64,000 nucleotides of DNA. Source: Planctomycetota bacterium (GTDB taxonomy: Bacteria; Planctomycetota; Phycisphaerae; Phycisphaerales; SM1A02). A program made the translations under genes and the position numbers. Positions 1 to 64,000 of the stretch are shown in pieces. The stretch spans positions 434,001-498,000 of the forward strand of contig JAIOPG010000002.1 in NCBI GenBank assembly GCA_021414025.1, given 5' to 3'. The notes under the pieces are model-generated. The model did not search any database, was not told the origin of the DNA, and was given only the letters and a program-made list of their open reading frames with translations. Position 1 is the stretch's first letter, and each line of letters begins with the position of its first letter.

Positions 1-587
1 CCGCTCACCTCGCGGAAGAGTGCCGCGTGGCGGCTGAGGCGCAGCGGCGTGAGCGTGAGCACGTAGTCGGCGCTCGCCCCGGCGACGTAGGAGCGGATGT
101 CCTTTTCGCTCCAGTCCAGGCCATGCTCGGAGGCCCACTTGATGACGGAGTCGACCTTGGCCGCCTGGGCGGGGTCCCTGGGATTGAAGGGGACGCGCTC
201 ACCCAGCTCGAAGGTGTCGACCACCAGCGAGCCGTCGAGCGTGGCGTGGATGGTGGCGGCGCGCAACGGCTCGTTCATCGGCAACTGGGCCACGATCTCG
301 GAGAGCACGCCCACGCGGTTGCCCGGACGGATCATGGTCCATTCCTTGCCATCGTCGCTGCGGATGGTCAGGTCCAGCGGCGCCTTGCTCGCCTTGGCCG
401 CGATGATGGCGCGAAGGTGGTTCTGCACGCGATCGGGCGTGGTGTCCTGGAAATACATCGGCGGCATCTGCGAGAGGAACCACGGCACCACGCTCTCGGC
501 CGTCGCCTTGAATTGCTGGGAGAGCTCGTTGATGAGCGGAGTGGTGGGCGGGGCCGATGTGACGGCGGGTGTCTCGGAGGAGCGCAT
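1..587 (-). CDS. NAD-dependent glutamate dehydrogenase, N-terminal part (runs off window)
   Basis: The reading frame is open from an ATG at 587 to the left edge, giving about 195 residues with no stop. The start reads MRSSETPAVTSAPP, then a segment VVPWFLSQMPPMYFQDTT and a region rich in LRAA/IHATLDGSLVVDTFELG. This is the pattern I associate with the N-terminal ACT-like regulatory part of the large bacterial NAD-glutamate dehydrogenases, which oxidise glutamate to 2-oxoglutarate. The catalytic domain lies outside the window, so the call rests on the N-terminal pattern only. A GATAGT box (594-599) sits 6 nt before the ATG with no Shine-Dalgarno. It is divergent from ribF. Confidence 0.6.
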   Translation of the reverse strand, partial: MRSSETPAVTSAPPTTPLINELSQQFKATAESVVPWFLSQMPPMYFQDTTPDRVQNHLRAIIAAKASKAPLDLTIRSDDGKEWTMIRPGNRVGVLSEIVAQLPMNEPLRAATIHATLDGSLVVDTFELGERVPFNPRDPAQAAKVDSVIKWASEHGLDWSEKDIRSYVAGASADYVLTLTPLRLSRHAALFREVS

Positions 588-699
588 CCAAGCACTATCG
601 CCGTTCTTCGACCGCCACTCAAGCCGTCTTTTTGCCCTGCTTTGGCCCATTTTTGGCCGACCTTCAATAACAGGGCCTAAGTTGGTTACGCTATTGAAC

Positions 700-1611
700 T
701 TGCGCGCAATCACCATTGGCAACTTTGACGGCGTTCATGCGGGGCATCAGGCCCTGCTGGCAGAGGCCCGCGTTCGGGCAGGTCGGACCGGCGAGGTCGT
801 GGCGGTGACACTTGAGTCCCACCCCGCATCGCTGCTCAATCCATCCCACGTTCCGCCCAGTGTCCAGACGCTTCAAGAACGCCGTGACTGGCTCCTGAAG
901 TGCGGCGCGGACCGGGTGCATGTCCTTGCGACCACCGCCGAACTGCTGGCCATGGACGCGGCGGAATTCATCGCATGGCTTCGCAAAGATCTTCCCTTTG
1001 AGTTCATCGTCGAGGGGCGGGATTTCCGCTTTGGCCGAGGGCGCGAAGGGGATCTGGCGGCGCTGCGTGCAATGGGATCGCGGCTTGGCTTTGAGGTCGC
1101 CGAAGTGGCGGCGGTCGAAGTTTGCCTGGGGGATTCCTCTGTCGCGGCGGCGAGCAGCTCGCTGCTGCGCTGGCTGATTCAGAATGGACGCGTGGAGGAC
1201 GCCGCAAAAGTCATGGCCCGGCCCTACCAGTTGACTGGTCGCGTCGAGCAGGGTGACCAGCGCGGCCGCACGCTCGGGTGGCCGACGGCGAATGTCGCCA
1301 CGCAGGGTCAGTTGCTTCCCGGCGATGGCATCTACGCGGGCATCGCCACGCTGCCATCGGGCGCGCGCCGCCGCGCGGCAATCAGCGTGGGAACCAAGCC
1401 GACCTTCGGCCGCGCCGCCCGCACCGTCGAGGCCTTTCTGCTCGACCACACGGCGCCGCTGGACGACTATGGATGGACGCTGACGCTGGAATTTTCGCGC
1501 TGGCTGCGCGAGCAGAGCCGATTTGACGGCGTGGAAGCCCTTCTTGAGCAAATGAACCGGGACACGCAACGGACGCGCCTGGAAATAGCCGATGAATTGG
1601 TGCTGGCATGA
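700..1611 (+). CDS. ribF: Bifunctional riboflavin kinase / FAD synthetase RibF
   Basis: A 303-residue protein converting riboflavin to FMN and FMN to FAD in the cytoplasm. The N-terminal nucleotidyltransferase motif ITIGNFDGVHAGHQ is at residues 4-17, and the C-terminal flavokinase part has GRTLGWPTAN and GDGIYAG. Length matches the family (about 310). The open frame extends far upstream to 97, but that part overlaps the divergent dehydrogenase and has no family similarity. I place the start at TTG 700, giving MRAITIGNFDG; TACGCT (687-692) lies 7 nt upstream. TTG 682 or 694 are alternatives. The stop overlaps the start of nrnA as ATGA, so the two are probably translationally coupled. Confidence 0.9.
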   Translation: MRAITIGNFDGVHAGHQALLAEARVRAGRTGEVVAVTLESHPASLLNPSHVPPSVQTLQERRDWLLKCGADRVHVLATTAELLAMDAAEFIAWLRKDLPFEFIVEGRDFRFGRGREGDLAALRAMGSRLGFEVAEVAAVEVCLGDSSVAAASSSLLRWLIQNGRVEDAAKVMARPYQLTGRVEQGDQRGRTLGWPTANVATQGQLLPGDGIYAGIATLPSGARRRAAISVGTKPTFGRAARTVEAFLLDHTAPLDDYGWTLTLEFSRWLREQSRFDGVEALLEQMNRDTQRTRLEIADELVLA

Positions 1612-2660
1612 GACCTGTGGCCGCGACCTATTCCACCACCTCGACGCCGCGAATCATCGCGGACCGGCTGCTCAACGCCCGGCGCATCCTGATCACCTCG
1701 CACGACAAGCCCGATGGCGACGCCATCGGTTCGGTGCTCGCCCTGGCTCGAGCGCTTCGGCAGCGCGGACGGACGGTCGACACCTGGTTCTCCGGTCCCT
1801 TCGATCCCACATTGCAATGCCTGCTCGGCCATGAGAAGCCGGGGCGGGCGCCGGAGAAGTTGCCCGGCGATGATTACGACGCGATCGCCGTGCTCGACAC
1901 CGGCTCCTGGGGACAGCTCGAGCACCTGGGTCCGTGGCTGCGCGAGCGGCGCGACCGGGCGGTTGGAGTGGATCATCACCGCTGCGGCGACACCGATTTC
2001 GCGGATCGCATCGTGGACACGAGCTGCGCCAGCTGCACGCAGGTTTTGATTCCGGTGATCGAGGCTCTCGGCGTCAAGTTTGACCAGCCTGGAATGGGCG
2101 GCGCCGAATCGGTCGCCGAGGCACTTTTTGCGGGCCTGGCCACCGACACCGGCTGGTTCCGATTCTCCAACGCCGACTCCGGTGTGTTCACCCTGGCGGC
2201 CCGCCTGATCAACGCCGGCGTCGAGAAGGACCGCCTCTACCGGCAATTGGAGGAGAATTCGCGCCCGCAGCGACTAAGCCTGATGGGCCGCGCGCTGAGC
2301 AATATGCGTTGGCTCGCCAACAATCGCGCCGCCATCATGCAACTGCATCCGGAGGATTTCGCCACCAGCTCGGGCAGCTCCGAGGATCTGGCCGGGGTCG
2401 TCAACGCCCCGATGCAGGTGGGCACCACCGAGTGCAGCATCCTGATTTCTCAGACCGAGCCCGGTGTCGTGAAGATCAGCTTCCGAAGCAAGCCTGCCCT
2501 GCATGCGGGCGGCCCATATGTGGATGTCAACCGACTGGCGGGTGAGTTCGGCGGCGGCGGACACATCCACGCCGCAGGCGCCCGGGTGCGCGGCGAGCTG
2601 CCGCAGGTCGCGGAACAGGTCGCCAAAGCGGTCGAGCGCGCGATTCAAAATTTGAATTAA
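1608..2660 (+). CDS. nrnA: DHH/DHHA1 phosphoesterase, NrnA-like oligoribonuclease / pAp phosphatase
   Basis: A 350-residue cytoplasmic phosphoesterase of the DHH superfamily. Visible motifs in order: SHDKPDGDAIGS (motif I), AVLDTGSWGQ (motif II), GVDHHRCG (the DHH motif), ATDTGWFRFSN (motif IV) and the DHHA1 signature FGGGGHIHAAGA near the C-terminus. All metal-binding His/Asp residues appear present. Family members degrade nanoRNAs of 2-5 nt and dephosphorylate pAp. It starts on the ATGA overlap with ribF. Its stop overlaps tail-to-tail by 4 nt with the lipoprotein gene on the other strand. Confidence 0.88.
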   Translation: MRPVAATYSTTSTPRIIADRLLNARRILITSHDKPDGDAIGSVLALARALRQRGRTVDTWFSGPFDPTLQCLLGHEKPGRAPEKLPGDDYDAIAVLDTGSWGQLEHLGPWLRERRDRAVGVDHHRCGDTDFADRIVDTSCASCTQVLIPVIEALGVKFDQPGMGGAESVAEALFAGLATDTGWFRFSNADSGVFTLAARLINAGVEKDRLYRQLEENSRPQRLSLMGRALSNMRWLANNRAAIMQLHPEDFATSSGSSEDLAGVVNAPMQVGTTECSILISQTEPGVVKISFRSKPALHAGGPYVDVNRLAGEFGGGGHIHAAGARVRGELPQVAEQVAKAVERAIQNLN

Positions 2661-3043
2661 GGTGTCGTGCCCGACTTGGCCGCGCCGGGAGCAACTTCGA
2701 TCGGGGTCGGCGCTGGGGCCGGCGGCGGGGGCGCGTAGGGCGAGACGGTGTAGCCCAGCCGCTCGATGCCGTTCTTCACCTCGGGTTCAATCGACGCGTC
2801 GCGCACGGCGACCGTGGCTGAGTTGTCCTGCAGGTTGACGCGGCAGTCGACCACTCCCTTGATGTGCGTCACCTTGTCGGTGATCGCATCGACGCATCCC
2901 TGGCAGTGCATTCCCTTGACCGAATACTGAAACACCACGGGGGCCACGCTGCTGACGCGCGGATCACTGTCGGAGCCGCAGCCGGCGAGAAGGGCGCAGA
3001 GCATGGAAGCGAGCCAGTGTTTCAAGTGACGGGGCGCGTGCAT
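2657..3043 (-). CDS. Lipoprotein with heavy-metal-associated (HMA) domain
   Basis: A 128-residue exported protein. The signal peptide ends in the lipobox LLAGC (Cys 22), so it is probably a lipid-anchored envelope protein. Residues about 38-100 form an HMA fold of the kind in CopZ/MerP: YSVKGMHCQGCVDAI carries the GMxCxxC metal site, followed by VVDCRVNLQDNSATV. The C-terminus is a Pro/Ala-rich tail. HMA domains bind soft metals such as Cu(I), but no metal-transport gene is nearby and the substrate is unknown. A TAGAAT box (3050-3055) is 6 nt before the ATG. Confidence 0.8.
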   Translation of the reverse strand: MHAPRHLKHWLASMLCALLAGCGSDSDPRVSSVAPVVFQYSVKGMHCQGCVDAITDKVTHIKGVVDCRVNLQDNSATVAVRDASIEPEVKNGIERLGYTVSPYAPPPPAPAPTPIEVAPGAAKSGTTP

Positions 3044-3060
3044 GCCGCGATTCTAGTCGC

Positions 3061-5706
3061 TCACTTGAATTTGTCGCAGCCCGCGCAACGCAGCAGCGAG
3101 GGCAGCAGCCACACCGACGAGACCAGGCAGCAGAGGCTGGCGAGGGTCATGACCTCGCCCAGGCCGCGCAGGCCGCGGTGCTGGGCGAAGAGCAGCGTTC
3201 CAAAGCCGATCGTCGTGGTCAGAGCCGTCACCACCACGGCGCGGCGCGTGCTGCCGAAGCCGAGGGTGAGCCCACCCTCCATCACGCGGTGGGTGATGTG
3301 GATCGCGCTGTCGATGCCCAGTCCGATCATGATCGGAATGGCGAAGAAGTTGGCCAGCGTGAAGGGGATGTTGAGCACTCCCATGAGCCCGACGGTCCAG
3401 CCGAGTCCGGCGAGCAGGCTCAGGAAGGCGAGCGCCATGAGCCGGACCGAGTGGAAGTCAACGTAGAGCAATGCCAGCACGAAGGCGCTGGCGATCAGGC
3501 CCTGCCACAGGAAACTCGCCCTCATAAGCTGCATGCTTTCGAAGACCGTGATCGGCGCGCCGGTCACCGAAGGATCCACCTCGCGCATCGCCGCGACGAA
3601 GGGGGCCATGGCGCCGGGTTCCCAGATGTCCTCCTTCGGATGCAGCAGGGTCGCGTAGCGGTTGTTCTCGCTCGTGAACGAATCACGCACCGCGGGAGGC
3701 AGCGACTCGCGGATCGACAGTCCCGCACCGATCTGAAGCTGCTGCGCCGCGTTGGCGGCAAGGGCCAGGCCCGGCTCGGCACGGGCCAGGGCCTCCGGTG
3801 CATTGCCTTCGAGGGCGGTCTGGAGCGCGTGGAGCGAAAGGGCAAGATTGCGGATGAACGCGATGTCGGCGGCGGGGGCTCCGGCGGTGTTGGCACCATT
3901 TGCAAGGGAGTCCACTCGATCGGCGGCGCGCCGGGCGAGCTCCGGCAGCGGCCGGTCGACGGGAACCGCCTGCGGCAGCGCGCTGGCCTTGGCGATCGCG
4001 CGACGCAGCGCCTCGCGCTTCGGCGAATCGGGCTTGACAAAGTCGAGCACGCTGCGGGTCTGCCCGATCAACGGCTGTGCGCTCGCCTTCTCAACCAGGG
4101 GCGCCACTTCGTCGAACGAATCGGTCATCACCGCGCCAAACCAGGTCGAGTTGCCGCCCTCGGTCTGCAGCCGCCGCTGCCAACCGACGCTGGGCAAGTT
4201 CGCCGCCTGAAGCTTGAGCAGATTGCTTTCAAAACCCACGCGCTCCCAGGCGATCACCACGCCGGCGACCATGGCCGCCATCGAGAGTGCAACAAACATC
4301 CAGTGGCGGCTCTTGCGCGCCGGGGCGGGGAGCGTTTCCGAGTGCGCCGCCCGCGAAATGAAGAACGACCGCCGCTCGCGATCCTTGTCCGAGCGCCGGT
4401 CGAAGCAGAGCAGCAGCGCCGGCAAGCCGACCGCCATGGTCGCCCCGCACAGCAGAAGCCCCACGCCCGAGATGATGCCGAGCTCGCGCAGCCCCTGCAT
4501 GGGCACGAAGATGGCGATCAGGAAGGTGCCGGAGCTCACCGCGGCGCCGGCCAGCATGCTGGGCGTCGCGGTGCGCATCATGTGTCGCACGCTCTCCGGG
4601 GCCTCCAAGTGTCGCAATCCCTCCAGGTAGCGGGCGATCATGTGGATGCCGTAGTCCAGTCCGACGCCCACCAGGACCAGCATGAAGACCACGCTCAGCA
4701 GGTTCAGGCTGCCGATCATCAGCAAGGCCGCACCATAAGTCAGCGCGGATCCGGCGAGAAAGGCCGCCACGGCGAAGAGCGGGCGCTTCACCCCGCGGAA
4801 GACCGCCATGAAGAGCGCGGCGCAGAGACCCAGCGCCACCATCGATGCCAGGTTCATGTCGGAGTTGGTGGTCTCCATCTCGTCCGCCTGCAGCACGGGC
4901 TTGCCGGTCAGGCCGATCTCGACCGCGGGCTCCTGGGCCTGGATCTCCTCGATCACCCGGCGCATCTGCACCAGCGACTCGTCCACCACGGCGAGCGACT
5001 CGTAGTTCTTCACCGGCAGCACCAGCACCAGGCGCAGCTGCCCGCCTTCGTTGGTCAGCCAGATCGTCTCGCGCGGCAGCGAGAGATCCAGTGGCGCAGC
5101 TCCCGGCTGTCCGCTTGCGGCCGCGCCCAGCAGCAGGAAGGCGCTGGCGGCCAGGGGGCGCCGCGTCGCGTCGTCCATTGATGAACCGCGGTCGAGCAGT
5201 AGCGCGATCCGCCGGTCGCCTTCGGCCAGGAGCGTCCCCAGCGTGGGCCGAGCCGCGAGGATGGGAAGCGCCTCGGCCGCATCCGCGAGTCCGGCGAGTT
5301 CCGCGTCCGCCATCGCGCGGGGGGCGAGACGCCACTGGTCCTGGGCGTCGATGAAGCCGTGCACTTTGGAGACGCTCGGCAGCGCCGCCAGTTTCGTCGT
5401 CAAGGCGCGCACCGCGCGGTCGGCCGCGGCGGAGTCGCCGCGCGGATCGACCACCGCGATGACATATTCGAGATCGCCGAAGTCATGCTTGAAGCGTCGG
5501 TAATCCTTCAGGAAAGGCTGGTTCTCGCCGATCAGCGAATCCGTGTCGGCGTCCAATTTGAGGTAGGTCCAGCTCAGCCAGGCACACACGACCGTCGAAA
5601 GCGCCAGCGCGGCGATGATCCATTTGGAGCGGGCGGCGATGACGCGGTAGAGCCAATCCATCAGGCGGACGCGGCGGCGCTGCCGCTCTGGCGTGGGGGC
5701 GCTCAA
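3061..5706 (-). CDS. RND-superfamily exporter, MMPL/HpnN-like
   Basis: An 881-residue inner-membrane protein with two matching halves. Each half has one N-terminal membrane helix, a large periplasmic loop and a cluster of about five helices (around residues 275-430 and 725-875). This is the MMPL/RND layout. Hopanoid transporter HpnN has this architecture and length, and hpnH is elsewhere in the window, so a role in hopanoid or lipid traffic is plausible but inferred. It immediately follows pyrC; the TTG start at 5706 overlaps the pyrC stop as TTGA. An ATG at 5661 (MDWLYRVIAARSK) is an equally good start. General lipid or drug export is the alternative. Confidence 0.72.
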   Translation of the reverse strand: MSAPTPERQRRRVRLMDWLYRVIAARSKWIIAALALSTVVCAWLSWTYLKLDADTDSLIGENQPFLKDYRRFKHDFGDLEYVIAVVDPRGDSAAADRAVRALTTKLAALPSVSKVHGFIDAQDQWRLAPRAMADAELAGLADAAEALPILAARPTLGTLLAEGDRRIALLLDRGSSMDDATRRPLAASAFLLLGAAASGQPGAAPLDLSLPRETIWLTNEGGQLRLVLVLPVKNYESLAVVDESLVQMRRVIEEIQAQEPAVEIGLTGKPVLQADEMETTNSDMNLASMVALGLCAALFMAVFRGVKRPLFAVAAFLAGSALTYGAALLMIGSLNLLSVVFMLVLVGVGLDYGIHMIARYLEGLRHLEAPESVRHMMRTATPSMLAGAAVSSGTFLIAIFVPMQGLRELGIISGVGLLLCGATMAVGLPALLLCFDRRSDKDRERRSFFISRAAHSETLPAPARKSRHWMFVALSMAAMVAGVVIAWERVGFESNLLKLQAANLPSVGWQRRLQTEGGNSTWFGAVMTDSFDEVAPLVEKASAQPLIGQTRSVLDFVKPDSPKREALRRAIAKASALPQAVPVDRPLPELARRAADRVDSLANGANTAGAPAADIAFIRNLALSLHALQTALEGNAPEALARAEPGLALAANAAQQLQIGAGLSIRESLPPAVRDSFTSENNRYATLLHPKEDIWEPGAMAPFVAAMREVDPSVTGAPITVFESMQLMRASFLWQGLIASAFVLALLYVDFHSVRLMALAFLSLLAGLGWTVGLMGVLNIPFTLANFFAIPIMIGLGIDSAIHITHRVMEGGLTLGFGSTRRAVVVTALTTTIGFGTLLFAQHRGLRGLGEVMTLASLCCLVSSVWLLPSLLRCAGCDKFK

Positions 5707-7028
5707 GCGGCCTCGAACCAGTCAGCCCGGGCCAGATCGAAAAGTTTTCCATGCACCACCACGGCTCTGGGGCGGCCCGTTCCCTGCATTCCGTGGAAGG
5801 GGCAGTTGCGACTCATGGACCGGAATGTGCTGGAATCGACCGTCACTTTGGTGTCAATGTCGATCACCGTGACATCGGCGGGGCCACCTTCGAAGAGCCG
5901 TCCGAATCCATCCTCCAGCAATCCCAGCAGGCGGGCCGGACCGACGGTCATGCGCTGGATCATCTCCGGCCACTTCATCAAGCCGCTCTCGATCAGGGCC
6001 TTCGCGTACATGGGCAGGGCGCTCTCAAGTCCGATGCAGCCGAATGGCGCCGCGGAGAAATCACGGGCCTTCTCGCTGGCAGTGTGCGGCGCGTGGTCGG
6101 TCGCCAGCACTTCCAATGTTCCGTCGGCCACGGCCTTGCGCAGCGATTCGATGTCCGCGGGCCGGCGCAGCGGGGGATTCACCTTCGCGATGGTGTTCCA
6201 TCCGTCGCAGGCGTCGTCGGTCAGCAGCAGATGGTGGGGGGAAGCCTCGCCGCTCACGGGCTGGCCTTCGGCACGGGCCCGTCGAATGATCTCGACACTT
6301 CCCGCCGAGGAGACATGCTGTGCGTGGTAGCGGCAGCCGATGGCGCGGTTGAGACGCACGTCGCGCTCCAGCATCAATTCCTCGGCGATGGCGGGCCAGC
6401 CCGTCAGCCCCAGCTTGGCGGCGATCGCGCCGGAATTCATCGAGGCTTCGCCGGTCAGAGCCGCATCCTGGCAGTGCTGCATCCACGCGCGCTTGGCGGC
6501 CTTGCAGGTCAACAGCACCCGCTGCATCACGGCGGAATCGGCGATGCCCACGCCGTCATCGGTGAAGGCCACGGCGCCGGCGTTGGCCATGGCCCCGATT
6601 GGAGAAAGTTTTTCGCCTTCGCGTCCGATGGTTCCCGCGGCAGCGACAAAAACCCTCGCCAGTCCGGCCTCCTTGGCCTTGAGCCGGACAAAATCCACCA
6701 GGCTCGGCAGGTCAAGGGCGGGCGTGGTGTTGGGCATGCAGCAGATGGAAGTGAAGCCACCCGCGATCGCCGCCTCGGCCCCGGTGCGGATGGTTTCCTT
6801 GTGCTCGCCGCCGGGCTCGCGCAGGTGCACATGCGGATCGATCAATCCCGGGCAGACCAGGCATCCATCGGCGTCGATGGCCGTGGCGCCGCCGTCGGAA
6901 ATCGGAGTCGACGAAATGCGCTCCACGCGGCCGGATCGCACCATCACGTCCGCCTTGGCGTCGAACTGACGCGCCGGATCGATCACTCTTCCGCCTCGAA
7001 TCAGGATGGCAGGGCCGGCGCTGGGCAT
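5703..7028 (-). CDS. pyrC: Dihydroorotase, class I (PyrC)
   Basis: A 441-residue amidohydrolase that cyclises N-carbamoyl-aspartate to dihydroorotate in de novo pyrimidine synthesis. Zinc and substrate motifs: GLIDPHVHLREPG (about 61-73), MQHCQDA, a His in YHAQHVSS, and ATDHAPHT (catalytic Asp). This is the full class I set and length. The start is ATG 7028, with TACCAT (7039-7044) 10 nt upstream. Other pyr genes are not nearby. The downstream RND gene begins on its stop codon. Confidence 0.93.
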   Translation of the reverse strand: MPSAGPAILIRGGRVIDPARQFDAKADVMVRSGRVERISSTPISDGGATAIDADGCLVCPGLIDPHVHLREPGGEHKETIRTGAEAAIAGGFTSICCMPNTTPALDLPSLVDFVRLKAKEAGLARVFVAAAGTIGREGEKLSPIGAMANAGAVAFTDDGVGIADSAVMQRVLLTCKAAKRAWMQHCQDAALTGEASMNSGAIAAKLGLTGWPAIAEELMLERDVRLNRAIGCRYHAQHVSSAGSVEIIRRARAEGQPVSGEASPHHLLLTDDACDGWNTIAKVNPPLRRPADIESLRKAVADGTLEVLATDHAPHTASEKARDFSAAPFGCIGLESALPMYAKALIESGLMKWPEMIQRMTVGPARLLGLLEDGFGRLFEGGPADVTVIDIDTKVTVDSSTFRSMSRNCPFHGMQGTGRPRAVVVHGKLFDLARADWFEAA

Positions 7029-7078
7029 GGGTGCGACGATGGTAGCGGAGCGTGCTCGCTCGTGAAGAAACGACCTGA

Positions 7079-7120
7079 TTCAAAAAGAAAATGGGCGGCT
7101 CAAATGCATGAGCCGCCCAT
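7079..7120 (-). terminator. Intrinsic terminator after the Cys-rich lipoprotein gene
   Basis: A perfect 12-bp inverted repeat (ATGGGCGGCTCA / TGAGCCGCCCAT, 7091-7120) is followed on the minus strand by TTTTCTTTTT. It lies about 60 nt past the stop of the 7180-7521 gene and before pyrC. Confidence 0.9.
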
Positions 7121-7179
7121 CGTTAGCCATCTTTGCAGGCAGCGGGGCTTGTCAGCGCCGCTCCATTGATCCATCGCAA

Positions 7180-7521
7180 TCAGCCGTTGGTCTTGGCGCC
7201 GGCGAAGGGGCAGCCTGAACCGCTGGTCGAGCAGCCGGACTTGGTCTGGCAATCAGACTTCTGATCGCTGACCGCGCCTGGGCTCGTGGTGGCAGCCTTG
7301 TCCTTGCAGCAGCCGCTGGCGGTGCCGGAGACGGCGCCTGGGCTTGCGGCCTTCTTGGCGTCCGCCTCGCACTTCGCCTTGCACTCGGCGGAGCACTTGC
7401 TCATGTCGCAGGTTTTGCCATTGCAGCCGCTGACGGCGCCTGGGGCGGTGGTGGTGGTTGTGCTTGTACAAGCAGCGAGACCGAGGAGAAGACCGGCGGT
7501 GAGTGTTGCGAAAAGCTTCAT
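7180..7521 (-). CDS. Cys-rich lipoprotein with PGAVS repeats
   Basis: A 113-residue predicted lipoprotein: MKLFATLTAGLLLGLAAC gives a signal peptide and lipobox (Cys 18). The mature part holds ten further cysteines in short spacings (for example KCSAECKAKCE, GCCKDK, GCSTSGSGC). It also has three copies of PGAVS, each next to a Thr/Ser-rich linker. This looks like a metal-binding or disulfide-rich envelope protein, but I recognise no family and assign no function. The ATG at 7521 is chosen over the longer frame because AAAGGA lies 7 nt upstream and the signal peptide begins there. The gene has its own promoter (7591-7618) and a strong terminator, so it is monocistronic. Confidence 0.75.
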   Translation of the reverse strand: MKLFATLTAGLLLGLAACTSTTTTTAPGAVSGCNGKTCDMSKCSAECKAKCEADAKKAASPGAVSGTASGCCKDKAATTSPGAVSDQKSDCQTKSGCSTSGSGCPFAGAKTNG

Positions 7522-7590
7522 GTGAGATCCTTTGAAAGATGACTCGAAATCAGTTGTGCCGGGCGAACTCCGCCCTGCAAGCACGGGGCA

Positions 7591-7618
7591 ATAGTAGCAC
7601 ACCATCCCGGGGGTTCAA
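7591..7618 (-). promoter_or_regulatory. Sigma-70-type promoter of the Cys-rich lipoprotein gene
   Basis: On the minus strand, TTGAAC (7613-7618), a 16-nt spacer, then TACTAT (7591-7596). This predicts an mRNA start near 7584 and a leader of about 63 nt, which includes a small GGGCG/CGCCC hairpin at 7561-7575. Confidence 0.55.
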
Positions 7619-7659
7619 GGAAAGTGCTCAATTGGCGGGGTATTTCCTAGACTCCGCCT

Positions 7660-9099
7660 GTGTCGAACGATCCGAATCCGGAATCCCAGCCCAATCCCGC
7701 AGGTTTGACCCCGGAACGGTTGAAGCGCCTCTTGGGCAAAGCCCGGGCATTTCCGCAGGTTCCCGGGGTCTATCTCATGAAGGATGCGGAGGGCAAGGTC
7801 CTCTATGTCGGCAAGGCGAACTGCCTGCCCGACCGCATCTCCAGCTATTTCATCGAGAGCGCCGACCTTGGCCTGAAGAAGCAGCCGATGCTGGAAGCCG
7901 TGGAGGACGTGGAGGTGATCCCCTGCGAGGGGGAGTGGGAGGCGCTGCTGATGGAGGCGCGCCTGGTGAAGGATCTCAAGCCTCGCTTCAACACGCTGCT
8001 CCTGGATGACAAGACCTTTCCCTACCTTGCGGTCACCACGCGCGATGAATTCCCCGGCGTCTACATCACGCGTGATCCCTCGGCGCCGAGGTTCCGCGGC
8101 GCCAAGCTCTACGGCCCCTTCACCAGCGGGGGAAGCCTGCGCCACGCCGTGCATTTCCTGCAGCGCGTTTTCCAGTACCGCACGTGCGAGCTCGACATCC
8201 GCGCCGACGATCCGCGCAACCGCTCCTTCCGGCCCTGCCTGCTGCACAGCATGGCGCAGTGCACGGCGCCCTGCGCCAATCGCGTGTCGCGGGAACGCTA
8301 CCGCGAAGACATCAACCGCTTCTGCCGCTTTCTGGAGGGCAAGCGCAGCGTCATGCTGCGTGAGCTCCGCCAGGAGATGCTCAAGGCATCCCAGGAAAAT
8401 CGCTACGAGGAGGCGGCCATCCTGCGCGACCAGGTGCAGTCGATCGAGCGCCTGGACGAGCGCGAGCGGCGCGGCGACGAGCCGGAGTATGACTGGCAGC
8501 CCGAAGTCACGATCTCGGTCCAGGATCCGAAAACCGGATGCAAGAGTCTGCAGCGCGCCCTGGGCCTCTCACAGGAGATTCAATGCGTCGAAGCCATCGA
8601 CATCGCCCATCTGGGCGGCGGAGAAACCGTGGGCAGCCTGGTCTGCTTCGTTAACGGCCGCCCCTTCAAGGAGCGCTACCGGCGCTTCCGAATCCAGACC
8701 GTCGCCAACGACGACTACGCTGCGATTCGCGAGGTGGTCAGTCGCCGCTACCGCGAGGAGGGCCGCGGCAGCGAGCTCTATCCCGATGTGATCCTGATCG
8801 ACGGCGGCGCGGGGCAGCTCGGCGCGGCGCTGGACGCATTCGGGGAGTTTGAGTCGAAGCCTCCCTTTGTGGTGAGCCTGGCCAAGAAGGAGGAGCTGAT
8901 CTACGTGCAGCGCGAGAGCGAGCCCATGAAACTCGGCCGCGACAATCCCGGGCTGAAGCTCTGTCAGGCGATCCGCGACGAGGCCCATCGCTACGCCCAG
9001 CACTACCACCACCTGCTGGTGCGCAAGCGGCTCATGCCGGAGGGCGCCGCGCCCCGCAAGAAATCCAAGCCTTCGACCCGCCGCAAGCCCGGCGGCTGA
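7660..9099 (+). CDS. uvrC: UvrABC excinuclease subunit C, short form
   Basis: A 479-residue protein. Domains: GIY-YIG nuclease (about 30-115; PGVYLMKDAEGKVLYVGKA), a Cys-containing linker (FRPCLLHSMAQCTAPC), a UVR motif (about 228-262; LRQEMLKASQENRYEEAAIL), and an RNase H-like nuclease with AIDIAHLGG, DVILIDGGAGQL and RDEAHRYAQHYHH. UvrC makes both incisions in nucleotide excision repair. Canonical UvrC is about 600 residues; this one stops soon after the RNase H fold in a Lys/Arg-rich tail and lacks the C-terminal double helix-hairpin-helix. The start is GTG 7660 with TAGACT (7648-7653) 6 nt upstream. It is not obviously frameshifted: the stop is followed by non-homologous sequence. Confidence 0.9.
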   Translation: MSNDPNPESQPNPAGLTPERLKRLLGKARAFPQVPGVYLMKDAEGKVLYVGKANCLPDRISSYFIESADLGLKKQPMLEAVEDVEVIPCEGEWEALLMEARLVKDLKPRFNTLLLDDKTFPYLAVTTRDEFPGVYITRDPSAPRFRGAKLYGPFTSGGSLRHAVHFLQRVFQYRTCELDIRADDPRNRSFRPCLLHSMAQCTAPCANRVSRERYREDINRFCRFLEGKRSVMLRELRQEMLKASQENRYEEAAILRDQVQSIERLDERERRGDEPEYDWQPEVTISVQDPKTGCKSLQRALGLSQEIQCVEAIDIAHLGGGETVGSLVCFVNGRPFKERYRRFRIQTVANDDYAAIREVVSRRYREEGRGSELYPDVILIDGGAGQLGAALDAFGEFESKPPFVVSLAKKEELIYVQRESEPMKLGRDNPGLKLCQAIRDEAHRYAQHYHHLLVRKRLMPEGAAPRKKSKPSTRRKPGG

Positions 9100-9150
9100 T
9101 GGGCGTCTCCGCGTGTCGCTACTCTTGACCGACTGAAGGAGCCCCACCCG

Positions 9151-10461
9151 GTGTCGCATCGAAGATCAAAACGAGCACAACATCACGCCGATGCGGAGCG
9201 CGACCAAGGCCAGCAGGCGGATGCGGCGTCGCTGGAGCATCCGATGGTCCCGGGGGGTATCCACGAACTGCTGGAGTCGGCGGAAGCCGTCGAGGGATTT
9301 GTCCGCCATGTGCGAGAGGTCGGCGTCTTCGCCTTCGACACCGAATTCATCGGCGAGGAGTCCTTCCGTCCGAAGATCTGCCTGGTGCAGGTCGCGACCT
9401 CGGAGCGGGTGGCGCTGCTCGATCCGCTCTCCGGAGTCGATCCGATGCCCATCTACCGGCTGGTCGCAGATCCCTCGGTGCTGACCCTGGTGCACGCCGG
9501 CGAGCAGGACTTGATGGCCGTGCGGCAGGCGATCGAGGGCAAGGCCCACCAGCTTGTGGACACCCAGATCGCCGCCAGCCTGATCGGTCTCCCCTGGCCG
9601 AGCAGCCTGGGCAACACCATCGAGCATCTCACCGGGTTCCGCCTGCAGAAGGCCCACACGTTTTCCGAATGGGATCGGCGCCCGCTCTCCAAGAGCCAGC
9701 TCCGCTACGCCGCCGACGACGTCCGCTACCTGCCGCTGGTCTGGAGCAAGATCAAGGCGGAGCTGGATCGGTTCGGGCGCCTAAAGTGGGCCATGCAGGA
9801 GAGTGCGCGGCAGTTGGAAGGAGAGCCGGTCTTCGATCCCGACCGACAGATGCGCCGAGCCTCGCGCGGCGAGCCGCTCAAGCCCGCGGTGATGGTGATT
9901 CTGCGCGAGCTGGTGCTGCTGCGCCGCGAACTTGCGGAGGTTGAGGATCAGCCGCAGCGCACGCTGCTCTCCGACGGCGCCTTGATGGAGCTGGTGCGTC
10001 GCAAGCCTGAAAACCTGAGCGCCCTGCGCGAGATCCGCTTCGTTCCCCAGTCCGTCGCCGAGCGCTACGGCGAGCGCATCATCGAGTGCATCCGCCTGGC
10101 GAAGAGCATGCCGCCCATCCGCCAGGAGTTCGCCCGTCTGCTGGAAGACGCCGCGGTGCGGTCGCGCATCGACGCCATGTGGCTGGCCTTCCAGACCCGA
10201 TGCATGGCGACAAGCATCGCCCCGAACCTGGTGACCAGCCGCGCCGAGTTCACCGCCTGGCTGGCGGGCCGGATCGACCGCGAGCACAAGATGGCCCAGG
10301 GAGCCACGGTCGCGGAGGCGGCACAGCCCTTTGCCGCGGATGACTGGCGCAGCGAGAGCATCGGCCGCTGGCTGGATGGATTTATCGAGGGCCGGAGCGA
10401 ACTCGCCCTGCGTTGGGACGCAGCAGGCGGAGCGCTTCGCCTGAGCGATGAAAAGGCTTGA
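9151..10461 (+). CDS. rnd: Ribonuclease D
   Basis: A 436-residue DEDDy 3'-5' exonuclease. Exo motifs: FAFDTEFIGEESF (DE), VHAGEQDL (D) and LRYAADDVRYLP (D and Y). A helical region follows that fits an HRDC nucleic-acid-binding domain (about 240-320), then an extra C-terminal region. The family trims 3' ends of tRNA and other stable RNAs. The start GTG 9151 is supported by GAAGGAG 9 nt upstream, giving a 30-residue polar N-terminal extension before the first conserved segment. Confidence 0.88.
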   Translation: MSHRRSKRAQHHADAERDQGQQADAASLEHPMVPGGIHELLESAEAVEGFVRHVREVGVFAFDTEFIGEESFRPKICLVQVATSERVALLDPLSGVDPMPIYRLVADPSVLTLVHAGEQDLMAVRQAIEGKAHQLVDTQIAASLIGLPWPSSLGNTIEHLTGFRLQKAHTFSEWDRRPLSKSQLRYAADDVRYLPLVWSKIKAELDRFGRLKWAMQESARQLEGEPVFDPDRQMRRASRGEPLKPAVMVILRELVLLRRELAEVEDQPQRTLLSDGALMELVRRKPENLSALREIRFVPQSVAERYGERIIECIRLAKSMPPIRQEFARLLEDAAVRSRIDAMWLAFQTRCMATSIAPNLVTSRAEFTAWLAGRIDREHKMAQGATVAEAAQPFAADDWRSESIGRWLDGFIEGRSELALRWDAAGGALRLSDEKA

Positions 10462-10489
10462 TGAACCAATTGAACCCCAAGGAGTTTTC

Positions 10490-11497
10490 GTGCAAGATCC
10501 TTCCATGAACCAGCCCAGCAACACCCTGCGCCGCCAACTGCTCGCCTCGATTCCGGCATTTCTGCTGGCTCCCGCGGCGCTGGCCCAGCAAGGCGTGAAG
10601 CCACAGGGTGGACCCAAGGCCGCCAGCACCGCCATTCGGGACATACCCATCCTTCCCTTCGCCTTGGCGGGGGCGTGGTGCGACGATTTTGGCGCCCGCT
10701 CGATCCTGAAGATGGCCCCCGAGCTCTCCGGCGCCATCGTGTTCACCGGCCAGTCCACCGCCTACGAAGAGGACCAGCTCCGGCTCTTGAAGGTCCAAGT
10801 CGGCGCCGCGGTGGAATGCGTCGCCACGCTTGCCAGCGCCAGCAGCTGCAGTTTCCAATCGCTCTATCCGCAGAAGGCCGAGCCCTGGTTCGTGAAGATC
10901 GTGGTCAAGGTTTCCGCGAACGGCAAGCCCGCCAACGCCCGGGCGGTGACCGCATGCAGCGGCATCTGGAACCGGCCCGCCGCGGGGGGCGCCTTCGATC
11001 CCGCATGGAACAACAAGTCCGCGGTGGACAATACCAGCAGTCTGATGAACGAATATGGCGTTTCCGTCAAGACGCTGCAGGATGCGAAGGCCGCCGAGTG
11101 CGCCGCCGCGCTGCAGGCCATCGCGAAAGCTTCACCGCAATTGGCCCCGAAGATCGGCCCCGCCTCGAACTGGGGTCCCGGCGTGACGCCGGTGCTGCTG
11201 GGCATCGCCACGCAGGACTCCACCCAGGCTCTCATTGCGGCGGGGCGCTCGCTGCAGCGAGGTTCGCTCCAGGCGGTCGCCGAGGGGGCCAACTGCGATT
11301 CCATCGTGCTGCCTCCAAAAGCGCTCGAGGCCGCGGCAGTGGCCAGCAAGGACGCGGCGAACGCCGTGAAGACGCTGGTCAAATTCCTCGAGGGCGAGGC
11401 CGGCGAGCCCATCGGCATCGCGCGTATCGGTAAACTCCTGAGCCCCGCCTTCCGACCGATGCCGGAGTGCGTGCCCATGATTGTGTTCTCCTCCTGA
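10490..11497 (+). CDS. Secreted protein of unknown function with Tat-like signal
   Basis: A 335-residue protein. The start GTG 10490 has AAGGAG 5 nt upstream and gives a signal sequence with TLRRQLLASIPAFLLAPAALA, resembling a twin-arginine signal but without the full consensus. The mature protein is soluble and moderately Ala-rich, with five scattered cysteines and no motif I recognise. It starts 28 nt after rnd, so could be co-transcribed. The function is unknown. What is seen is only export and lack of membrane segments. Confidence 0.65.
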   Translation: MQDPSMNQPSNTLRRQLLASIPAFLLAPAALAQQGVKPQGGPKAASTAIRDIPILPFALAGAWCDDFGARSILKMAPELSGAIVFTGQSTAYEEDQLRLLKVQVGAAVECVATLASASSCSFQSLYPQKAEPWFVKIVVKVSANGKPANARAVTACSGIWNRPAAGGAFDPAWNNKSAVDNTSSLMNEYGVSVKTLQDAKAAECAAALQAIAKASPQLAPKIGPASNWGPGVTPVLLGIATQDSTQALIAAGRSLQRGSLQAVAEGANCDSIVLPPKALEAAAVASKDAANAVKTLVKFLEGEAGEPIGIARIGKLLSPAFRPMPECVPMIVFSS

Positions 11498-11567
11498 TCG
11501 TCGCTCGCGATCCGTGACCGGCCCCGGCGCGGTTGCGGAGGCGGCCATCTTCAGGCATGCTGAAGCC

Positions 11568-12269
11568 ATGAGCGAGATTCGAATCTACAACGGCGATGGT
11601 GACCGGCTGATCGAGGCCCCCAGCGCGGGGCCGCGCATCACGCTGATTCCGCGCGGCGATCCCCGCACGCTCTGCGGGTCGCGCTCCATCCGCGTCATGT
11701 GGGGGCAGCACCTGCTGGACGACCTGGTCGAGGGGCGCTACCGCACCGTGATCTGCGGCATCAACGAGGTCGACAACGCGCATGGCGTGCTCGGCGAACT
11801 GCTGAAGCTGATCCCCACCAGCCAGTGGACGCTCTCCAGCGCCACCAGCTTTGCCAAGATGTTTCGCAGCGCCGTCAGTCTGCACGCCAAGGACGACCGC
11901 GAGCCCTACATCCTGAAGTTCGATCTGGACCAGCTGCTGATCCTGGCGCTGCTGCGACCCGCGGGCCGGACCCACTTCACGCTCGAGGATCTCTTCCGCG
12001 GCTTCCGCACCATCAGCCGCATGGTCGAGGGTCGGCGCGACCGACTTCCCATCTGCAGCGTGAGCTTTCTCGGCGCCAAGTCCAACCGGCTGCTCGACCA
12101 CACCATGCAGGAGCCCTCCTTCGAGGCGGTGCTGCAGGCGATGAACCAGGGGGGCTTCAGCGGCGACATCTATCCGCCCGTCGGATTGTGGGATGTGCCC
12201 AAGACCGCGGTCTTCGCCAAGTACCCTTTTCCCGAGGGGATTCAGCGGATGCGCGAGGGAAGCAGCTGA
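11568..12269 (+). CDS. Conserved-looking hypothetical protein
   Basis: A 233-residue soluble protein with no signal peptide. It starts MSEIRIYNGDGDRL and has well-structured segments such as RTVICGINEVDNAHGVLGELL, SATSFAKMFRSAV and LKFDLDQLLILALLRP. Codon use is like its neighbours, so the gene is real, but I recognise no family. The longer frame back to 11481 overlaps the previous gene and is unlikely. It ends 28 nt from the stop of rlmN on the other strand. Confidence 0.6.
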   Translation: MSEIRIYNGDGDRLIEAPSAGPRITLIPRGDPRTLCGSRSIRVMWGQHLLDDLVEGRYRTVICGINEVDNAHGVLGELLKLIPTSQWTLSSATSFAKMFRSAVSLHAKDDREPYILKFDLDQLLILALLRPAGRTHFTLEDLFRGFRTISRMVEGRRDRLPICSVSFLGAKSNRLLDHTMQEPSFEAVLQAMNQGGFSGDIYPPVGLWDVPKTAVFAKYPFPEGIQRMREGSS

Positions 12270-12297
12270 TTCCAACTTGACTCGGCGCCGCGCCGAA

Positions 12298-13362
12298 TCA
12301 GTTCGAGCCGGCGGAGCCCGTTTGCAAGGCGACAAACTTTCGGGTGCGAATGGCTTCGCTGCCCAGTTGTCCGCACGCCGCCATGGCGGAACGGCCCTTG
12401 GTTCCGCGGCGCTTGCAGAACTGCTTGTTGGCGATGGCCCGCGCCATGAAGGCGCGCACGCTTTCCTCGTCGGGCGCCGGCCATGGGCTGTTGCGGCGCG
12501 GGTTGTAGGGGATCAGGTTCAGCGAGCAGCGGATGTCCTTGAGCAGGGCGCAGACCGCGTCGCAATGCTCCGGCGCGTCGTTCACACCGGGGATCAGCAC
12601 GTATTCCACGCAGATCGGGCCGGCGGTGTCGGGGTAGCCGCGCACCGCGTCGAGGATCGCAGCGATGGGCTCGGACTTGTTGATGGGCATGATCTGCGAG
12701 CGGATCTCGTCGTTGGGCGCGTTCAGGCTCAGGGCCAGGTGCAGGCGGTGGAATCCGGTCTGCCGGGCGAAGTCCGCGATCCGCCGGATGCCCTCGGCGC
12801 GGCCCACCGTGCTGATGGTGATGTTGGAGGGCGCGATCGACGGTCCGTAGTGATCCGTCAGGATCCGCACCGAATGAAGCACCGCGTCCAGATTCTCCGT
12901 CGGCTCGCCCATGCCCATGAAGACGATGTTCTTGACTTGGAAACCGCGCCCGCCGTCGATGGCGTTCTCAACCCGGTGGCGCGCCGCGAACCATTGCGCG
13001 ACGATCTCGGCGCTGCTGAGATTTCGAAGCAGTCCCATCTGGGCGGTCTCGCAGAAGCGGCAGCCCATGGCGCAGCCCACCTGGCTGCTCACGCACAGGG
13101 TTCGGCTAAATCCTCCGCCGGTGTGGGGCATGGGGATGATCACGCTCTCCGTCTCCAGCCCGCCGCCCACCTTCAGGGTGAATTTCACGGTTTCGCCGTC
13201 GACCTGCGTCGTGCCGAACTCCGGCAGCTGGGCGGAGGCGAATTCCGTGTCGGATTCATCGCGGCGAAAGACGGCGGCATAAGTCTGCAGGGCCTCGCGC
13301 CGGGCGCGCCGGCCTTGCAGCCGCTCCACGAATTCGCCGCTGGTCAGGCCAAGGACATCCAT
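12298..13362 (-). CDS. rlmN: 23S rRNA (adenine2503-C2)-methyltransferase RlmN
   Basis: A 354-residue radical SAM enzyme that methylates C2 of A2503 in 23S rRNA (and A37 in some tRNAs). The cluster motif CAMGCRFC is at about residue 105, followed by FMGMGEPTENLDAV. The C-terminal KRRGTKGRSAMAACGQLG contains the second catalytic Cys. The ATG at 13362 is preceded by TACCCT (13369-13374) at 6 nt, and the extension back to 13437 is not needed. It is divergent from fdx. A Cfr-type resistance enzyme (C8 methylation) is less likely given the housekeeping context. Confidence 0.92.
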   Translation of the reverse strand: MDVLGLTSGEFVERLQGRRARREALQTYAAVFRRDESDTEFASAQLPEFGTTQVDGETVKFTLKVGGGLETESVIIPMPHTGGGFSRTLCVSSQVGCAMGCRFCETAQMGLLRNLSSAEIVAQWFAARHRVENAIDGGRGFQVKNIVFMGMGEPTENLDAVLHSVRILTDHYGPSIAPSNITISTVGRAEGIRRIADFARQTGFHRLHLALSLNAPNDEIRSQIMPINKSEPIAAILDAVRGYPDTAGPICVEYVLIPGVNDAPEHCDAVCALLKDIRCSLNLIPYNPRRNSPWPAPDEESVRAFMARAIANKQFCKRRGTKGRSAMAACGQLGSEAIRTRKFVALQTGSAGSN

Positions 13363-13435
13363 GGCGCAAGGGTAACGCCGGGGGCCCGAAATTCCGATGC
13401 GGAAAAATTCGACTCCATTCCCTACCATGAGGTCC
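13363..13435. promoter_or_regulatory. Divergent leaderless promoter region, rlmN / fdx
   Basis: The 73-nt gap holds a minus-strand TACCCT 6 nt before the rlmN ATG and a plus-strand TACCAT (13423-13428) 7 nt before the fdx ATG. Neither has a convincing -35 or Shine-Dalgarno. Confidence 0.5.
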
Positions 13436-13834
13436 ATGCATCTGAAACGATCCGATCACGAGCACGGCCCTCCCATCGTTCCCGTGACCTTTCATCTGGA
13501 GGATTCCGCCGGCCTGACCAGCACCCCGCAGGACAAGTGGGAGTTGCTGGGCGGCGTGGGCGAGCATCTCCTGGAAGTGGCCATGGACCACGGCATCAAC
13601 ATCGAGCACGCCTGCGGCGGAGTCTGCGCCTGCAGCACCTGCCACATCTACGTTGAGAAGGGGATGGAGCATCTGAGCGAGCCGACCGAGGCGGAGGAGG
13701 ACCGCGTCGAGGAGGCCCCCGGACTGCAGCGCAACAGCCGCCTGGCCTGCCAGTGCGAGATCAAGAGCAACGGCCCGATCGTGGTCCGCGTTCCCGCGTG
13801 GAACCGCAATGCCGTCAAGGAAATTCCCCATTGA
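13436..13834 (+). CDS. fdx: [2Fe-2S] ferredoxin, Isc/adrenodoxin type
   Basis: A 132-residue electron carrier with cluster ligands in HACGGVCACSTCHIY (three Cys) and RLACQCEI (fourth Cys). The acidic helix MEHLSEPTEAEEDRVEEAPG is typical of vertebrate-type Fdx. In other bacteria this protein supplies electrons for iron-sulfur assembly. The N-terminus is slightly longer than usual. ATG 13427 is an alternative start, giving three more residues. The next gene, 22 nt downstream, is iscX, which supports the assembly role. Confidence 0.9.
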   Translation: MHLKRSDHEHGPPIVPVTFHLEDSAGLTSTPQDKWELLGGVGEHLLEVAMDHGINIEHACGGVCACSTCHIYVEKGMEHLSEPTEAEEDRVEEAPGLQRNSRLACQCEIKSNGPIVVRVPAWNRNAVKEIPH

Positions 13835-13856
13835 GAGCCGCACGGGGCGCCGCGCG

Positions 13857-14066
13857 ATGAAGCATCAACTGCACTGGCTGGATGTCGCGGACATCGGCGA
13901 GGCGCTGGCGGAGGCGCATCCCGCGGTCGATCCGCTGACCATCGCTTTTCCGCGGCTCAAGACGTTGGTGCTGTCGCTGGAGGGATTCCAGGAACAGCCC
14001 GGCCATCCGAGCAATGAGAAGATTTTGGAGGCGATCCAGCAGGCGTGGATCGACGAGCGGGAGTGA
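13857..14066 (+). CDS. iscX: Iron-sulfur assembly protein IscX
   Basis: A 69-residue protein, the family's usual size. It has the family pattern LHWLDVADIGEALAEAHP, VDPLTIAFPRL and an acidic C-terminus (IQQAWIDERE). IscX binds iron and the desulfurase IscS and modulates cluster formation. The ATG at 13857 is chosen over the longer frame. It sits directly after fdx, the same order as the end of a canonical isc operon, but iscR, iscS, iscU, hscA and hscB are absent here. Confidence 0.85.
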   Translation: MKHQLHWLDVADIGEALAEAHPAVDPLTIAFPRLKTLVLSLEGFQEQPGHPSNEKILEAIQQAWIDERE

Positions 14067-14102
14067 TCGCGCCCGCGCGTGGCGCTCGATGGAATTCGCG
14101 CT

Positions 14103-15488
14103 TCACAAAAGCGGGCTGAGCAGGCCGCCGGCGTTGTCGATCAGGCGGTCCCACCACTTGCGCGTGTCCCACTTGGTCATCAGCACCTCGCTGCTCTGCT
14201 CCATGTACTGGTTCTGCAGGTAGCGCAGCTGCCCGGAGAACTCCTTGTCGAAGACCAGGATGCCCACCTCGAAGTTGATCTCGAAGCTGCGGCGGTCCAG
14301 GTTGGCGCTGGTCACGATCGAGGTCGCGCGGTCGATGACGACGGTCTTGGCGTGCAGCAGTCCCTTCTGGAATTCATGGATGCGGACCCCGCACTCCAGC
14401 ATGCCGCGGTAGAGGCTGCGGCTGGCGAGCCGCACGAACATGCTGTCATTGCGGGCGGGCACCACCAGGTGCACGCGCACGCCGCGGCGGGCCGCGACCT
14501 CCAGCGCCGAGAGCGTGGCGTAGTCGGGCACAAAGTAGGGGGTTGTCAGCACCAGCTCCTCCTTGGCGATCTGCACCGCCGACTGGATGAGCTGGGTGAC
14601 CGAGTCGTTCTGGAAGTTGGGTCCGGAGGCGAAGGACTGGGCGATGACTCCGTCCTCGCGGAACTCGGGCTCGATGCGCAGGATCTCGTCGAGGTCCTCC
14701 TCCGACTCCATGTACCAATCCTCGATGAAGACCATTTGCAGCTCCTTCACCAGCGGGCCTTCGACGCGCACGCTGCAATCCACCCACGGCGCGTACTTGG
14801 CCTTGGGCGCGAAGCCGGCCTCGGCGATGTTCTGGCTGCCGGCCCATCCAATCGTGCCGTCGACCACCAGCAGCTTGCGGTGGTTGCGCATGTCCAGCCG
14901 GGCGAAGACCATCCGGAGCATGTTCACGGGGAGCGCCTCCACCACCTGGACGCCACCCTGAACCAGGGCCGCACGCAGTGTGTCGCGGAGGAACTCCTTG
15001 CTGCCGACGCCGTCGAGAAGGAGGCGGCAGGCCACGCCGCGGGCCGCCGCCCGAAGCAGCGCGTCGCACACCTGCTGGCCGGCTTTGTCGGGCAGGCAGA
15101 TATAGGTGAGCAGGTGCACGTGCTTGGCCGCCTGGTCGATGTCGGCGCACATGCGATCGATGGTTTCCTGCGTGTCGCCGCTGAGCCAGAGTCGGTTGCC
15201 CGCCAGGGGAATCGAATGGCTCGCCAGGGCCGCCACCGAGGCGATCTGGTGTTGCTCCGGCGCCAGCTCGAAACGGCGGATGCGCGGATCGGCCTGCTCG
15301 TGATTGGCTGGGCAGTCGACTTCCGCGATGATCCGCGCGTGCCGCTTCATCCGGAAGACGCCGAAGCGGGTCTCGCCCACCAGGAGGTAGGCGACCAGCC
15401 CGACCACCGGCAGGGCCAGCACCACGACCATCCATGCCATCGCCACCGGGGGGCGGTCCCCCTTGCGCAGCAGCACGATGACCGCCAT
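14103..15488 (-). CDS. cls: Cardiolipin synthase
   Basis: A 461-residue membrane enzyme of the phospholipase D superfamily that condenses two phosphatidylglycerols to cardiolipin. Two HKD motifs are intact: NHRKLLVVDG with GSQN, and LHAKTVVIDR with TSANLDRRSFEINFE. N-terminal helices include MAWMVVVLALPVVGLVAYLLVGE. The only standard start is ATG 15488, but this leaves the first helix short. The frame is open for 22 more codons up to the greA stop (same frame) and those codons encode residues matching helix 1 of family members, so a CTG start is possible. Probably co-transcribed with greA. Confidence 0.9.
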   Translation of the reverse strand: MAVIVLLRKGDRPPVAMAWMVVVLALPVVGLVAYLLVGETRFGVFRMKRHARIIAEVDCPANHEQADPRIRRFELAPEQHQIASVAALASHSIPLAGNRLWLSGDTQETIDRMCADIDQAAKHVHLLTYICLPDKAGQQVCDALLRAAARGVACRLLLDGVGSKEFLRDTLRAALVQGGVQVVEALPVNMLRMVFARLDMRNHRKLLVVDGTIGWAGSQNIAEAGFAPKAKYAPWVDCSVRVEGPLVKELQMVFIEDWYMESEEDLDEILRIEPEFREDGVIAQSFASGPNFQNDSVTQLIQSAVQIAKEELVLTTPYFVPDYATLSALEVAARRGVRVHLVVPARNDSMFVRLASRSLYRGMLECGVRIHEFQKGLLHAKTVVIDRATSIVTSANLDRRSFEINFEVGILVFDKEFSGQLRYLQNQYMEQSSEVLMTKWDTRKWWDRLIDNAGGLLSPLL

Positions 15489-15557
15489 CAGGATCTGGAG
15501 CGCGAATTCGCCGCCGACCAGAAAGGGATCGAGGATCGCGAGATGCGAGGTCAGCGG

Positions 15558-16025
15558 TCAGCCTTCAATTTTGACGATCAGGAAGCGGCGCTCGCCCCGG
15601 GGCAGGTCGACGCGCACTGTCTCGCCCACGCGGGCCTTCATCAGCGCCACGCCGATCGGGCTCGACCCGGTGACTTCGATGAAGTCATCGCTGGAGTCGT
15701 CGGAGATCTGCCCCACCAGGCGGTACTTCTCCTCGCGGCTGTTCTGCACGTCGCGCAGCAGCACGATGGCACCGAGGAAGACCATGTCCATGGGGACTTC
15801 GATCTCGCCGGCCACCTGGACGTGGGCGATCTTGGCCTCGAGGTCGCGGATCTTGGCCTCGTTCATGGCCTGGTCTTCGCGGGCCGCGTGGTAGTCGGCG
15901 TTCTCCTTCAGGTCGCCCTGGGCGCGGGCTTCCGCGATCCGGCCGGCGATGACGGGCCGAAACTGCAGGCATTCGGAAAGTTGGGCTTCGAGCCGATCTT
16001 TGTCGGTTTGCGAGATGATTTCCAT
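15558..16025 (-). CDS. greA: Transcription elongation factor GreA
   Basis: A 155-residue cytoplasmic factor that rescues backtracked RNA polymerase by stimulating transcript cleavage. The N-terminal coiled coil carries the tip motif [14 protein letters not shown]. The C-terminal FKBP-like domain has [17 protein letters not shown]. Length matches the family (about 158). AAAGG lies 7 nt before the ATG, so this gene has a leader. The stop TGA is in frame with cls downstream. Confidence 0.93.
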
Positions 16026-16077
16026 GGTGAGCCTTTGGGGTGCGGACGAAGCGCCCGCGAAGGGGAAGGATACTGCC

Positions 16078-16749
16078 CTAGTCCGGATTTGGCGAGGGTT
16101 GCCGCGGGGACTTCGGCGCGGCCAGGTGCATCAGCAGCACGGCGATCCAGGAGGCGACGGCCGCCGAGGCGATCCCGATCGTTCCCCTCCACGTGATCGC
16201 GTCGGGCCGGGCGCCGCCGCCGAGCGTTTCGCGTAGGACGCCCATGACGGGGCCATCGAGCCAGTTCGGAGGAGCGGGCCACTCCATGCGGACGCTGGCG
16301 ACATAGGCGATCGGCCCCAGCAGCACGATCGCCACCACGGCGGACATGGCGACGACGCGCTCCGTTGCGGAGCGGCTGGCGATTGTGTTGGTCAGCAGCG
16401 CCGCGATGATCGCCGCCCACGAGAAGAGGAAAAGGTCGATCAGTCCCATGCGCTCAGGGGACCAGCTCGTCGCCAGGCGCAGCGGCCAGAGCACCACGTG
16501 CAGCAGCACCGCCAGGGCCGCGAAGTCCAGGAGCACCTGGCGGATCGGGGCGCTCGAAGGCTTTTCACTCAGCCGCAACATGGGCCAGGCAACGCAGAGC
16601 CCGACCGCGATCGCCGCGATGAAGAGCCGGACGCCGGGCACGTAGCTGGCGATCGAGGGCTGGATCGGCGGGCGCACTCCGATGCAAAGGCACCACGCCG
16701 CGAAGATCCACGCCGTGGTGAGAAAGACCAGTCCGCGAGGCAGGCTCAT
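16078..16749 (-). CDS. Multi-pass membrane protein of unknown function
   Basis: A 223-residue protein with about six predicted membrane helices (for example [66 protein letters not shown]) and a short charged C-terminus. I recognise no family. It follows ftsQ in the same direction but has its own TAGTCT box (16756-16761) 6 nt before the ATG, so it may be an independent transcript. Confidence 0.6.
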
Positions 16750-16789
16750 CGGTGCAGACTATCCCGGTTGGTCGACGGAAGGCCGGCGC

Positions 16790-17668
16790 TCAGCGGATCC
16801 CGACATAGTCGGAGAGCAGGTTGAGCTCGTCGTCGCATCCCGCGTCGATGCGGCCGTAGTGGTCGTAAAGCCACTGCAGGTACTCGATCTTCTGGCGGGC
16901 GGGAACTTCAGCGGCGCCCTCGTTGCCCGGGCTGCGCCCCCACTTGATCGTGCACCCGCGATTGGTCTTCATGCGCAGGCATCCATCGTCCTTGGTGCGG
17001 TCGAGGTCGATGCAGGCGATCTGTCCGCGCCAGGCATGATCGTCGATCAGCCGCGCCAGGGCCACGGCGCCGCGCATGTCCTTGCCGGCCCATTCATCGC
17101 CGAAAGCCGCGGGCCGCGCGAAGGAGGCATTTTCAATTCGGATCAGGCTGCTCGGCGCGGTGTTGGGCCGGTAGCAGCGGGGGAGCAGTTTCCCGTCCAC
17201 GTCGATCAGGTGGTCATAGCCGCCCTCGCGCACCACCGCGAAGGGAGTGGTCCAAACGCCTTCGACGTAGACCTCGCTCATGCCGCTGCGCTTTACCTGG
17301 GTGATCTCGCTGAACCAGCCGGTGTGCATCAGCGCCTCGCGGGCTTCGGAGAGGCCGTCGCGGTCCATCGGCGATCCGTTGAGTCGCTCGGCCACGACAT
17401 CCGCCAGCGGCGTCAGGTCAGTCTCGCTCATCCATGCGGGTCGCGACGAGAAGACGACCAGGAAAGGGGCGTCGTTGCGCCGAGCCGCGGCCTCGCGCTT
17501 GAGGATTGGCACTCCCATGCCCAGTGACAGGGCCATGACCGCGAAGGAGGCGCACCAGCCGGCCGCCACCAGGAAGGGCTTGGATTTGATCCAGTGGAGA
17601 TTCAGGGAAAACTTTGGGCGGGAAGCGGCGGCGCGGCGCTTCGGCGACGATCTTTTGCGGGAGGCCAT
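16790..17668 (-). CDS. ftsQ: FtsQ/DivIB-like cell division protein
   Basis: A 292-residue bitopic protein: a Lys/Arg-rich cytoplasmic N-terminus (MASRKRSSPKRRAAA), one membrane helix at about 32-54, and a periplasmic part. The periplasmic segment LMHTGWFSEITQVKRSGMSEVYVEGVWTTPFAVV followed by YDHLIDVDGKLLP matches the POTRA-to-beta pattern of FtsQ, though similarity is weak. Position is the main support: it follows murC-murB-ddl, exactly where dcw clusters carry ftsQ. AGGAGG lies 5 nt before the ATG. The call is an inference from order plus topology. Confidence 0.7.
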   Translation of the reverse strand: MASRKRSSPKRRAAASRPKFSLNLHWIKSKPFLVAAGWCASFAVMALSLGMGVPILKREAAARRNDAPFLVVFSSRPAWMSETDLTPLADVVAERLNGSPMDRDGLSEAREALMHTGWFSEITQVKRSGMSEVYVEGVWTTPFAVVREGGYDHLIDVDGKLLPRCYRPNTAPSSLIRIENASFARPAAFGDEWAGKDMRGAVALARLIDDHAWRGQIACIDLDRTKDDGCLRMKTNRGCTIKWGRSPGNEGAAEVPARQKIEYLQWLYDHYGRIDAGCDDELNLLSDYVGIR

Positions 17669-17768
17669 TGAACCTCCTCAATCGGTCAGAATCAGCCGGG
17701 AAGTAAAGAATTCGACCCTTGGGTTCTGGAGTCGCGCGGAGGCACGCACGGGTCGGGCGTTTGGCCCC

Positions 17769-18671
17769 TCAGGCGTGCGCCTTGGCGCCGCGGCTCATGG
17801 CTTCCTTGGCGAGTGCGAGCACCAGCTGCTCCATGGAGATTCCCGCATGTTTCGCGGCCTTGGGCACCAGCGAATGGTCGGTGAATCCCGGCATGGTGTT
17901 GACCTCCAGGAACCAGGGTCCGCGAGCGTCGACCATGAAGTCGACCCGCGAGACGTCGCGCAGTTCCATGGCGCTCCAGCACAGCAGGGAGTGGCGGTTC
18001 ATCGCCTCCCTCACGTCGTCGGAGATCTCGGGATCGACCAGGTACTGCGTGTCGTCGCGCAGATATTTCGCCTGGTAGTCGTAGACGCCTTCCTTGGGCT
18101 TGATCTCGATGATCGGCAGCGTCCGGCCGTTGACGATGCCGACGGTGAACTCGCGACCGGCGATGAACTCCTCCGCGAGCAGGCGCGGGCGCCGGCCCTC
18201 CAGCTCCTTCCGTGCCCGGTCGAGCTCCTCGGTGGTGCGGCAGATGCGCAGGTCCACGCTGGAGCCGTCGTTGGTGGGCTTGATCACCAGCGGAAGGCGG
18301 AGGTCGATGGGCTGGCCGATCCGCAGTTCGCATGAGGCGGGAGTCGGCACGCCCGCCTGGCTCGCGGCTCGCTTGGCCGCAGCCTTGTCCATGGCCAGCC
18401 GCGCCGCCGCGGGACCGCATCCCACGTAGCCGCGGCCATCCAATTCAAGAATGTCCTGCAGCGGTCCGCCCTCGCCCCACGGCCCGTGCAGCACCGGAAA
18501 GATGACATCGCCGGGCAGTGCGCGGAGTTCACTGGCGGTCAGGCGGTCGATGGTGACCTCCTCGACTTCGGCCTTGGCGCGGCGCAGCGCCGCCGCGACC
18601 TGGCCGCCGCTCTTGAGGCTGACTTCGCGCTCCGCATCCGGTCCGCCCTTGAGAAGAAGCACGCGCATCAT
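17769..18671 (-). CDS. ddl: D-alanine--D-alanine ligase
   Basis: A 300-residue ATP-grasp enzyme that makes D-Ala-D-Ala for peptidoglycan. It has the N-terminal LLKGGPDAEREVSLKSG, HGPWGEGGPLQ, the ATP-grasp core PLVIKPTNDGSSVDL and metal-binding FLEVNTMPGFTDHSLVPKAA. Length is typical. The ATGATG start at 18671 overlaps the murB stop, so the genes are coupled. The longer frame back to 19349 is a shadow inside murB. Confidence 0.94.
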   Translation of the reverse strand: MMRVLLLKGGPDAEREVSLKSGGQVAAALRRAKAEVEEVTIDRLTASELRALPGDVIFPVLHGPWGEGGPLQDILELDGRGYVGCGPAAARLAMDKAAAKRAASQAGVPTPASCELRIGQPIDLRLPLVIKPTNDGSSVDLRICRTTEELDRARKELEGRRPRLLAEEFIAGREFTVGIVNGRTLPIIEIKPKEGVYDYQAKYLRDDTQYLVDPEISDDVREAMNRHSLLCWSAMELRDVSRVDFMVDARGPWFLEVNTMPGFTDHSLVPKAAKHAGISMEQLVLALAKEAMSRGAKAHA

Positions 18672-19621
18672 GATTTCTCCATTGTGTTGATGGAGCGGCC
18701 CCACACCGCAACTTCCATTTCGATCTCCACGCCGTGGCGCTGACGCACCTTCTGCTGCACGATGCGGGCGAGCTCGAACACATCGCCGGCCAGACCACCC
18801 TTGTTCACGCAGATGAAGTTGGCATGCTCCGGGCTGACGAACGCCGAGCCATGGGCGAATCCCTTCAGGCCCGCGAGGTCGATCAGCTTTCCGGCGCTGG
18901 TTCGGGTTCCATCCTCGGCGAGAGGATTTCGGAAGAGGCAGCCCGCGGAATTGTCCGCCAGGGGCTGCGAGTTCTTCTTGTAGTGAGAGATTTCGACGAC
19001 TTTCTTTCGGAGCTCGTCCGGATCGCCGGGGGTCAGTTGCAGCAGCGACCAGAGGATGAGCTCCTGCGGCAGCGAGGAGTGGCGGTAGGAGAACTGGATC
19101 GCCCGGTGCGGGTGCACGCGCACCTCGCCGCGCTCGTTCATGGTGGCGACCGAGTGGATGGCGTCGCCGATGCAGCCGAACTTTCCGCCGGCGTTCATGC
19201 GCGTCGCGCCGCCCATGCTTGCCGGAATGCCCCACATCGGGCAGAGGCCGTCGAGTCCCGCCTTGACGCAGGCGTTCATCAGCTTGCTCACATCGACGCC
19301 GGCCGGCGCCATCACCATGTTGGCATTGCCGTCGGCGTTCAAGGTCCACTGCGTGAAGGCGGGTTGGTCCAGCTTCACCACCACGCCGTCCACGCCTTCT
19401 TCCAGCACCAGCAGATTGGCCCCCGAGCCCAGCACGCGCAGCGGCAGATTCGAGTCATGGCAGCGACGCAGCAGCTCCTTCAGGGAAGCCTCGCTCCGCG
19501 GCCGCACCAGCAGGTCGGCGCGACCGCCCACGCCGAACCAGGTGTGCCCGGCCAGCGGCGCGTCCGGCTCCACGATGGCGTCGAGTCCTTCGGTCAGGGC
19601 GTTGGGCGTCGTCGTGGTCAT
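18668..19621 (-). CDS. murB: UDP-N-acetylenolpyruvoylglucosamine reductase MurB
   Basis: A 317-residue FAD enzyme reducing UDP-GlcNAc-enolpyruvate to UDP-MurNAc. Motifs: NTWFGVGG-like HTWFGVGGRADLLV, LGSGANLLV, GIPASMGGATRMNAG, SYRHS and the catalytic serine region SAGCLFRNP. The YxH/SYRHS pattern suggests a type II-like form. It starts 4 nt after the murC stop and overlaps ddl by 4 nt. Confidence 0.94.
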   Translation of the reverse strand: MTTTTPNALTEGLDAIVEPDAPLAGHTWFGVGGRADLLVRPRSEASLKELLRRCHDSNLPLRVLGSGANLLVLEEGVDGVVVKLDQPAFTQWTLNADGNANMVMAPAGVDVSKLMNACVKAGLDGLCPMWGIPASMGGATRMNAGGKFGCIGDAIHSVATMNERGEVRVHPHRAIQFSYRHSSLPQELILWSLLQLTPGDPDELRKKVVEISHYKKNSQPLADNSAGCLFRNPLAEDGTRTSAGKLIDLAGLKGFAHGSAFVSPEHANFICVNKGGLAGDVFELARIVQQKVRQRHGVEIEMEVAVWGRSINTMEKS

Positions 19622-19625
19622 CGGT

Positions 19626-21074
19626 TCACGCCTTGAGATAGAGGTGCGCGGCGCGGTAGATCGGCCCGGCTCCCATCGTCACCACGACATCGCCGCCCCG
19701 CGCGATCTCGCGCAGCTTCTCGGCGCCCCGTTCAATCGTGCCCACACATTCCGCCGAGCCGCCGTGGTCGCGAATCCGTTTGGCGACATCCTCGCTCGAG
19801 ACGAGCGACCGCTCGGATTCCGCGTCGCGCACGAAGTGAATGTCCGTCAGCAGCACATGATCCGCGGCGCCGAAGCAGGTGCCGAAGTCGTCCAGAAGCA
19901 GGCGGGTCCGGCTGTGCTGATGAGGCTGGAAAAGACAGATCAATTTCCGCGGTTTGGCGGCGTGGCGAAGGGCTTCCAGCGTCACGCGGACCTCGGTGGG
20001 ATGGTGTCCATAGTCGTCAAAGACGCGCACGCTCGCAGTGCCGTCCATTCGCTCGCCCAGAAACTCAAGGCGCCGATCGACTCCGGCGAAGGAGGCCAGC
20101 GCCTGCTCAACGCTGCCGCGATCCGCGCCCAGCCGCAGCGCCATGATTCCGGCGGCGGCGCCATTGAGCGCGTTGTGGGCTCCAAGCAATTTTGGAATCC
20201 AGCGCAGCGTCTCCTTGCCCGAGCGCGTCACGCGAACCATCCCTTCGGCGGACCATTCAACGACGTGGTCAGCGGAGGCATGAAGGCCGAAGGTTTCACA
20301 CTCGGCGCGAAGATCTTTGGCGATTCGCTCGCGGTGGGCGCCCTCGTGGGCGATCAGCAGATAGCCGTGATCGGCCGCGGCGGGAAGTCGCAGCGCAAAG
20401 ACGCGGAACGACTCGATGATCTCCTCCAGCGACGCGTAGCAATCCAGGTGGTCCGCCTCCACGTTGTTGATGATGGCGGCGGTGGGATGCAGCTTGTGGA
20501 AGGAGCGGTCGAACTCGCAGGATTCCGTGACCAGAAATCCCAGCGAACCCGCGAAGGGGCCGGTCTTTTGCGTGGCTGCACCGGTGCGCATGCTTCCGCC
20601 CAGCGCCTTGCAGGTGGCGCCGGCGATGAATCCGGGATCGAATCCCGCCTGCAGGAGACACCAGGTCAGCAGGCAGGTCGTCGTGCTCTTGCCATGCGTC
20701 CCCGCGACACAGACCGCGGTGTGGCCGAGTTGCACCAGCCCCAGCGCCTCGGCATAGGTCCGCACCGGAATTCCTCTTTTCGCCGCCGCCACCAGTTGCG
20801 GATGGTCGGGCTTGGCGGCGGCGGTGGCGATGACCAGCTCAGTGTCCGCCGGGATATCCATCGCCGTGCCGATGGAGATGTCGAAGCCCTCCGAGCGCAG
20901 GGACTGGACCGCCGGACTCGCCTCGTGGTCGCTTCCTCTCACTTGTGCGCCGCGCCGTTTCAGCAGCCGTGCGAGTCCGCTGACGCCGGTGCCGCCGGCG
21001 CCGACGAGCCAGATCCTTCGCTCAGCGAGGGAGCGCTGACTTGAGAACCACGGCGTGACGGAATCGATGATCAC
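19626..21074 (-). CDS. murC: UDP-N-acetylmuramate--L-alanine ligase MurC
   Basis: A 482-residue ATP-dependent ligase adding L-Ala to UDP-MurNAc. Motifs: VGAGGTGVSGLARLL, the P-loop AGTHGKSTTT, NNVEADHLDCY, LLGAHNALNGAAA and DDYGHHPTEV. The frame is open to 21134. I prefer GTG 21074 (MIIDSVTPWFSS) because TACGAT (21082-21087) is 7 nt upstream; ATG 21083 overlaps that box. It is the first gene of the murC-murB-ddl-ftsQ block and divergent from the NtrC-type regulator. Confidence 0.93.
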   Translation of the reverse strand: MIIDSVTPWFSSQRSLAERRIWLVGAGGTGVSGLARLLKRRGAQVRGSDHEASPAVQSLRSEGFDISIGTAMDIPADTELVIATAAAKPDHPQLVAAAKRGIPVRTYAEALGLVQLGHTAVCVAGTHGKSTTTCLLTWCLLQAGFDPGFIAGATCKALGGSMRTGAATQKTGPFAGSLGFLVTESCEFDRSFHKLHPTAAIINNVEADHLDCYASLEEIIESFRVFALRLPAAADHGYLLIAHEGAHRERIAKDLRAECETFGLHASADHVVEWSAEGMVRVTRSGKETLRWIPKLLGAHNALNGAAAGIMALRLGADRGSVEQALASFAGVDRRLEFLGERMDGTASVRVFDDYGHHPTEVRVTLEALRHAAKPRKLICLFQPHQHSRTRLLLDDFGTCFGAADHVLLTDIHFVRDAESERSLVSSEDVAKRIRDHGGSAECVGTIERGAEKLREIARGGDVVVTMGAGPIYRAAHLYLKA

Positions 21075-21236
21075 GCTCCTCATCGTATGAACTTTCCCGG
21101 AGACTTCGTGCTCGAATTGGGTGGTTGGCGCCATGCCATCACCATCGGCCCGGCAGGGGCCGGCGGGTGAAAACCCCGCTCAATTTCATGGCGACCTTCC
21201 GGCCGCCTCGCGACCCATTCGCCGTACAATCGGCGG

Positions 21237-22613
<1,377 letters not shown>

Positions 22614-22642
22614 CGCGGTGCGCTGCCCGAAGGCCCACTCCC

Positions 22643-24283
22643 ATGCCGTGGATTCTCTGGAGGCACATGACGGCGGAGCTCCTTCGGGTGCTGCTTTTCA
22701 CCACCACGGTGATCGTGGTGGTCATCGCCTTCGGCGCCGCGATCAAGCCGCTGGCCGACAGCTCGCTGGGCTCCGGCAGCGTCGTGAAGTACGTCTCGCT
22801 GGCGATGATCCCCATGCTGCAATTTGCGCTGCCCTTCTCCGCGGGGTTCGCCGCCACGCTGGTGATGCACCGCTTCACCGCTGACAACGAGCTGGTGGCG
22901 ATGTCCTCCTGCGGCCTGCGCTACCGCACCATCTTCGCGCCGGTCATCGCGATCGGTCTCATTCTGCTGGTGCTCATGTTCGTGCTGCTGCACACCATCG
23001 TGCCGCGCTTCTGGGGTCGCATGCAGGACATGCTGGCGCAGGACGCCACCAGCGTCTTCCTCGCCGCGGTCGGGCGCGGTGAGGCGCTGGAGGTGGGCAA
23101 CGTGTCCATTTATGCGGACACCGCCACCGTGGATCCGAATCCTCCCGACAGCGGGGCGGAGCAGCGGCTGCTGCTGCAGGGCGTGGCGGTCGTCCAGAAG
23201 AACGGCAATGGCGATCCCGAGAGCGAGTTCACCAGCGAGTTCGCCACCGTCGACGTGCACCATGGGCGCGAGGGAGTCATCATGAAACTCGCCATGTCCA
23301 ACGGCTCGGGGTTCAACGCCGCCGAGGGCACCGTGGTTTTCGTTCCCACGGCGCAGCCGCAGGCAGTCCAGCTGGGCCGCGCCCTCGAGGCCGACGCGAA
23401 GAGCATGACCTACTTCGAATTGCAGGATGTGCGAAGCCACCTGCCCGACCACATCGAAGTGCAGGCTGATCGCCAGGCGGTTCAGTTGTCGATCCTTCGC
23501 GCCGAGGTGTGGAAATGCGTGGCCCAGGTCCTCAAGACTTCCGGGTCCGTCGAGCTGGTCGAGGAGGGGGGCCGCCGCTCCTACAAGGTCGAGGGCGGGT
23601 CCATCGAAGGCGATGTGATCAAGCCGAAAAACGCCGGTGGAACCGTGCGCGTCGTCGAGCTGGACCGGGCCCGGCCGATTCGCGAGGCCGTGTGCTCGCA
23701 AGTGGTCATGCCCTTCGACCCCGAGGATCTCACGGCAGGGCGTGTGGACCTGATTGCCACCGCGCCCAAGGCGAAGGACCTGCTTCGCTCCGACGGGCTG
23801 ACCTCGCGCTGGCCGGCGCGGATCCGGGGCCTCAGCGCCGCGCCCTGCTCCACCGCGAACATCAGCAAGCTTGAGTTCAACGAGCTGGCCCCGCGGGTCG
23901 AAGAGCTCTCCCGGCCCGAGTCGATCCTTCCCAAGGAGGTCCAGGCCTCGGCGGCCACCGCGATGACCCGCCTGCTGCGCACAATGAACACCGTCGACAT
24001 CGACGCCTTCTCCCACCTCTGTCAGCGCGCGGCGCTGGCCTGGTCCGCGCCGCTGATCGTCCTGCTGGGGGCTTCGCTCGCGGTGTGGAAGCGAGAGAGC
24101 CTCCCGCTGACCATGTACCTGATCGCCTTCGTCCCCGGCATCCTCAACATCGTCATGATCGCCGGCGGCCAGCAGGTCATCCGGGCGGACAACGTCCTCT
24201 GGGGCGTCATGGTGTCGTGGACCGGCAACGCGATCCTGCTGCTCTGCTCCATCTACGCGCTGCGAAAGTTGGCGCGGAACTGA
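22643..24283 (+). CDS. LptF/LptG-family permease, enlarged
   Basis: A 546-residue inner-membrane protein of the YjgP/YjgQ family, which with LptB extracts LPS and passes it to LptC. N-terminal helices and the segment MHRFTADNELVAMSSCGLRYRTIFAPV match the family coupling region; three helices close the protein (about 460-540). Usual length is about 360-400. The extra residues lie in the periplasmic part (about 130-440), which is polar and free of membrane helices. It is followed 3 nt later by a second family member, as in lptF-lptG pairs. Confidence 0.82.
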   Translation: MPWILWRHMTAELLRVLLFTTTVIVVVIAFGAAIKPLADSSLGSGSVVKYVSLAMIPMLQFALPFSAGFAATLVMHRFTADNELVAMSSCGLRYRTIFAPVIAIGLILLVLMFVLLHTIVPRFWGRMQDMLAQDATSVFLAAVGRGEALEVGNVSIYADTATVDPNPPDSGAEQRLLLQGVAVVQKNGNGDPESEFTSEFATVDVHHGREGVIMKLAMSNGSGFNAAEGTVVFVPTAQPQAVQLGRALEADAKSMTYFELQDVRSHLPDHIEVQADRQAVQLSILRAEVWKCVAQVLKTSGSVELVEEGGRRSYKVEGGSIEGDVIKPKNAGGTVRVVELDRARPIREAVCSQVVMPFDPEDLTAGRVDLIATAPKAKDLLRSDGLTSRWPARIRGLSAAPCSTANISKLEFNELAPRVEELSRPESILPKEVQASAATAMTRLLRTMNTVDIDAFSHLCQRAALAWSAPLIVLLGASLAVWKRESLPLTMYLIAFVPGILNIVMIAGGQQVIRADNVLWGVMVSWTGNAILLLCSIYALRKLARN

Positions 24284-24286
24284 CCC

Positions 24287-25408
24287 ATGAAGATCATCGA
24301 CCGCTACGTCGCCGTCCGCTTCCTCGTGAACTTCGCCCTGCTCGGTGCGGCCCTCTACGTCTTCGGCGTCAGCGTGGACGTGGTGATCCAGGCATCGCGG
24401 TTCCTGGACGCCGCGGATGCCGCAGTCGCGGCGGGGCGGTGGAGCTCGCGCGTGGTCGCCTTTGTGATGATGGTGCTGGATTTCCACGGGCCGCGCATCT
24501 TCCAATTCTTCCAGTTCATGCTCGGCTTCGTTTCGATCGGCGCCATGGGATTCGCCGTCTCCCAGATGCAACGCAACCGGGAGCTCACGGCGCTGATGGC
24601 CTCGGGCGTCAAGCTGCGGCGGCTGGCCTACGTGCTGCTGATCGCAGCGGCGGCGCTTCAGGGCTTGCAGTTCATCAACCAGGAGCTGATCCTTCCCAAT
24701 CTCGCGGCGCGGCTGGTGCGCGACCACAGCGGATTGAAGTACGACACCGTCAGCCACTTTCCAATTCCGCTGACGCGCGACGGGCGCGGCACGCTGATCC
24801 AGGCGGGCAGCTTCGATCCGGCGCTCAACGTCGCGACCGGGCTGGTGGCCCTGGAGCGCGACGACAAGGGCAACGCAATCCGCCGCGTCAGCGCCGTCAG
24901 CGCGACCTGGAACGTCGAAAGCAAGAAATGGATCCTGAAGAACGGATCCGCCGTCCGCCCCCTGAAGCCCGGGGATTCCGCCCAGCAGCAGGCGGCCTTT
25001 TCGACCCCCGTGGACGAGTTGGACTCCGACCTCAGCCCTGAGCTGATCCTCAGCCGGCGCTTCCGCCTCTACGGTCCCATGCTCTCCACGCGCCAGGTGT
25101 TCGAGCTCATGAGCCGTGGCGGCGACAACCGCAATCAGGGGGTGCGCCTCCTGGCGGCGCGATTCATGGGCCCGATCGCCAACCTGCTCGTGCTCGCCGC
25201 GACCATTCCCTTCTTCCTGCGCCGCGAGCCCTGCAACCTGCTCATCCAGAGCGTGCGCGCCGCGGCCTTCTCGATCCCCGCGATGATCACCGCCGCCGCC
25301 ATGCTCCTGGTGCCGACCGAGGGTCTGAGCATTCCGGTGGCGGCCGCGATTCCATTCGCGCTGCTGCTGCCCTTCGCGGCCTACCGGCTTACCGAGCTGC
25401 GTTCCTGA
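24287..25408 (+). CDS. LptF/LptG-family permease
   Basis: A 373-residue protein with the normal family length. N-terminal MKIIDRYVAVRFLVNFALLG, coupling region SQMQRNRELTALMASGVKLRRLAY, a periplasmic jellyroll-sized domain and three terminal helices. It is the second half of the lptF/lptG pair; which is F and which is G cannot be decided from sequence alone. Its partner ATPase lptB is at 57 kb. The 3' end overlaps the convergent lipoprotein gene by 20 nt. Confidence 0.85.
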   Translation: MKIIDRYVAVRFLVNFALLGAALYVFGVSVDVVIQASRFLDAADAAVAAGRWSSRVVAFVMMVLDFHGPRIFQFFQFMLGFVSIGAMGFAVSQMQRNRELTALMASGVKLRRLAYVLLIAAAALQGLQFINQELILPNLAARLVRDHSGLKYDTVSHFPIPLTRDGRGTLIQAGSFDPALNVATGLVALERDDKGNAIRRVSAVSATWNVESKKWILKNGSAVRPLKPGDSAQQQAAFSTPVDELDSDLSPELILSRRFRLYGPMLSTRQVFELMSRGGDNRNQGVRLLAARFMGPIANLLVLAATIPFFLRREPCNLLIQSVRAAAFSIPAMITAAAMLLVPTEGLSIPVAAAIPFALLLPFAAYRLTELRS

Positions 25409-26468
25409 CGCGGTTCCAACCCTCCTGCAGGGAGTCGTCGAAAATCACGGCGTTGCGCTGCGCCTGCCGAAGCTGCTTGGCGAGGTTCTCCATCAGGATG
25501 CGCTCCTGGCCCCGGCGGACCGCCCGCTCGGCCGCCGGTCGATCCTGGGCTGAATGGCTCGAGTCGCCGGGAATCTCCTCCTCACAGCGGACGAGCACGT
25601 AGCTGTTGTCGATCATCACCGGCGAGCTCACGCCGCCCTTGGGCAGCGACCAGAGCGTTTGCCGGAAAGAGCTCGGCCAGGTTGGATCGAGCCGGCTCAC
25701 CGGCGCCACCAGTCCGCCCCGCGCGGCCGATCGGTCGGTGCTGAGGGCGGCGGCCACCTCCCCGAAGGGCTCACCCGCGTCGAGGCGCGTTCGAGCTTTC
25801 GCGCAGGATTCCAGATCCGGCAGGGCCATCACGCGGCATTGGCGCTTGGGGCCATGCGCCGAGTCAAGCAGTGCTTCCATGGCCTCCGGGGTGACCTTGA
25901 CATCCTCCTGCACCAGCAGCCGCATCGCGGCGTTGCGCTTCAGCAGAGATTTCCAGCGCTTTTCCCCGAGGCCCTGGGCGGCGCGCAATTCGGACAGCAA
26001 CACCTGGGCGCGGGCGGGATCCTCCGAGAGCGAGGCGACCAGATCGCGCTCTTCATCGTCCAGCAGCGCCTGGGTGAGGGCCATTTTGCGCGACGCCAGC
26101 ATTCGATCGAGTTGGCGCTCCAGGAAGAGCTCCTCAAGGATCGAGGCGCCGGCCCGCTCGGCAAGCAGCGGTCTGAGTTCATCCCAGTTCACCGCGGTGC
26201 CATCCCACATCGCGGGCGGGCGCGACACGGCCGTGGATGCCGAAGCGCCTGGCGATGGCAGCCCCTCGGCGGGCGCACGGGTCGGCGCAGGCGCGGTCGT
26301 CGGAGTTGCGGCCGCCGGGTGCTCAGTCACGCTTCCACATCCCGTCAGGATCGTCGTCATGACCATCGCCAGGAAGGTCGATGGATCGTGCCGGAATCCT
26401 TGACGCCATCCGATCCGGATGTGGATCCGGAAATTTTCCAATCGGGTCATGGCGATGTGCCGTTGCAT
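25389..26468 (-). CDS. Lipoprotein with parvulin-like (PpiC/SurA) domain
   Basis: A 359-residue protein. A lipobox TILTGC (Cys about 44) follows an unusually long N-terminal region; ATG 26450 or TTG 26489 are alternative starts. After a Pro/Ala/Thr-rich linker comes a helical SurA-like chaperone region, then a parvulin pattern: FGEVAAALSTDRSAARGGL, LWSLPKGGVSSPVMIDNSYVLVRCEEE. It is probably an envelope foldase or chaperone; whether the isomerase site is active is unclear. It overlaps lptG tail-to-tail. Confidence 0.7.
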   Translation of the reverse strand: MQRHIAMTRLENFRIHIRIGWRQGFRHDPSTFLAMVMTTILTGCGSVTEHPAAATPTTAPAPTRAPAEGLPSPGASASTAVSRPPAMWDGTAVNWDELRPLLAERAGASILEELFLERQLDRMLASRKMALTQALLDDEERDLVASLSEDPARAQVLLSELRAAQGLGEKRWKSLLKRNAAMRLLVQEDVKVTPEAMEALLDSAHGPKRQCRVMALPDLESCAKARTRLDAGEPFGEVAAALSTDRSAARGGLVAPVSRLDPTWPSSFRQTLWSLPKGGVSSPVMIDNSYVLVRCEEEIPGDSSHSAQDRPAAERAVRRGQERILMENLAKQLRQAQRNAVIFDDSLQEGWNRVRNAAR

Positions 26469-26488
26469 GGGTGTTACGCTGGAGTTCA

Positions 26489-27022
26489 ATGTACAGCGTC
26501 CTCCTGATCATCTGCATTGGAACCCCATCGGGTGCATCGATGGAGGATCGCTTTGCGCAAGGCGCCGGGAAAACTCCGGTGCAATCCATGCAAAGCGACG
26601 CTCCCGCCTCGAAGGATTTCTCCAGCAAGCCCGCGGGCTCGCCGGCGACCGGCGCCGCGAACCCGGCGCCAACTCAGGGCAATGCCTCGCCCTTTCAATC
26701 CCAGCCCGCGGGGCAGACGCCAGCGCACATTTCGCCGAATCCCACTCCGTCCAATCCACCTGCGCCTGCCGATGCCATGGTGCCGCTGCCGCCGGTTTCA
26801 CCGCTCCTGTCCAGCTTGATGCGAGCGCGGAATGCATCCATCTCCCTCGCCGATCGGCAGGCAGCATTGACGGATGCCATGAATGAAATCTCCAAGCTGC
26901 CCGCCGCGGATCAGGCTCGCTACGCCGAACTTGCGGGCGCCGCTCGGCAGCGCCTCGTGGTCGAGTCCTTTCTGTCGAACTCAGGGCAGGCCCAGGGTGC
27001 TGTGCCCGCGCAGTCCAAGTAG
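26489..27022 (+). CDS. Small secreted Pro/Ala/Ser-rich protein, unknown
   Basis: A 177-residue protein. The hydrophobic start MYSVLLIICIGTPSGAS may be a short signal peptide. The middle (about 20-100) is disordered and rich in Pro, Ala, Ser and Gln; the end is a short helical region (LADRQAALTDAMNEISKLPA). TACGCT (26475-26480) is 8 nt before the ATG. The last 42 nt overlap the convergent GT-C-like gene, which leaves the exact C-terminus and even the coding status somewhat uncertain. No family recognised. Confidence 0.45.
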   Translation: MYSVLLIICIGTPSGASMEDRFAQGAGKTPVQSMQSDAPASKDFSSKPAGSPATGAANPAPTQGNASPFQSQPAGQTPAHISPNPTPSNPPAPADAMVPLPPVSPLLSSLMRARNASISLADRQAALTDAMNEISKLPAADQARYAELAGAARQRLVVESFLSNSGQAQGAVPAQSK

Positions 27023-29047
27023 AACTCGGCCGCCCTTCAACTTCGCCAGCCGCGGCAAGGCATTCGACAACTCAGTCATCTGATCCAGGTCGATGTTCGG
27101 CGAAAGCCAACCGCTGCGCTTCCAACGCTCGAGCATCGGAAGGTCGATGACGATCGCGTCAAAATCCTTCGAAAGCATTGCGGCGGTATCGGAAGCCGTA
27201 AGGCCGCGGCACGCTTCGATGGGATTCCGGTCCCAGACCGTCGACCACGTCAGGTTTGCGCCTGGCCGGATCCAGAATGGTGTGCTCCATCCCACGCTGA
27301 GCACCCGCCACTCCGGATGCAGATGGTTGATCACCACTTCGGTCGTGAGATGGTTTTGTGCGTCTTCACGGATGGCCCGATCCGACGAGTGAAGATCCCG
27401 CCAATCCTCGTCGCCGGTGAAGTAGGCATTTTGCCCTATGAAATAAGCGGCTCCCGGGGTGTCGGTCGTCAGCCACCACAGTGGAAGGCAGGCCCAGGCG
27501 AACAAAAAGAGTTTCAGTGGAATCCGCGCCCGAGGCGCTCCCGTCATTCCCGCGGCGGTCAGGCCGAAGGCGAGCGCGAGGGGAACCGCCAGCGGAATCA
27601 GGAACCGGCTTTGCAGGTGGGTTCCAAACAACCAACCCAGAACAATGAGCAGGCAGACTCCCGAAATGGTCGTGGCGATCCCCCGCGTTGAGGATCGATA
27701 GGCAAGCCCGGCCATCGACGCCGCACCAATCCAGGGCAGCGGCCCCCAGAACCACTTCCAGGGTTCACCGTCGATGGGGGGATCGCCCAGTCCGAAAGTG
27801 AAGAGTTGATTCCAGAGGGCGTGCAGTCGAGCGAGCAGGTGAGCGCCGCTCGCATGCGCCTGGTTCCATCGTTGTGCCTGTTCGCTGTTCCACCAACCGG
27901 ACCCCAGCAGTTCGGTGAGGAACGGAAAGAAGGGCGTCCCGGCGACGAGTCCGTTGCGCAGCATCCACGGAGCGAGGCACGCCAGCAGCGCGCTGATGGC
28001 GCAGGCCAGGGCTTTCCAATCGACGCTCTTCCGGCTTCGCAGGAGAATGGCCCAGGCAAGGACCGCGGGCAGCACAAGAATCACCGAGCTCGCCTTGCTT
28101 CCCACAAGCATGGCCACGAGCACGCCGATCATGAGCCCGCTTCGGGTCGATGAAATCGATCGCCCCGCGAGAAGATGCAAGAGCGTGGCAAAGGACAGCA
28201 GGATTCCCGACTCCGTGTAGGCGAGCGATCCGGTGACGATCATCCAGGGCGTTCCCACCAAGGCGCACGCGGTTGCGACCCTCGCCGCATCCTCGCTCAG
28301 CCTCCATTGTCGGGCGGCCATCGCGGCCAGATCCGCGAGCACCAGAGCCGCCACGACCAGCAGGCTTGCGTGGAGCAGTTGGCAAGCCACGGCGGCGTCG
28401 CGAGGATCGCCACCCAGGCACATCACATGAAGAAAGGCACCTTCGATGAAGTTGGGCATGCCCGAATACGCGAGATGGTCCAGCGGACGGATCGCGCCGA
28501 TCGCAAGCCATTCCTTTGGCGCCTGCAGGTGGTACTCCAAGGCGTCGTATCCGCCAAACTCCGAGCTCCACATCACGCCCGGCGAAATGCTGGCTGCGAT
28601 CAGGAGCGCGACAGCGGCCGGCAGCGCCGGCCACCACCATCCCAGTGAGGTGTTCGGCGCGTGATTGCGGGCCGACGCGCCGCGAAGGTGGAAGTGAATC
28701 GCCAGGATCCATCCCGGAACTAGTGCTCCGATCGACGCCGCTCCATGAAGCAACCCGAGCGATCCAAGCCATTGATCAAGGGCGACTTGCAGGGCAAGGC
28801 CGAAAGCCAAGCCGATGACCGGCGCCGAAGGTCTTTCACCTTCCCTCAGACCAACGGCCAGTGCTCCAAGTCCATACGCCGAAAGCAGCCAGAGCGCCGT
28901 CTTCCAGCCGCTGAGCAGCCACACGCTCCACAAATCCATTCCCCCAATTCCGCCGCAGAGCCACTGCGTCAGCGCGGTGGCCGCCACCGCGACGGCGGCC
29001 CCGCCGATCGCCATTTTGGTCCATTGCGACTGTCCCATGGCGGGCAT
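26981..29047 (-). CDS. Large polytopic membrane protein, GT-C glycosyltransferase-like
   Basis: A 688-residue protein with about 12 predicted helices and a soluble C-terminal part of about 150 residues. An acidic loop after the early helices reads SSEFGGYDALEYHLQAPKEWL, resembling the first extracytoplasmic loop of ArnT/PMT-like GT-C enzymes, where acidic residues are catalytic. Those enzymes move sugars from polyprenyl carriers. The substrate is unknown and the call is by topology. AGGAGGGG precedes the ATG at 29047. Confidence 0.6.
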   Translation of the reverse strand: MPAMGQSQWTKMAIGGAAVAVAATALTQWLCGGIGGMDLWSVWLLSGWKTALWLLSAYGLGALAVGLREGERPSAPVIGLAFGLALQVALDQWLGSLGLLHGAASIGALVPGWILAIHFHLRGASARNHAPNTSLGWWWPALPAAVALLIAASISPGVMWSSEFGGYDALEYHLQAPKEWLAIGAIRPLDHLAYSGMPNFIEGAFLHVMCLGGDPRDAAVACQLLHASLLVVAALVLADLAAMAARQWRLSEDAARVATACALVGTPWMIVTGSLAYTESGILLSFATLLHLLAGRSISSTRSGLMIGVLVAMLVGSKASSVILVLPAVLAWAILLRSRKSVDWKALACAISALLACLAPWMLRNGLVAGTPFFPFLTELLGSGWWNSEQAQRWNQAHASGAHLLARLHALWNQLFTFGLGDPPIDGEPWKWFWGPLPWIGAASMAGLAYRSSTRGIATTISGVCLLIVLGWLFGTHLQSRFLIPLAVPLALAFGLTAAGMTGAPRARIPLKLFLFAWACLPLWWLTTDTPGAAYFIGQNAYFTGDEDWRDLHSSDRAIREDAQNHLTTEVVINHLHPEWRVLSVGWSTPFWIRPGANLTWSTVWDRNPIEACRGLTASDTAAMLSKDFDAIVIDLPMLERWKRSGWLSPNIDLDQMTELSNALPRLAKLKGGRVLLGLRGHSTLGLP

Positions 29048-29182
29048 TGTCCCCTCCTATCGGTCAATTGCCGAGTTCTCTCATGCTCTGAAGCCTCTTG
29101 AGCCGATTCCATGCGGCGGTCATGGATGACCGGGCATGCCCGATTTGGTTTCGGGCACTGGGTGGCGGCGACAGGAGGTCGT

Positions 29183-29629
29183 ATGCAAGTTGAAACAACA
29201 CGCTTTGGCACCGTCGAAGTCGATGACTCGCGGCTTCTTCATTTTCCGGCCGGACTCCTTGGCTTTGGCCGGGTCCATCAATTCGCGCTGCTGCAACCCG
29301 ACGATCGCGGCGTCTTCTTCTGGTTGCAAAGCGTGGAAAGCCCCGATGTGGCGTTTGTCGTCACCGATCCGCGGCTCTGGTCCTCGGAGTATGCGGTGAC
29401 CATGCGCCGTGAGCAGAGCGAGGAGATCGGGCTGCGCGGGGAGGCGACGCCGGAGCTTCTCGTGATCGTGAACCGCCGCGAAAGCGGGATCACCGCCAAC
29501 ATGCAGGGGCCGCTGGTCATCAATCCCGCCAACCGAACCGGAATCCAAATCGTGCTCACCGACCGCCGCTGGACCACGCGGCATGAACTTGTGTCCGTGG
29601 CGCCCGCGGCTCGCGCCGTGTCCGCCTGA
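29183..29629 (+). CDS. fliW: Flagellar assembly factor FliW (CsrA antagonist)
   Basis: A 148-residue cytoplasmic protein. Pattern: MQVETTRFGTVEVDD, LLHFPAGLLGF, PDVAFVVTDPRL, LLVIVNRRES, NMQGPLVINPANRTGIQIVL; this is the full family core. FliW binds flagellin and CsrA, releasing flagellin mRNA translation. AGGAGG lies 5 nt before the ATG at 29183, so the longer frame to 29111 is rejected. csrA is 47 nt downstream, the usual order. No other flagellar gene is in the window. Confidence 0.93.
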   Translation: MQVETTRFGTVEVDDSRLLHFPAGLLGFGRVHQFALLQPDDRGVFFWLQSVESPDVAFVVTDPRLWSSEYAVTMRREQSEEIGLRGEATPELLVIVNRRESGITANMQGPLVINPANRTGIQIVLTDRRWTTRHELVSVAPAARAVSA

Positions 29630-29676
29630 ACGCGCCGACAAGCTTTGATCCTCCCTTCATGACGTCCACTTCCTGA

Positions 29677-29970
29677 ATGCTCGTCCTCTCCCGTCAAATC
29701 GATGAACGCATTGTCATCGGCGATGACATCGAGGTCGTCGTCGTCGACATTCGCGGCGACAAGGTCCGGCTGGGCATCGTGGCCCCGACCTCGATCTCGG
29801 TCCATCGCAAGGAGGTGTACGAGGCCATCCGCAAGGAGAATGAGCAGGCTTCCACCCTGCGCGGGGATGTGCCCATGATTCATGCTCCCAGCCACTCGCG
29901 CGAGGGCATCAAGCGGCTGGCCCACGGCCCCACACCGGACATCAAGAAGTTCAGGCGCGAAAGCGCCTGA
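29677..29970 (+). CDS. csrA: Carbon storage regulator CsrA, extended
   Basis: A 97-residue RNA-binding translational regulator. The core [20 protein letters not shown] ... [22 protein letters not shown] is complete, including the RNA-contacting VHRKEVY. Typical CsrA has 61-75 residues; here about 30 extra residues follow ([19 protein letters not shown]), basic and probably disordered. It partners with fliW upstream and is followed by a strong terminator. Confidence 0.94.
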
Positions 29971-29989
29971 GTTGGTCCTGGGCCGCGGC

Positions 29990-30030
29990 GCAAAAAGAAA
30001 AGAAGCCCGGCGTCGCCGGGCTTTTTGAAG
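29990..30030. terminator. Bidirectional intrinsic terminator between csrA and rplT
   Basis: A 9-bp stem AAGCCCGGC (30003-30011) / GCCGGGCTT (30015-30023) with a 3-nt loop. It is flanked by CTTTTT on the plus side and by an A-rich tract (T-rich on the minus strand) on the other, between convergent csrA and rplT. Confidence 0.9.
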
Positions 30031-30051
30031 CCTCAACAATTTGGTTGCTGG

Positions 30052-30426
30052 TCAGGCGGCCCGGGCCTTGGCGCTCAAGTGTTTCTTCGCCATCTCCACC
30101 AGCACATCAAAGGTGGCGGGATCCTGAATGGCCAGCTCGCTGAGCATCTTGCGGTTCAGAAGGCAGCCGGCGCGCTGGAGGCCGCCGACGAACAAGCTGT
30201 AGCGGTAGTCGCGCATGCGGCAGGCGGCGGTCAGACGAGCGATCCAGAGCGACCGCATGTCGCGTCGGCGCAGGCGGCGGTGGGTCCAGGCGTTGCGCCC
30301 CGCCCGCATGAGGGCGACTTTGGCCTGCTGCTTGTGGCGGCTCTTGGTTCCGTAGTAGCCTCGTGCCTCGCGAAGAACGCGTCGGCGGGCCTGGGTTCGA
30401 GCTGCTCCTTTACGTGCGCGTGGCAT
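30052..30426 (-). CDS. rplT: 50S ribosomal protein L20
   Basis: A 124-residue ribosomal protein with the standard start MPRARKGAARTQARRR, RGYYGTKSRHKQQAKVALMRA and RRDMRSLWIARL. It binds 23S rRNA early in 50S assembly. It begins 3 nt after the rpmI stop. The usual upstream infC is absent from this locus. Confidence 0.96.
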   Translation of the reverse strand: MPRARKGAARTQARRRVLREARGYYGTKSRHKQQAKVALMRAGRNAWTHRRLRRRDMRSLWIARLTAACRMRDYRYSLFVGGLQRAGCLLNRKMLSELAIQDPATFDVLVEMAKKHLSAKARAA

Positions 30427-30429
30427 GAA

Positions 30430-30669
30430 TCAATCCTTCCCGCCGGTCGCGGCCGGGCGTTTGGCGGTACGCAGTTTCCGTCCCAAAATTTTGGACATGG
30501 CGATCAGATCCGTCGCGCCGAGGTAGCGCGACTTGCGATAACTCTGCACGGTGGTGCCTCTTTTATTGCTCTTCAAGTGGCGGGAATTCGGCGAATGAAA
30601 CCGGACCTTGCCCGTGCCGGTCACCTTGATCCGCTTCAATAGTCCTTTGTGGCCTTTTTGCTTTTGCAT
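30430..30669 (-). CDS. rpmI: 50S ribosomal protein L35
   Basis: A 79-residue protein with QKGHKGLLKRIKVTGTGKV and SKILGRKLRTAKRP, the L35 pattern, with a short extra C-terminal tail (family about 65). The ATG at 30669 is chosen over the long frame. AAGGAAAG lies about 13 nt upstream within a 30-nt leader from the promoter at 30702-30729. The leader is too short for an obvious L20 autoregulatory structure. Confidence 0.95.
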   Translation of the reverse strand: MQKQKGHKGLLKRIKVTGTGKVRFHSPNSRHLKSNKRGTTVQSYRKSRYLGATDLIAMSKILGRKLRTAKRPAATGGKD

Positions 30670-30701
30670 GGGAGTTCGCCGCTTTCCTTGAGGGGTCGAA
30701 G

Positions 30702-30729
30702 AGTGTAACGAAATCGCCAATTGGGTCAA
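30702..30729 (-). promoter_or_regulatory. Sigma-70-type promoter of rpmI-rplT
   Basis: On the minus strand, TTGACC (30724-30729), a 16-nt spacer, then TACACT (30702-30707). This is one of the few near-consensus promoters here and puts the transcript start about 25-30 nt before rpmI. Confidence 0.6.
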
Positions 30730-30761
30730 GCGCAAGGAACCTGAAATTGGAAACGATTCAA

Positions 30762-30782
30762 AATGTAGGGGATTCGCCCCTA
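30762..30782 (-). terminator. Weak candidate terminator of the ECF sigma/anti-sigma transcript
   Basis: A 6-bp stem TAGGGG/CCCCTA with a 5-nt loop (30766-30782) is followed on the minus strand by CATTTTG, 120 nt past the anti-sigma stop. The T-tract is poor. The rest of 30670-30901 contains only the rpmI leader and promoter. Confidence 0.35.
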
Positions 30783-30901
30783 TTTGGCACGCCCGGGCTG
30801 TGGCGTGAGAAGCAGTGTGCATCGGTCCTCGTCCATTGGCCGCGACGTGGCCGGCTCGCGGGGATCCGCAGGCCCGTGCCCATCGAATCGAATCTCGCTC
30901 T

Positions 30902-31858
30902 CTATTGGGCTAGGAAGATGTCGTCGCCGCTGGTTGCATGCGGAGCGAAAGGAAGCGAATCGGCATCCTTCACGCCGTCGGGCAGGAAGATGTTGTCGCC
31001 ATTGACCTCGGGCGTCACCAACCACAGGATCGAGACATCCGCGAACAGGACATTCTGGCCGCGCTGCTGATGGTTCATCGAGGAGAGCGAGGCGTTCGGC
31101 GCGGCGTCCGCAGTCCGCCCGGCGCGGCGCATCTGGATCACGGGATTGGCATCCGCCACGATGGGGGTTCGCCCCATCGTCTGCAGGCGGAAGGGCCGGT
31201 CCGCGCTCGGCACGCGGAAAGCGAATGAGCCGCACACCGATCCGGATGCGCAGGCCGGGCAGTGGCAGGAATCGTGCTTCGCGTAGCCGTTGCGCTCGAG
31301 CACCAGCAAGTGGCCGCTGTGCTCGTAATTGCTCCAGTCCATGCGCGAGGCGGCAGGGGACTCGAACAATCCGCCCAGGCTCGCGGTCGCCGGAAGATTG
31401 CCCCGGTGATCCACGGCGTAGGCGGCGAGGCTGGCGCCGACGGTGCGCAGGTTGTTGGCGCAGTTCTGCTCGAGGGCGGACGAGCGAATCCGCTGTGCGA
31501 TCGGCCAGGTGACGCCGGTGGCGATCAGCACCACGGCGGCCACGGCGCCGAAATCAGCCCATTGTGTCCGCTTGCCCCAGCCTGGAGTGTGGATCTGCAT
31601 GTGGTCCTGCATTGCCCGTTCCTCGCGGGCGATGCGCGCCATGGTGGCATCGACGAGAAGCGGATCGGGCTCCGAGACGGGATAGACCTCGAGTTTTCGA
31701 AGCAGGAACAACGCCGCGGCTTGCCGCCGGGCCTCCGGAGAATCGTCGTCCGAGCGATGGGACTCAGGGGCGTCCACCAGTCCAGCCTCAAGCAGAGCGT
31801 CGACGGCCCGCTGATCTTCGGGCGAGAGATGGTTGTCTTCGTAACGCTTTCGGTTCAT
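30902..31858 (-). CDS. Anti-sigma-like membrane protein with pseudopilin-like C-terminal domain
   Basis: A 318-residue protein. Residues 1-100 are cytoplasmic and acidic (MNRKRYEDNHLSPEDQRAVD), one membrane helix is at about 103-122 (FGAVAAVVLIATGVTWPIA), and the rest is extracytoplasmic. The segment CANNLRTVGASLAAYAVDHRGNLP and the later HQQRGQNVLFADVSILWL match the start and end of DUF1559/H-X9-DG pseudopilin-like proteins common in planctomycetes. Three further cysteines cluster as CHCPACASGSVC. Its start overlaps the ECF sigma stop (ATGA), so it is most likely the cognate anti-sigma factor. A zinc HxxxCxxC motif is absent. Confidence 0.65.
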   Translation of the reverse strand: MNRKRYEDNHLSPEDQRAVDALLEAGLVDAPESHRSDDDSPEARRQAAALFLLRKLEVYPVSEPDPLLVDATMARIAREERAMQDHMQIHTPGWGKRTQWADFGAVAAVVLIATGVTWPIAQRIRSSALEQNCANNLRTVGASLAAYAVDHRGNLPATASLGGLFESPAASRMDWSNYEHSGHLLVLERNGYAKHDSCHCPACASGSVCGSFAFRVPSADRPFRLQTMGRTPIVADANPVIQMRRAGRTADAAPNASLSSMNHQQRGQNVLFADVSILWLVTPEVNGDNIFLPDGVKDADSLPFAPHATSGDDIFLAQ

Positions 31859-32556
31859 GAGTGGCTCTCTCGGGTTTCATGGGTGGCGCGCGCCCAACGA
31901 TCGGCGAAGTGGGCGACGGCGGAATGCAGCCGGCTCTTGACCGTGCCGAGGGGAATGCCCAGCGTCTCGGAAATGTGCTGGTAGCTGAAGCGCTGAAAGT
32001 ACGCCATCAGCAGGATCTCGCGGTGCAACTCGGGGAGGGAATCCACGACCTGCTTCACCTGCCGGGATTCCTCCTGGCGAGTGATCGACGCTCCGGGCAG
32101 GGGATCTGCGGAGGAGACGACATCGAGCAACGTGAATTCGTTCTCGCCATGGCCCATCGGCTTGTCCAGGCTGATGGTGGCGCGGCGCCGATGGTGCCGG
32201 TACCAGTCGCGCGCCTTGTTCGAGGCGATGGTGTAGAGCCACGGCCGCAGCCTGCGTGTCACGTCAAAACTCGCGGCTGAGAGATGAATCTGAAGGAAGG
32301 TTTCCTGGAACACATCGTCCGCCGCAGCCGACGATCCAAGGAATCGCTGGAGATAGCGGTGCAATTCCGAACGGTAGCGCGACACCAGGGTTGGAAAAGC
32401 CGCTTGATCGCCGGCTTGGTGGGCGATCATCAGAGATTCATCCGTAGGTTCTTCGCCCTCAAGCTCCACACGCGAGATCGTACAATCGTTGGCCACGGGA
32501 AGACTTCCGTGAAAGGCAGCAAAGGGATGCAGGGAATCGTGCGGAATGGCGGTCAC
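31855..32556 (-). CDS. ECF-family RNA polymerase sigma factor
   Basis: A 233-residue sigma factor. Region 2: LVSRYRSELHRYLQRFLG ... DDVFQETFLQIHL and RPWLYTIASNKARDWYRHH. Region 4: LPELHREILLMAYFQRFSYQHISETLGIPLGTVKSRLHSAV. About 40 N-terminal residues precede region 2 and the start is uncertain: GTG 32556 is used, and an internal ATG at MIAHQAGD is possible. It is coupled by ATGA overlap to the anti-sigma-like gene. The regulon is unknown. Confidence 0.9.
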   Translation of the reverse strand: MTAIPHDSLHPFAAFHGSLPVANDCTISRVELEGEEPTDESLMIAHQAGDQAAFPTLVSRYRSELHRYLQRFLGSSAAADDVFQETFLQIHLSAASFDVTRRLRPWLYTIASNKARDWYRHHRRRATISLDKPMGHGENEFTLLDVVSSADPLPGASITRQEESRQVKQVVDSLPELHREILLMAYFQRFSYQHISETLGIPLGTVKSRLHSAVAHFADRWARATHETRESHS

Positions 32557-32628
32557 GTCTCTTGCTACGATGACCCGTGTTGCGCAGTTTGCAAGGATTG
32601 GTCAAAAAAAGAGGAGTCTTGAAGAATT

Positions 32629-33762
32629 ATGGGTGTGCCGATCAGCCAGATGTGGACAGTGGCAAGTTACGTGGTCAAGCAAAGGCTCCAGGGAAAGACG
32701 CGGTATCCGCTGGTTTTGATGCTCGAGCCGTTGTTCCGGTGCAACCTCGCCTGCGCCGGATGCGGCAAGATCCAGTACCCGGCTCACGTCCTAAAACGGC
32801 AGCTCACGGTCAAGGAATGCGTCGACGCGGTCGACGAATGCGGCACACCGATGGTCAGCATTCCCGGGGGGGAGCCGCTCCTCCATCCCGACATCAAGGA
32901 GATTGTCGAGGCCCTCGTCGCGCGAAAAAAGTACATCTACCTTTGCACCAACGCCCTTCTGTTGAAGGAAAAACTCGAGGCGGGGACCTTCCGTCCCAGC
33001 AAGTACCTGACCTTCAGCGTCCACATGGACGGGCAGGAGGAGAACCACGATTTCGCCGTGTGCCGCGAAGGCACATACAAGAAAGCCGTCGATGGGATTC
33101 GCCTCGCGGTGCGCATGGGTTTCCGCGTCACCACCAACACGACGCTCTTCGAAGGCTCGGATCCGAATTCGGTGCGCGCCTTCTTTGATGAGATGATGGA
33201 CCTGGGCGTCGAAGGCATGATGATCAGCCCCGGGTACGCCTACGACAAGGCGCCCGACCAGTCCAGCTTCCTGAAGCGCCAGGAGACCAATGAACTCTTC
33301 CAGATGATTCTCTCAAATCGCAAAAAGGGATGGAAGTTCAATCAGAGTCCATTGTTCCTGGAGTTCCTCATGGGCAAGCGCACCTATGAGTGCACGCCCT
33401 GGGGCATGCCCGCCTACAACGTGTTCGGATGGCAGAAACCCTGCTATCTGCTGCAGGAGGGCTACGCCGACACCTTTGAGGAGTTGATCGACGAGACCGA
33501 CTGGGCGAACTACGGACATCAGAGCGGCAACGCCAAGTGCGCCAATTGCATGGTGCACAGCGGATATGAGGCAAGCGCTGTGGATCACACCTTCTCGGGA
33601 TTCCGGGGCATCTGGGGAAATGTCAAGGCGATTCTTTTCAATCGCTACGCCAATCCGGGTGCCGCCAACCGCCTTGAAATCGAGAAGTCGAAGCCGCACG
33701 GTCCGATGAAGCATCTGGTGCAGCTTGGATTTGCGCAGGACATCCATCGCGGCGCGGCCTGA
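32629..33762 (+). CDS. hpnH: Adenosyl-hopene transferase HpnH (radical SAM)
   Basis: A 377-residue cytoplasmic radical SAM enzyme that adds adenosyl to diploptene, the first step to extended hopanoids. The start MGVPISQMWTVASYVVKQRL, the cluster motif RCNLACAGCGKIQYP, SIPGGEPLLHPDI and the C-terminal Cys cluster (KCANCMVHSGYEASAV) match HpnH at full length. AGAGGAG lies about 13 nt before the ATG. Other hopanoid genes here are limited to the HpnN-like exporter at 3-5.7 kb; no squalene-hopene cyclase is visible. Confidence 0.93.
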   Translation: MGVPISQMWTVASYVVKQRLQGKTRYPLVLMLEPLFRCNLACAGCGKIQYPAHVLKRQLTVKECVDAVDECGTPMVSIPGGEPLLHPDIKEIVEALVARKKYIYLCTNALLLKEKLEAGTFRPSKYLTFSVHMDGQEENHDFAVCREGTYKKAVDGIRLAVRMGFRVTTNTTLFEGSDPNSVRAFFDEMMDLGVEGMMISPGYAYDKAPDQSSFLKRQETNELFQMILSNRKKGWKFNQSPLFLEFLMGKRTYECTPWGMPAYNVFGWQKPCYLLQEGYADTFEELIDETDWANYGHQSGNAKCANCMVHSGYEASAVDHTFSGFRGIWGNVKAILFNRYANPGAANRLEIEKSKPHGPMKHLVQLGFAQDIHRGAA

Positions 33763-33790
33763 CGCGAGGTGGTGGGCGGACCCCCCGCGG

Positions 33791-34453
33791 TCAAATGTCC
33801 TTGAAGGATCGCGGTTCAACTTCTTGACGCGAGGTGTGTCGCTCGGCATCGGCGTTCTTCACGTGGTCGATGAATTGCTTCACTTTGGTGAAGTCCTTCA
33901 CGCCGCGGGTTCCTTCCACACCGCTGCTGACATCGACGGCCCACGGGCGGACCCGGTGAATGGCTTCCTGGATATTTTCAGGAGCAAGTCCGCCGGCAAG
34001 GATGAGCGGCAAGTCGCGGGTCCAGGCCGGACTCGGGCGGGTCCAATTCCAATCCCGTCCGGCGCCGGCGTCTGGAGCATCGACCAGCAGGGCGGAGATT
34101 CGCGGGCTTGGGCACGTGGTCATGCGGTTGACCGCTTCGAGCGCGCAACCCAGGATTCGTTTCCGGTCCATGCCGCCCCCGGACTCGTAGACCTGAATCG
34201 ATCCCGTCCACGTCGCCAGGTCGGCGTCGGAGAGATCGCTCCAGCTGCGCAGGACGAGCACAGCCGCAAGGTCCTTGGGCAGTTGGTCGGCGATGGTGCA
34301 GGCTTGCTCGAAATCGATGTGCCTCGGCGAGTTCGCGGTCACCACAAATCCAACGGCGTCCGCCCCCAATTCGGCGGCGCGCAGGGCGTCCTCCACGGTT
34401 CGCAGACCGCAAATTTTCACCAAGGTTTTGACTTTGCCGTTTCGGTTTGGCAT
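33791..34453 (-). CDS. trpF: Phosphoribosylanthranilate isomerase TrpF
   Basis: A 220-residue TIM-barrel enzyme of tryptophan synthesis. Motifs: VKICGLRTVEDALRAAELGADAVGFV (catalytic Cys), LPLILAGGLAPENIQEAI and AVDVSSGVEGTRGVKDFTKV (catalytic Asp). It is the only trp gene in the window. TAGTCT (34460-34465) is 6 nt before the ATG, back-to-back with the gltA promoter. Confidence 0.93.
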   Translation of the reverse strand: MPNRNGKVKTLVKICGLRTVEDALRAAELGADAVGFVVTANSPRHIDFEQACTIADQLPKDLAAVLVLRSWSDLSDADLATWTGSIQVYESGGGMDRKRILGCALEAVNRMTTCPSPRISALLVDAPDAGAGRDWNWTRPSPAWTRDLPLILAGGLAPENIQEAIHRVRPWAVDVSSGVEGTRGVKDFTKVKQFIDHVKNADAERHTSRQEVEPRSFKDI

Positions 34454-34490
34454 CCAAATAGACTACGATGTTCCATCCTGAGAAAGACCC
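34454..34490. promoter_or_regulatory. Overlapping back-to-back promoters, trpF / gltA
   Basis: The forward string AGACTACGAT (34460-34469) reads as TAGTCT on the minus strand (6 nt before trpF) and TACGAT on the plus strand (34464-34469), sharing two bases. gltA then has a leader of about 15 nt with a weak GAGAAAG. Confidence 0.45.
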
Positions 34491-35642
34491 ATGAGCATTG
34501 CCACACCATCCACACCGATCTTCGACAAAGGACTGGGAAACACCGTCGCTGCCGAAACGCAGATGTCCTTCATCGACGGCGGCCGCGGCATCCTTGAATA
34601 CGTGGGCATCGACATCGATGCCCTCGCACGCAACAGCACCTTCGAGGAGACCGTGTTTCTGCTCTGGAACCGTCGCCTTCCCACCCGGGCCGAATTGACC
34701 GCATTCGGCGAGCAACTGCGTGCGGAGTACGCCCTGCCCGGGACGCTCATTCAGCTGATCGAAGCGATGCCGCGGGAAGCCGCGCCGATGCATGTACTTC
34801 GCACCATGGTCAGCGCGCTCTCCCTGTTCGACTCGGAGGTGGACGACGACAGCGCGGAGGCCAACACCCGCAAGGCCGTTCGCCTGCTGGCCAGGACGCC
34901 GGCCATCATCGCGGGCTTCGATCGTCACCGCAAAGGCAAGCCCATCGTCGCGGCCGATTCGTCGCTCACGATGGCGGAGAACTTCCTCTACATGCTCAAT
35001 GGCACGAAGTCCACCGCGGCCATGGCCAAGGCACTGGATGTCTGCTTGATTCTGCACGCGGACCACGGACTGAATGCCAGTACTTTTGCGGCGAGGGTCA
35101 CGATCTCAACTCTCAGCGACCTCTATTCCGCGATCGTGACCGCCATCGGCACCCTCAAGGGACCCCTCCATGGCGGCGCCAACGAGGAAGTCATGATCAT
35201 GCTCAATGAAATCGGCACGATTGACCGGGTCGACGCCTACATCGCGGACAAACTTCGCAACCGCGACCGGATCATGGGGTTCGGGCACCGCGTCTACAAG
35301 GCGATCGATCCGCGGGCAACCTATCTGAAGACGTTCGCCAGGCAGGTTGCGGCCGACACCGGCAATCTCAATCTGTACGAGATGAGCCATCGCATCGAGG
35401 AGATCATGGCCCGGGAAGTGGCCGCGAAGGGCATCTATCCCAATGTGGATTTCTATTCGGCGACGACCTATCACTCCATCGGCATCGATCTCGATCTCTT
35501 CACCTGCATGTTCGCCATGAGCCGCATCGCCGGGTGGGCGGGGCATTGCATCGAACAACTCGACGGCAACCGATTGATCCGTCCCAACGCCGCCTATGTG
35601 GGGCCGCATCAGCAGCCTTACATCGCCATGAACGACCGCTGA
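34491..35642 (+). CDS. gltA: Citrate synthase
   Basis: A 383-residue TCA-cycle enzyme condensing acetyl-CoA with oxaloacetate. Active-site motifs: LILHADHGLNASTF, GPLHGGANEEVM (His), GFGHRVYK (His) and NVDFYSATTY (catalytic Asp). The length is that of the short, type I-like (dimeric) form rather than the NADH-sensitive E. coli enzyme. A methylcitrate synthase cannot be excluded, but no prp genes are near. Confidence 0.93.
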   Translation: MSIATPSTPIFDKGLGNTVAAETQMSFIDGGRGILEYVGIDIDALARNSTFEETVFLLWNRRLPTRAELTAFGEQLRAEYALPGTLIQLIEAMPREAAPMHVLRTMVSALSLFDSEVDDDSAEANTRKAVRLLARTPAIIAGFDRHRKGKPIVAADSSLTMAENFLYMLNGTKSTAAMAKALDVCLILHADHGLNASTFAARVTISTLSDLYSAIVTAIGTLKGPLHGGANEEVMIMLNEIGTIDRVDAYIADKLRNRDRIMGFGHRVYKAIDPRATYLKTFARQVAADTGNLNLYEMSHRIEEIMAREVAAKGIYPNVDFYSATTYHSIGIDLDLFTCMFAMSRIAGWAGHCIEQLDGNRLIRPNAAYVGPHQQPYIAMNDR

Positions 35643-35678
35643 AATCTGCCCCAAGGCACCGGCGTTTCGAATCGACCA

Positions 35679-36410
35679 TCACACCGAGATGACCTCACCC
35701 TCCCTGAGGGGCGAGATCGTCGTCGACCGTGGGTCGAAGTCGTCGGTCATGTGCATCAGGCGCATCTTGCTGCGAATTTTCTCGGGCAGCGAATTGAGCA
35801 ACTCGATCGGTGTGTGAGTCGGCGGGGGGCTGGTTTCGTGGATGATCAGATTGGCGTCCTTCACCAGCCATTCGATCAGGGAGGGGTCGAACGGCGTGTC
35901 CGAGCTCCAGGCAATGACTTTCCCCTCCGCCCGGAACTTGAGGGAACTCGTCGGAATGGGATGCTGTGTGCCGCGGCAGGTGACTTCCATTCCACCGATG
36001 ATGCTCTCGCGGTCGGGATTCAGGTAATGAATTTTAAAGTAGTCAGAGAGTTTGGCGGCGCCGGACTGGTCCATCGCGGGAGCGAGCCGCTCCCACAGCC
36101 GATCGGCCACCGGGCGCCACAGGTGAAGTCTGGGAAGCGGGGAGCCGGTTTCCCGGTGATGGAGCCAGCGGAGGAATCCCAGGCTCTCGAGACCGTTGCA
36201 ATGGTCGCCGTGCAGGTGCGTCACGATGAGGTCGGTGATGGCCAGCTGATCAATCTTCCAGCCCGAGAGTTTCTCGGCGTGCCGCAGCGCCATCGGCAGC
36301 GAATCGGGGCAGTCGACCATGACCTGACCCGTCGGGCCCTTGATGATCGCGGAACAACCGAAGCGTTCCGCCGAAAATGCGTTGCCGGTGCCGATCATGA
36401 GCAATTGCAT
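35679..36410 (-). CDS. Metallo-beta-lactamase-fold hydrolase, RNase Z-like
   Basis: A 243-residue cytoplasmic hydrolase. It starts MQLLMIGTGNAFS and has the metal motif THLHGDHCNGL, SSDTPFDPSL, a LIIHETS motif and MHMTDDFDP. RNase Z has this order, but the flexible arm and usual length (about 300) are reduced, so a related phosphodiesterase is possible. TAGGAT (36417-36422) is 6 nt before the ATG. Confidence 0.72.
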   Translation of the reverse strand: MQLLMIGTGNAFSAERFGCSAIIKGPTGQVMVDCPDSLPMALRHAEKLSGWKIDQLAITDLIVTHLHGDHCNGLESLGFLRWLHHRETGSPLPRLHLWRPVADRLWERLAPAMDQSGAAKLSDYFKIHYLNPDRESIIGGMEVTCRGTQHPIPTSSLKFRAEGKVIAWSSDTPFDPSLIEWLVKDANLIIHETSPPPTHTPIELLNSLPEKIRSKMRLMHMTDDFDPRSTTISPLREGEVISV

Positions 36411-36465
36411 TTTGAAATCCTAACAAATCACGATGGCCATGCTTTCCACGCTATTCTTTGCCCCC

Positions 36466-37959
36466 ATGGCGAAGGGCTATGCATGTTTGATAGCGGGCAT
36501 CTGCTTGCTCGCGACAACCCGCGCATGGGCTCAAAACGTCAATGCCATCGCCAACAACATTCAGCGCCAACTGGACTCGGAGGATGCCCAGTACCGGCAG
36601 GGCTATTTTCGTGAAACCCCGATTTCGGAGCGATTGCTTTTGGACGCCGGCGGGACGTTTCGCTACGCCTACAACATGATCCAGAATTCGCAAAGTCAGA
36701 GCCAATATCTGACCACGCCGGATCTTCGGCTGTTTCTCCGCGCAGAGCTCGATGGAACGTTCCGTTTTTTCGGACGATTGCGGTTCCTGTACAACATGTG
36801 GGACGCCAACGGAGCCCGCGATCTTCGGCCCGATTCGGTGGAACAGGGATGGCAGGATCCCATTGGTGAAATCTATTGGGCCGAGTTCGACATGGCCGGA
36901 CTGGCTCGCTCCCAAAGCGGGAACGTGAATGAGGATTTCAATCTCATCGTCAAGGGCGGCCGCAACTACATCATCTGGGGTCAGGGCCTCGTTCTTTCAA
37001 ACTACATGTACGCCTTGAAGGCGGAGATGACGATCGGCGATCTTGGCTTGGAGGGGATGGCGGCCTTGACGGCCAACGGCCAAGACACGGTTGATTGGGA
37101 TACTTCACGGCCGGGCTACGACTCCGACACGGCGCGTCTGTACTCCGGCTTGAAAATTGACTGGAACGGCATCCCGGGACACAAGCCCTATCTCTTCGGC
37201 ATTTGGCAGACGGACAACAATGGAGGACAGACCAATGTCCTTGGCACACCGGCCTTCCCAATTCCCACGACCTTCGACTACAACAGCGGCTATGTCGGTG
37301 GCGGAAGCACCGGGAGCATTGGGCCCGATCTGGTCTACCGCACGGAAGTGGCGTGGGAGTTCGGATCGACCCTGACCGACTCGCTGGATCCGACCAGTCC
37401 GACGCTGGCTCGGCCGCAGTTCGAGACGCCGATCAGCGCCTTCGCAGGGCTGGCGGGCCTCACCTACCTCATGCGTGACCAAGGCGACACACGCTTCGAT
37501 CTATCGGTGCTTGCCGGAAGCGGAGATCCGAACCGATTGGACAGTGCCACAACCTTTGGCGGCATCGCCCCCGGAAACACGGATCATTCCTTCAATTCAC
37601 TCGGCTATGTCAACACCGGATTCACCCTGGCGCCCGATCCCGCCAATTTGCTTTGTCCTTCCGCGGGACTGAGCACCAACTTGCTTCCTTCGGTTTCCTG
37701 GGCACGGGATTTGCGATTGGGATTGACGGGGTATCTCTTCATGAAAATCGACAATCAGGCGCCCATCAACATCCTCACCCGGCCGGGGGGTTCCAATCTG
37801 ATTGGCGGCGAGATCGACACCACGCTTGATTGGCGCTTGACCAGCGACATCAATTTCAACATTCGCTATGGCATCTTCATGCCCAACACCACCGTGTTCT
37901 TTGACAACCAAAGCGCCATTCGCCAGTTTTTCTATGTGGGGGTGACCTTTGCATTTTAA
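36466..37959 (+). CDS. Outer-membrane beta-barrel protein, alginate-export-like
   Basis: A 497-residue protein. Starting at ATG 36466 gives a clean signal peptide MAKGYACLIAGICLLATTRAWA, with TATTCT (36452-36457) 8 nt upstream; the longer frame to 36433 would bury it. The mature part is rich in alternating strands (RLFLRAELDGTFRFFGRLRFLYN, NLIVKGGRNYIIWGQGLVLSNYMYALKA) and ends YVGVTFAF, the terminal Phe expected of a BAM substrate. The segment KGGRNYIIWGQGLVLS resembles AlgE/alginate-export porins. Substrate unknown. It overlaps the next lipoprotein gene by 11 nt. Confidence 0.68.
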   Translation: MAKGYACLIAGICLLATTRAWAQNVNAIANNIQRQLDSEDAQYRQGYFRETPISERLLLDAGGTFRYAYNMIQNSQSQSQYLTTPDLRLFLRAELDGTFRFFGRLRFLYNMWDANGARDLRPDSVEQGWQDPIGEIYWAEFDMAGLARSQSGNVNEDFNLIVKGGRNYIIWGQGLVLSNYMYALKAEMTIGDLGLEGMAALTANGQDTVDWDTSRPGYDSDTARLYSGLKIDWNGIPGHKPYLFGIWQTDNNGGQTNVLGTPAFPIPTTFDYNSGYVGGGSTGSIGPDLVYRTEVAWEFGSTLTDSLDPTSPTLARPQFETPISAFAGLAGLTYLMRDQGDTRFDLSVLAGSGDPNRLDSATTFGGIAPGNTDHSFNSLGYVNTGFTLAPDPANLLCPSAGLSTNLLPSVSWARDLRLGLTGYLFMKIDNQAPINILTRPGGSNLIGGEIDTTLDWRLTSDINFNIRYGIFMPNTTVFFDNQSAIRQFFYVGVTFAF

Positions 37960-38665
37960 AGCGCTGGCCTGGATCGCTACCGTGTTGCTGCTCTGCGCAT
38001 GTCAACCCTACCTCCTGAAGTCGTCTGCCGTCGACCAGTTCCCCGGCTCTCAGCAGGAGATCGAATTTCTCGATGTCCTGGAGGACATGCCTGCGGTCAC
38101 CAACAACGACGCGCTGCATAGTTTCCTCATTCTTCAGGATGGCACCGACGCCTCGAAGGACTATCAGGATCGCGTGGCGGAAGGCATACGCAGGAAGTGG
38201 CTTTCCGAATCCTTCAAGGGCCAGGCGAATCAAGCAGCCAATGTGGGATGGTTGGCGGGCGCGGGATGTCGAATCATGAAGGTTCGCGGGGGTCTCACCA
38301 TGATGATCTTTGGCCCGATCGACCGCTACGCGGTGAAGGAGCTCATCTATATGGAGATCCTTCCATTGCGGACGGACAACCAGTCGCTGAGCGGGCTTGA
38401 ATTCATCGACTACGTCAACCGGCTTGAGCGCATCGCCGGGAGAGCCGTTCCGAAGAAGGGGGAACTCGAACTTGACCAGAAGGCCGGCCAGACGTCGGTC
38501 ACCCCCGGCAATGAGGCGGCGATCCAGGAGGGATCGCTTCCGGCTTCCGGGCCTCTCGAAGCCCCAAACAAACCAACCACAGGGTCCGATACAGGAACGG
38601 TACCCGATCCCTTCCCAGAACCAGTCAATTCCACGGCTCCAAAGCCGCCTCAAAGCAAGACTTAA
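37949..38665 (+). CDS. Lipoprotein of unknown function
   Basis: A 238-residue predicted lipoprotein: MHFKALAWIATVLLLCACQ (lipobox LCAC, Cys 18). It then has a globular part of about 140 residues and a disordered Pro/Thr-rich tail. The start is TTG 37949 inside the end of the barrel gene, implying coupling. I recognise no family. It may be a periplasmic partner of the barrel protein, which is an inference from overlap only. Confidence 0.6.
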   Translation: MHFKALAWIATVLLLCACQPYLLKSSAVDQFPGSQQEIEFLDVLEDMPAVTNNDALHSFLILQDGTDASKDYQDRVAEGIRRKWLSESFKGQANQAANVGWLAGAGCRIMKVRGGLTMMIFGPIDRYAVKELIYMEILPLRTDNQSLSGLEFIDYVNRLERIAGRAVPKKGELELDQKAGQTSVTPGNEAAIQEGSLPASGPLEAPNKPTTGSDTGTVPDPFPEPVNSTAPKPPQSKT

Positions 38666-38702
38666 GGACAAAAATAGATTTTTACCATTTTCATTATCTG
38701 AC

Positions 38703-38730
38703 TTGCATTTGGTTTTTTTGATTCGATAAT
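38703..38730 (+). promoter_or_regulatory. Sigma-70-type promoter of the FecR-domain gene
   Basis: TTGCAT (38703-38708), a 16-nt spacer, GATAAT (38725-38730). It lies in a markedly AT-rich stretch (about 38665-38760), unusual for this window. Confidence 0.6.
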
Positions 38731-38814
38731 TCAGCGTCGGAATTGAGTATGATGCGGCGAACTGTAGTTTCTAAGAAGTTCGTTCGGATTCAAAAATTGG
38801 AAACTGGTGCAAAA

Positions 38815-41682
38815 ATGCGACAAAAAATGAAAATCAATCCTGCTGGCGGAACTCTTTCTGTGGCGATGGCGCTCTGGATTGCGGTGGCGGTTCCGTTTGC
38901 CTGGGCCGATGACATGACCAAGCCGGTTGCGCTCGTCCAAGATGACGTGAAGACCGACGCGGTTGCGTTGCAGGCGATTTTCATGGATGTAACGGGCAAG
39001 GTTCGTTGGCGCGCTTCGGAAACTGCTCCTTGGACTGATGCCAAGGTGAATGACATTCTGGATGCCGGCGCCGAGATTCGAACCGGTTTGAAGAGTCAGG
39101 CCACCATGCGGGTTGGAAAAAACGCGACCATTCTTGTCGATTCGGGGACCACTTGCAAATTGCCGGTCATGGTGCAGGACGGACAGACGCTGCGCACGCT
39201 GGCATCGGTGAAGAGCGGCCGCGCGGACTTCAAGGTCGACCATGTTGGTTTTGCGAACGATTTCAAGGTGGTGACCCCGCAGACCACCCTGTCGGTTCGT
39301 GGAACGGGATTCAGCGTTTCCAGCGGCCCGCTCAAGGGCGTGGACATTTCAGGCGCGCGCACCAACACCATGAATGCCGTCGAGGTGAAGTACGTCGCCG
39401 CGAATCTTCCCTACTTTGTCTCCGGCCAAGGCAAGACTTCTTCGGAGAATGGCAAGCGTGATCCGGTCCAGAACGCCTGGGTGAGCACGGTCGGTCCGCC
39501 CGCCATCGCGGGAACCATGGTGAGCCAATCCGATGTTCAGCAGCAGGTGGCCCAGGGATCGGCCGGAGTCAATCCGAGCTCGAACACCCAGCAGATCCAG
39601 CAGACGCAGGCGGGCGAGGCGAGCGAGGATGCCATTGACACGGCGATCGTCCTGTCTTCCGTCAATGGCGGCGGCGGCGAATCCAGCAACGTCTATCTGC
39701 GTTTCCAGAACGATGCCCGCGACACCAAGGACCATACCGGCGAGACGCTGCAGAAGAACCTGCAAAATGAGGCTCTCAGCAACGCGCAACTCGCGTCCTT
39801 CAACCAGAACTTCGCGACGTACGAGAATGGCCAGTGGGAAAGTTCGTTGACCAACCTGCACACCCTGTGGGATGGACAGGCCAGCGGCGGATTCACTCCA
39901 GGCGGATCCGGCGGCGTCAATCTGCAATTGATGAACATGCAGAGCATGGCCGCAAGCGACTTGCTCCAGTCAAGCACCAACTTGGAAGCAATGAGCTTCG
40001 ACTCGAGCCACTACTTCGTCAATGAAATCGGCGATTCTTCGAATCAGTCGAATCTCACCAATGTCGCCTTCCAGGACGGCGCGCTGTTGAACGGATCGGG
40101 AGAAAGTCTCCTCACCTTGCAGCAGCGGTGGCGCGAAGACGGCGCTCTGCTTCAACAGGCCGGTGGCTTGAATGCGGGCGTCCAGACGGCGTTCGGACAG
40201 GTCAGCGCTTCCTACGCGAAGTTGCTCAATGCCGAGCAGGCCTTGAACGGACTCGGCGCCAGCGGCGCCGTGGCCCAGGGGTACGCGGCTTCGCTGAACT
40301 CCGATCTCAACCGCATGAACAAATTCCTTGCGGACCTGAAGGCCCTCGTCGGCAAGTCGACGAGCACCCAGTCCCAGGACGCCATCGCCGGTGTTTCGTC
40401 GCTGGCTTCGGTGGCCGCTGGAAACGTCGCCAACGGTTTGATGGCGACCAAGAATGCGCTGGACAACTACAAGAACGCCAGTTCCCGTGGAACGCAGGCC
40501 ATGTTCCTGGCCGAGGCCGCGCGCTACCGCGACGCGGTGGCGATCAGCATCCAGTCGATCGCTTATCTCACGCAGGCCAGCGAGTCGGGCGGCGCGGAAG
40601 GCATCGCCGTGCTGGCCGCCAAGATGCAGAACAATTTCAACGATGCCAACGGGCAGTTCTCCTACAAGAGTTTCCAGGACTACGCCCAGACCCATGTTGA
40701 CCATGTGGGACTCCAGTCCGGCCAGATCCAGAACCTTGCCGGCTTGGCGCAGCAATCCGCGAACGACGCCGAGAACGAACTGGCCACCGGGAGCGCCAAT
40801 TACATGGCCATCAACGCTCAGCTCGCCACCATGCTGACGCAGGTGAATTTGATGGAAAGCAAGAACGGCGTCGCCGATGCCCAGGGCAACTTCGCGGTTG
40901 GAACGCTTGGAAACTTCCAGGCCCAGAGCGTCACGGACATGAACAGCTCGAACGCCTTCAAGGCGTCGTTTGATCAGTTGTTCGCCGACGGGGCCTCGCA
41001 GAGCGGGCTCAACCACGACCTGAGCCAGCTCCAGATTCTGAACGACCTCTACCAGGGATCCAACTCGATTCCAAACCAGGCGGAAGACGTGTACAGCCAG
41101 ATCGCGGGGCACTACGACAACGTGCTGACCGCAAACGCCAGCATCAACGGGTTGACCGCCAACTACAACAGCAAGCTTCAGGACGCAGAGTCCAAGTCCG
41201 CGCAATCCCAGCAGTCGTACCTGCAGAATTTCGCGGATTCGAAAGCCGGCGCCACCCGCTATCTGAACGATTTCAAGACCATCGTTGGCGCCAACAACAC
41301 GGAGATCGCGAAGAACGCCTTGGCGGCCGTCACGCAGCTTGTTGACGAGCACAACACCTACGTCGACAACGCCGCAGCAGCCGTGGCCGGAGCGATCAAC
41401 GCCTCCCAGCACGCCCGATCACGCGGTGACATGGTGTACTACAACGCCGTGGCTCAGCGGATGGAGAAGGCCGCTTCCATCCAGATGGCGGCGGACGCCT
41501 CGCGGTTGTCCATCCTGACCAATGGAAGCGTGATTCGCGAGAACTACAACCAGGCGAACAGCGACTATCACTCGCTCGACAGCGGCAAGTCCACGGACGC
41601 GATGCCGGGCGGCGGAGCCTCGGGTGGATCGGGTGCCGGCGGCAGCGGATCGACCAGCGGCTCATCCAACGGCGCGAACTGA
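38815..41682 (+). CDS. Large secreted FecR-domain protein
   Basis: About 955 residues. A signal peptide (LSVAMALWIAVAVPFAWA) follows a basic start; ATG 38749, 38752 or 38827 are alternative starts. Residues about 55-185 form a FecR-type domain (TGKVRWRASETAPWTDAKVND, ILDAGAEIRTGL, VVTPQTTLSVRGTGFSV). The remaining 700 residues are Gln/Asn/Ala/Ser-rich helices, with two diverged copies of a roughly 120-residue unit (near 40207-40578 and 41110-41526). The end is Gly/Ser-rich. FecR domains often sit beside CHASE2-cyclases, as here. Role unknown; it may be an extracytoplasmic adhesin-like or sensor component. Confidence 0.72.
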   Translation: MRQKMKINPAGGTLSVAMALWIAVAVPFAWADDMTKPVALVQDDVKTDAVALQAIFMDVTGKVRWRASETAPWTDAKVNDILDAGAEIRTGLKSQATMRVGKNATILVDSGTTCKLPVMVQDGQTLRTLASVKSGRADFKVDHVGFANDFKVVTPQTTLSVRGTGFSVSSGPLKGVDISGARTNTMNAVEVKYVAANLPYFVSGQGKTSSENGKRDPVQNAWVSTVGPPAIAGTMVSQSDVQQQVAQGSAGVNPSSNTQQIQQTQAGEASEDAIDTAIVLSSVNGGGGESSNVYLRFQNDARDTKDHTGETLQKNLQNEALSNAQLASFNQNFATYENGQWESSLTNLHTLWDGQASGGFTPGGSGGVNLQLMNMQSMAASDLLQSSTNLEAMSFDSSHYFVNEIGDSSNQSNLTNVAFQDGALLNGSGESLLTLQQRWREDGALLQQAGGLNAGVQTAFGQVSASYAKLLNAEQALNGLGASGAVAQGYAASLNSDLNRMNKFLADLKALVGKSTSTQSQDAIAGVSSLASVAAGNVANGLMATKNALDNYKNASSRGTQAMFLAEAARYRDAVAISIQSIAYLTQASESGGAEGIAVLAAKMQNNFNDANGQFSYKSFQDYAQTHVDHVGLQSGQIQNLAGLAQQSANDAENELATGSANYMAINAQLATMLTQVNLMESKNGVADAQGNFAVGTLGNFQAQSVTDMNSSNAFKASFDQLFADGASQSGLNHDLSQLQILNDLYQGSNSIPNQAEDVYSQIAGHYDNVLTANASINGLTANYNSKLQDAESKSAQSQQSYLQNFADSKAGATRYLNDFKTIVGANNTEIAKNALAAVTQLVDEHNTYVDNAAAAVAGAINASQHARSRGDMVYYNAVAQRMEKAASIQMAADASRLSILTNGSVIRENYNQANSDYHSLDSGKSTDAMPGGGASGGSGAGGSGSTSGSSNGAN

Positions 41683-41762
41683 CGGCTCCTTGAATTGCAC
41701 CTCTGGAAACAGGGGCTCGCGGTTCGCATGTGTCGCGGTTGAAAAGCGGCTATAACTTTGAT

Positions 41763-44441
41763 GTGAAGCGATTTCGCGCCTTTGCCATTCTCGTGGGGGC
41801 TGCCGCGACCGCGTTGGTGTTCCTCTTGAACGCGTCCGGTCTCTTTCGCTGGCTCGAAGACGGGACAATCGATCTTCGTTTTCGCTATGGACGTTGGCAG
41901 CCGGAGAAACTGGGTGACCAGTTGGCCCTGGTGGCCATCGACGATGCCAGCCTGGACACCATCGGTCGTTGGCCCTGGCAGCGAGCCTGGCTTGCCCAGG
42001 CGGCGGAAGAAATTTCGCGGGCGGGTGCCAAGACCATGGCGTTCGACATTCTGTTCATCGAACCGGAGGAGGGCACCACGGGTGATGAGGCTTTGGCGGC
42101 AGCCATGGCCAGAACCCCGACCGTTTTCGCGATGAGCGTGCGCGAGGACAAAGTGCTCGATCCCATGTGGGAAACCCCCGCGGGAGAGGTCCAGCTCGCG
42201 GCGCTCGCCAAAGCCGTCTCCCTGGGGATCGACCACGACATGAAGGTCGTCATCGAGGAGGCAGGTCTGAAGGAACCCTACAGGTCCAAGGTGCTCGAGC
42301 GGCCCGCGGCCTTCAAGGGCCTGGCGGCCTGGCTCACGCTTGAGCAATTGCGCAAAGAGGGCAAGCTGCCCGGTTCGTTCGAAGAGTTCGTGGCCAAGAT
42401 GCTGGGCGGGGGCGAACGCGCCGCGCGGATGGGGGATTTCGGCGAGCGCAAGCTCCTGGAGCGCGTCTGGCTGCGCGGCGAGAGCTGGCGGGCAATCCAG
42501 GGGAAAATTCTGAGTGATGCCGCCTCCAAGGGAACTCCCCTCGACTTGCCGCCCATTCCAATGATTTCCAAGGTCGGCAGTGCCGCGGGCGTGGTCAACG
42601 CCGAGCCCGATCCCTTCGACGGGAAATTGCGCAGGGTCGCCCCGTTCTTTCCGACCGATTACGGTCGAGCCCCGCAGTTTGGATTGATCGCGGGACTGGT
42701 CTTTCAGGGCAGGACGGTTCAGGACGCCAAAGTGGAGGAGCAGGTGCTCCGCATCGGCTCATCGACCATTCCCCTTCGAAGCGGAAAAGTGCTCCTGGAT
42801 TGGCCGACCCAACTGCTTTCCGGCTACGGCAACACCGACGGGCGGAACGCCACCGTCAGCATCGGCCGACTGATCGAGCAGTTCCGCGCCCGGCAAAAAA
42901 TCGCAGAGCAGGACGCCCGCCTGCAGGGATTGGGGGGGGACATTGCGACGGGATTGCTGGGTCAGACCGCGGAGTGGTTCGCGGCCGCATCCAAGGACGG
43001 CCGGTTGAGGAACGAGATCCAGGATCTCTGGAAGAACGACTACGCCGAGCACGCTGCGGATGCCGATTTGCCGCCCGATCAAAAGCAGGCCGTCGCCTCG
43101 CTGCAGGAATGGATGGCCCTGGACAAGGCCGTGGGCGACGGTCGCGCGATGCTTGTGGCCGGGGATCTTCAACTCCGCGACGCGCTGGGCGGGAAGCTTG
43201 TATTCATCGGGTTCACGGCGACCGGCGTGATGGCGGACATGATCAACACCATATTCGGGGCGCGCACGCCGGGCATCTTCGGCCACATCGTCATGGCGGA
43301 CATGGTGCTCAACGGGCGCTCGCTCGAATTCGCCCCGGCTTGGGTCGCGCCCATCGCCATCCTGCTGCTTGGCCTGGTCTCCACGCTGACCGCGGCCCGT
43401 TTCGGCGCCGGCGTCGGAGCGGTGGTCGTGTTCCTGGTTCTGTCGACGTACATCGTGCTGCCGGGCGTGGTCGGATTCGACCGGTGGGAATGGATTTGCC
43501 CGCTCGCCGCCCCGGTGGCCAGCGGATTTGGCGGATGGATCGCCACCACGGTCGCGGTGGCGGTCATCACCCAGCGGGAAAAGCAGCGCGTCACACGGCA
43601 GTTCCGCGCCCGCGTCTCGCCGCAGCTGGTGGACATGCTGGCGAAAAATCCGGACGCACTCTCCATGAGCGGCGTCGAGCGCGAGTCCACCATCCTTTTC
43701 GGTGACCTGGCCGGGTTCACGACCATCAGCGAGACTCTGGGCGGGCCTGCGGTGGTGCACACGCTCAATCTGTACATGGGAGCGATGACCAAGGAACTGA
43801 CGGCTCGTCGCGCCTATGTGAACAAGTTTCTCGGAGACGGCATTCTGGCGTTCTGGAGCGCGTTTGCGGAGGAGCCGGAGCAGGGAAGGCTCGCGGTGGA
43901 GGCGGCGCTGGCGTGCCAGAAGGTCGTCAAGGAGATCGGCCAGCAGCCGGATCGCCAAGGGCTGCCGACGATTTCGCTTCGACTTGGGATGGCCACCGGC
44001 AAGGTGGTCATCGGCGATTGCGGGGCGCCTCCCGATCTGAACGACTACACCATGATCGGGGACTCGGCGAATCTGGCCGCCCGCCTCGAAAGCGCCAACA
44101 AGCAATTCGGCAGCGCCATCCTGATCGACGGAAGGACCGCAGAGCTGGCCAAGGAATCCGGTCTGGCCCTGCTGTCCCTAGGCAAGGTCGTCGTGGTGGG
44201 GCAGAGCGTTCCCATCCAGCTCTACGAAGTGTGCCTCGAGGAACATCCGGAGGAGCGCATGGCGCAAACCGAGGCCATGGTCAAATTGTTCGGCGAGGGG
44301 AAATTCGAGGAATGCCGCAAGAGCCTGGCCGACATTGAGAAGAGCATTCCCGGATCCAAGAAGCTGGTGCACGCCTTCCTCGATGCGATCGACAATCCCG
44401 AGGATCTCCGGGACGGCGTGCTGCGCTTGCGGGCCAAGTAA
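41763..44441 (+). CDS. CHASE2-domain class III adenylate cyclase
   Basis: An 892-residue inner-membrane enzyme. GTG 41763 gives MKRFRAFAILVGAAA, a proper first helix, with TATAAC (41751-41756) 6 nt upstream; GTG 41730 is the alternative. The CHASE2 sensor follows (DLRFRYGRW, LALVAIDDASLDTIGRWPW, KTMAFDILFIEPE), then three helices near 520-615 and the cyclase (about 640-820). Catalytic residues look complete: LFGDLAGFTT (Asp), NKFLGDGILAFW (Lys and second Asp), MIGDSANLAARLE (Asp for adenine, Asn, Arg). It should make cAMP in response to an envelope signal. It lies 80 nt after the FecR gene. Confidence 0.88.
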   Translation: MKRFRAFAILVGAAATALVFLLNASGLFRWLEDGTIDLRFRYGRWQPEKLGDQLALVAIDDASLDTIGRWPWQRAWLAQAAEEISRAGAKTMAFDILFIEPEEGTTGDEALAAAMARTPTVFAMSVREDKVLDPMWETPAGEVQLAALAKAVSLGIDHDMKVVIEEAGLKEPYRSKVLERPAAFKGLAAWLTLEQLRKEGKLPGSFEEFVAKMLGGGERAARMGDFGERKLLERVWLRGESWRAIQGKILSDAASKGTPLDLPPIPMISKVGSAAGVVNAEPDPFDGKLRRVAPFFPTDYGRAPQFGLIAGLVFQGRTVQDAKVEEQVLRIGSSTIPLRSGKVLLDWPTQLLSGYGNTDGRNATVSIGRLIEQFRARQKIAEQDARLQGLGGDIATGLLGQTAEWFAAASKDGRLRNEIQDLWKNDYAEHAADADLPPDQKQAVASLQEWMALDKAVGDGRAMLVAGDLQLRDALGGKLVFIGFTATGVMADMINTIFGARTPGIFGHIVMADMVLNGRSLEFAPAWVAPIAILLLGLVSTLTAARFGAGVGAVVVFLVLSTYIVLPGVVGFDRWEWICPLAAPVASGFGGWIATTVAVAVITQREKQRVTRQFRARVSPQLVDMLAKNPDALSMSGVERESTILFGDLAGFTTISETLGGPAVVHTLNLYMGAMTKELTARRAYVNKFLGDGILAFWSAFAEEPEQGRLAVEAALACQKVVKEIGQQPDRQGLPTISLRLGMATGKVVIGDCGAPPDLNDYTMIGDSANLAARLESANKQFGSAILIDGRTAELAKESGLALLSLGKVVVVGQSVPIQLYEVCLEEHPEERMAQTEAMVKLFGEGKFEECRKSLADIEKSIPGSKKLVHAFLDAIDNPEDLRDGVLRLRAK

Positions 44442-44479
44442 GCCGCGTCTGGACGCGCGGACTCCGTGATGGACCAACG

Positions 44480-45811
44480 CTACTTCGCGATGCGTTTCAG
44501 TACGATCGCCGTGCGGTCATCCGCAGCGGGCGCCGCAGAGGTCCAGTCCATGAGCGATTCGTTGATCAACTGCAGGATTTCCTCGGGCGTGCGGTCGCGG
44601 TGCTTGCGGACAAGGTCCTCCACGGGCTTCTGCTGGTATTGCTCGCCGTTGGGGCCTTCGGACTCGTAGTAGCCGTCGGTCAGGGCGATCAGGATGTCGC
44701 CCACATGCATGGTGATGACCGTGGTTTCTGAGCTCGTGTCGTCGATCATCACGCCCAGCGGTGCGTTGTCGGTGGGCAGGGTGATGAAGTCATCCTCGCG
44801 CCTCCGGTAGTGAATGATGGGGCCCTGGCCCGCGGCGTAGCTTTCCACCACGCCGTTGTGAAGCGAGATGCGGGCGTACCAGGCCGTGACGAACCGACCC
44901 ATGGGCAGGTCCTGGCACAATTGGCGGTTGGCCTCCTCGGCGATGCGCCGGACGCCCTGCTTCAGGCGGAGCCCGATGCGGAGCATGCCTCGCACCTGCA
45001 TGGCCGACAGAGCGGATCCGATGCCGTGGCCGGTGGCGTCCGCGACGAGCAGCACAACCTCGTCGGGTGATTCACTGGGCTCCACGATCGTCTTTTGGAC
45101 GAGGGGAATGACGTCGAACGCATCGCCTCCGCATTGCTCGGCGGGAATGCCCGAAGCGGCGACCTGCCAATCCTTCATGGGCGGCAGCGCGCTGGGGAAT
45201 GAACTTTGTTGAATGGAGCGGGCGGCCTGCAAATCCCGCTCCATGCGCTCGCGGGCGACACGGTCTTCCATGAGGCGGCCGCGGCGGATGGCCACCGCCG
45301 CCTGGGCGGAAAGTCCCAGCGCGATTTCCTGGTCCTGCTCCGTGAACGAGCCATGCCGGCTGTTGAGGACCTGGGCCACCCCGACGAGTCCGCCTTCGTG
45401 ATCGATCAGTGGAATGGCGAGAATGTTGCGCGTACGGAACCCGGTGACCTTGTCGATCTCCTGGTTGAAGCGGGGGTCCTTGTAGGCATCGGGAATGTGA
45501 ACGAGTTTCAGTTCCTGCGCGGCGGCCCCGGCGATGCCGCGGTTGGCCGGAATCCGGATGATGCCGGGGCCCGCCTGGTCGATGCCGTGAGCGACCTGGG
45601 TGAAGAGTTGGTTGTTTTTGGGGTCGTACTCAAAGACGGTGGCGCGCTCGGCGTTGAGAAGGTCCCGCAGGGCGTCGATCACCGTCGAGAGCACATCGGC
45701 CAGCTCGCTGGTTCCCGCCAGACGCCGCGAAACCAGCAGCAACTTGGCGATGACCTCCAGGGAGACATTGCGAAGTTCATGTTGCTCGATGGGGTCGATG
45801 GGGGTCTGCAT
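44480..45811 (-). CDS. GAF-domain PP2C/SpoIIE-type serine phosphatase
   Basis: A 443-residue cytoplasmic protein. A GAF domain is at about 20-180 (LLNAERATVFEYDPKNNQLFTQVA, TRNILAIPLIDHEGGLVGVAQVLN), a linker helix (ERDLQAARSIQQSSFPSALPP) and the SpoIIE phosphatase (about 215-440) with GGDAFDVI and VADATGHGIGSALSAM metal-binding Asp residues and LTDGYYE. Such RsbU-like proteins usually control anti-sigma antagonist switches, but no STAS or kinase gene is nearby. It is convergent with the cyclase. Confidence 0.88.
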   Translation of the reverse strand: MQTPIDPIEQHELRNVSLEVIAKLLLVSRRLAGTSELADVLSTVIDALRDLLNAERATVFEYDPKNNQLFTQVAHGIDQAGPGIIRIPANRGIAGAAAQELKLVHIPDAYKDPRFNQEIDKVTGFRTRNILAIPLIDHEGGLVGVAQVLNSRHGSFTEQDQEIALGLSAQAAVAIRRGRLMEDRVARERMERDLQAARSIQQSSFPSALPPMKDWQVAASGIPAEQCGGDAFDVIPLVQKTIVEPSESPDEVVLLVADATGHGIGSALSAMQVRGMLRIGLRLKQGVRRIAEEANRQLCQDLPMGRFVTAWYARISLHNGVVESYAAGQGPIIHYRRREDDFITLPTDNAPLGVMIDDTSSETTVITMHVGDILIALTDGYYESEGPNGEQYQQKPVEDLVRKHRDRTPEEILQLINESLMDWTSAAPAADDRTAIVLKRIAK

Positions 45812-45891
45812 GAGGAATCACAGAAAGGTCGGGTCAGCCATACCAGAAGCGAGGGCGGTGATCGGGTCGGGGCTCATTCTAAACAGGAGCG

Positions 45892-47250
<1,359 letters not shown>

Positions 47251-48189
47251 TCAGGCCTCGTGCTTGGGCTCCTCGCCCCGCAGCACGGCGACCAGGTCGC
47301 GAACCACCCAGCTCATGTTCCGCACAGCGGTGCGAGTTCGGCTGGCCAGATGGGGCGCCAGTCGCGCGTTTGCCAGCCCAAGAAGCGGCGAGGTTGGAAG
47401 AAAGGGCTCGGGATCGTGAACATCCAGCATGCACTTCGCCCGGGGATGCGCCTTGAGGAACTCGGCCAGGGCCGCGTGATCGACGACCCGGCCCCGACTC
47501 GTGTTGATGAACGTCGCGTCCGGCTTCATCCGTCGGATCCGGCCCTGGTTGATGAAGCCCCGGTTGCTCTCCCGTCCGTCGACGTGGATGGAGAGCACGT
47601 CGCTGTCGGCGAACAACTCCTCCACAGAAACCGACCGGGCGCCGAATCGACGCGCGGCATCGATCTCGATCAAGTCGTGGTAGATCACGGTGCAGCCCAT
47701 GGCATGGAGCACGCGCGCCAAGCGGCTTCCAATTCGCCCGAGGCCCAGAATGCCCACGGTCATTTCGTCGAGCTGGCGAGCGCCGGTGCATTCATCACGC
47801 AGCGCTTCCCAGTGCTTCGAGTCGACCGGTGCGTCCAGAAAAATCCTGGGCCGAACCGAGTCCAGCATCAAGGCGAGGACATATTCAACCACGGCCTGCG
47901 TGTTGGCGTCAGGCGTGTGAACCACGCGGACGCCGCGTGCCTTGCAGGCTGCCAGGTCGATGTGATCCAGGCCGACCCCGGCCCGGGCAATCACCTTCAA
48001 CTCGGGCAACCGGCTGAGGATGTGCTGGTCGATCCGGGTCGCGGTCCGAATGGCAAGCCCCTGTGCACGCGCGCAATTCCCCTTGAATTCATGGCTTTCT
48101 GGAGAGCCCTCGACAACCTGGCAGTGCTGGGCCAGCCAATGCGCGGGCTCGCTTGCCAAGGACTCGGTGATAATAACTGTGGGCTTCAT
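47251..48189 (-). CDS. D-isomer-specific 2-hydroxyacid dehydrogenase (SerA-like)
   Basis: A 312-residue NAD-dependent dehydrogenase. Motifs: VIARAGVGLDHIDL, the Rossmann loop VGILGLGRIGSRLARVL, NTSRGRVVDHAAL (Arg), DVHDPEPF and APHLASRT (catalytic His). It matches the catalytic half of phosphoglycerate dehydrogenase without the C-terminal ACT domain. The substrate (3-phosphoglycerate, glyoxylate or another) cannot be read from sequence. It lies 61 nt after eno on the same strand order (upstream of it in transcription). Confidence 0.85.
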   Translation of the reverse strand: MKPTVIITESLASEPAHWLAQHCQVVEGSPESHEFKGNCARAQGLAIRTATRIDQHILSRLPELKVIARAGVGLDHIDLAACKARGVRVVHTPDANTQAVVEYVLALMLDSVRPRIFLDAPVDSKHWEALRDECTGARQLDEMTVGILGLGRIGSRLARVLHAMGCTVIYHDLIEIDAARRFGARSVSVEELFADSDVLSIHVDGRESNRGFINQGRIRRMKPDATFINTSRGRVVDHAALAEFLKAHPRAKCMLDVHDPEPFLPTSPLLGLANARLAPHLASRTRTAVRNMSWVVRDLVAVLRGEEPKHEA

Positions 48190-48242
48190 AAAGTCGGCTC
48201 AATTCGATAAACAAATTTCTTGACGATAACTAAGGGAATTAT

Positions 48243-48270
48243 TTGACAATGCAATTGCAGAGGCGATAGT
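48243..48270 (+). promoter_or_regulatory. Near-consensus sigma-70 promoter of the subtilase gene
   Basis: TTGACA (48243-48248), a 16-nt spacer, GATAGT (48265-48270). Predicted start near 48277, giving a leader of about 40 nt that contains AAAGGA (48304-48309). Confidence 0.65.
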
Positions 48271-48318
48271 ACGGGCTTGAAAGTCTTGGTTTCGACTCGT
48301 GGTAAAGGAACGTGTGTT

Positions 48319-49947
48319 TTGAAGGTTACCCAGCGCATCGTTACGTTGGTCTCTTTGATTCTCGCGACGGGCAGTCTGGCCGCCGACGATACGGGCTATG
48401 GCTCCGTCGTGTCCGGAACCGGCGCGGGCTCCAAGGACACTCCTGCAAGCGACAACAGCGGCGGCTACGACGCGCTGCTCCTGCGGCTCGGCGCGGCGAC
48501 CCCGACGGGAACCGGCGTCGGCATGTGTCAGGTTGAGGCCTCGGCTGATGGAACCGGCATCGCCAGCGCACCCGATCTGACCTCAAGCGAATTCGCCGGC
48601 AAGAGCGTCTCCATCGTCAACACCAGCACCGTCAGCTGGCACAGCACGACCGTCGCCAGCTGGCTCTACGGCCTCAACACCAGCATGGCCAAGGGTGTCG
48701 GAAAGGCCTGGGTCCACAATTTGAACAACTGGCTTCCCGAGAAGTTGAAGGTCGGCGATGCGTTGATGAATCCGCCGGCCGTGGCGCCGTCCACGTCGCG
48801 TGTCTACAACAATTCATGGATCGGCTCTTACGGTGGGGGCAATGACGCCTACGATCGCGAGGCGATCCGACGCTTTGACTATCTGATGTATCGCGACGGC
48901 ATCCTGGCGGTCAGCGGCGAAAACAACGGCACCGGCAGCGCGCGCTATCCCATGATGGGGGACACGTTCAATGGTCTCTCGGTTGGTCGGCTGGATCTAC
49001 AGCACTCCGCGGGCCTCACGGGTTCCCTGAGCGACACTCCGGGACGAATGAAACCGGAGATCATCGCGCCCGGCGCCTACACGAGCTTCTGCACGCCGGT
49101 GGTCGGAGCCGCGGCGGCCCTGCTGTTCCAGCAGGTTCAAGCTGCCGGTTCGCTGGCCACGGGTCTGGCGGTGATGCCCAAAGCGCAATTGGTGAAGGCG
49201 GCTCTCCTGGCGGGAGCAACGCGTGACTCGAGCTGGGACAACCATGCTCCACAAAGCGGCACTCAGCGGGGCATCACGACGCTTCCGCTAGATCCGATTC
49301 GCGGCGCCGGCGGCCTCAATGTCGATTTTTCAAACCGGATTCTGGGCGAATACCGCAACGACGGCGCAACGGTGGCGGTCAACGCCGAACGCAGCAGCCC
49401 CAACGGATTCGGCAGCTTCACGATGAGCGCCTTGCAGCATCGATACTGGCGCATCCGCGTGACTCGCTTCACCCCGACGCTTGATTTCGTCGTGACCTGG
49501 CCCCGGGTCGTGGCGGGCAATTTCAATTCCTACACCTACGCGAACCTCGACCTTCGGGTGTATCGCGGCATCTACGACGCAGCCGTGCTGCTTCCGCTTG
49601 AGGGGAACGCCGGCGTCAAGAGCTTTGGAAGCGGCAACGTCACCAGCTCGTCCACCGTCAACAACATCGAAGTCATCCACATGAAGGACCTGCAGCAGGG
49701 CGAGTATGTCGTGGATCTCTCGCGGATCGACAACGGCTCGACCTCGGTCCAGGTCTCCGCGGCGTGGCGCGTGGATCCGATCGGTTTTGGCCTCGACGGC
49801 GATCTGGACGGCAGCGGGCTTGTCGACGGCGGCGATATTGGGCAGGTCCTGCTGAACATGGATAGCGACGATCCCGCCGGTGACGCCGACCTGAGCGGCT
49901 GGGTCGACTTCGGCGACGTGGGCTGGGTCCTGTTGAATTTCGATTGA
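48319..49947 (+). CDS. Divergent subtilisin-like (S8) peptidase with dockerin-like C-terminus
   Basis: A 542-residue secreted protein. TTG 48319, with AAAGGA 9 nt upstream, gives a good signal peptide (KVTQRIVTLVSLILATGSLAA). Subtilase landmarks are weak but ordered: SWHSTTVASWLYG (His about 108), YNNSWIGSYG, LAVSGENNGTGS (oxyanion Asn) and TSFCTPVVGAAAALLF (Ser about 256). At the catalytic Asp position the sequence is GMCQVEASADG, so Glu 73 replaces Asp. After a beta-rich domain (about 350-490) come two EF-hand-like repeats, DLDGSGLVDGGD and DADLSGWVDFGD, as in planctomycete dockerin tails. It is either an unusual protease or an inactive binding protein. Confidence 0.72.
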   Translation: MKVTQRIVTLVSLILATGSLAADDTGYGSVVSGTGAGSKDTPASDNSGGYDALLLRLGAATPTGTGVGMCQVEASADGTGIASAPDLTSSEFAGKSVSIVNTSTVSWHSTTVASWLYGLNTSMAKGVGKAWVHNLNNWLPEKLKVGDALMNPPAVAPSTSRVYNNSWIGSYGGGNDAYDREAIRRFDYLMYRDGILAVSGENNGTGSARYPMMGDTFNGLSVGRLDLQHSAGLTGSLSDTPGRMKPEIIAPGAYTSFCTPVVGAAAALLFQQVQAAGSLATGLAVMPKAQLVKAALLAGATRDSSWDNHAPQSGTQRGITTLPLDPIRGAGGLNVDFSNRILGEYRNDGATVAVNAERSSPNGFGSFTMSALQHRYWRIRVTRFTPTLDFVVTWPRVVAGNFNSYTYANLDLRVYRGIYDAAVLLPLEGNAGVKSFGSGNVTSSSTVNNIEVIHMKDLQQGEYVVDLSRIDNGSTSVQVSAAWRVDPIGFGLDGDLDGSGLVDGGDIGQVLLNMDSDDPAGDADLSGWVDFGDVGWVLLNFD

Positions 49948-49972
49948 GGTTTCGCGGCCGTACACTGGCCGG

Positions 49973-51766
49973 GTGAGCCGAACGGCCTGGCAAAGGGCGC
50001 AATTTCTATTCCTGACCGTGGTGTTCGCCGCGTGCCTGCTTTGGCCGCTGTGGTTGGTGCTGCGCGGAGCGTTCCGGACGGTGGATGGATCGTCCTGGAC
50101 CCTCTGGCATGTGCTGGAAGTCTTCCGGGATCCCGCAACCCGCGGCGGATTGCTCAACGCGCTGTCAATCGCGTGCTGCGTCACGCTGGGAACGCTGCTG
50201 CTGGCGACGCCGCTGGCCCTGGTCTCCGCGCGACTCTCCTTTCCGGGAAAGGGACTTCTCAATGGATTGCTGCTGATTCCGCTGGTGCTGCCTCCGTTCG
50301 TCGGCGCGATCGGACTGCGCCATCTTCTGGGTCGTGAGGGGGCGTTGAACGCATTGCTGGGCTCGCTCGGGCTCGTCACCGAAGGCATTGACTTCACCGG
50401 GCGCGGCGGCTTCTGGGCCATTGTGCTGCTGGAGACCCTGGCGCTCTATCCGATCGTCTATCTGAACCTGACTGCGGCCCTGGCCAATCTCGACCCGGCC
50501 CTCGATGAGGCCGCGAGCAACCTTGGCGCCGGCGCCTGGACCCGGTTTCGGCGCGTCACCCTGCCGCTGGTGCGGCCCGGCGTCTTCGCCGGTGCGGTGA
50601 TCGTCCTCATCTGGAGCTTCACCGAGCTGGGCACGCCGCTGATGTTCGAATATCGCAACGTCACCAGCGTGCAGATCTTCGACGGACTCAAGGACATGGA
50701 GGCGAGCCGGCGGCCATTCGCGCTGGTGGCGGTGATGCTGACGGTGGCGCTGGGGCTCTACCTCGCGGGGAAAATGGCAATGGGCGGCAAAACGCTGGCA
50801 ATGGAGGTCAAGGCGGGCGTGCGCCGCGTGGAGCGAAGGACGGACGGGCGCGGAACGGTCGCGTGCTGGCTGCTCATGGGTGGAGTGATCGCGATCGCGG
50901 GGCTTCCCCACGTCGGAACCATCCTCGCCAGCCTCGCGCCTCCGGGACAGTGGTATGGAACCATCCTTCCGTCGGCGTACACGCTGGAGGGCTGGTCGAG
51001 CGCCATGTCGCATCCGCTGGCGGTCTCAAGCATTCGCAACAGCCTGATCCTTTCGATCGGCGCCACCGCGGCGGCGCTGGCGGTTGGATTGATTGCGGCA
51101 CGGCTGATCGTGCGCGGCACCATCCGGGGGCGGGGCTGGATCGACGCGCTGGTCATGCTTCCGCTTGCAGTGCCCGGTCTGGTGATGGCCTTCGGATTCA
51201 TCGCCATGAGCCTGGAGTGGCCCTTCGGCGGAGTCATGCCGGGGTCGCTCGAAGCCGTCGTGGGATGGCTTCCTGAGACATGGGGGACGTGGATTCGCAG
51301 CGCTCCGCTGCGGCCGCTGGCCGATTTGCTTGGGGCCGATCCCAATCCTTTCCCGCTGCTGGCCGTGGCCTATGCCGTTCGGCGCATGCCCTACACCGCA
51401 CGAAGCGCCGTTGCCGGATTGCAGCAGACCAGCGTTTCGCTCGAGGAGGCGGCCCAGGGCATGGGCGCAGGGCGCTTCCGCACCATGCGCAAGATCGTGG
51501 TGCCGCTGGTGGCGGCCAACCTGGTCGCGGGCGCCTTGCTCGCCTTCAGCTTCTCCATGCTCGAAGTGAGCGACAGCCTGGTGCTGGCCCAGCGCGAGCG
51601 TGACTTCCCGATCACGAAGGCCATCTACATGCTGTACGACCGGCTGGGCGACGGAGAGACGATCGCCAGCGCGATGGGCGTCTGGGCGATGGCGCTGCTG
51701 GCGGTGACACTGCTATGGGCCAGCGCCATGGTGGGCAAGAAAATGGGCGCCTTGTTCCGGGCCTGA
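49973..51766 (+). CDS. ABC transporter permease, fused double unit (FbpB-like)
   Basis: A 597-residue inner-membrane protein made of two permease domains in tandem. Each carries an EAA coupling loop: EAASNLGAGAWTRFRRVTLPLVRPG (about 178) and EAAQGMGAGRFRTMRKIVVPLV (about 490). Family members with this fused layout import Fe(III), thiamine or phosphonates. No ATPase or solute-binding gene adjoins it, so the substrate is unknown. TACACT (49961-49966) is 6 nt before GTG 49973. Confidence 0.82.
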   Translation: MSRTAWQRAQFLFLTVVFAACLLWPLWLVLRGAFRTVDGSSWTLWHVLEVFRDPATRGGLLNALSIACCVTLGTLLLATPLALVSARLSFPGKGLLNGLLLIPLVLPPFVGAIGLRHLLGREGALNALLGSLGLVTEGIDFTGRGGFWAIVLLETLALYPIVYLNLTAALANLDPALDEAASNLGAGAWTRFRRVTLPLVRPGVFAGAVIVLIWSFTELGTPLMFEYRNVTSVQIFDGLKDMEASRRPFALVAVMLTVALGLYLAGKMAMGGKTLAMEVKAGVRRVERRTDGRGTVACWLLMGGVIAIAGLPHVGTILASLAPPGQWYGTILPSAYTLEGWSSAMSHPLAVSSIRNSLILSIGATAAALAVGLIAARLIVRGTIRGRGWIDALVMLPLAVPGLVMAFGFIAMSLEWPFGGVMPGSLEAVVGWLPETWGTWIRSAPLRPLADLLGADPNPFPLLAVAYAVRRMPYTARSAVAGLQQTSVSLEEAAQGMGAGRFRTMRKIVVPLVAANLVAGALLAFSFSMLEVSDSLVLAQRERDFPITKAIYMLYDRLGDGETIASAMGVWAMALLAVTLLWASAMVGKKMGALFRA

Positions 51767-51888
51767 CCGCTCGAGCGGCGCTTCCGCCCGGCGCGTTCAA
51801 GGCTTTGCATCGGCGCCGAAACCCGCGGTGATTTTCAGGGCAAACGCACGGGGACCCCGGTCCATTTCCTGTCTATACTCGCCGCTCC

Positions 51889-53178
51889 ATGCCGTACACG
51901 CTTTCGCCCGATGAGACCTTCGGCCTCGACGTCGAGAACACCGACTACCTCAAGGACCATGTGCAGTCCCCCGACCGGTGGATCCTGAATTTCGGGCCGG
52001 CCCATCCCGCGACGCACACCACGCTCCGGGTGGTCCTTGAGTTGGACGGCGAGCGCGTGGCCAGGGTGACCCCGCACATCGGCTACCTGCACTCCGGCTT
52101 CGAGAAGCTGGGGGAGCACCACGACTGGAACCAGTACGTCTGCACGGTGAGCCGCATGGATTACTCCAGTCCGATCGTGAACGACATCGCCTGGCACAAT
52201 GCGGTCGAGAAGTTGCTCGGCATCGACGTCAATCCGCGCTGCAAGGTGATCCGGACGATCATGGGGGAGCTGGGCCGGATCCAGAGCCACCTGCTGTGCG
52301 CCGGAGCCGCGGCCCTGGATCTTGGGGCGTTCACGGGCTTCCTGTATGGCTTCAACGAGCGCGAATTCATCTATGACATCGTGGAATACGTGAGCGGCCA
52401 GCGCTACCACCCGGACTGGACGCGGGTGGGCGGGGCGTGGCGCGACCTGCCCGACGACGAGGTCTTCAAGCGCATGGTGAAGCAGTTCATCCGCGAGCGC
52501 ATGTCCAAGGCCCTGGCCGATCTGGAGTCGCTGCTGAATCGCAACCGGATTTTCCGCGACCGCCTCGAGGGCGTGGGGACGATCTCGGCGGAGGACGCGA
52601 TCGCCTGGAGCCTGACCGGACCGGTGGCGCGGGCCAGCGGTGTGCGCCGCGACGTGCGCAAGAACGAACCCTATCTCTGCTTTGAGAACAATTGGGACGG
52701 CGAGGGCGCCGAGGCGGTCAAGTTCAGCACCGCTATCGCGACGGCCGGCGATTGCTTCGCCCGCTACCTGATTCGCATGGAGGAGATGAAGCAGAGCATC
52801 GCCATCATCGAGCAGTTGATCGACCGCATTCCGCCGGGCTCGATCAATGTGGGAGCCGACTCCAAGACCATGATCCCCGAGAAGGGGGATGTGTACGGAA
52901 GCATCGAGGGCACCATCCAACTTTTCGAGCTGGTCATGCACAACCGCGGCTGGGACGTGCCGCTGGGCGAGAGCTATTCCTGCGTCGAGAGCCCCAACGG
53001 CGAGCTGGGCTTCTTCGTCGTGGGCGGCGGCGGCAAGTACCCCTGGCGAGCCCGATGCCGGCCGCCCTGCTTCATCAATTACCAGAGCTTTCCGAAACTG
53101 CTGGAAGGTCACCAGCTTGCCGACGTCGTCGCGGTGATCGGAAGCCTCAACATCATCGCCGCGGAACTGGACCGCTAG
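51889..53178 (+). CDS. nuoD: NADH-quinone oxidoreductase subunit D (complex I)
   Basis: A 429-residue peripheral subunit near the quinone site. Motifs: NFGPAHPATHTTLRVVLELDGE, PHIGYLHSGFEKLGE, CTVSRMDYSSP, IRTIMGELGRIQSHLL, SGVRRDVRKNEPY and the C-terminal LADVVAVIGSLNIIAAELDR. Full length. TATACT (51874-51879) is 9 nt before the ATG. nuoE follows after 9 nt. Confidence 0.95.
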   Translation: MPYTLSPDETFGLDVENTDYLKDHVQSPDRWILNFGPAHPATHTTLRVVLELDGERVARVTPHIGYLHSGFEKLGEHHDWNQYVCTVSRMDYSSPIVNDIAWHNAVEKLLGIDVNPRCKVIRTIMGELGRIQSHLLCAGAAALDLGAFTGFLYGFNEREFIYDIVEYVSGQRYHPDWTRVGGAWRDLPDDEVFKRMVKQFIRERMSKALADLESLLNRNRIFRDRLEGVGTISAEDAIAWSLTGPVARASGVRRDVRKNEPYLCFENNWDGEGAEAVKFSTAIATAGDCFARYLIRMEEMKQSIAIIEQLIDRIPPGSINVGADSKTMIPEKGDVYGSIEGTIQLFELVMHNRGWDVPLGESYSCVESPNGELGFFVVGGGGKYPWRARCRPPCFINYQSFPKLLEGHQLADVVAVIGSLNIIAAELDR

Positions 53179-53187
53179 GAGCCGACC

Positions 53188-53739
53188 ATGGCCTGGATCG
53201 CCAAACCTTCCTCCACCGCGAAAATCGAGCGACGCGCCGCGCCCTATCTCACCGCCGAGATGAAGGCGGAGTGGGAGAAGAACCTGCTGCCGCGCTACGC
53301 CACCAAGCACGGCGCCTTGATGCCCATCCTGCACGAGGTGCAGCACGCCCACCGCCACGTGCCCTACCAGGCCATGATCGAGATCGCGCAGTTCCTCGGA
53401 CTCAAGCCGGCCGACGTGCTGGACACGGTGAGTTTCTACGAGGAGTTCCACACCGAGCCCGTCGGCGAATGCGTGATCGGGATCTGCCAGAGCATCGCCT
53501 GCGAGATGTGCGGACACAAGGCGATCCTGGACCATGTGCGCAAGCGCCTCAGCCTGGAGCCGCACGAGACCAGCGACGACGGCAAATTCACGCTGCTCGC
53601 CCTGGAGTGCCTCGGCAGCTGCGACACGGCGCCGGCCGCGCTCTTCAACGACAAGCTCCATGAGAATCTCACCATCGATGGCGTCGACCGCCTGATCGAC
53701 GAAGCCAAAAAGTCTGCGCCGCGGAGCGGACACGCATGA
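53188..53739 (+). CDS. nuoE: NADH-quinone oxidoreductase subunit E, [2Fe-2S]
   Basis: A 183-residue thioredoxin-like subunit of the NADH-oxidising module. Cluster ligands are in GICQSIACEMCG (C-x4-C) and LECLGSCDTAP (C-x3-C). N-terminal helices (LMPILHEVQHAHRHVPY, IAQFLGLKPADVLDTVSFYEEF) are typical. The stop overlaps the 77-residue ORF by ATGA. Confidence 0.94.
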   Translation: MAWIAKPSSTAKIERRAAPYLTAEMKAEWEKNLLPRYATKHGALMPILHEVQHAHRHVPYQAMIEIAQFLGLKPADVLDTVSFYEEFHTEPVGECVIGICQSIACEMCGHKAILDHVRKRLSLEPHETSDDGKFTLLALECLGSCDTAPAALFNDKLHENLTIDGVDRLIDEAKKSAPRSGHA

Positions 53740-53969
53740 GCCGCCGCATCGGCGTCATGCGCAGCCTCGGGCAGGCGGTCGGCATCGTCGTGAACGCCAT
53801 CCGCGCGCCGGTGAAGGGCGACCGCACCGTCGAGGTGGATCGTCGCTTTCAATCCCAGCAGCAGGGCGATGTCACGCTGCGCCGGACCGTGATCGACGAG
53901 ATCGTCTGGAAGGACCCGGAGACGGGCGCGGGCGCGCCCGCGGACTCTCCGCGAAGCCGGACCGCATGA
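53736..53969 (+). CDS. Small protein of unknown function between nuoE and nuoF
   Basis: A 77-residue basic protein (MSRRIGVMRSLGQAVGIV ... VDRRFQSQQQGDVTLRRTVIDEIVWK). ATGA overlaps join it to nuoE upstream and nuoF downstream, which strongly supports translation within the operon. It has no cysteine and no membrane helix and I recognise no family. It could be an accessory or assembly factor of the NADH module; that is inference. Confidence 0.65.
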   Translation: MSRRIGVMRSLGQAVGIVVNAIRAPVKGDRTVEVDRRFQSQQQGDVTLRRTVIDEIVWKDPETGAGAPADSPRSRTA

Positions 53970-55342
53970 CCCGAACCGAACCAACCATGACGCCACTCAA
54001 AGAACCCATCCTGACCAAGCGCATTCCCACGGCACCCTGGGCGGACCCCAAGACCCGCAAGACGATCTCCTGGGAGCAATCCATCGCCACCGGCGGCTAC
54101 AAGGCGCTGGAGAAGTCGCTGGACATGGAGCCGCAGGCGGTCGTTGGCGTGGTCAAGGACGCGGTCATCCGCGGGCGCGGCGGCGCCGGTTTTCCGGCGG
54201 GCCTGAAGTGGAGTTTCCTGGCGCCGATCGACGGCGGGCGGCGCTACCTGGCGGTGAACTGCGACGAAGCGGAGCCCGGCACCTTCAAGGATCGATTGCT
54301 GGTGGACTTTGATCCGCACCTGGTCCTTGAAGGAATTGCCATCGCCTGCTGGGCCTGCCAGCTGGACACGGCCTATTTCTTCATTCGCGGCGAGTACCAC
54401 CACCAGGCGCGGGTGATGGAGCGCGCGATCCAGGAGGCCTACGCCGGGGGAATCTTCGGCAAGCAGGGACTGATGCGCGGCAAGCAGAAATTCGCCGTGG
54501 ACTGCTACGTGCATCGCGGCGCCGGCGCCTACATCTGCGGCGAGGAGACCGGGCTGCTGGAGGCGATCGAGGGCAAGCGCGGCTGGCCGCGCATCAAGCC
54601 GCCGTTCCCCGCCGTCAAGGGACTCTTCGGCCGGCCCACCATCGTGAACAATGTCGAAACGCTCGCCGCCGCGGTTCCAGTGCTTGAGCATGGCGTCGCG
54701 TGGTGGAAGGGGATCGGCGTCGAAAGCAAGCATGCGGGCTCCATGCCCAGCTATGGATCCAAGTTGATGGGCGTCAGCGGACATGTGAATCGACCGGGCT
54801 GCTATGAAATGCCGCTGGGCGTCACCCTGCGCGAACTTGTGGAAAAAAATTGCGGCGGCATGCGCGGCGGCAAGAAATTCAAGGGGGCGATTCCCGGCGG
54901 CGTCAGCATGGGCGTGCTGGGAACGGACCAGTTCGACGCGCCACTGGACTTCGACATTGGCCGCGATTTCGACGTGCTCGGGCTGGGCACGGCCTGTCCG
55001 ACCGTCTTCGACGAGGACACCGACATGGTCGCGGTGGCCCGCAACATCGCCCGCTTCTTCAAGAACGAGTCGTGCGGCCAGTGCACGCCCTGCCGCGAGG
55101 GCAGCGGCTGGATGCTCAAGAGCCTGGAGCGCATCGAGCGTGGCGACGCCACCAGCGGCGACCTGGACCTGCTGCTCGAGGTCGCCGGAAGCATGGGGCT
55201 CACGCCGGGCACCACCATCTGCGGGCTGGCCGACGGCAACAACTGGGCGGTGCGCACGATCGTGAACAAGTTCCGCCCGGAGTTCGAGGCCCGCGTCAAG
55301 CCGCGCTACGTGCCCGTCTACGTCACCGCGGGCGGGCGTTGA
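53966..55342 (+). CDS. nuoF: NADH-quinone oxidoreductase subunit F (FMN, NADH, 4Fe-4S)
   Basis: A 458-residue subunit that oxidises NADH. NADH/FMN-binding motifs IRGRGGAGFPAGLKWSF, NCDEAEPGTFKDR and YICGEETGLLEAIEGKRG are intact; the 4Fe-4S site is SCGQCTPCREG with a later Cys in TTICGLADG. A second ATG (MTPLKEP, 53987) is an alternative start. nuoG and the membrane-arm genes do not follow; ybeY does. Confidence 0.95.
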   Translation: MTRTEPTMTPLKEPILTKRIPTAPWADPKTRKTISWEQSIATGGYKALEKSLDMEPQAVVGVVKDAVIRGRGGAGFPAGLKWSFLAPIDGGRRYLAVNCDEAEPGTFKDRLLVDFDPHLVLEGIAIACWACQLDTAYFFIRGEYHHQARVMERAIQEAYAGGIFGKQGLMRGKQKFAVDCYVHRGAGAYICGEETGLLEAIEGKRGWPRIKPPFPAVKGLFGRPTIVNNVETLAAAVPVLEHGVAWWKGIGVESKHAGSMPSYGSKLMGVSGHVNRPGCYEMPLGVTLRELVEKNCGGMRGGKKFKGAIPGGVSMGVLGTDQFDAPLDFDIGRDFDVLGLGTACPTVFDEDTDMVAVARNIARFFKNESCGQCTPCREGSGWMLKSLERIERGDATSGDLDLLLEVAGSMGLTPGTTICGLADGNNWAVRTIVNKFRPEFEARVKPRYVPVYVTAGGR

Positions 55343-55373
55343 GCGTTTGGGCTCCGGCGTACGATGGTGCGCG

Positions 55374-55841
55374 ATGAGCAGCGATTCCGCCGGTTCACTC
55401 CACGATGGCCCGGGCGTCCTCGTGCTGCACGGCGGCCTGGTGCCCCCGGCGGACGCCGACTGGATCGCGGCGCAGCTGCTCGCCCTGCAGAAGGCCGGCG
55501 CACCGCGACCGCGCCGCTACACGGTGCAATGCGTCGATGACCGGGCCATGTCGGAGTTGCATCGGCGCCACATGAACGATCCCTCCACCACGGACGTGCT
55601 GACCTTCGTCGACGGGGATCAGGCGGACGCCGCGGTCTGCGTGGATGAGGCGCGGCGCCGCGCGCCGGAGCTGGGCCACGAGCTGCGCCACGAGCTGCTG
55701 CTCTACGCCCTGCACGGCCTGCTGCACGCGGGGGGGATGGATGACCGGACGCCCGCCGAATTCGCGGCGATGCACGGTGAGGAAAACCGGCTGCTTCGCG
55801 CCGTCGGCCTCGGCGCGCTCTTCGGCGAGGTCCATCCATGA
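55374..55841 (+). CDS. ybeY: Endoribonuclease YbeY (rRNA maturation factor)
   Basis: A 155-residue metal-dependent RNase of 16S rRNA maturation. Family pattern: VDDRAMSELHRRHMNDPSTTDVLTF and the zinc motif LHGLLHAGGMDDRT. In E. coli the motif is HxxxHxxGxDH; here the third His is Asp. TACGAT (55360-55365) is 8 nt before the ATG. The stop overlaps the next gene (ATGA), and ybeY with a CBS-domain CNNM protein is a conserved pairing. Confidence 0.9.
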   Translation: MSSDSAGSLHDGPGVLVLHGGLVPPADADWIAAQLLALQKAGAPRPRRYTVQCVDDRAMSELHRRHMNDPSTTDVLTFVDGDQADAAVCVDEARRRAPELGHELRHELLLYALHGLLHAGGMDDRTPAEFAAMHGEENRLLRAVGLGALFGEVHP

Positions 55842-57109
55842 CCCTGCTCTTCCTGGCCTGGATCGCGGACATCGCGGTCACCATGTTCCTGTCGGCGATC
55901 AACCTGGCGATTGTGCAGGTGAGTGACACCGCTTTGCTGCGCCGCCTGGAACGCGGTGGCCGCAGCGCCACGGACCACTGGATCTTCAAGCGCAAGACGC
56001 AGATCGACCATGCGGTGGCCTTTCTGCGGGCCATGGGGCGTGTCGGCATCTTTGCGTTGTTGCTGATCCAGATCGTCGACGTGGGCGAGAACGGGCACCT
56101 GGCCTGGCAGGGGCTGGGCGTCGCGTTCCTGGCTTCGGCCACCTGCATCTGGCTCTTCACCAGCGTCATCAGCGCGGCCTTCGCGCGCTACGCGCCGGTC
56201 ACGCTGATCGTGGCCTCCATGCCGCTGCTGCGGCTGATCGACCTGTTGCTGCGCCCGCTGGTGACCGTCGCGGAAATCGTCGACGAGGGCGTCCGCCGGC
56301 TCGTCGGGGCCACCACGCCGCACAATGAGTCTGGGGCGGAGCTGCTGGAAAGCATCGAGGACACCAAGCGGCAGGGGGGCATCGACTCCGCCAGCGCCGC
56401 GATCATGGAGAACGTGGTGGAGCTCAGCGAGACACTGGTCGCGAGCATCATGACGCCACGCACCGCGATCGAGGGCATGGAATACACCGACGACCTCAAG
56501 AGCATCCGCGAGGTGATCCACGAGGAGGGGCACAGCCGCATCCCCATCTACGAGGGCAGCCTGGACCATGTGGTCGGCGTGCTGTACGTGAAGGACCTGG
56601 TGCGCTGGCTCGGCGCCGCGGCTCCTGATTTCAGTCTGCGGCCGCTGTTGCGCCAGCCCATCCGAGTGCCGGAGACCAAGCGGGTGCGCGACCTGCTCAA
56701 GGAGTTCCAGCGCGGCAAGGTGCACATGGCGCTGGTGGTGGATGAGTACGGCGGCACCGCGGGGCTGGTGACGATCGAGGACGTGCTCGAAGAGATCGTC
56801 GGGGAGATCCGCGACGAGCATGAGGCGCACGACGAGGAGGATCCGGCGATCCGCGAGCTGGCCGTGGGGCGGATCGAGGCCGATGGGCGCTGCTCGATCG
56901 CGGACGTGAACGCCAAGGTCGAGCTGAGCATTCCGGAGGACGAGGGCTACGACACCATCGCCGGCTTCGTGCTGAGCGTGCTCGGCCGGGTCCCCGAGAG
57001 CGGCGTCTCGTTCGAGAGCCACGGCGCGCGCTTCCGCGTGCTGGAATCGACGCCGACGCTGGTCTCCAAGGTGGCCATCGAGCCGCTGGCCAAGTCCCAG
57101 CGCCGCTGA
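55838..57109 (+). CDS. CNNM/CorC-type CBS-pair membrane protein
   Basis: A 423-residue protein. N-terminal CNNM (DUF21) part with about four helices (1-140), then a CBS pair (about 195-330: VASIMTPRTAIEGMEYT, GHSRIPIYEGSLDHVVGVLYVKDLV, VDEYGGTAGLVTIEDVLEEIVGEI) and the CorC_HlyC domain (about 345-415; DEGYDTIAGFVLSVLGRVPESG). Relatives are implicated in magnesium/cobalt efflux or tolerance. It is translationally coupled to ybeY. Confidence 0.88.
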   Translation: MTLLFLAWIADIAVTMFLSAINLAIVQVSDTALLRRLERGGRSATDHWIFKRKTQIDHAVAFLRAMGRVGIFALLLIQIVDVGENGHLAWQGLGVAFLASATCIWLFTSVISAAFARYAPVTLIVASMPLLRLIDLLLRPLVTVAEIVDEGVRRLVGATTPHNESGAELLESIEDTKRQGGIDSASAAIMENVVELSETLVASIMTPRTAIEGMEYTDDLKSIREVIHEEGHSRIPIYEGSLDHVVGVLYVKDLVRWLGAAAPDFSLRPLLRQPIRVPETKRVRDLLKEFQRGKVHMALVVDEYGGTAGLVTIEDVLEEIVGEIRDEHEAHDEEDPAIRELAVGRIEADGRCSIADVNAKVELSIPEDEGYDTIAGFVLSVLGRVPESGVSFESHGARFRVLESTPTLVSKVAIEPLAKSQRR

Positions 57110-57123
57110 GCGCGCCCCGGCGA

Positions 57124-57861
57124 TCAGTCGAATTCGTTGCCGCGAAACGTGCCGGCGAGGTAGGCGTCACGCACCATCGGGTCGTTGATGATGCTCTTGG
57201 GATCGCCCTCGCGGAGGTTCTTGCCTTCGTGGATGATGTAGGCCCGGTCGCAGATGCGCAGTGTCTGTTGGACGTTGTGGTCGGTGACCAGGATCGCGAT
57301 GCCCGTCGTGGCGAGCTTGCGGACCTCGGTCTGGAGCTCCTCGACGGTGTGGGGATCGACCGCGGCGAAGGGTTCGTCCAGAAGGATGAGCGCCGGCTGG
57401 GTCACCAGGGCCCGGGCGATCTCGAGCCGGCGGCGCTCGCCCCCGGAGCAGGTCCGGGCCTGCTCCTTCCGTTTGATCTGCAATCCGAACTGGGAGAGCA
57501 GCGCGTCGCAGCGCTCGGAACGCTCGCCCCGTGAAAGTCCGGTGATCGTCTCCAGGATTGCGTAGAGGTTGTCCTCGACGCTCAGCCGCTGAAACACGCT
57601 GGGCTCCTGGCTGAGGTAGCCCATCCCCAGCTTCGCGTGCCGCCACATGGGCAGAAAGGTCACCTCTTCCCCGCGGAATCGGACGGTTCCCTTCTCGGGG
57701 GTGATCATCCCCATGGTCATGCGGAAGCTGGTGGTCTTGCCCGCCCCGTTTCGGCCCAGCAGACCGACGATTTCGCCCTCCGAGACATCGAAGGAGACCT
57801 GATCCACCACGCGACGGTGTCCATAGGTTTTCTCCAGGTCGCGAACTTCAAGAAGCGGCAT
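57124..57861 (-). CDS. lptB: LPS export ABC transporter ATPase LptB
   Basis: A 245-residue cytoplasmic ATPase. Walker A LLGRNGAGKTTSF, Q-loop YLSQEPSVFQRLSVEDNLYAI, signature TCSGGERRRLEIARAL, Walker B LILLDEPFAAVDP and His-switch VTDHNVQQTL are intact, and the LptB-specific C-terminus is present. With the two permeases at 22.6-25.4 kb it would power LPS extraction. The ATG at 57861 has TACGAT (57869-57874) 7 nt upstream; the long frame to 58047 overlaps the divergent gene. Confidence 0.92.
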   Translation of the reverse strand: MPLLEVRDLEKTYGHRRVVDQVSFDVSEGEIVGLLGRNGAGKTTSFRMTMGMITPEKGTVRFRGEEVTFLPMWRHAKLGMGYLSQEPSVFQRLSVEDNLYAILETITGLSRGERSERCDALLSQFGLQIKRKEQARTCSGGERRRLEIARALVTQPALILLDEPFAAVDPHTVEELQTEVRKLATTGIAILVTDHNVQQTLRICDRAYIIHEGKNLREGDPKSIINDPMVRDAYLAGTFRGNEFD

Positions 57862-57901
57862 GACGCAGATCGTAGCGGCAGAATTCGCTACAGTGGTGTC
57901 C
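57862..57901. promoter_or_regulatory. Compact divergent leaderless promoters, lptB / PEGA lipoprotein
   Basis: Only 40 nt separate the two ATGs. TACGAT on the minus strand (57869-57874) and TACAGT on the plus strand (57889-57894) each lie 7 nt from their start codon. Confidence 0.55.
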
Positions 57902-58402
57902 ATGCGAGTGCTGGCCTGCCTCCTGGCGATGGGATTGATCGGCGGTTGCGTCCGTCGCACCATCGACATCACCAGCGAGCCGGAGGGCGCGCTGGTCTGG
58001 GTGAACGACCGCGAGGTGGGGCGCACACCCTGCTCCATCGAATTCACCCACTACGGGCGGTACGACGTGCGCCTTCGCCATGATGGATATGAGCCGATTT
58101 CAGGCTTCGGCGACGCCGACGCGCCGGTGTGGGATTTCGTCGGCGCCGATCTCATCGCCGAGATTATTCCGGGCCAGTTCACCAGCCGCGTGAAGTGGAA
58201 TTTCACCATGATTCCCACCGACAGCGACGAGGGCGCGGTGATGGACCGGGCGAAGCAGTTGCGGGCGAGAATCGTTCCGTCCGCCGAGAATGAGAAGGCC
58301 GAGGCCGAGGTAGTGCAGATGCAGAACAAGCCGGCGCCCGAACCCTCGAAATCGGCCCTTCCGGTCCCAAGTTCGGTGCTGCCCGCCGGCCAGAAGCCTT
58401 GA
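57902..58402 (+). CDS. PEGA-domain lipoprotein
   Basis: A 166-residue lipoprotein: MRVLACLLAMGLIGGC (Cys 16) then a PEGA domain (ITSEPEGALVWVNDREVGRTPCSIEFTHYGRYDVRLRHDGYEP), a short beta region and a disordered tail. PEGA domains occur in surface and S-layer-associated proteins. The start is fixed by the signal peptide and the TACAGT box. The partner is unknown. Confidence 0.8.
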   Translation: MRVLACLLAMGLIGGCVRRTIDITSEPEGALVWVNDREVGRTPCSIEFTHYGRYDVRLRHDGYEPISGFGDADAPVWDFVGADLIAEIIPGQFTSRVKWNFTMIPTDSDEGAVMDRAKQLRARIVPSAENEKAEAEVVQMQNKPAPEPSKSALPVPSSVLPAGQKP

Positions 58403-58546
58403 AAACAGGGGGGTCCGTGCTTGGGACTCCCTGTTCCGGTGGGATTCCCGGCGAATGCCGCGAATGACCGCATAAGTGTCGAAATTCAAGACCTTTGCAA
58501 TCGCCCGATCTTTTGAAAAGAAACTTGGGAAGTTTGGTTTTGACCA
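58403..58546 (+). other. Non-coding stretch with an imperfect hairpin
   Basis: A hairpin at 58404-58435 (AACAGGG ... CCCTGTT, one bulge, 7-nt loop) begins right after the PEGA gene stop and has no T-tract. It may protect or mark the mRNA 3' end. The rest, to 58546, shows no gene. Confidence 0.4.
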
Positions 58547-58574
58547 TTGATTCTGGGCAATTTGGGAAGATACT
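58547..58574 (+). promoter_or_regulatory. Promoter of the candidate small RNA
   Basis: TTGATT (58547-58552), a 16-nt spacer, GATACT (58569-58574). An alternative TTGACC at 58540-58545 is badly spaced for any -10. Confidence 0.45.
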
Positions 58575-58668
58575 GTGCATCCAGGAATTCATCATCATCG
58601 CGACCCGAAAGGGTTGCTTGAGCCGCCGTCTGTGCGTGTCGGAGCGACCAGACGGCGGTGTTCTTTTT
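58569..58668 (+). ncRNA. Candidate small RNA or terminated leader with its own promoter
   Basis: A promoter-like pair TTGATT (58547-58552), 16 nt, GATACT (58569-58574) predicts a start near 58581. The transcript would hold a stem closed by a GAAA tetraloop (58601-58606 / 58611-58616) and then a perfect 10-bp terminator stem (58623-58632 / 58649-58658) followed by TGTTCTTTTT, giving about 88 nt. No convincing ORF is inside. It may be an independent sRNA or an attenuator ahead of the PagL-like gene, although that gene has its own TAGCAT box. It matches no RNA class I know. Confidence 0.5.
58623..58668 (+). terminator. Intrinsic terminator of the candidate small RNA
   Basis: Perfect 10-bp stem CCGCCGTCTG/CAGACGGCGG enclosing a 16-nt loop that can itself pair (GTCG/CGAC), followed by TGTTCTTTTT. 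No T-tract is present on the opposite strand, so it acts only on the plus strand. Confidence 0.85.
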
Positions 58669-58783
58669 CGAAGGCATGCAAACAAGATCGCGCGACGGCG
58701 CCCCTTGTCCATGGGCATTTCACGGCAGCGACGAGGATGCATTTGCGGCGCACCGCTTTGACGAAGAGCGGTAGCATTTCAGC

Positions 58784-59434
58784 GTGCCCATTCCATACGC
58801 CGCGGCCGCTCTCTCCGCCCTGACCTCGTCGACTCCGGTGGCGATGGATGGCTCCACGTCCTTCGTGAACTCATCCCTGAGCGATTCCACGCTGCTGATT
58901 CCCATGGTCTCGGCGGAAGTGCAGACCGCCATGCCGCCCGCCAAGCCGCAGGAGACGGCCGTCGCGAAGTTCGGCGCCAAGAATTCCTGGCGCTGGGAAG
59001 TGGAGGGGAGCTGGATGAACGACTTCAGCAGCGCCAACCAGGTGCAGGGGGCGTGGTACGCGAGCTGGTTCCTGGTGGAAAATTTCAGCTTTGATTTCGG
59101 CGCCGAGGCGGCGTGGTTCTCGCAGCCCGGCGGCAACACCTGGGGAGCGGGACCCGCCGTCATGTTCCGCTGGCACTTCCTGGCTCGCGACACATGGAGC
59201 ATCTATGCCGACGGCGGATGCGGCCTGATGTTTTCCGGTGCCGACGTGCCCTCCAACGGCTCGACGGTGAATTTCACGCCGCGGCTCGGCGTGGGCGCCT
59301 CCTTTGAGGTGGCGGCGAACGCCCGGATTCTGACCGGAATTCGCTGGGCGCACATCTCCAACGCGAATTTCAGTTCCAACAACGACGGGCGCAACAGCAT
59401 TCAGTTGTATGCAGGATTGACGCTGCCTTTCTGA
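58784..59434 (+). CDS. PagL-like lipid A deacylase (outer-membrane barrel)
   Basis: A 216-residue protein. The first 50 residues are Ala/Ser/Thr-rich and may include a poor signal sequence. The rest is a small beta-barrel (SWRWEVEGSWMNDFSS, NFSFDFGAEAAWFSQPGGNTWGAGPAVMFRWHF) with the PagL active-site pattern GIRWAHISNANFSSNNDGRNSIQLYAGL (His and Ser of HxSN) and a C-terminal Phe. PagL removes the 3-O acyl chain of lipid A. TAGCAT (58772-58777) is 6 nt before GTG 58784. Confidence 0.75.
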   Translation: MPIPYAAAALSALTSSTPVAMDGSTSFVNSSLSDSTLLIPMVSAEVQTAMPPAKPQETAVAKFGAKNSWRWEVEGSWMNDFSSANQVQGAWYASWFLVENFSFDFGAEAAWFSQPGGNTWGAGPAVMFRWHFLARDTWSIYADGGCGLMFSGADVPSNGSTVNFTPRLGVGASFEVAANARILTGIRWAHISNANFSSNNDGRNSIQLYAGLTLPF

Positions 59435-59449
59435 GGTCGGGTCGATCGG

Positions 59450-60454
59450 TCAGCCGCGGGATTGAATCCACATCCAGGCGCTTCGCGCGATCGAATCGAG
59501 CGACGATCGGGTTGGTCGCCACGAAGTCGTGCTCAGGATTTTCCGCGGATCGCAGACCAGCGTCGGGGGATCGCCGGCGCGGCGCGCGTCCAGTCGAAAT
59601 GGAATCGGTCGTCCCGCCGCGGCTTCGCACGCCTTGAGGACCTCGAGCACGCTCGCCCCATGTCCCGTGCCGACGTTCAGCGTCGTCGCGGATCGACTGG
59701 GCATGACCTTGATCGCCTCGAGGTGCGCGTCGACCAGATCTTCCACGTGCACATAGTCGCGCACGCAGGTGCCGTCGGGCGTGGGGAAGTCGCCTCCGTG
59801 AACCACCAGCTCCGCGAGGCGCCCCGCCGCGGCGCGCAGACAGTTGGGGAAGAGGTGCGTCTCGGGCTCGTGATCCTCGCCGAGCCGCCCGAGCCGGTCA
59901 CCGCCGGCGACATTGAAGTAGCGAAGGATCACGGCGCCGCGATCGGGCGAGCCGCATCGAACCCAATGGTCCACCAACTGCTCGCAGGCGAGCTTGCTCC
60001 GGCCATAGGGATGAGTCGGATGTTGCGGACAGGTTTCGGCGATCGGCATCAGCGCCGCCGCCGGCTCGCCGTAGGTGGCGCAACTGCTGGAAAAGATGAG
60101 TTTGTCCGCATGGACCCCCTCCATGGCGGTGAGCAGGGAAGCGGTGCCCTCGACGTTGTTCCGCCAGTACAACTGGGGGGAGGCCACGCTTTCAGGCACC
60201 ACCGCCAAAGCCGCGAAGTGCAGCACGATTTCGGGGGGCCGCGATTGCAAGGCCGCCTCCGCGGCGCGAGGATCGCAAAGTTCAACCTGCGTGAAATGGA
60301 AATGATCGCGGCCGACACGCTCCAGCGCGGCGACCGTGCGCGGGAAACTTCGCGAGAAATTGTCCAGACCATGGACATCGTGGCCCGCATCGAGCAGGCT
60401 CAGGCACGCATGGGAGCCGATGTAACCAGCGGCTCCGGTGACGGTTATCTTCAC
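59450..60454 (-). CDS. galE: UDP-glucose 4-epimerase
   Basis: A 334-residue short-chain dehydrogenase interconverting UDP-glucose and UDP-galactose. Motifs: VTGAAGYIGSHACLSLLDAG, LHFAALAVVPESV, FSSSCATYGEP (Ser), HPYGRSKLACEQ (YxxxK), RYFNVAGGD and GTCVRDYVHVEDLVDAH. CTGGAG lies just before the ATG, so the gene has a leader. Confidence 0.92.
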   Translation of the reverse strand: MKITVTGAAGYIGSHACLSLLDAGHDVHGLDNFSRSFPRTVAALERVGRDHFHFTQVELCDPRAAEAALQSRPPEIVLHFAALAVVPESVASPQLYWRNNVEGTASLLTAMEGVHADKLIFSSSCATYGEPAAALMPIAETCPQHPTHPYGRSKLACEQLVDHWVRCGSPDRGAVILRYFNVAGGDRLGRLGEDHEPETHLFPNCLRAAAGRLAELVVHGGDFPTPDGTCVRDYVHVEDLVDAHLEAIKVMPSRSATTLNVGTGHGASVLEVLKACEAAAGRPIPFRLDARRAGDPPTLVCDPRKILSTTSWRPTRSSLDSIARSAWMWIQSRG

Positions 60455-60553
60455 TTCATTGGACTCCAGGAAGCGTCCGATTACGCAGGAACCGCCATTT
60501 GAGAGAAATAGGGCACCTTGCCGAATCCGACACGACCTGAGAGAATAGCCTCC

Positions 60554-60916
60554 ATGGATGGATTCTTATTTGGGAAGTCCCTGGTGACGACCCGCGTGAC
60601 CGAAGTGAAGACCTCGGCGGAGCCGAAAACTTCCCTTCACCTATCTGGAACCGTGGCTCTGAAAGGGGTTGCGAAAGACGACCCAAGGCTTCAGGCCCTG
60701 CGCGAGGCTTGTCAATTGGCAGCCGCCCTCAAGAATGGCGCCGAGGCCCTGACCGACCGCAGCCGCCAGAAGGGCGGCAAGGATCCCATGACCGTGGTTC
60801 AGGGTTGCAATTCGCTGGAGAAAGCCGTGGCTGAGGTGGAGGATCTGATCCGCCAGCTCGACGAGGCGCTCGCAGCGGAGGCGGCCCAGGTCAATGAACT
60901 GCAGGCCAATTCATGA
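60554..60916 (+). CDS. Hypothetical protein, helical C-terminus
   Basis: A 120-residue protein without signal or membrane segment. It begins MDGFLFGKSLVTTRVTEV; the second half is helical and acidic (NSLEKAVAEVEDLIRQLDEAL), probably a coiled coil. GAGAAT (60541-60546) is 7 nt before the ATG. It is coupled by ATGA to the next gene. No family recognised. Confidence 0.6.
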   Translation: MDGFLFGKSLVTTRVTEVKTSAEPKTSLHLSGTVALKGVAKDDPRLQALREACQLAAALKNGAEALTDRSRQKGGKDPMTVVQGCNSLEKAVAEVEDLIRQLDEALAAEAAQVNELQANS

Positions 60917-61287
60917 TTGAGTCCCAGACGGCTTCGCCTGCGGCACAGCCGCTCCGGGTGGATTGTGAAGATGGCGTTCAGTTCGATGCGGCCCTGGTCG
61001 AAGCGACGGGTTTTCGCGGCGACGTCACCCTGGAATTGAAGGATGGCACCTCGATCGAGGGCTATGTTTTCGATCTCAAGCGGGGCGGCCCCGCCGGGAA
61101 TGCGGTCCGCATCCTTCCCAAGGATGGCCGCTCGCGCATGACCATTCCCCAGGCGAGCATCCGCGCTCTTTGCTTCACCGGCAAGGACGCCGCCGCGGGC
61201 AAATCCTGGGAGAACTGGATCAAGCGCTACGCGGACAAGAAGCTCAAGGGCGAGGCCGCCGGCATCGAGAGCGAGCCACTCGAGTAG
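60913..61287 (+). CDS. Hypothetical protein, small beta-domain plus basic helix
   Basis: A 124-residue protein. The middle (FRGDVTLELKDGTSIEGYVFDL) resembles the strand pattern of Sm/SH3-like barrels, followed by TIPQASIRALCFTGKD and a basic helix (WENWIKRYADKKLKGEA). The Sm-like reading is a guess from pattern only. It overlaps the preceding gene by 4 nt. Confidence 0.65.
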   Translation: MIESQTASPAAQPLRVDCEDGVQFDAALVEATGFRGDVTLELKDGTSIEGYVFDLKRGGPAGNAVRILPKDGRSRMTIPQASIRALCFTGKDAAAGKSWENWIKRYADKKLKGEAAGIESEPLE

Positions 61288-61314
61288 CGCCCGCATCCGC
61301 GGATCACATCGACA

Positions 61315-61623
61315 TCACGGAGTGAGCTCGCGCCCCGAGGCGGGGTCGAGGACTTTCCATTGCAGGTCCTTGGCCAGCTTCATGATGACCACCCATGCGA
61401 TGTCGTCGTCGCTGATGGTCAGGAGCATCTGCAGCACGGGATCCTGATACGGGGGGAGCTCGATCTCGATGCCGGGCCCGTACAAGGTGTCGCCGCCTTC
61501 GGATTCGGCAGCCGTGTTGCGTACCGAGAGTGATTTCACGACATCGCTGCGGCTTCCAAGGGGGCCAAGGGAGCCATCCTTGTTGTTGGTCCGCGAGAGA
61601 ATGACGAGCTGTCGTTTGGACAT
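61315..61623 (-). CDS. Hypothetical protein
   Basis: A 102-residue protein starting MSKRQLVILSRTNNKDGSLG and ending in a compact segment PPYQDPVLQMLLTISDDDIAWVVIMKL. Only this C-terminal part of a much longer open frame is real; upstream the frame overlaps the acyltransferase gene antisense in frame register. TATTCT (61636-61641) is 12 nt before the ATG. Function unknown. Confidence 0.6.
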   Translation of the reverse strand: MSKRQLVILSRTNNKDGSLGPLGSRSDVVKSLSVRNTAAESEGGDTLYGPGIEIELPPYQDPVLQMLLTISDDDIAWVVIMKLAKDLQWKVLDPASGRELTP

Positions 61624-61693
61624 GTCGAGCCGGGAAGAATAGCCGCCGGATGGTGAACGTGCGATCGCGTGAAGCCCGCCGAAGCCGCGCAAC

Positions 61694-62725
61694 TCAGGAG
61701 ACGCGGGCCTCGACCGGCGGCGTCGCCTGCAGCAGCCGCTCCAATTCCTGCGGCGAGAGCCAGGGAAGCGAGCGGAGCTTGTGCTTGACCCGCTCGGGCA
61801 TCGGCTTGCCGTCGCGCTCCCACGGTGGCCGGCTTTTCCAACGTCGATGCACCCACAGGTACTGCTCGGGAGCCAGTCGAATGGCATTCTCGATGCCGCG
61901 ATTGAACCGTGCCGTGATGTAGAAGAGCGGATCCTCGACGGCATCCCACTCTTCCGGATTGATCCGGTCGATGATCTCAAGCCGGTACTTGAGCCGGTTG
62001 GTCTCGCGGACGGCGGTGCCGACGAAGATCGGGATGCGGTAGCGCATCGCCAGCAGGCCGATGCTCTTGTAGCTGCTGGCCATCTGGCCGAAGAAGGGGA
62101 CGAAGAGGCCGTCGTCGCCCGCGTTCTGGTCGGCGATGAAGCCGATCCGCCCCCCCTGGAGGATGATGCTCTGGAGTTCCTCCGTGGCATTCCACTTGGA
62201 GAGCACGCCCAGGCCGCGCCGCTGGCGCATGCCCAGCAGCCACTCATCGAGGTAGGGATTGTCCAGCGGCCGCGCCAGTGCGGTGAGATGGAAGTCGAGG
62301 ACCGCCAGCGCAAATCCCAGCAGCTCCCAGTTGCCGCAGTGTCCCGTCACGAAGATGGCGGGCTTGTTGGAGAGCAGGAAATCCATGTGCGGGCCGACCG
62401 TGCCCAGCGTGACGCTGTCGGACCAGTTGCGGGCGTTGAGCCGCTGCGGCGTGAGCATGCACTCCACCATGAAGAGCTGGAACATGCTGGCCACGCTGCG
62501 CTCGCTGAGACTCTGGACCTCCTCTTCGGGCATGCCGGGAAAGGCGCGTTGGATGTTGACGTTCGCACGCACCAGCCGGCGCGCCCCCAGCCGCGAGAAG
62601 AGCGCCGCGAAACACGCGGCGGTGCGCATGTTCTGCTCCGCGTCGAAGAGGTGGAAAAGCGAGGCGACCGTCCGGGCGAGCGCGTACTGGGAAAGATGCG
62701 CGAGCCGCTTGCTGGCGGCGGCCAT
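61694..62725 (-). CDS. Lysophospholipid/lipid A acyltransferase, LpxL/HtrB family
   Basis: A 343-residue inner-membrane-associated acyltransferase. Motifs: VTGHCGNWELLGFAL (HxxxxE catalytic pair), GGRIGFIADQNAGDDGLFVPFFG and the C-terminal WVHRRWKSRPPWE, all characteristic of the LpxL/LpxM family that adds secondary acyl chains to lipid A. It begins 3 nt after the stop of the coiled-coil gene. Confidence 0.87.
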   Translation of the reverse strand: MAAASKRLAHLSQYALARTVASLFHLFDAEQNMRTAACFAALFSRLGARRLVRANVNIQRAFPGMPEEEVQSLSERSVASMFQLFMVECMLTPQRLNARNWSDSVTLGTVGPHMDFLLSNKPAIFVTGHCGNWELLGFALAVLDFHLTALARPLDNPYLDEWLLGMRQRRGLGVLSKWNATEELQSIILQGGRIGFIADQNAGDDGLFVPFFGQMASSYKSIGLLAMRYRIPIFVGTAVRETNRLKYRLEIIDRINPEEWDAVEDPLFYITARFNRGIENAIRLAPEQYLWVHRRWKSRPPWERDGKPMPERVKHKLRSLPWLSPQELERLLQATPPVEARVS

Positions 62726-62728
62726 GGA

Positions 62729-63964
62729 TCAGTTGCCCTGGCCCGTCAGCGCCCGGAAGCGGTTCCAGTTCAGGACGGGGATCCGCGCGTCCATCGCTTC
62801 CTTCATGATGCGGTTGTAGGTGTCGTAGTCGCTCTTGGCCTGGGTGTAGGCCTGGACCTCGATGTCGCCGGCGTTGGCCGCCAGCGGAAGCGGCTCGGGC
62901 GGGGGATTGCCGATCACGACGAAGTCAAGGTCGCCGGTGACTTTCTCGCTGTTGACGACCTGACCGCCCCAATCCTGGATCTGGTTGCGGATGACCGAGG
63001 CCTCGCCGGCGGAAGCCTTGCTGTCGTTGTTCACATCGAACTTGCCGTAGACCATCATGCGGTAGGTGTAGGTGGGGCTGTAGACCGCGTTGATCAGGAC
63101 GTCGTTGCGGTTCACCGGCTGATTCGGGGTGCTGCGGGTCACGCGGGCGGTCGAGGTGTCCTCGGTGACGCGCAGGACCTGCAGGCTGGCCTTGCCGCGC
63201 AGTTTGCCGTCCTTGTTGTTCTGGACCTGGTCGGGCGTGGAGAAGACTTCGAAGGTCATGCCCGGCACGACGCGATGCTTGCGGCCGATGTCGAGGTAGA
63301 CGGTTGAATCCGGCCCGCCGATCTCGATGACGTGGCCGTCGACGAGGCTGGAGGGATCCTCGGGCTTCACCTCGAACTGGGCGAGCTTCTTCTCCGCCTG
63401 CTCGAGCCGGCTGCGCAGCGTGTCGCGCTCGGTGCTCAGGCTGTCGCTGTTCTTCTGCATCTCGTCGAGGCGCGCCTTGTAGCTGCGCTCGAGCTCGTCC
63501 TTGGACTCCTGGGCGATCTTCTTGTTTTCCTCGATGCTTTTGGCGTACTCGCTGGTGGCGTTGGAGAAGGGGGCGATGTCCTTCTTGGCGGACTCGATCG
63601 CGGCGTCGCGCTGGTCGTTGGCGTCGGCCAGGGACTTGGCCATGGCGGCGATCTGCGACTTGAGCTCGTCCATCTGCTTGCCGGAGCCCTGCAGCGCGGT
63701 CTCCTGCTGGGCCAGCTTGGCCTTGAGCGGCTCGAGCTCGGCGGCCACAGTGGCCTGATCGGTCTTGAGTTTCTCGCCCTCCTTGCGGGCGGTGTCGAGC
63801 TCGGCGCTGAGGTTCTTCTTGTCCAGCTTCAGCTTGTTCGAATCCTCGGTGGCCGAGGACATCTGCGAGTAGAACACGACCGACAACACCAGGAAGGCGA
63901 CGGTGGTCAGCACAAAGACGACGAGGGTGACGAGGACGCCAGATCCGGCGGGTCGAGTGGCCAT
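62729..63964 (-). CDS. Membrane-anchored coiled-coil protein with BRCT-like C-terminal domain
   Basis: A 411-residue protein. One N-terminal membrane helix (LVTLVVFVLTTVAFLVLSVVF), a long coiled coil (about 38-205, Lys/Glu/Ala/Gln-rich) and a beta-rich domain (about 210-300; GHVIEIGGPDSTVYLDIG). A final alpha/beta region (about 305-360) has KFDVNNDSKASAGEASVIR, IQDWGGQVVNSEKVTGDLDFVVIGNPP. The WGGxVV...DFVVIG pattern resembles a BRCT domain. Function unknown; probably an envelope or cytoskeletal scaffold. It is probably co-transcribed with the acyltransferase. Confidence 0.65.
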   Translation of the reverse strand: MATRPAGSGVLVTLVVFVLTTVAFLVLSVVFYSQMSSATEDSNKLKLDKKNLSAELDTARKEGEKLKTDQATVAAELEPLKAKLAQQETALQGSGKQMDELKSQIAAMAKSLADANDQRDAAIESAKKDIAPFSNATSEYAKSIEENKKIAQESKDELERSYKARLDEMQKNSDSLSTERDTLRSRLEQAEKKLAQFEVKPEDPSSLVDGHVIEIGGPDSTVYLDIGRKHRVVPGMTFEVFSTPDQVQNNKDGKLRGKASLQVLRVTEDTSTARVTRSTPNQPVNRNDVLINAVYSPTYTYRMMVYGKFDVNNDSKASAGEASVIRNQIQDWGGQVVNSEKVTGDLDFVVIGNPPPEPLPLAANAGDIEVQAYTQAKSDYDTYNRIMKEAMDARIPVLNWNRFRALTGQGN

Positions 63965-64000
63965 TCGAGGAGGTCTCCCGGGCGAAATGCCCGAAATGGC

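Follow-up and report, generated by a model that had tools for sequence, protein, structure and literature searches.

The window, by which we mean the whole 64,000-nucleotide stretch of DNA that was analysed, contains a gap between an ORF for a PEGA-domain protein (57860-58402, + strand) and an ORF for a PagL-like protein (58784-59434, + strand). All the elements listed in Table 1 are housed in this gap, on the + strand. The earlier note had proposed here a structured small RNA of ∼88 nt with its own promoter and terminator, and the parts that it named (a spaced promoter-like pair, a GAAA-capped stem, and a perfect 10-bp terminator stem with a T-tract) are all present; the proposed length, and an end near 58668, are in line with our alignments of relatives. 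The 5′ end at 58581 is a prediction, deduced from the position of the −10-like element. An alternative −35-like element, TTGACC, sits 23 nt from GATACT. Hairpin 2, which is the putative intrinsic terminator, is built from a 10-bp lower stem, a UG/AC mismatch, and a short upper stem.

Table 1. Positions in the window of the predicted RNA gene and its elements (R1 and R2, covariance models)
Feature	Position	Strand	Remarks
−35-like element TTGATT	58547-58552	+	Read in the sequence; alternative TTGACC at 58540-58545
−10-like element GATACT	58569-58574	+	16 nt after TTGATT; GATACT or TACTGT in many family members
Small RNA gene, ∼88 nt	58581-58668	+	Covariance matches of 90 bits (R1) and 78.9 bits (R2); fold z −3.99
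Hairpin 1, GCGACCC-GAAA-GGGTTGC	58600-58617	+	Arms 58600-58606 and 58611-58617 round GAAA, 7 pairs, one G-U; 7/7 pairs changed on both sides in 95 rows, 89.0% of cells paired
Linker between hairpins	58618-58622	+	Falls within a CCGURGC motif in other lineages; motif absent from the genus of the window
Hairpin 2, intrinsic terminator	58623-58658	+	Arms CCGCCGTCTG (58623-58632) and CAGACGGCGG (58649-58658), 10 perfect pairs, 16-nt loop between arms; 13/14 pairs changed on both sides, 91.9% of cells paired
Terminator-loop core UCGGAGC	58639-58645	+	Inside GUGUCGGAGC (58636-58645)
U-rich tail GTTCTTTTT	58660-58668	+	Read in the sequence and in the rows of relatives

Generic promoter and terminator scanners reported neither element at this locus, because the promoter matches the consensus at only 8 of 12 positions and the 16-nt loop exceeds the limit of the terminator scanner. 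The earlier note called this the only gap of >300 bp in the window. By crude ORF tiling, the window has three other gaps of >250 bp, one of which (30427-30901) is covered by an ORF that we take to resemble ribosomal protein L35, and the present gap is itself filled by doubtful ORFs. Short ORFs do overlap the RNA on both strands; the two that were searched have no Pfam match and the covarying stems described below favour an RNA, so that a coding reading was rejected. Directly after the PEGA ORF there is also a strong hairpin (AACAGGG...CCCTGTT, 58403-58436, + strand) that lacks a T-tract and is part of the structure predicted for the entire gap; it is possibly the 3′ end of the PEGA gene itself.

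The 88-nt stretch is predicted to fold with −41.1 kcal/mol (z −3.99), a stability equalled by none of 200 dinucleotide shuffles, and for a 97-nt stretch the values are z −3.31 and one of 200 shuffles. To follow the stems in relatives, we used alignments of increasing depth. The first, A1, was made with MAFFT, free of structure, and has 26 rows: 20 came from blastn matches and six (L043, L044, L047, L048, L050, and L058) were picked because, close to PagL-like genes, they fitted the loop motif with one mismatch at most. The structure counted on it is the RNAalifold result with inner terminator pairs added by hand and one of its pairs removed. In A1, 88.9% of cells are paired as compared to 83.4% after shuffling, and there are 12 double-changed pairs against a shuffled mean of 6.5; its weak point is that its number of further pair types was equalled by 21 of 500 shuffles. 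A covariance model, R1, was built from these 26 sequences, all from the family of the window (f1). Alignment A3 (70 rows) includes a reverse-strand match to a near-palindromic terminator (L022, +) that was retained in the second covariance model, R2. The final alignment, A4, is a chosen set of 95 sources fitted to a covariance model, from which we left out four sequences of the genus (L012, L016, L017, and L022), three near copies (L227, L229, and L290), and seven plain-terminator matches from outside the order.

In A4, both partners have changed in 20 of the 21 base pairs, and 90.9% of 1920 cells are paired, a level reached by none of 500 shuffles (mean 73.1%); these figures are to be read with the rows being related to one another and the models having been trained on part of the same, partly motif-chosen, sequences. 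Double-changed cells number 333, compared to a shuffled mean of 74.5, and sliding the structure along A4 as a control leaves only 29.7-47.5% of cells paired. Hairpin 1 goes from GCGACCC/GGGTTGC in the window to GCGGCC/GGCCGT and other versions in relatives, and in the upper half of the terminator stem both arms vary in step. The UG/AC mismatch is seen in most rows of the genus of the window, and many other rows have two base pairs at that place. The earlier note had named a lack of stem conservation in relatives as one half of what would speak against the RNA; covariation over 95 copies contradicts that half. The element is, to judge from this pattern of substitution, under selection as an RNA.

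The promoter pair of the window is weak taken alone, because its 8 of 12 consensus matches are equalled in 25% of shuffled upstream sequences. We counted promoters over the rows of A4, using 92 of the 95 (three with short flanks were dropped) and a far-upstream control that was available for 75. In 77 of 92 copies, a pair with at least 8 of 12 matches is found between 150 and 25 nt before hairpin 2, as compared to five of 75 controls and 25% of shuffles. For TTGAC, the counts are 68 of the 92 upstream intervals, four of 75 far controls, and 14% of shuffles. As far as sequence can tell, a sigma-70-like promoter is conserved as a unit with the terminator. Lineages differ in the spacing between the −10 element and hairpin 2, and thus the 5′ part of the RNA varies.

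The core of the terminator loop is almost invariant. UCGGAGC is present in 92 of 95 rows of A4 (8/8 in the genus, 47/47 in the rest of the family, 36/36 in the other families of the order, and 1/4 outside the order), so that none of the 91 copies belonging to the order lacks it; the longer GUGUCGGAGC is present in 46 of 95. The two letters that precede UCGGAGC vary, being UG in most rows of the family and GA, AA, or others elsewhere. Among model matches this constancy is partly selected, because six of the rows used to train R1 were picked by the motif and the models score it. An argument against pure selection is that R1, for which only sequences of family f1 had been used in training, pointed to copies in other families of the order, and that all ten of those that we read have UCGGAGC. 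The same seven letters were found in 20 of 20 further copies picked from the search of the order, and in 8 of 8 low-scoring ones. A second motif, CCGURGC, precedes hairpin 2 in 44 of 95 rows, with a different distribution (0/8 in the genus, 14/47 in the rest of the family, 26/36 in the other families of the order, and 4/4 outside it).

The RNA is widespread in the order. When a 141-bp stretch was used as a blastn query, 15 of the 16 genomes of the genus (its own included) matched at E 2.4e-8 or better, with weaker matches in several other genera. R1 matched 135 of 181 family genomes from 41 of 45 genera at E up to 0.01 (83 of 104 genomes of good quality), and R2 matched 199 of 400 sampled genomes of the order, with each of the six families f1-f6 represented; some of these may be plain terminators, since E is above 1e-6 for seven of the 135 in the family and the majority of matches were counted by score alone. 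No R1 match was found in the other 46 family genomes, including all 13 of genus g19 and all nine of g57, which would reflect either loss or strong divergence of the RNA. The g19 genomes are small (1.6-2.1 Mb). The genome of the window has one real copy, as assessed by reading its R2 matches: the next two matches and a third (E 0.28) lack UCGGAGC, the first two being plain terminators, and were rejected as second copies. A few relatives have two R1 matches. Taken together, 58581-58668 (+ strand) is very probably a real autonomous RNA gene.

Outside the order the picture is sparser. Over the class, R1 matched 45 of 298 genomes at E up to 0.01. Of these, 17 are not members of the order; three of the 17 (L111, L112, and L114) were read and none has the UCGGAGC loop. 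R2 matched 59 of 397 genomes of the class at E up to 0.001, and we read all 12 that are outside the order. Five have a GCCGUGGC stretch followed by a terminator, and seven are plain terminators. One of the five, G234 (L271), has UCGGAGC as well. Four RNA-like loci from other orders of the class (L272, L273, L276, and L290) display promoters close to the consensus (TTGACA with TATAAT or TATACT), the GCCGUGGC stretch, and a terminator that lacks UCGGAGC; they perhaps belong to the same RNA family with a different loop.

The earlier note recognised no known RNA class, and our searches agree, none of 4227 Rfam families reaching its gathering score in the window. In the Rfam search of the gap, no match had an E below 3. 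Among 20 relatives, the top match was to sX7 (RF02226), an sRNA of Xanthomonas, which weakly matched hairpin 2 and the sequence following it in L222, one of these relatives, in the same orientation as the RNA. With 25.5 bits against a gathering score of 55, an E of 0.15, and one of 20 relatives, it was taken as a chance match. There are no tRNA or tmRNA genes in the window according to ARAGORN, and no covariance match to 6S RNA. The small SRP RNA of bacteria is similar in being ∼100 nt long and single copy; that identity was rejected, the SRP RNA of this genome being a separate gene (G000:C7:116158-116254). In the open-access literature, covered by titles and the openings of abstracts, we found no report of the RNA. 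The Rhodopirellula-1 motif is a candidate from a 2010 survey, in Proteobacteria and Planctomycetes, to which the passage that lists it attaches no Rfam number (PMC2864571). An overlap of this motif with our RNA is conceivable. As an independent bacterial sRNA our RNA is of a familiar kind, and as a family it appears new.

It is very likely that the RNA has a regulatory role, because the promoter, the two hairpins, and the seven-letter loop are kept across the order. In size, in being an autonomous intergenic gene with its own promoter, and in having hairpins, an intrinsic terminator, and a U-tail, it resembles trans-acting bacterial sRNAs. It differs from these in general by occurring in a family without detectable Hfq and by having its constant site within the terminator loop. 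We consider it probable, with considerable room for doubt, that this is a single-copy, independently transcribed ncRNA gene of the Phycisphaerales (class Phycisphaerae) that acts in trans through the loop of its terminator, which is the most economical reading of its mechanism. In brief, (i) RNA polymerase would start near 58581 and stop near 58668, (ii) the short RNA would fold at once, (iii) the terminator hairpin would both end transcription and serve as the working part, and (iv) UCGGAGC would be offered as a contact site to a partner in trans. The linker motif CCGURGC may contribute in many other lineages. The partner would most likely be a set of mRNAs, contacted by short base pairing without Hfq, and less likely a protein. 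If so, the RNA would represent a case in which the loop of a terminator is a functional site. It would also be a concrete, testable entry into post-transcriptional control in these planctomycetes, at a time when few sRNAs are annotated outside well-studied groups. A 2022 review states that the genomes of bacteria other than Proteobacteria and the Terrabacteria group contain an average of only 1 to 2 sRNAs (PMC9029176). A bolder version is that Phycisphaerae as a whole class, which would be without recognisable Hfq, might share this as a core regulatory RNA that uses its terminator as an active domain, with the stem free and UCGGAGC fixed, and controls many genes or a global protein; we regard it as possible, although the balance is somewhat against it.

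As for the proteins such an RNA might need, Hfq (PF17209) was found in none of 181 family genomes by a search that, run as a control, matches 5 of 14 known genomes, and an Hfq-dependent scheme is thus unlikely. CsrA, on the other hand, is encoded in 177 of 181. It is conceivable, if rather unlikely, that the partner is a protein, and that UCGGAGC docks CsrA or another planctomycete RNA-binding protein that the RNA sequesters or assembles with. The loop is indeed constant while both flanking stem arms change, it contains GGA, and no complementary mRNA site was found by exact 10-mer search in four genomes. In these genomes, the 10-mer complementary to the loop has 23 sites, of which three are the RNA gene itself and 20 lie elsewhere, compared to 15 for a reversed control. 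The RNA of one of the four (G001) has a loop that differs from the 10-mer and is therefore absent from the 23. The sites revealed no common 5′ target. Across sites other than the RNA gene, just one pair of genomes can be aligned, and it does so within a coding region, presumably that of a threonine aldolase-like protein with the peptide LRSDTV.

The CsrA consensus has an A two bases before GGA, and RNAs that sequester CsrA carry several A-N-GGA motifs in hairpin loops. Although it shares with CsrB/RsmZ-type RNAs a GGA in a hairpin loop and the occurrence of CsrA in the same genomes, our RNA has a single conserved GGA, preceded by UC, so that U rather than A stands two bases before it. CsrA is, moreover, encoded in genomes of g19 and g57, the two genera for which the search for the RNA gave no match. 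As CsrA is nearly universal, and present in these RNA-negative genomes too, the joint occurrence of protein and RNA is uninformative. At 29111-29970 (+ strand) of the window, a CsrA gene comes directly after an ORF that we assume to be FliW-like. Genomes of genera g18, g41, and g6 have at most one, weaker-scoring CsrA match each.

We also surveyed the neighbours of the RNA at its locus in the window and at 20 further loci, 21 in all. In many members of the family, as in the window, the RNA is near genes encoding an ABC transporter, which we take to be LptB-like, a PEGA-domain protein, and a PagL-like protein. The PagL-like ORF of the window begins 115 nt past the U-tract, and 9 of the 21 loci have a PagL-like gene downstream in the same orientation. 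These observations could fit a cis-acting leader or attenuator of the PagL-like gene, i.e. a terminator-embedded switch, and aptamers of this type are known, such as the HMP-PP riboswitch (PMC6478431), which like our RNA has conserved bases inside a terminator hairpin. However, unlike that riboswitch, the RNA has no constant same-strand gene downstream. At eight of the 21 loci, the RNA is faced by the next gene with cluster support, which lies on the other strand; the remaining four are ambiguous with crude ORF calling. These eight are a cluster with a weak PfkB match (three loci), a CstA cluster (three loci, two in f2 and one in f4), and two genes of the usual neighbourhood turned round, the PagL-like gene in G031 and the PEGA gene in G135; for the PfkB-like and CstA clusters, Pfam identity is that of one member each. 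Since neighbours differ and switch strand, a cis leader is disfavoured as the general function, and we regard it as improbable. Over the 21 loci, the RNA is not the 5′ leader of one constant same-strand gene and shows no tie to any one adjacent gene, as would an independent gene acting in trans.

That the locus is only a strong terminator or structured DNA element with no RNA function is very improbable: weak model matches elsewhere, including two in the same genome and 7 of 12 outside the order, are just that, but in a plain terminator one would not expect the loop to stay fixed, or a promoter upstream and another covarying hairpin to be conserved along with it.

Finally, an origin from a phage or plasmid was rejected, as no match was found in viral contigs by pattern search or in plasmids by blastn. 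When named genomes were searched for the exact pattern, 45 contigs were obtained, of which 37 have planctomycete names, seven are unclassified, and one (L170, 3670 bases) is labelled Gammaproteobacteria. The exact RNA pattern of L170 is also present in L174, a bin of Planctomycetota that shares its sample name, and L170 is perhaps a mis-binned contig.
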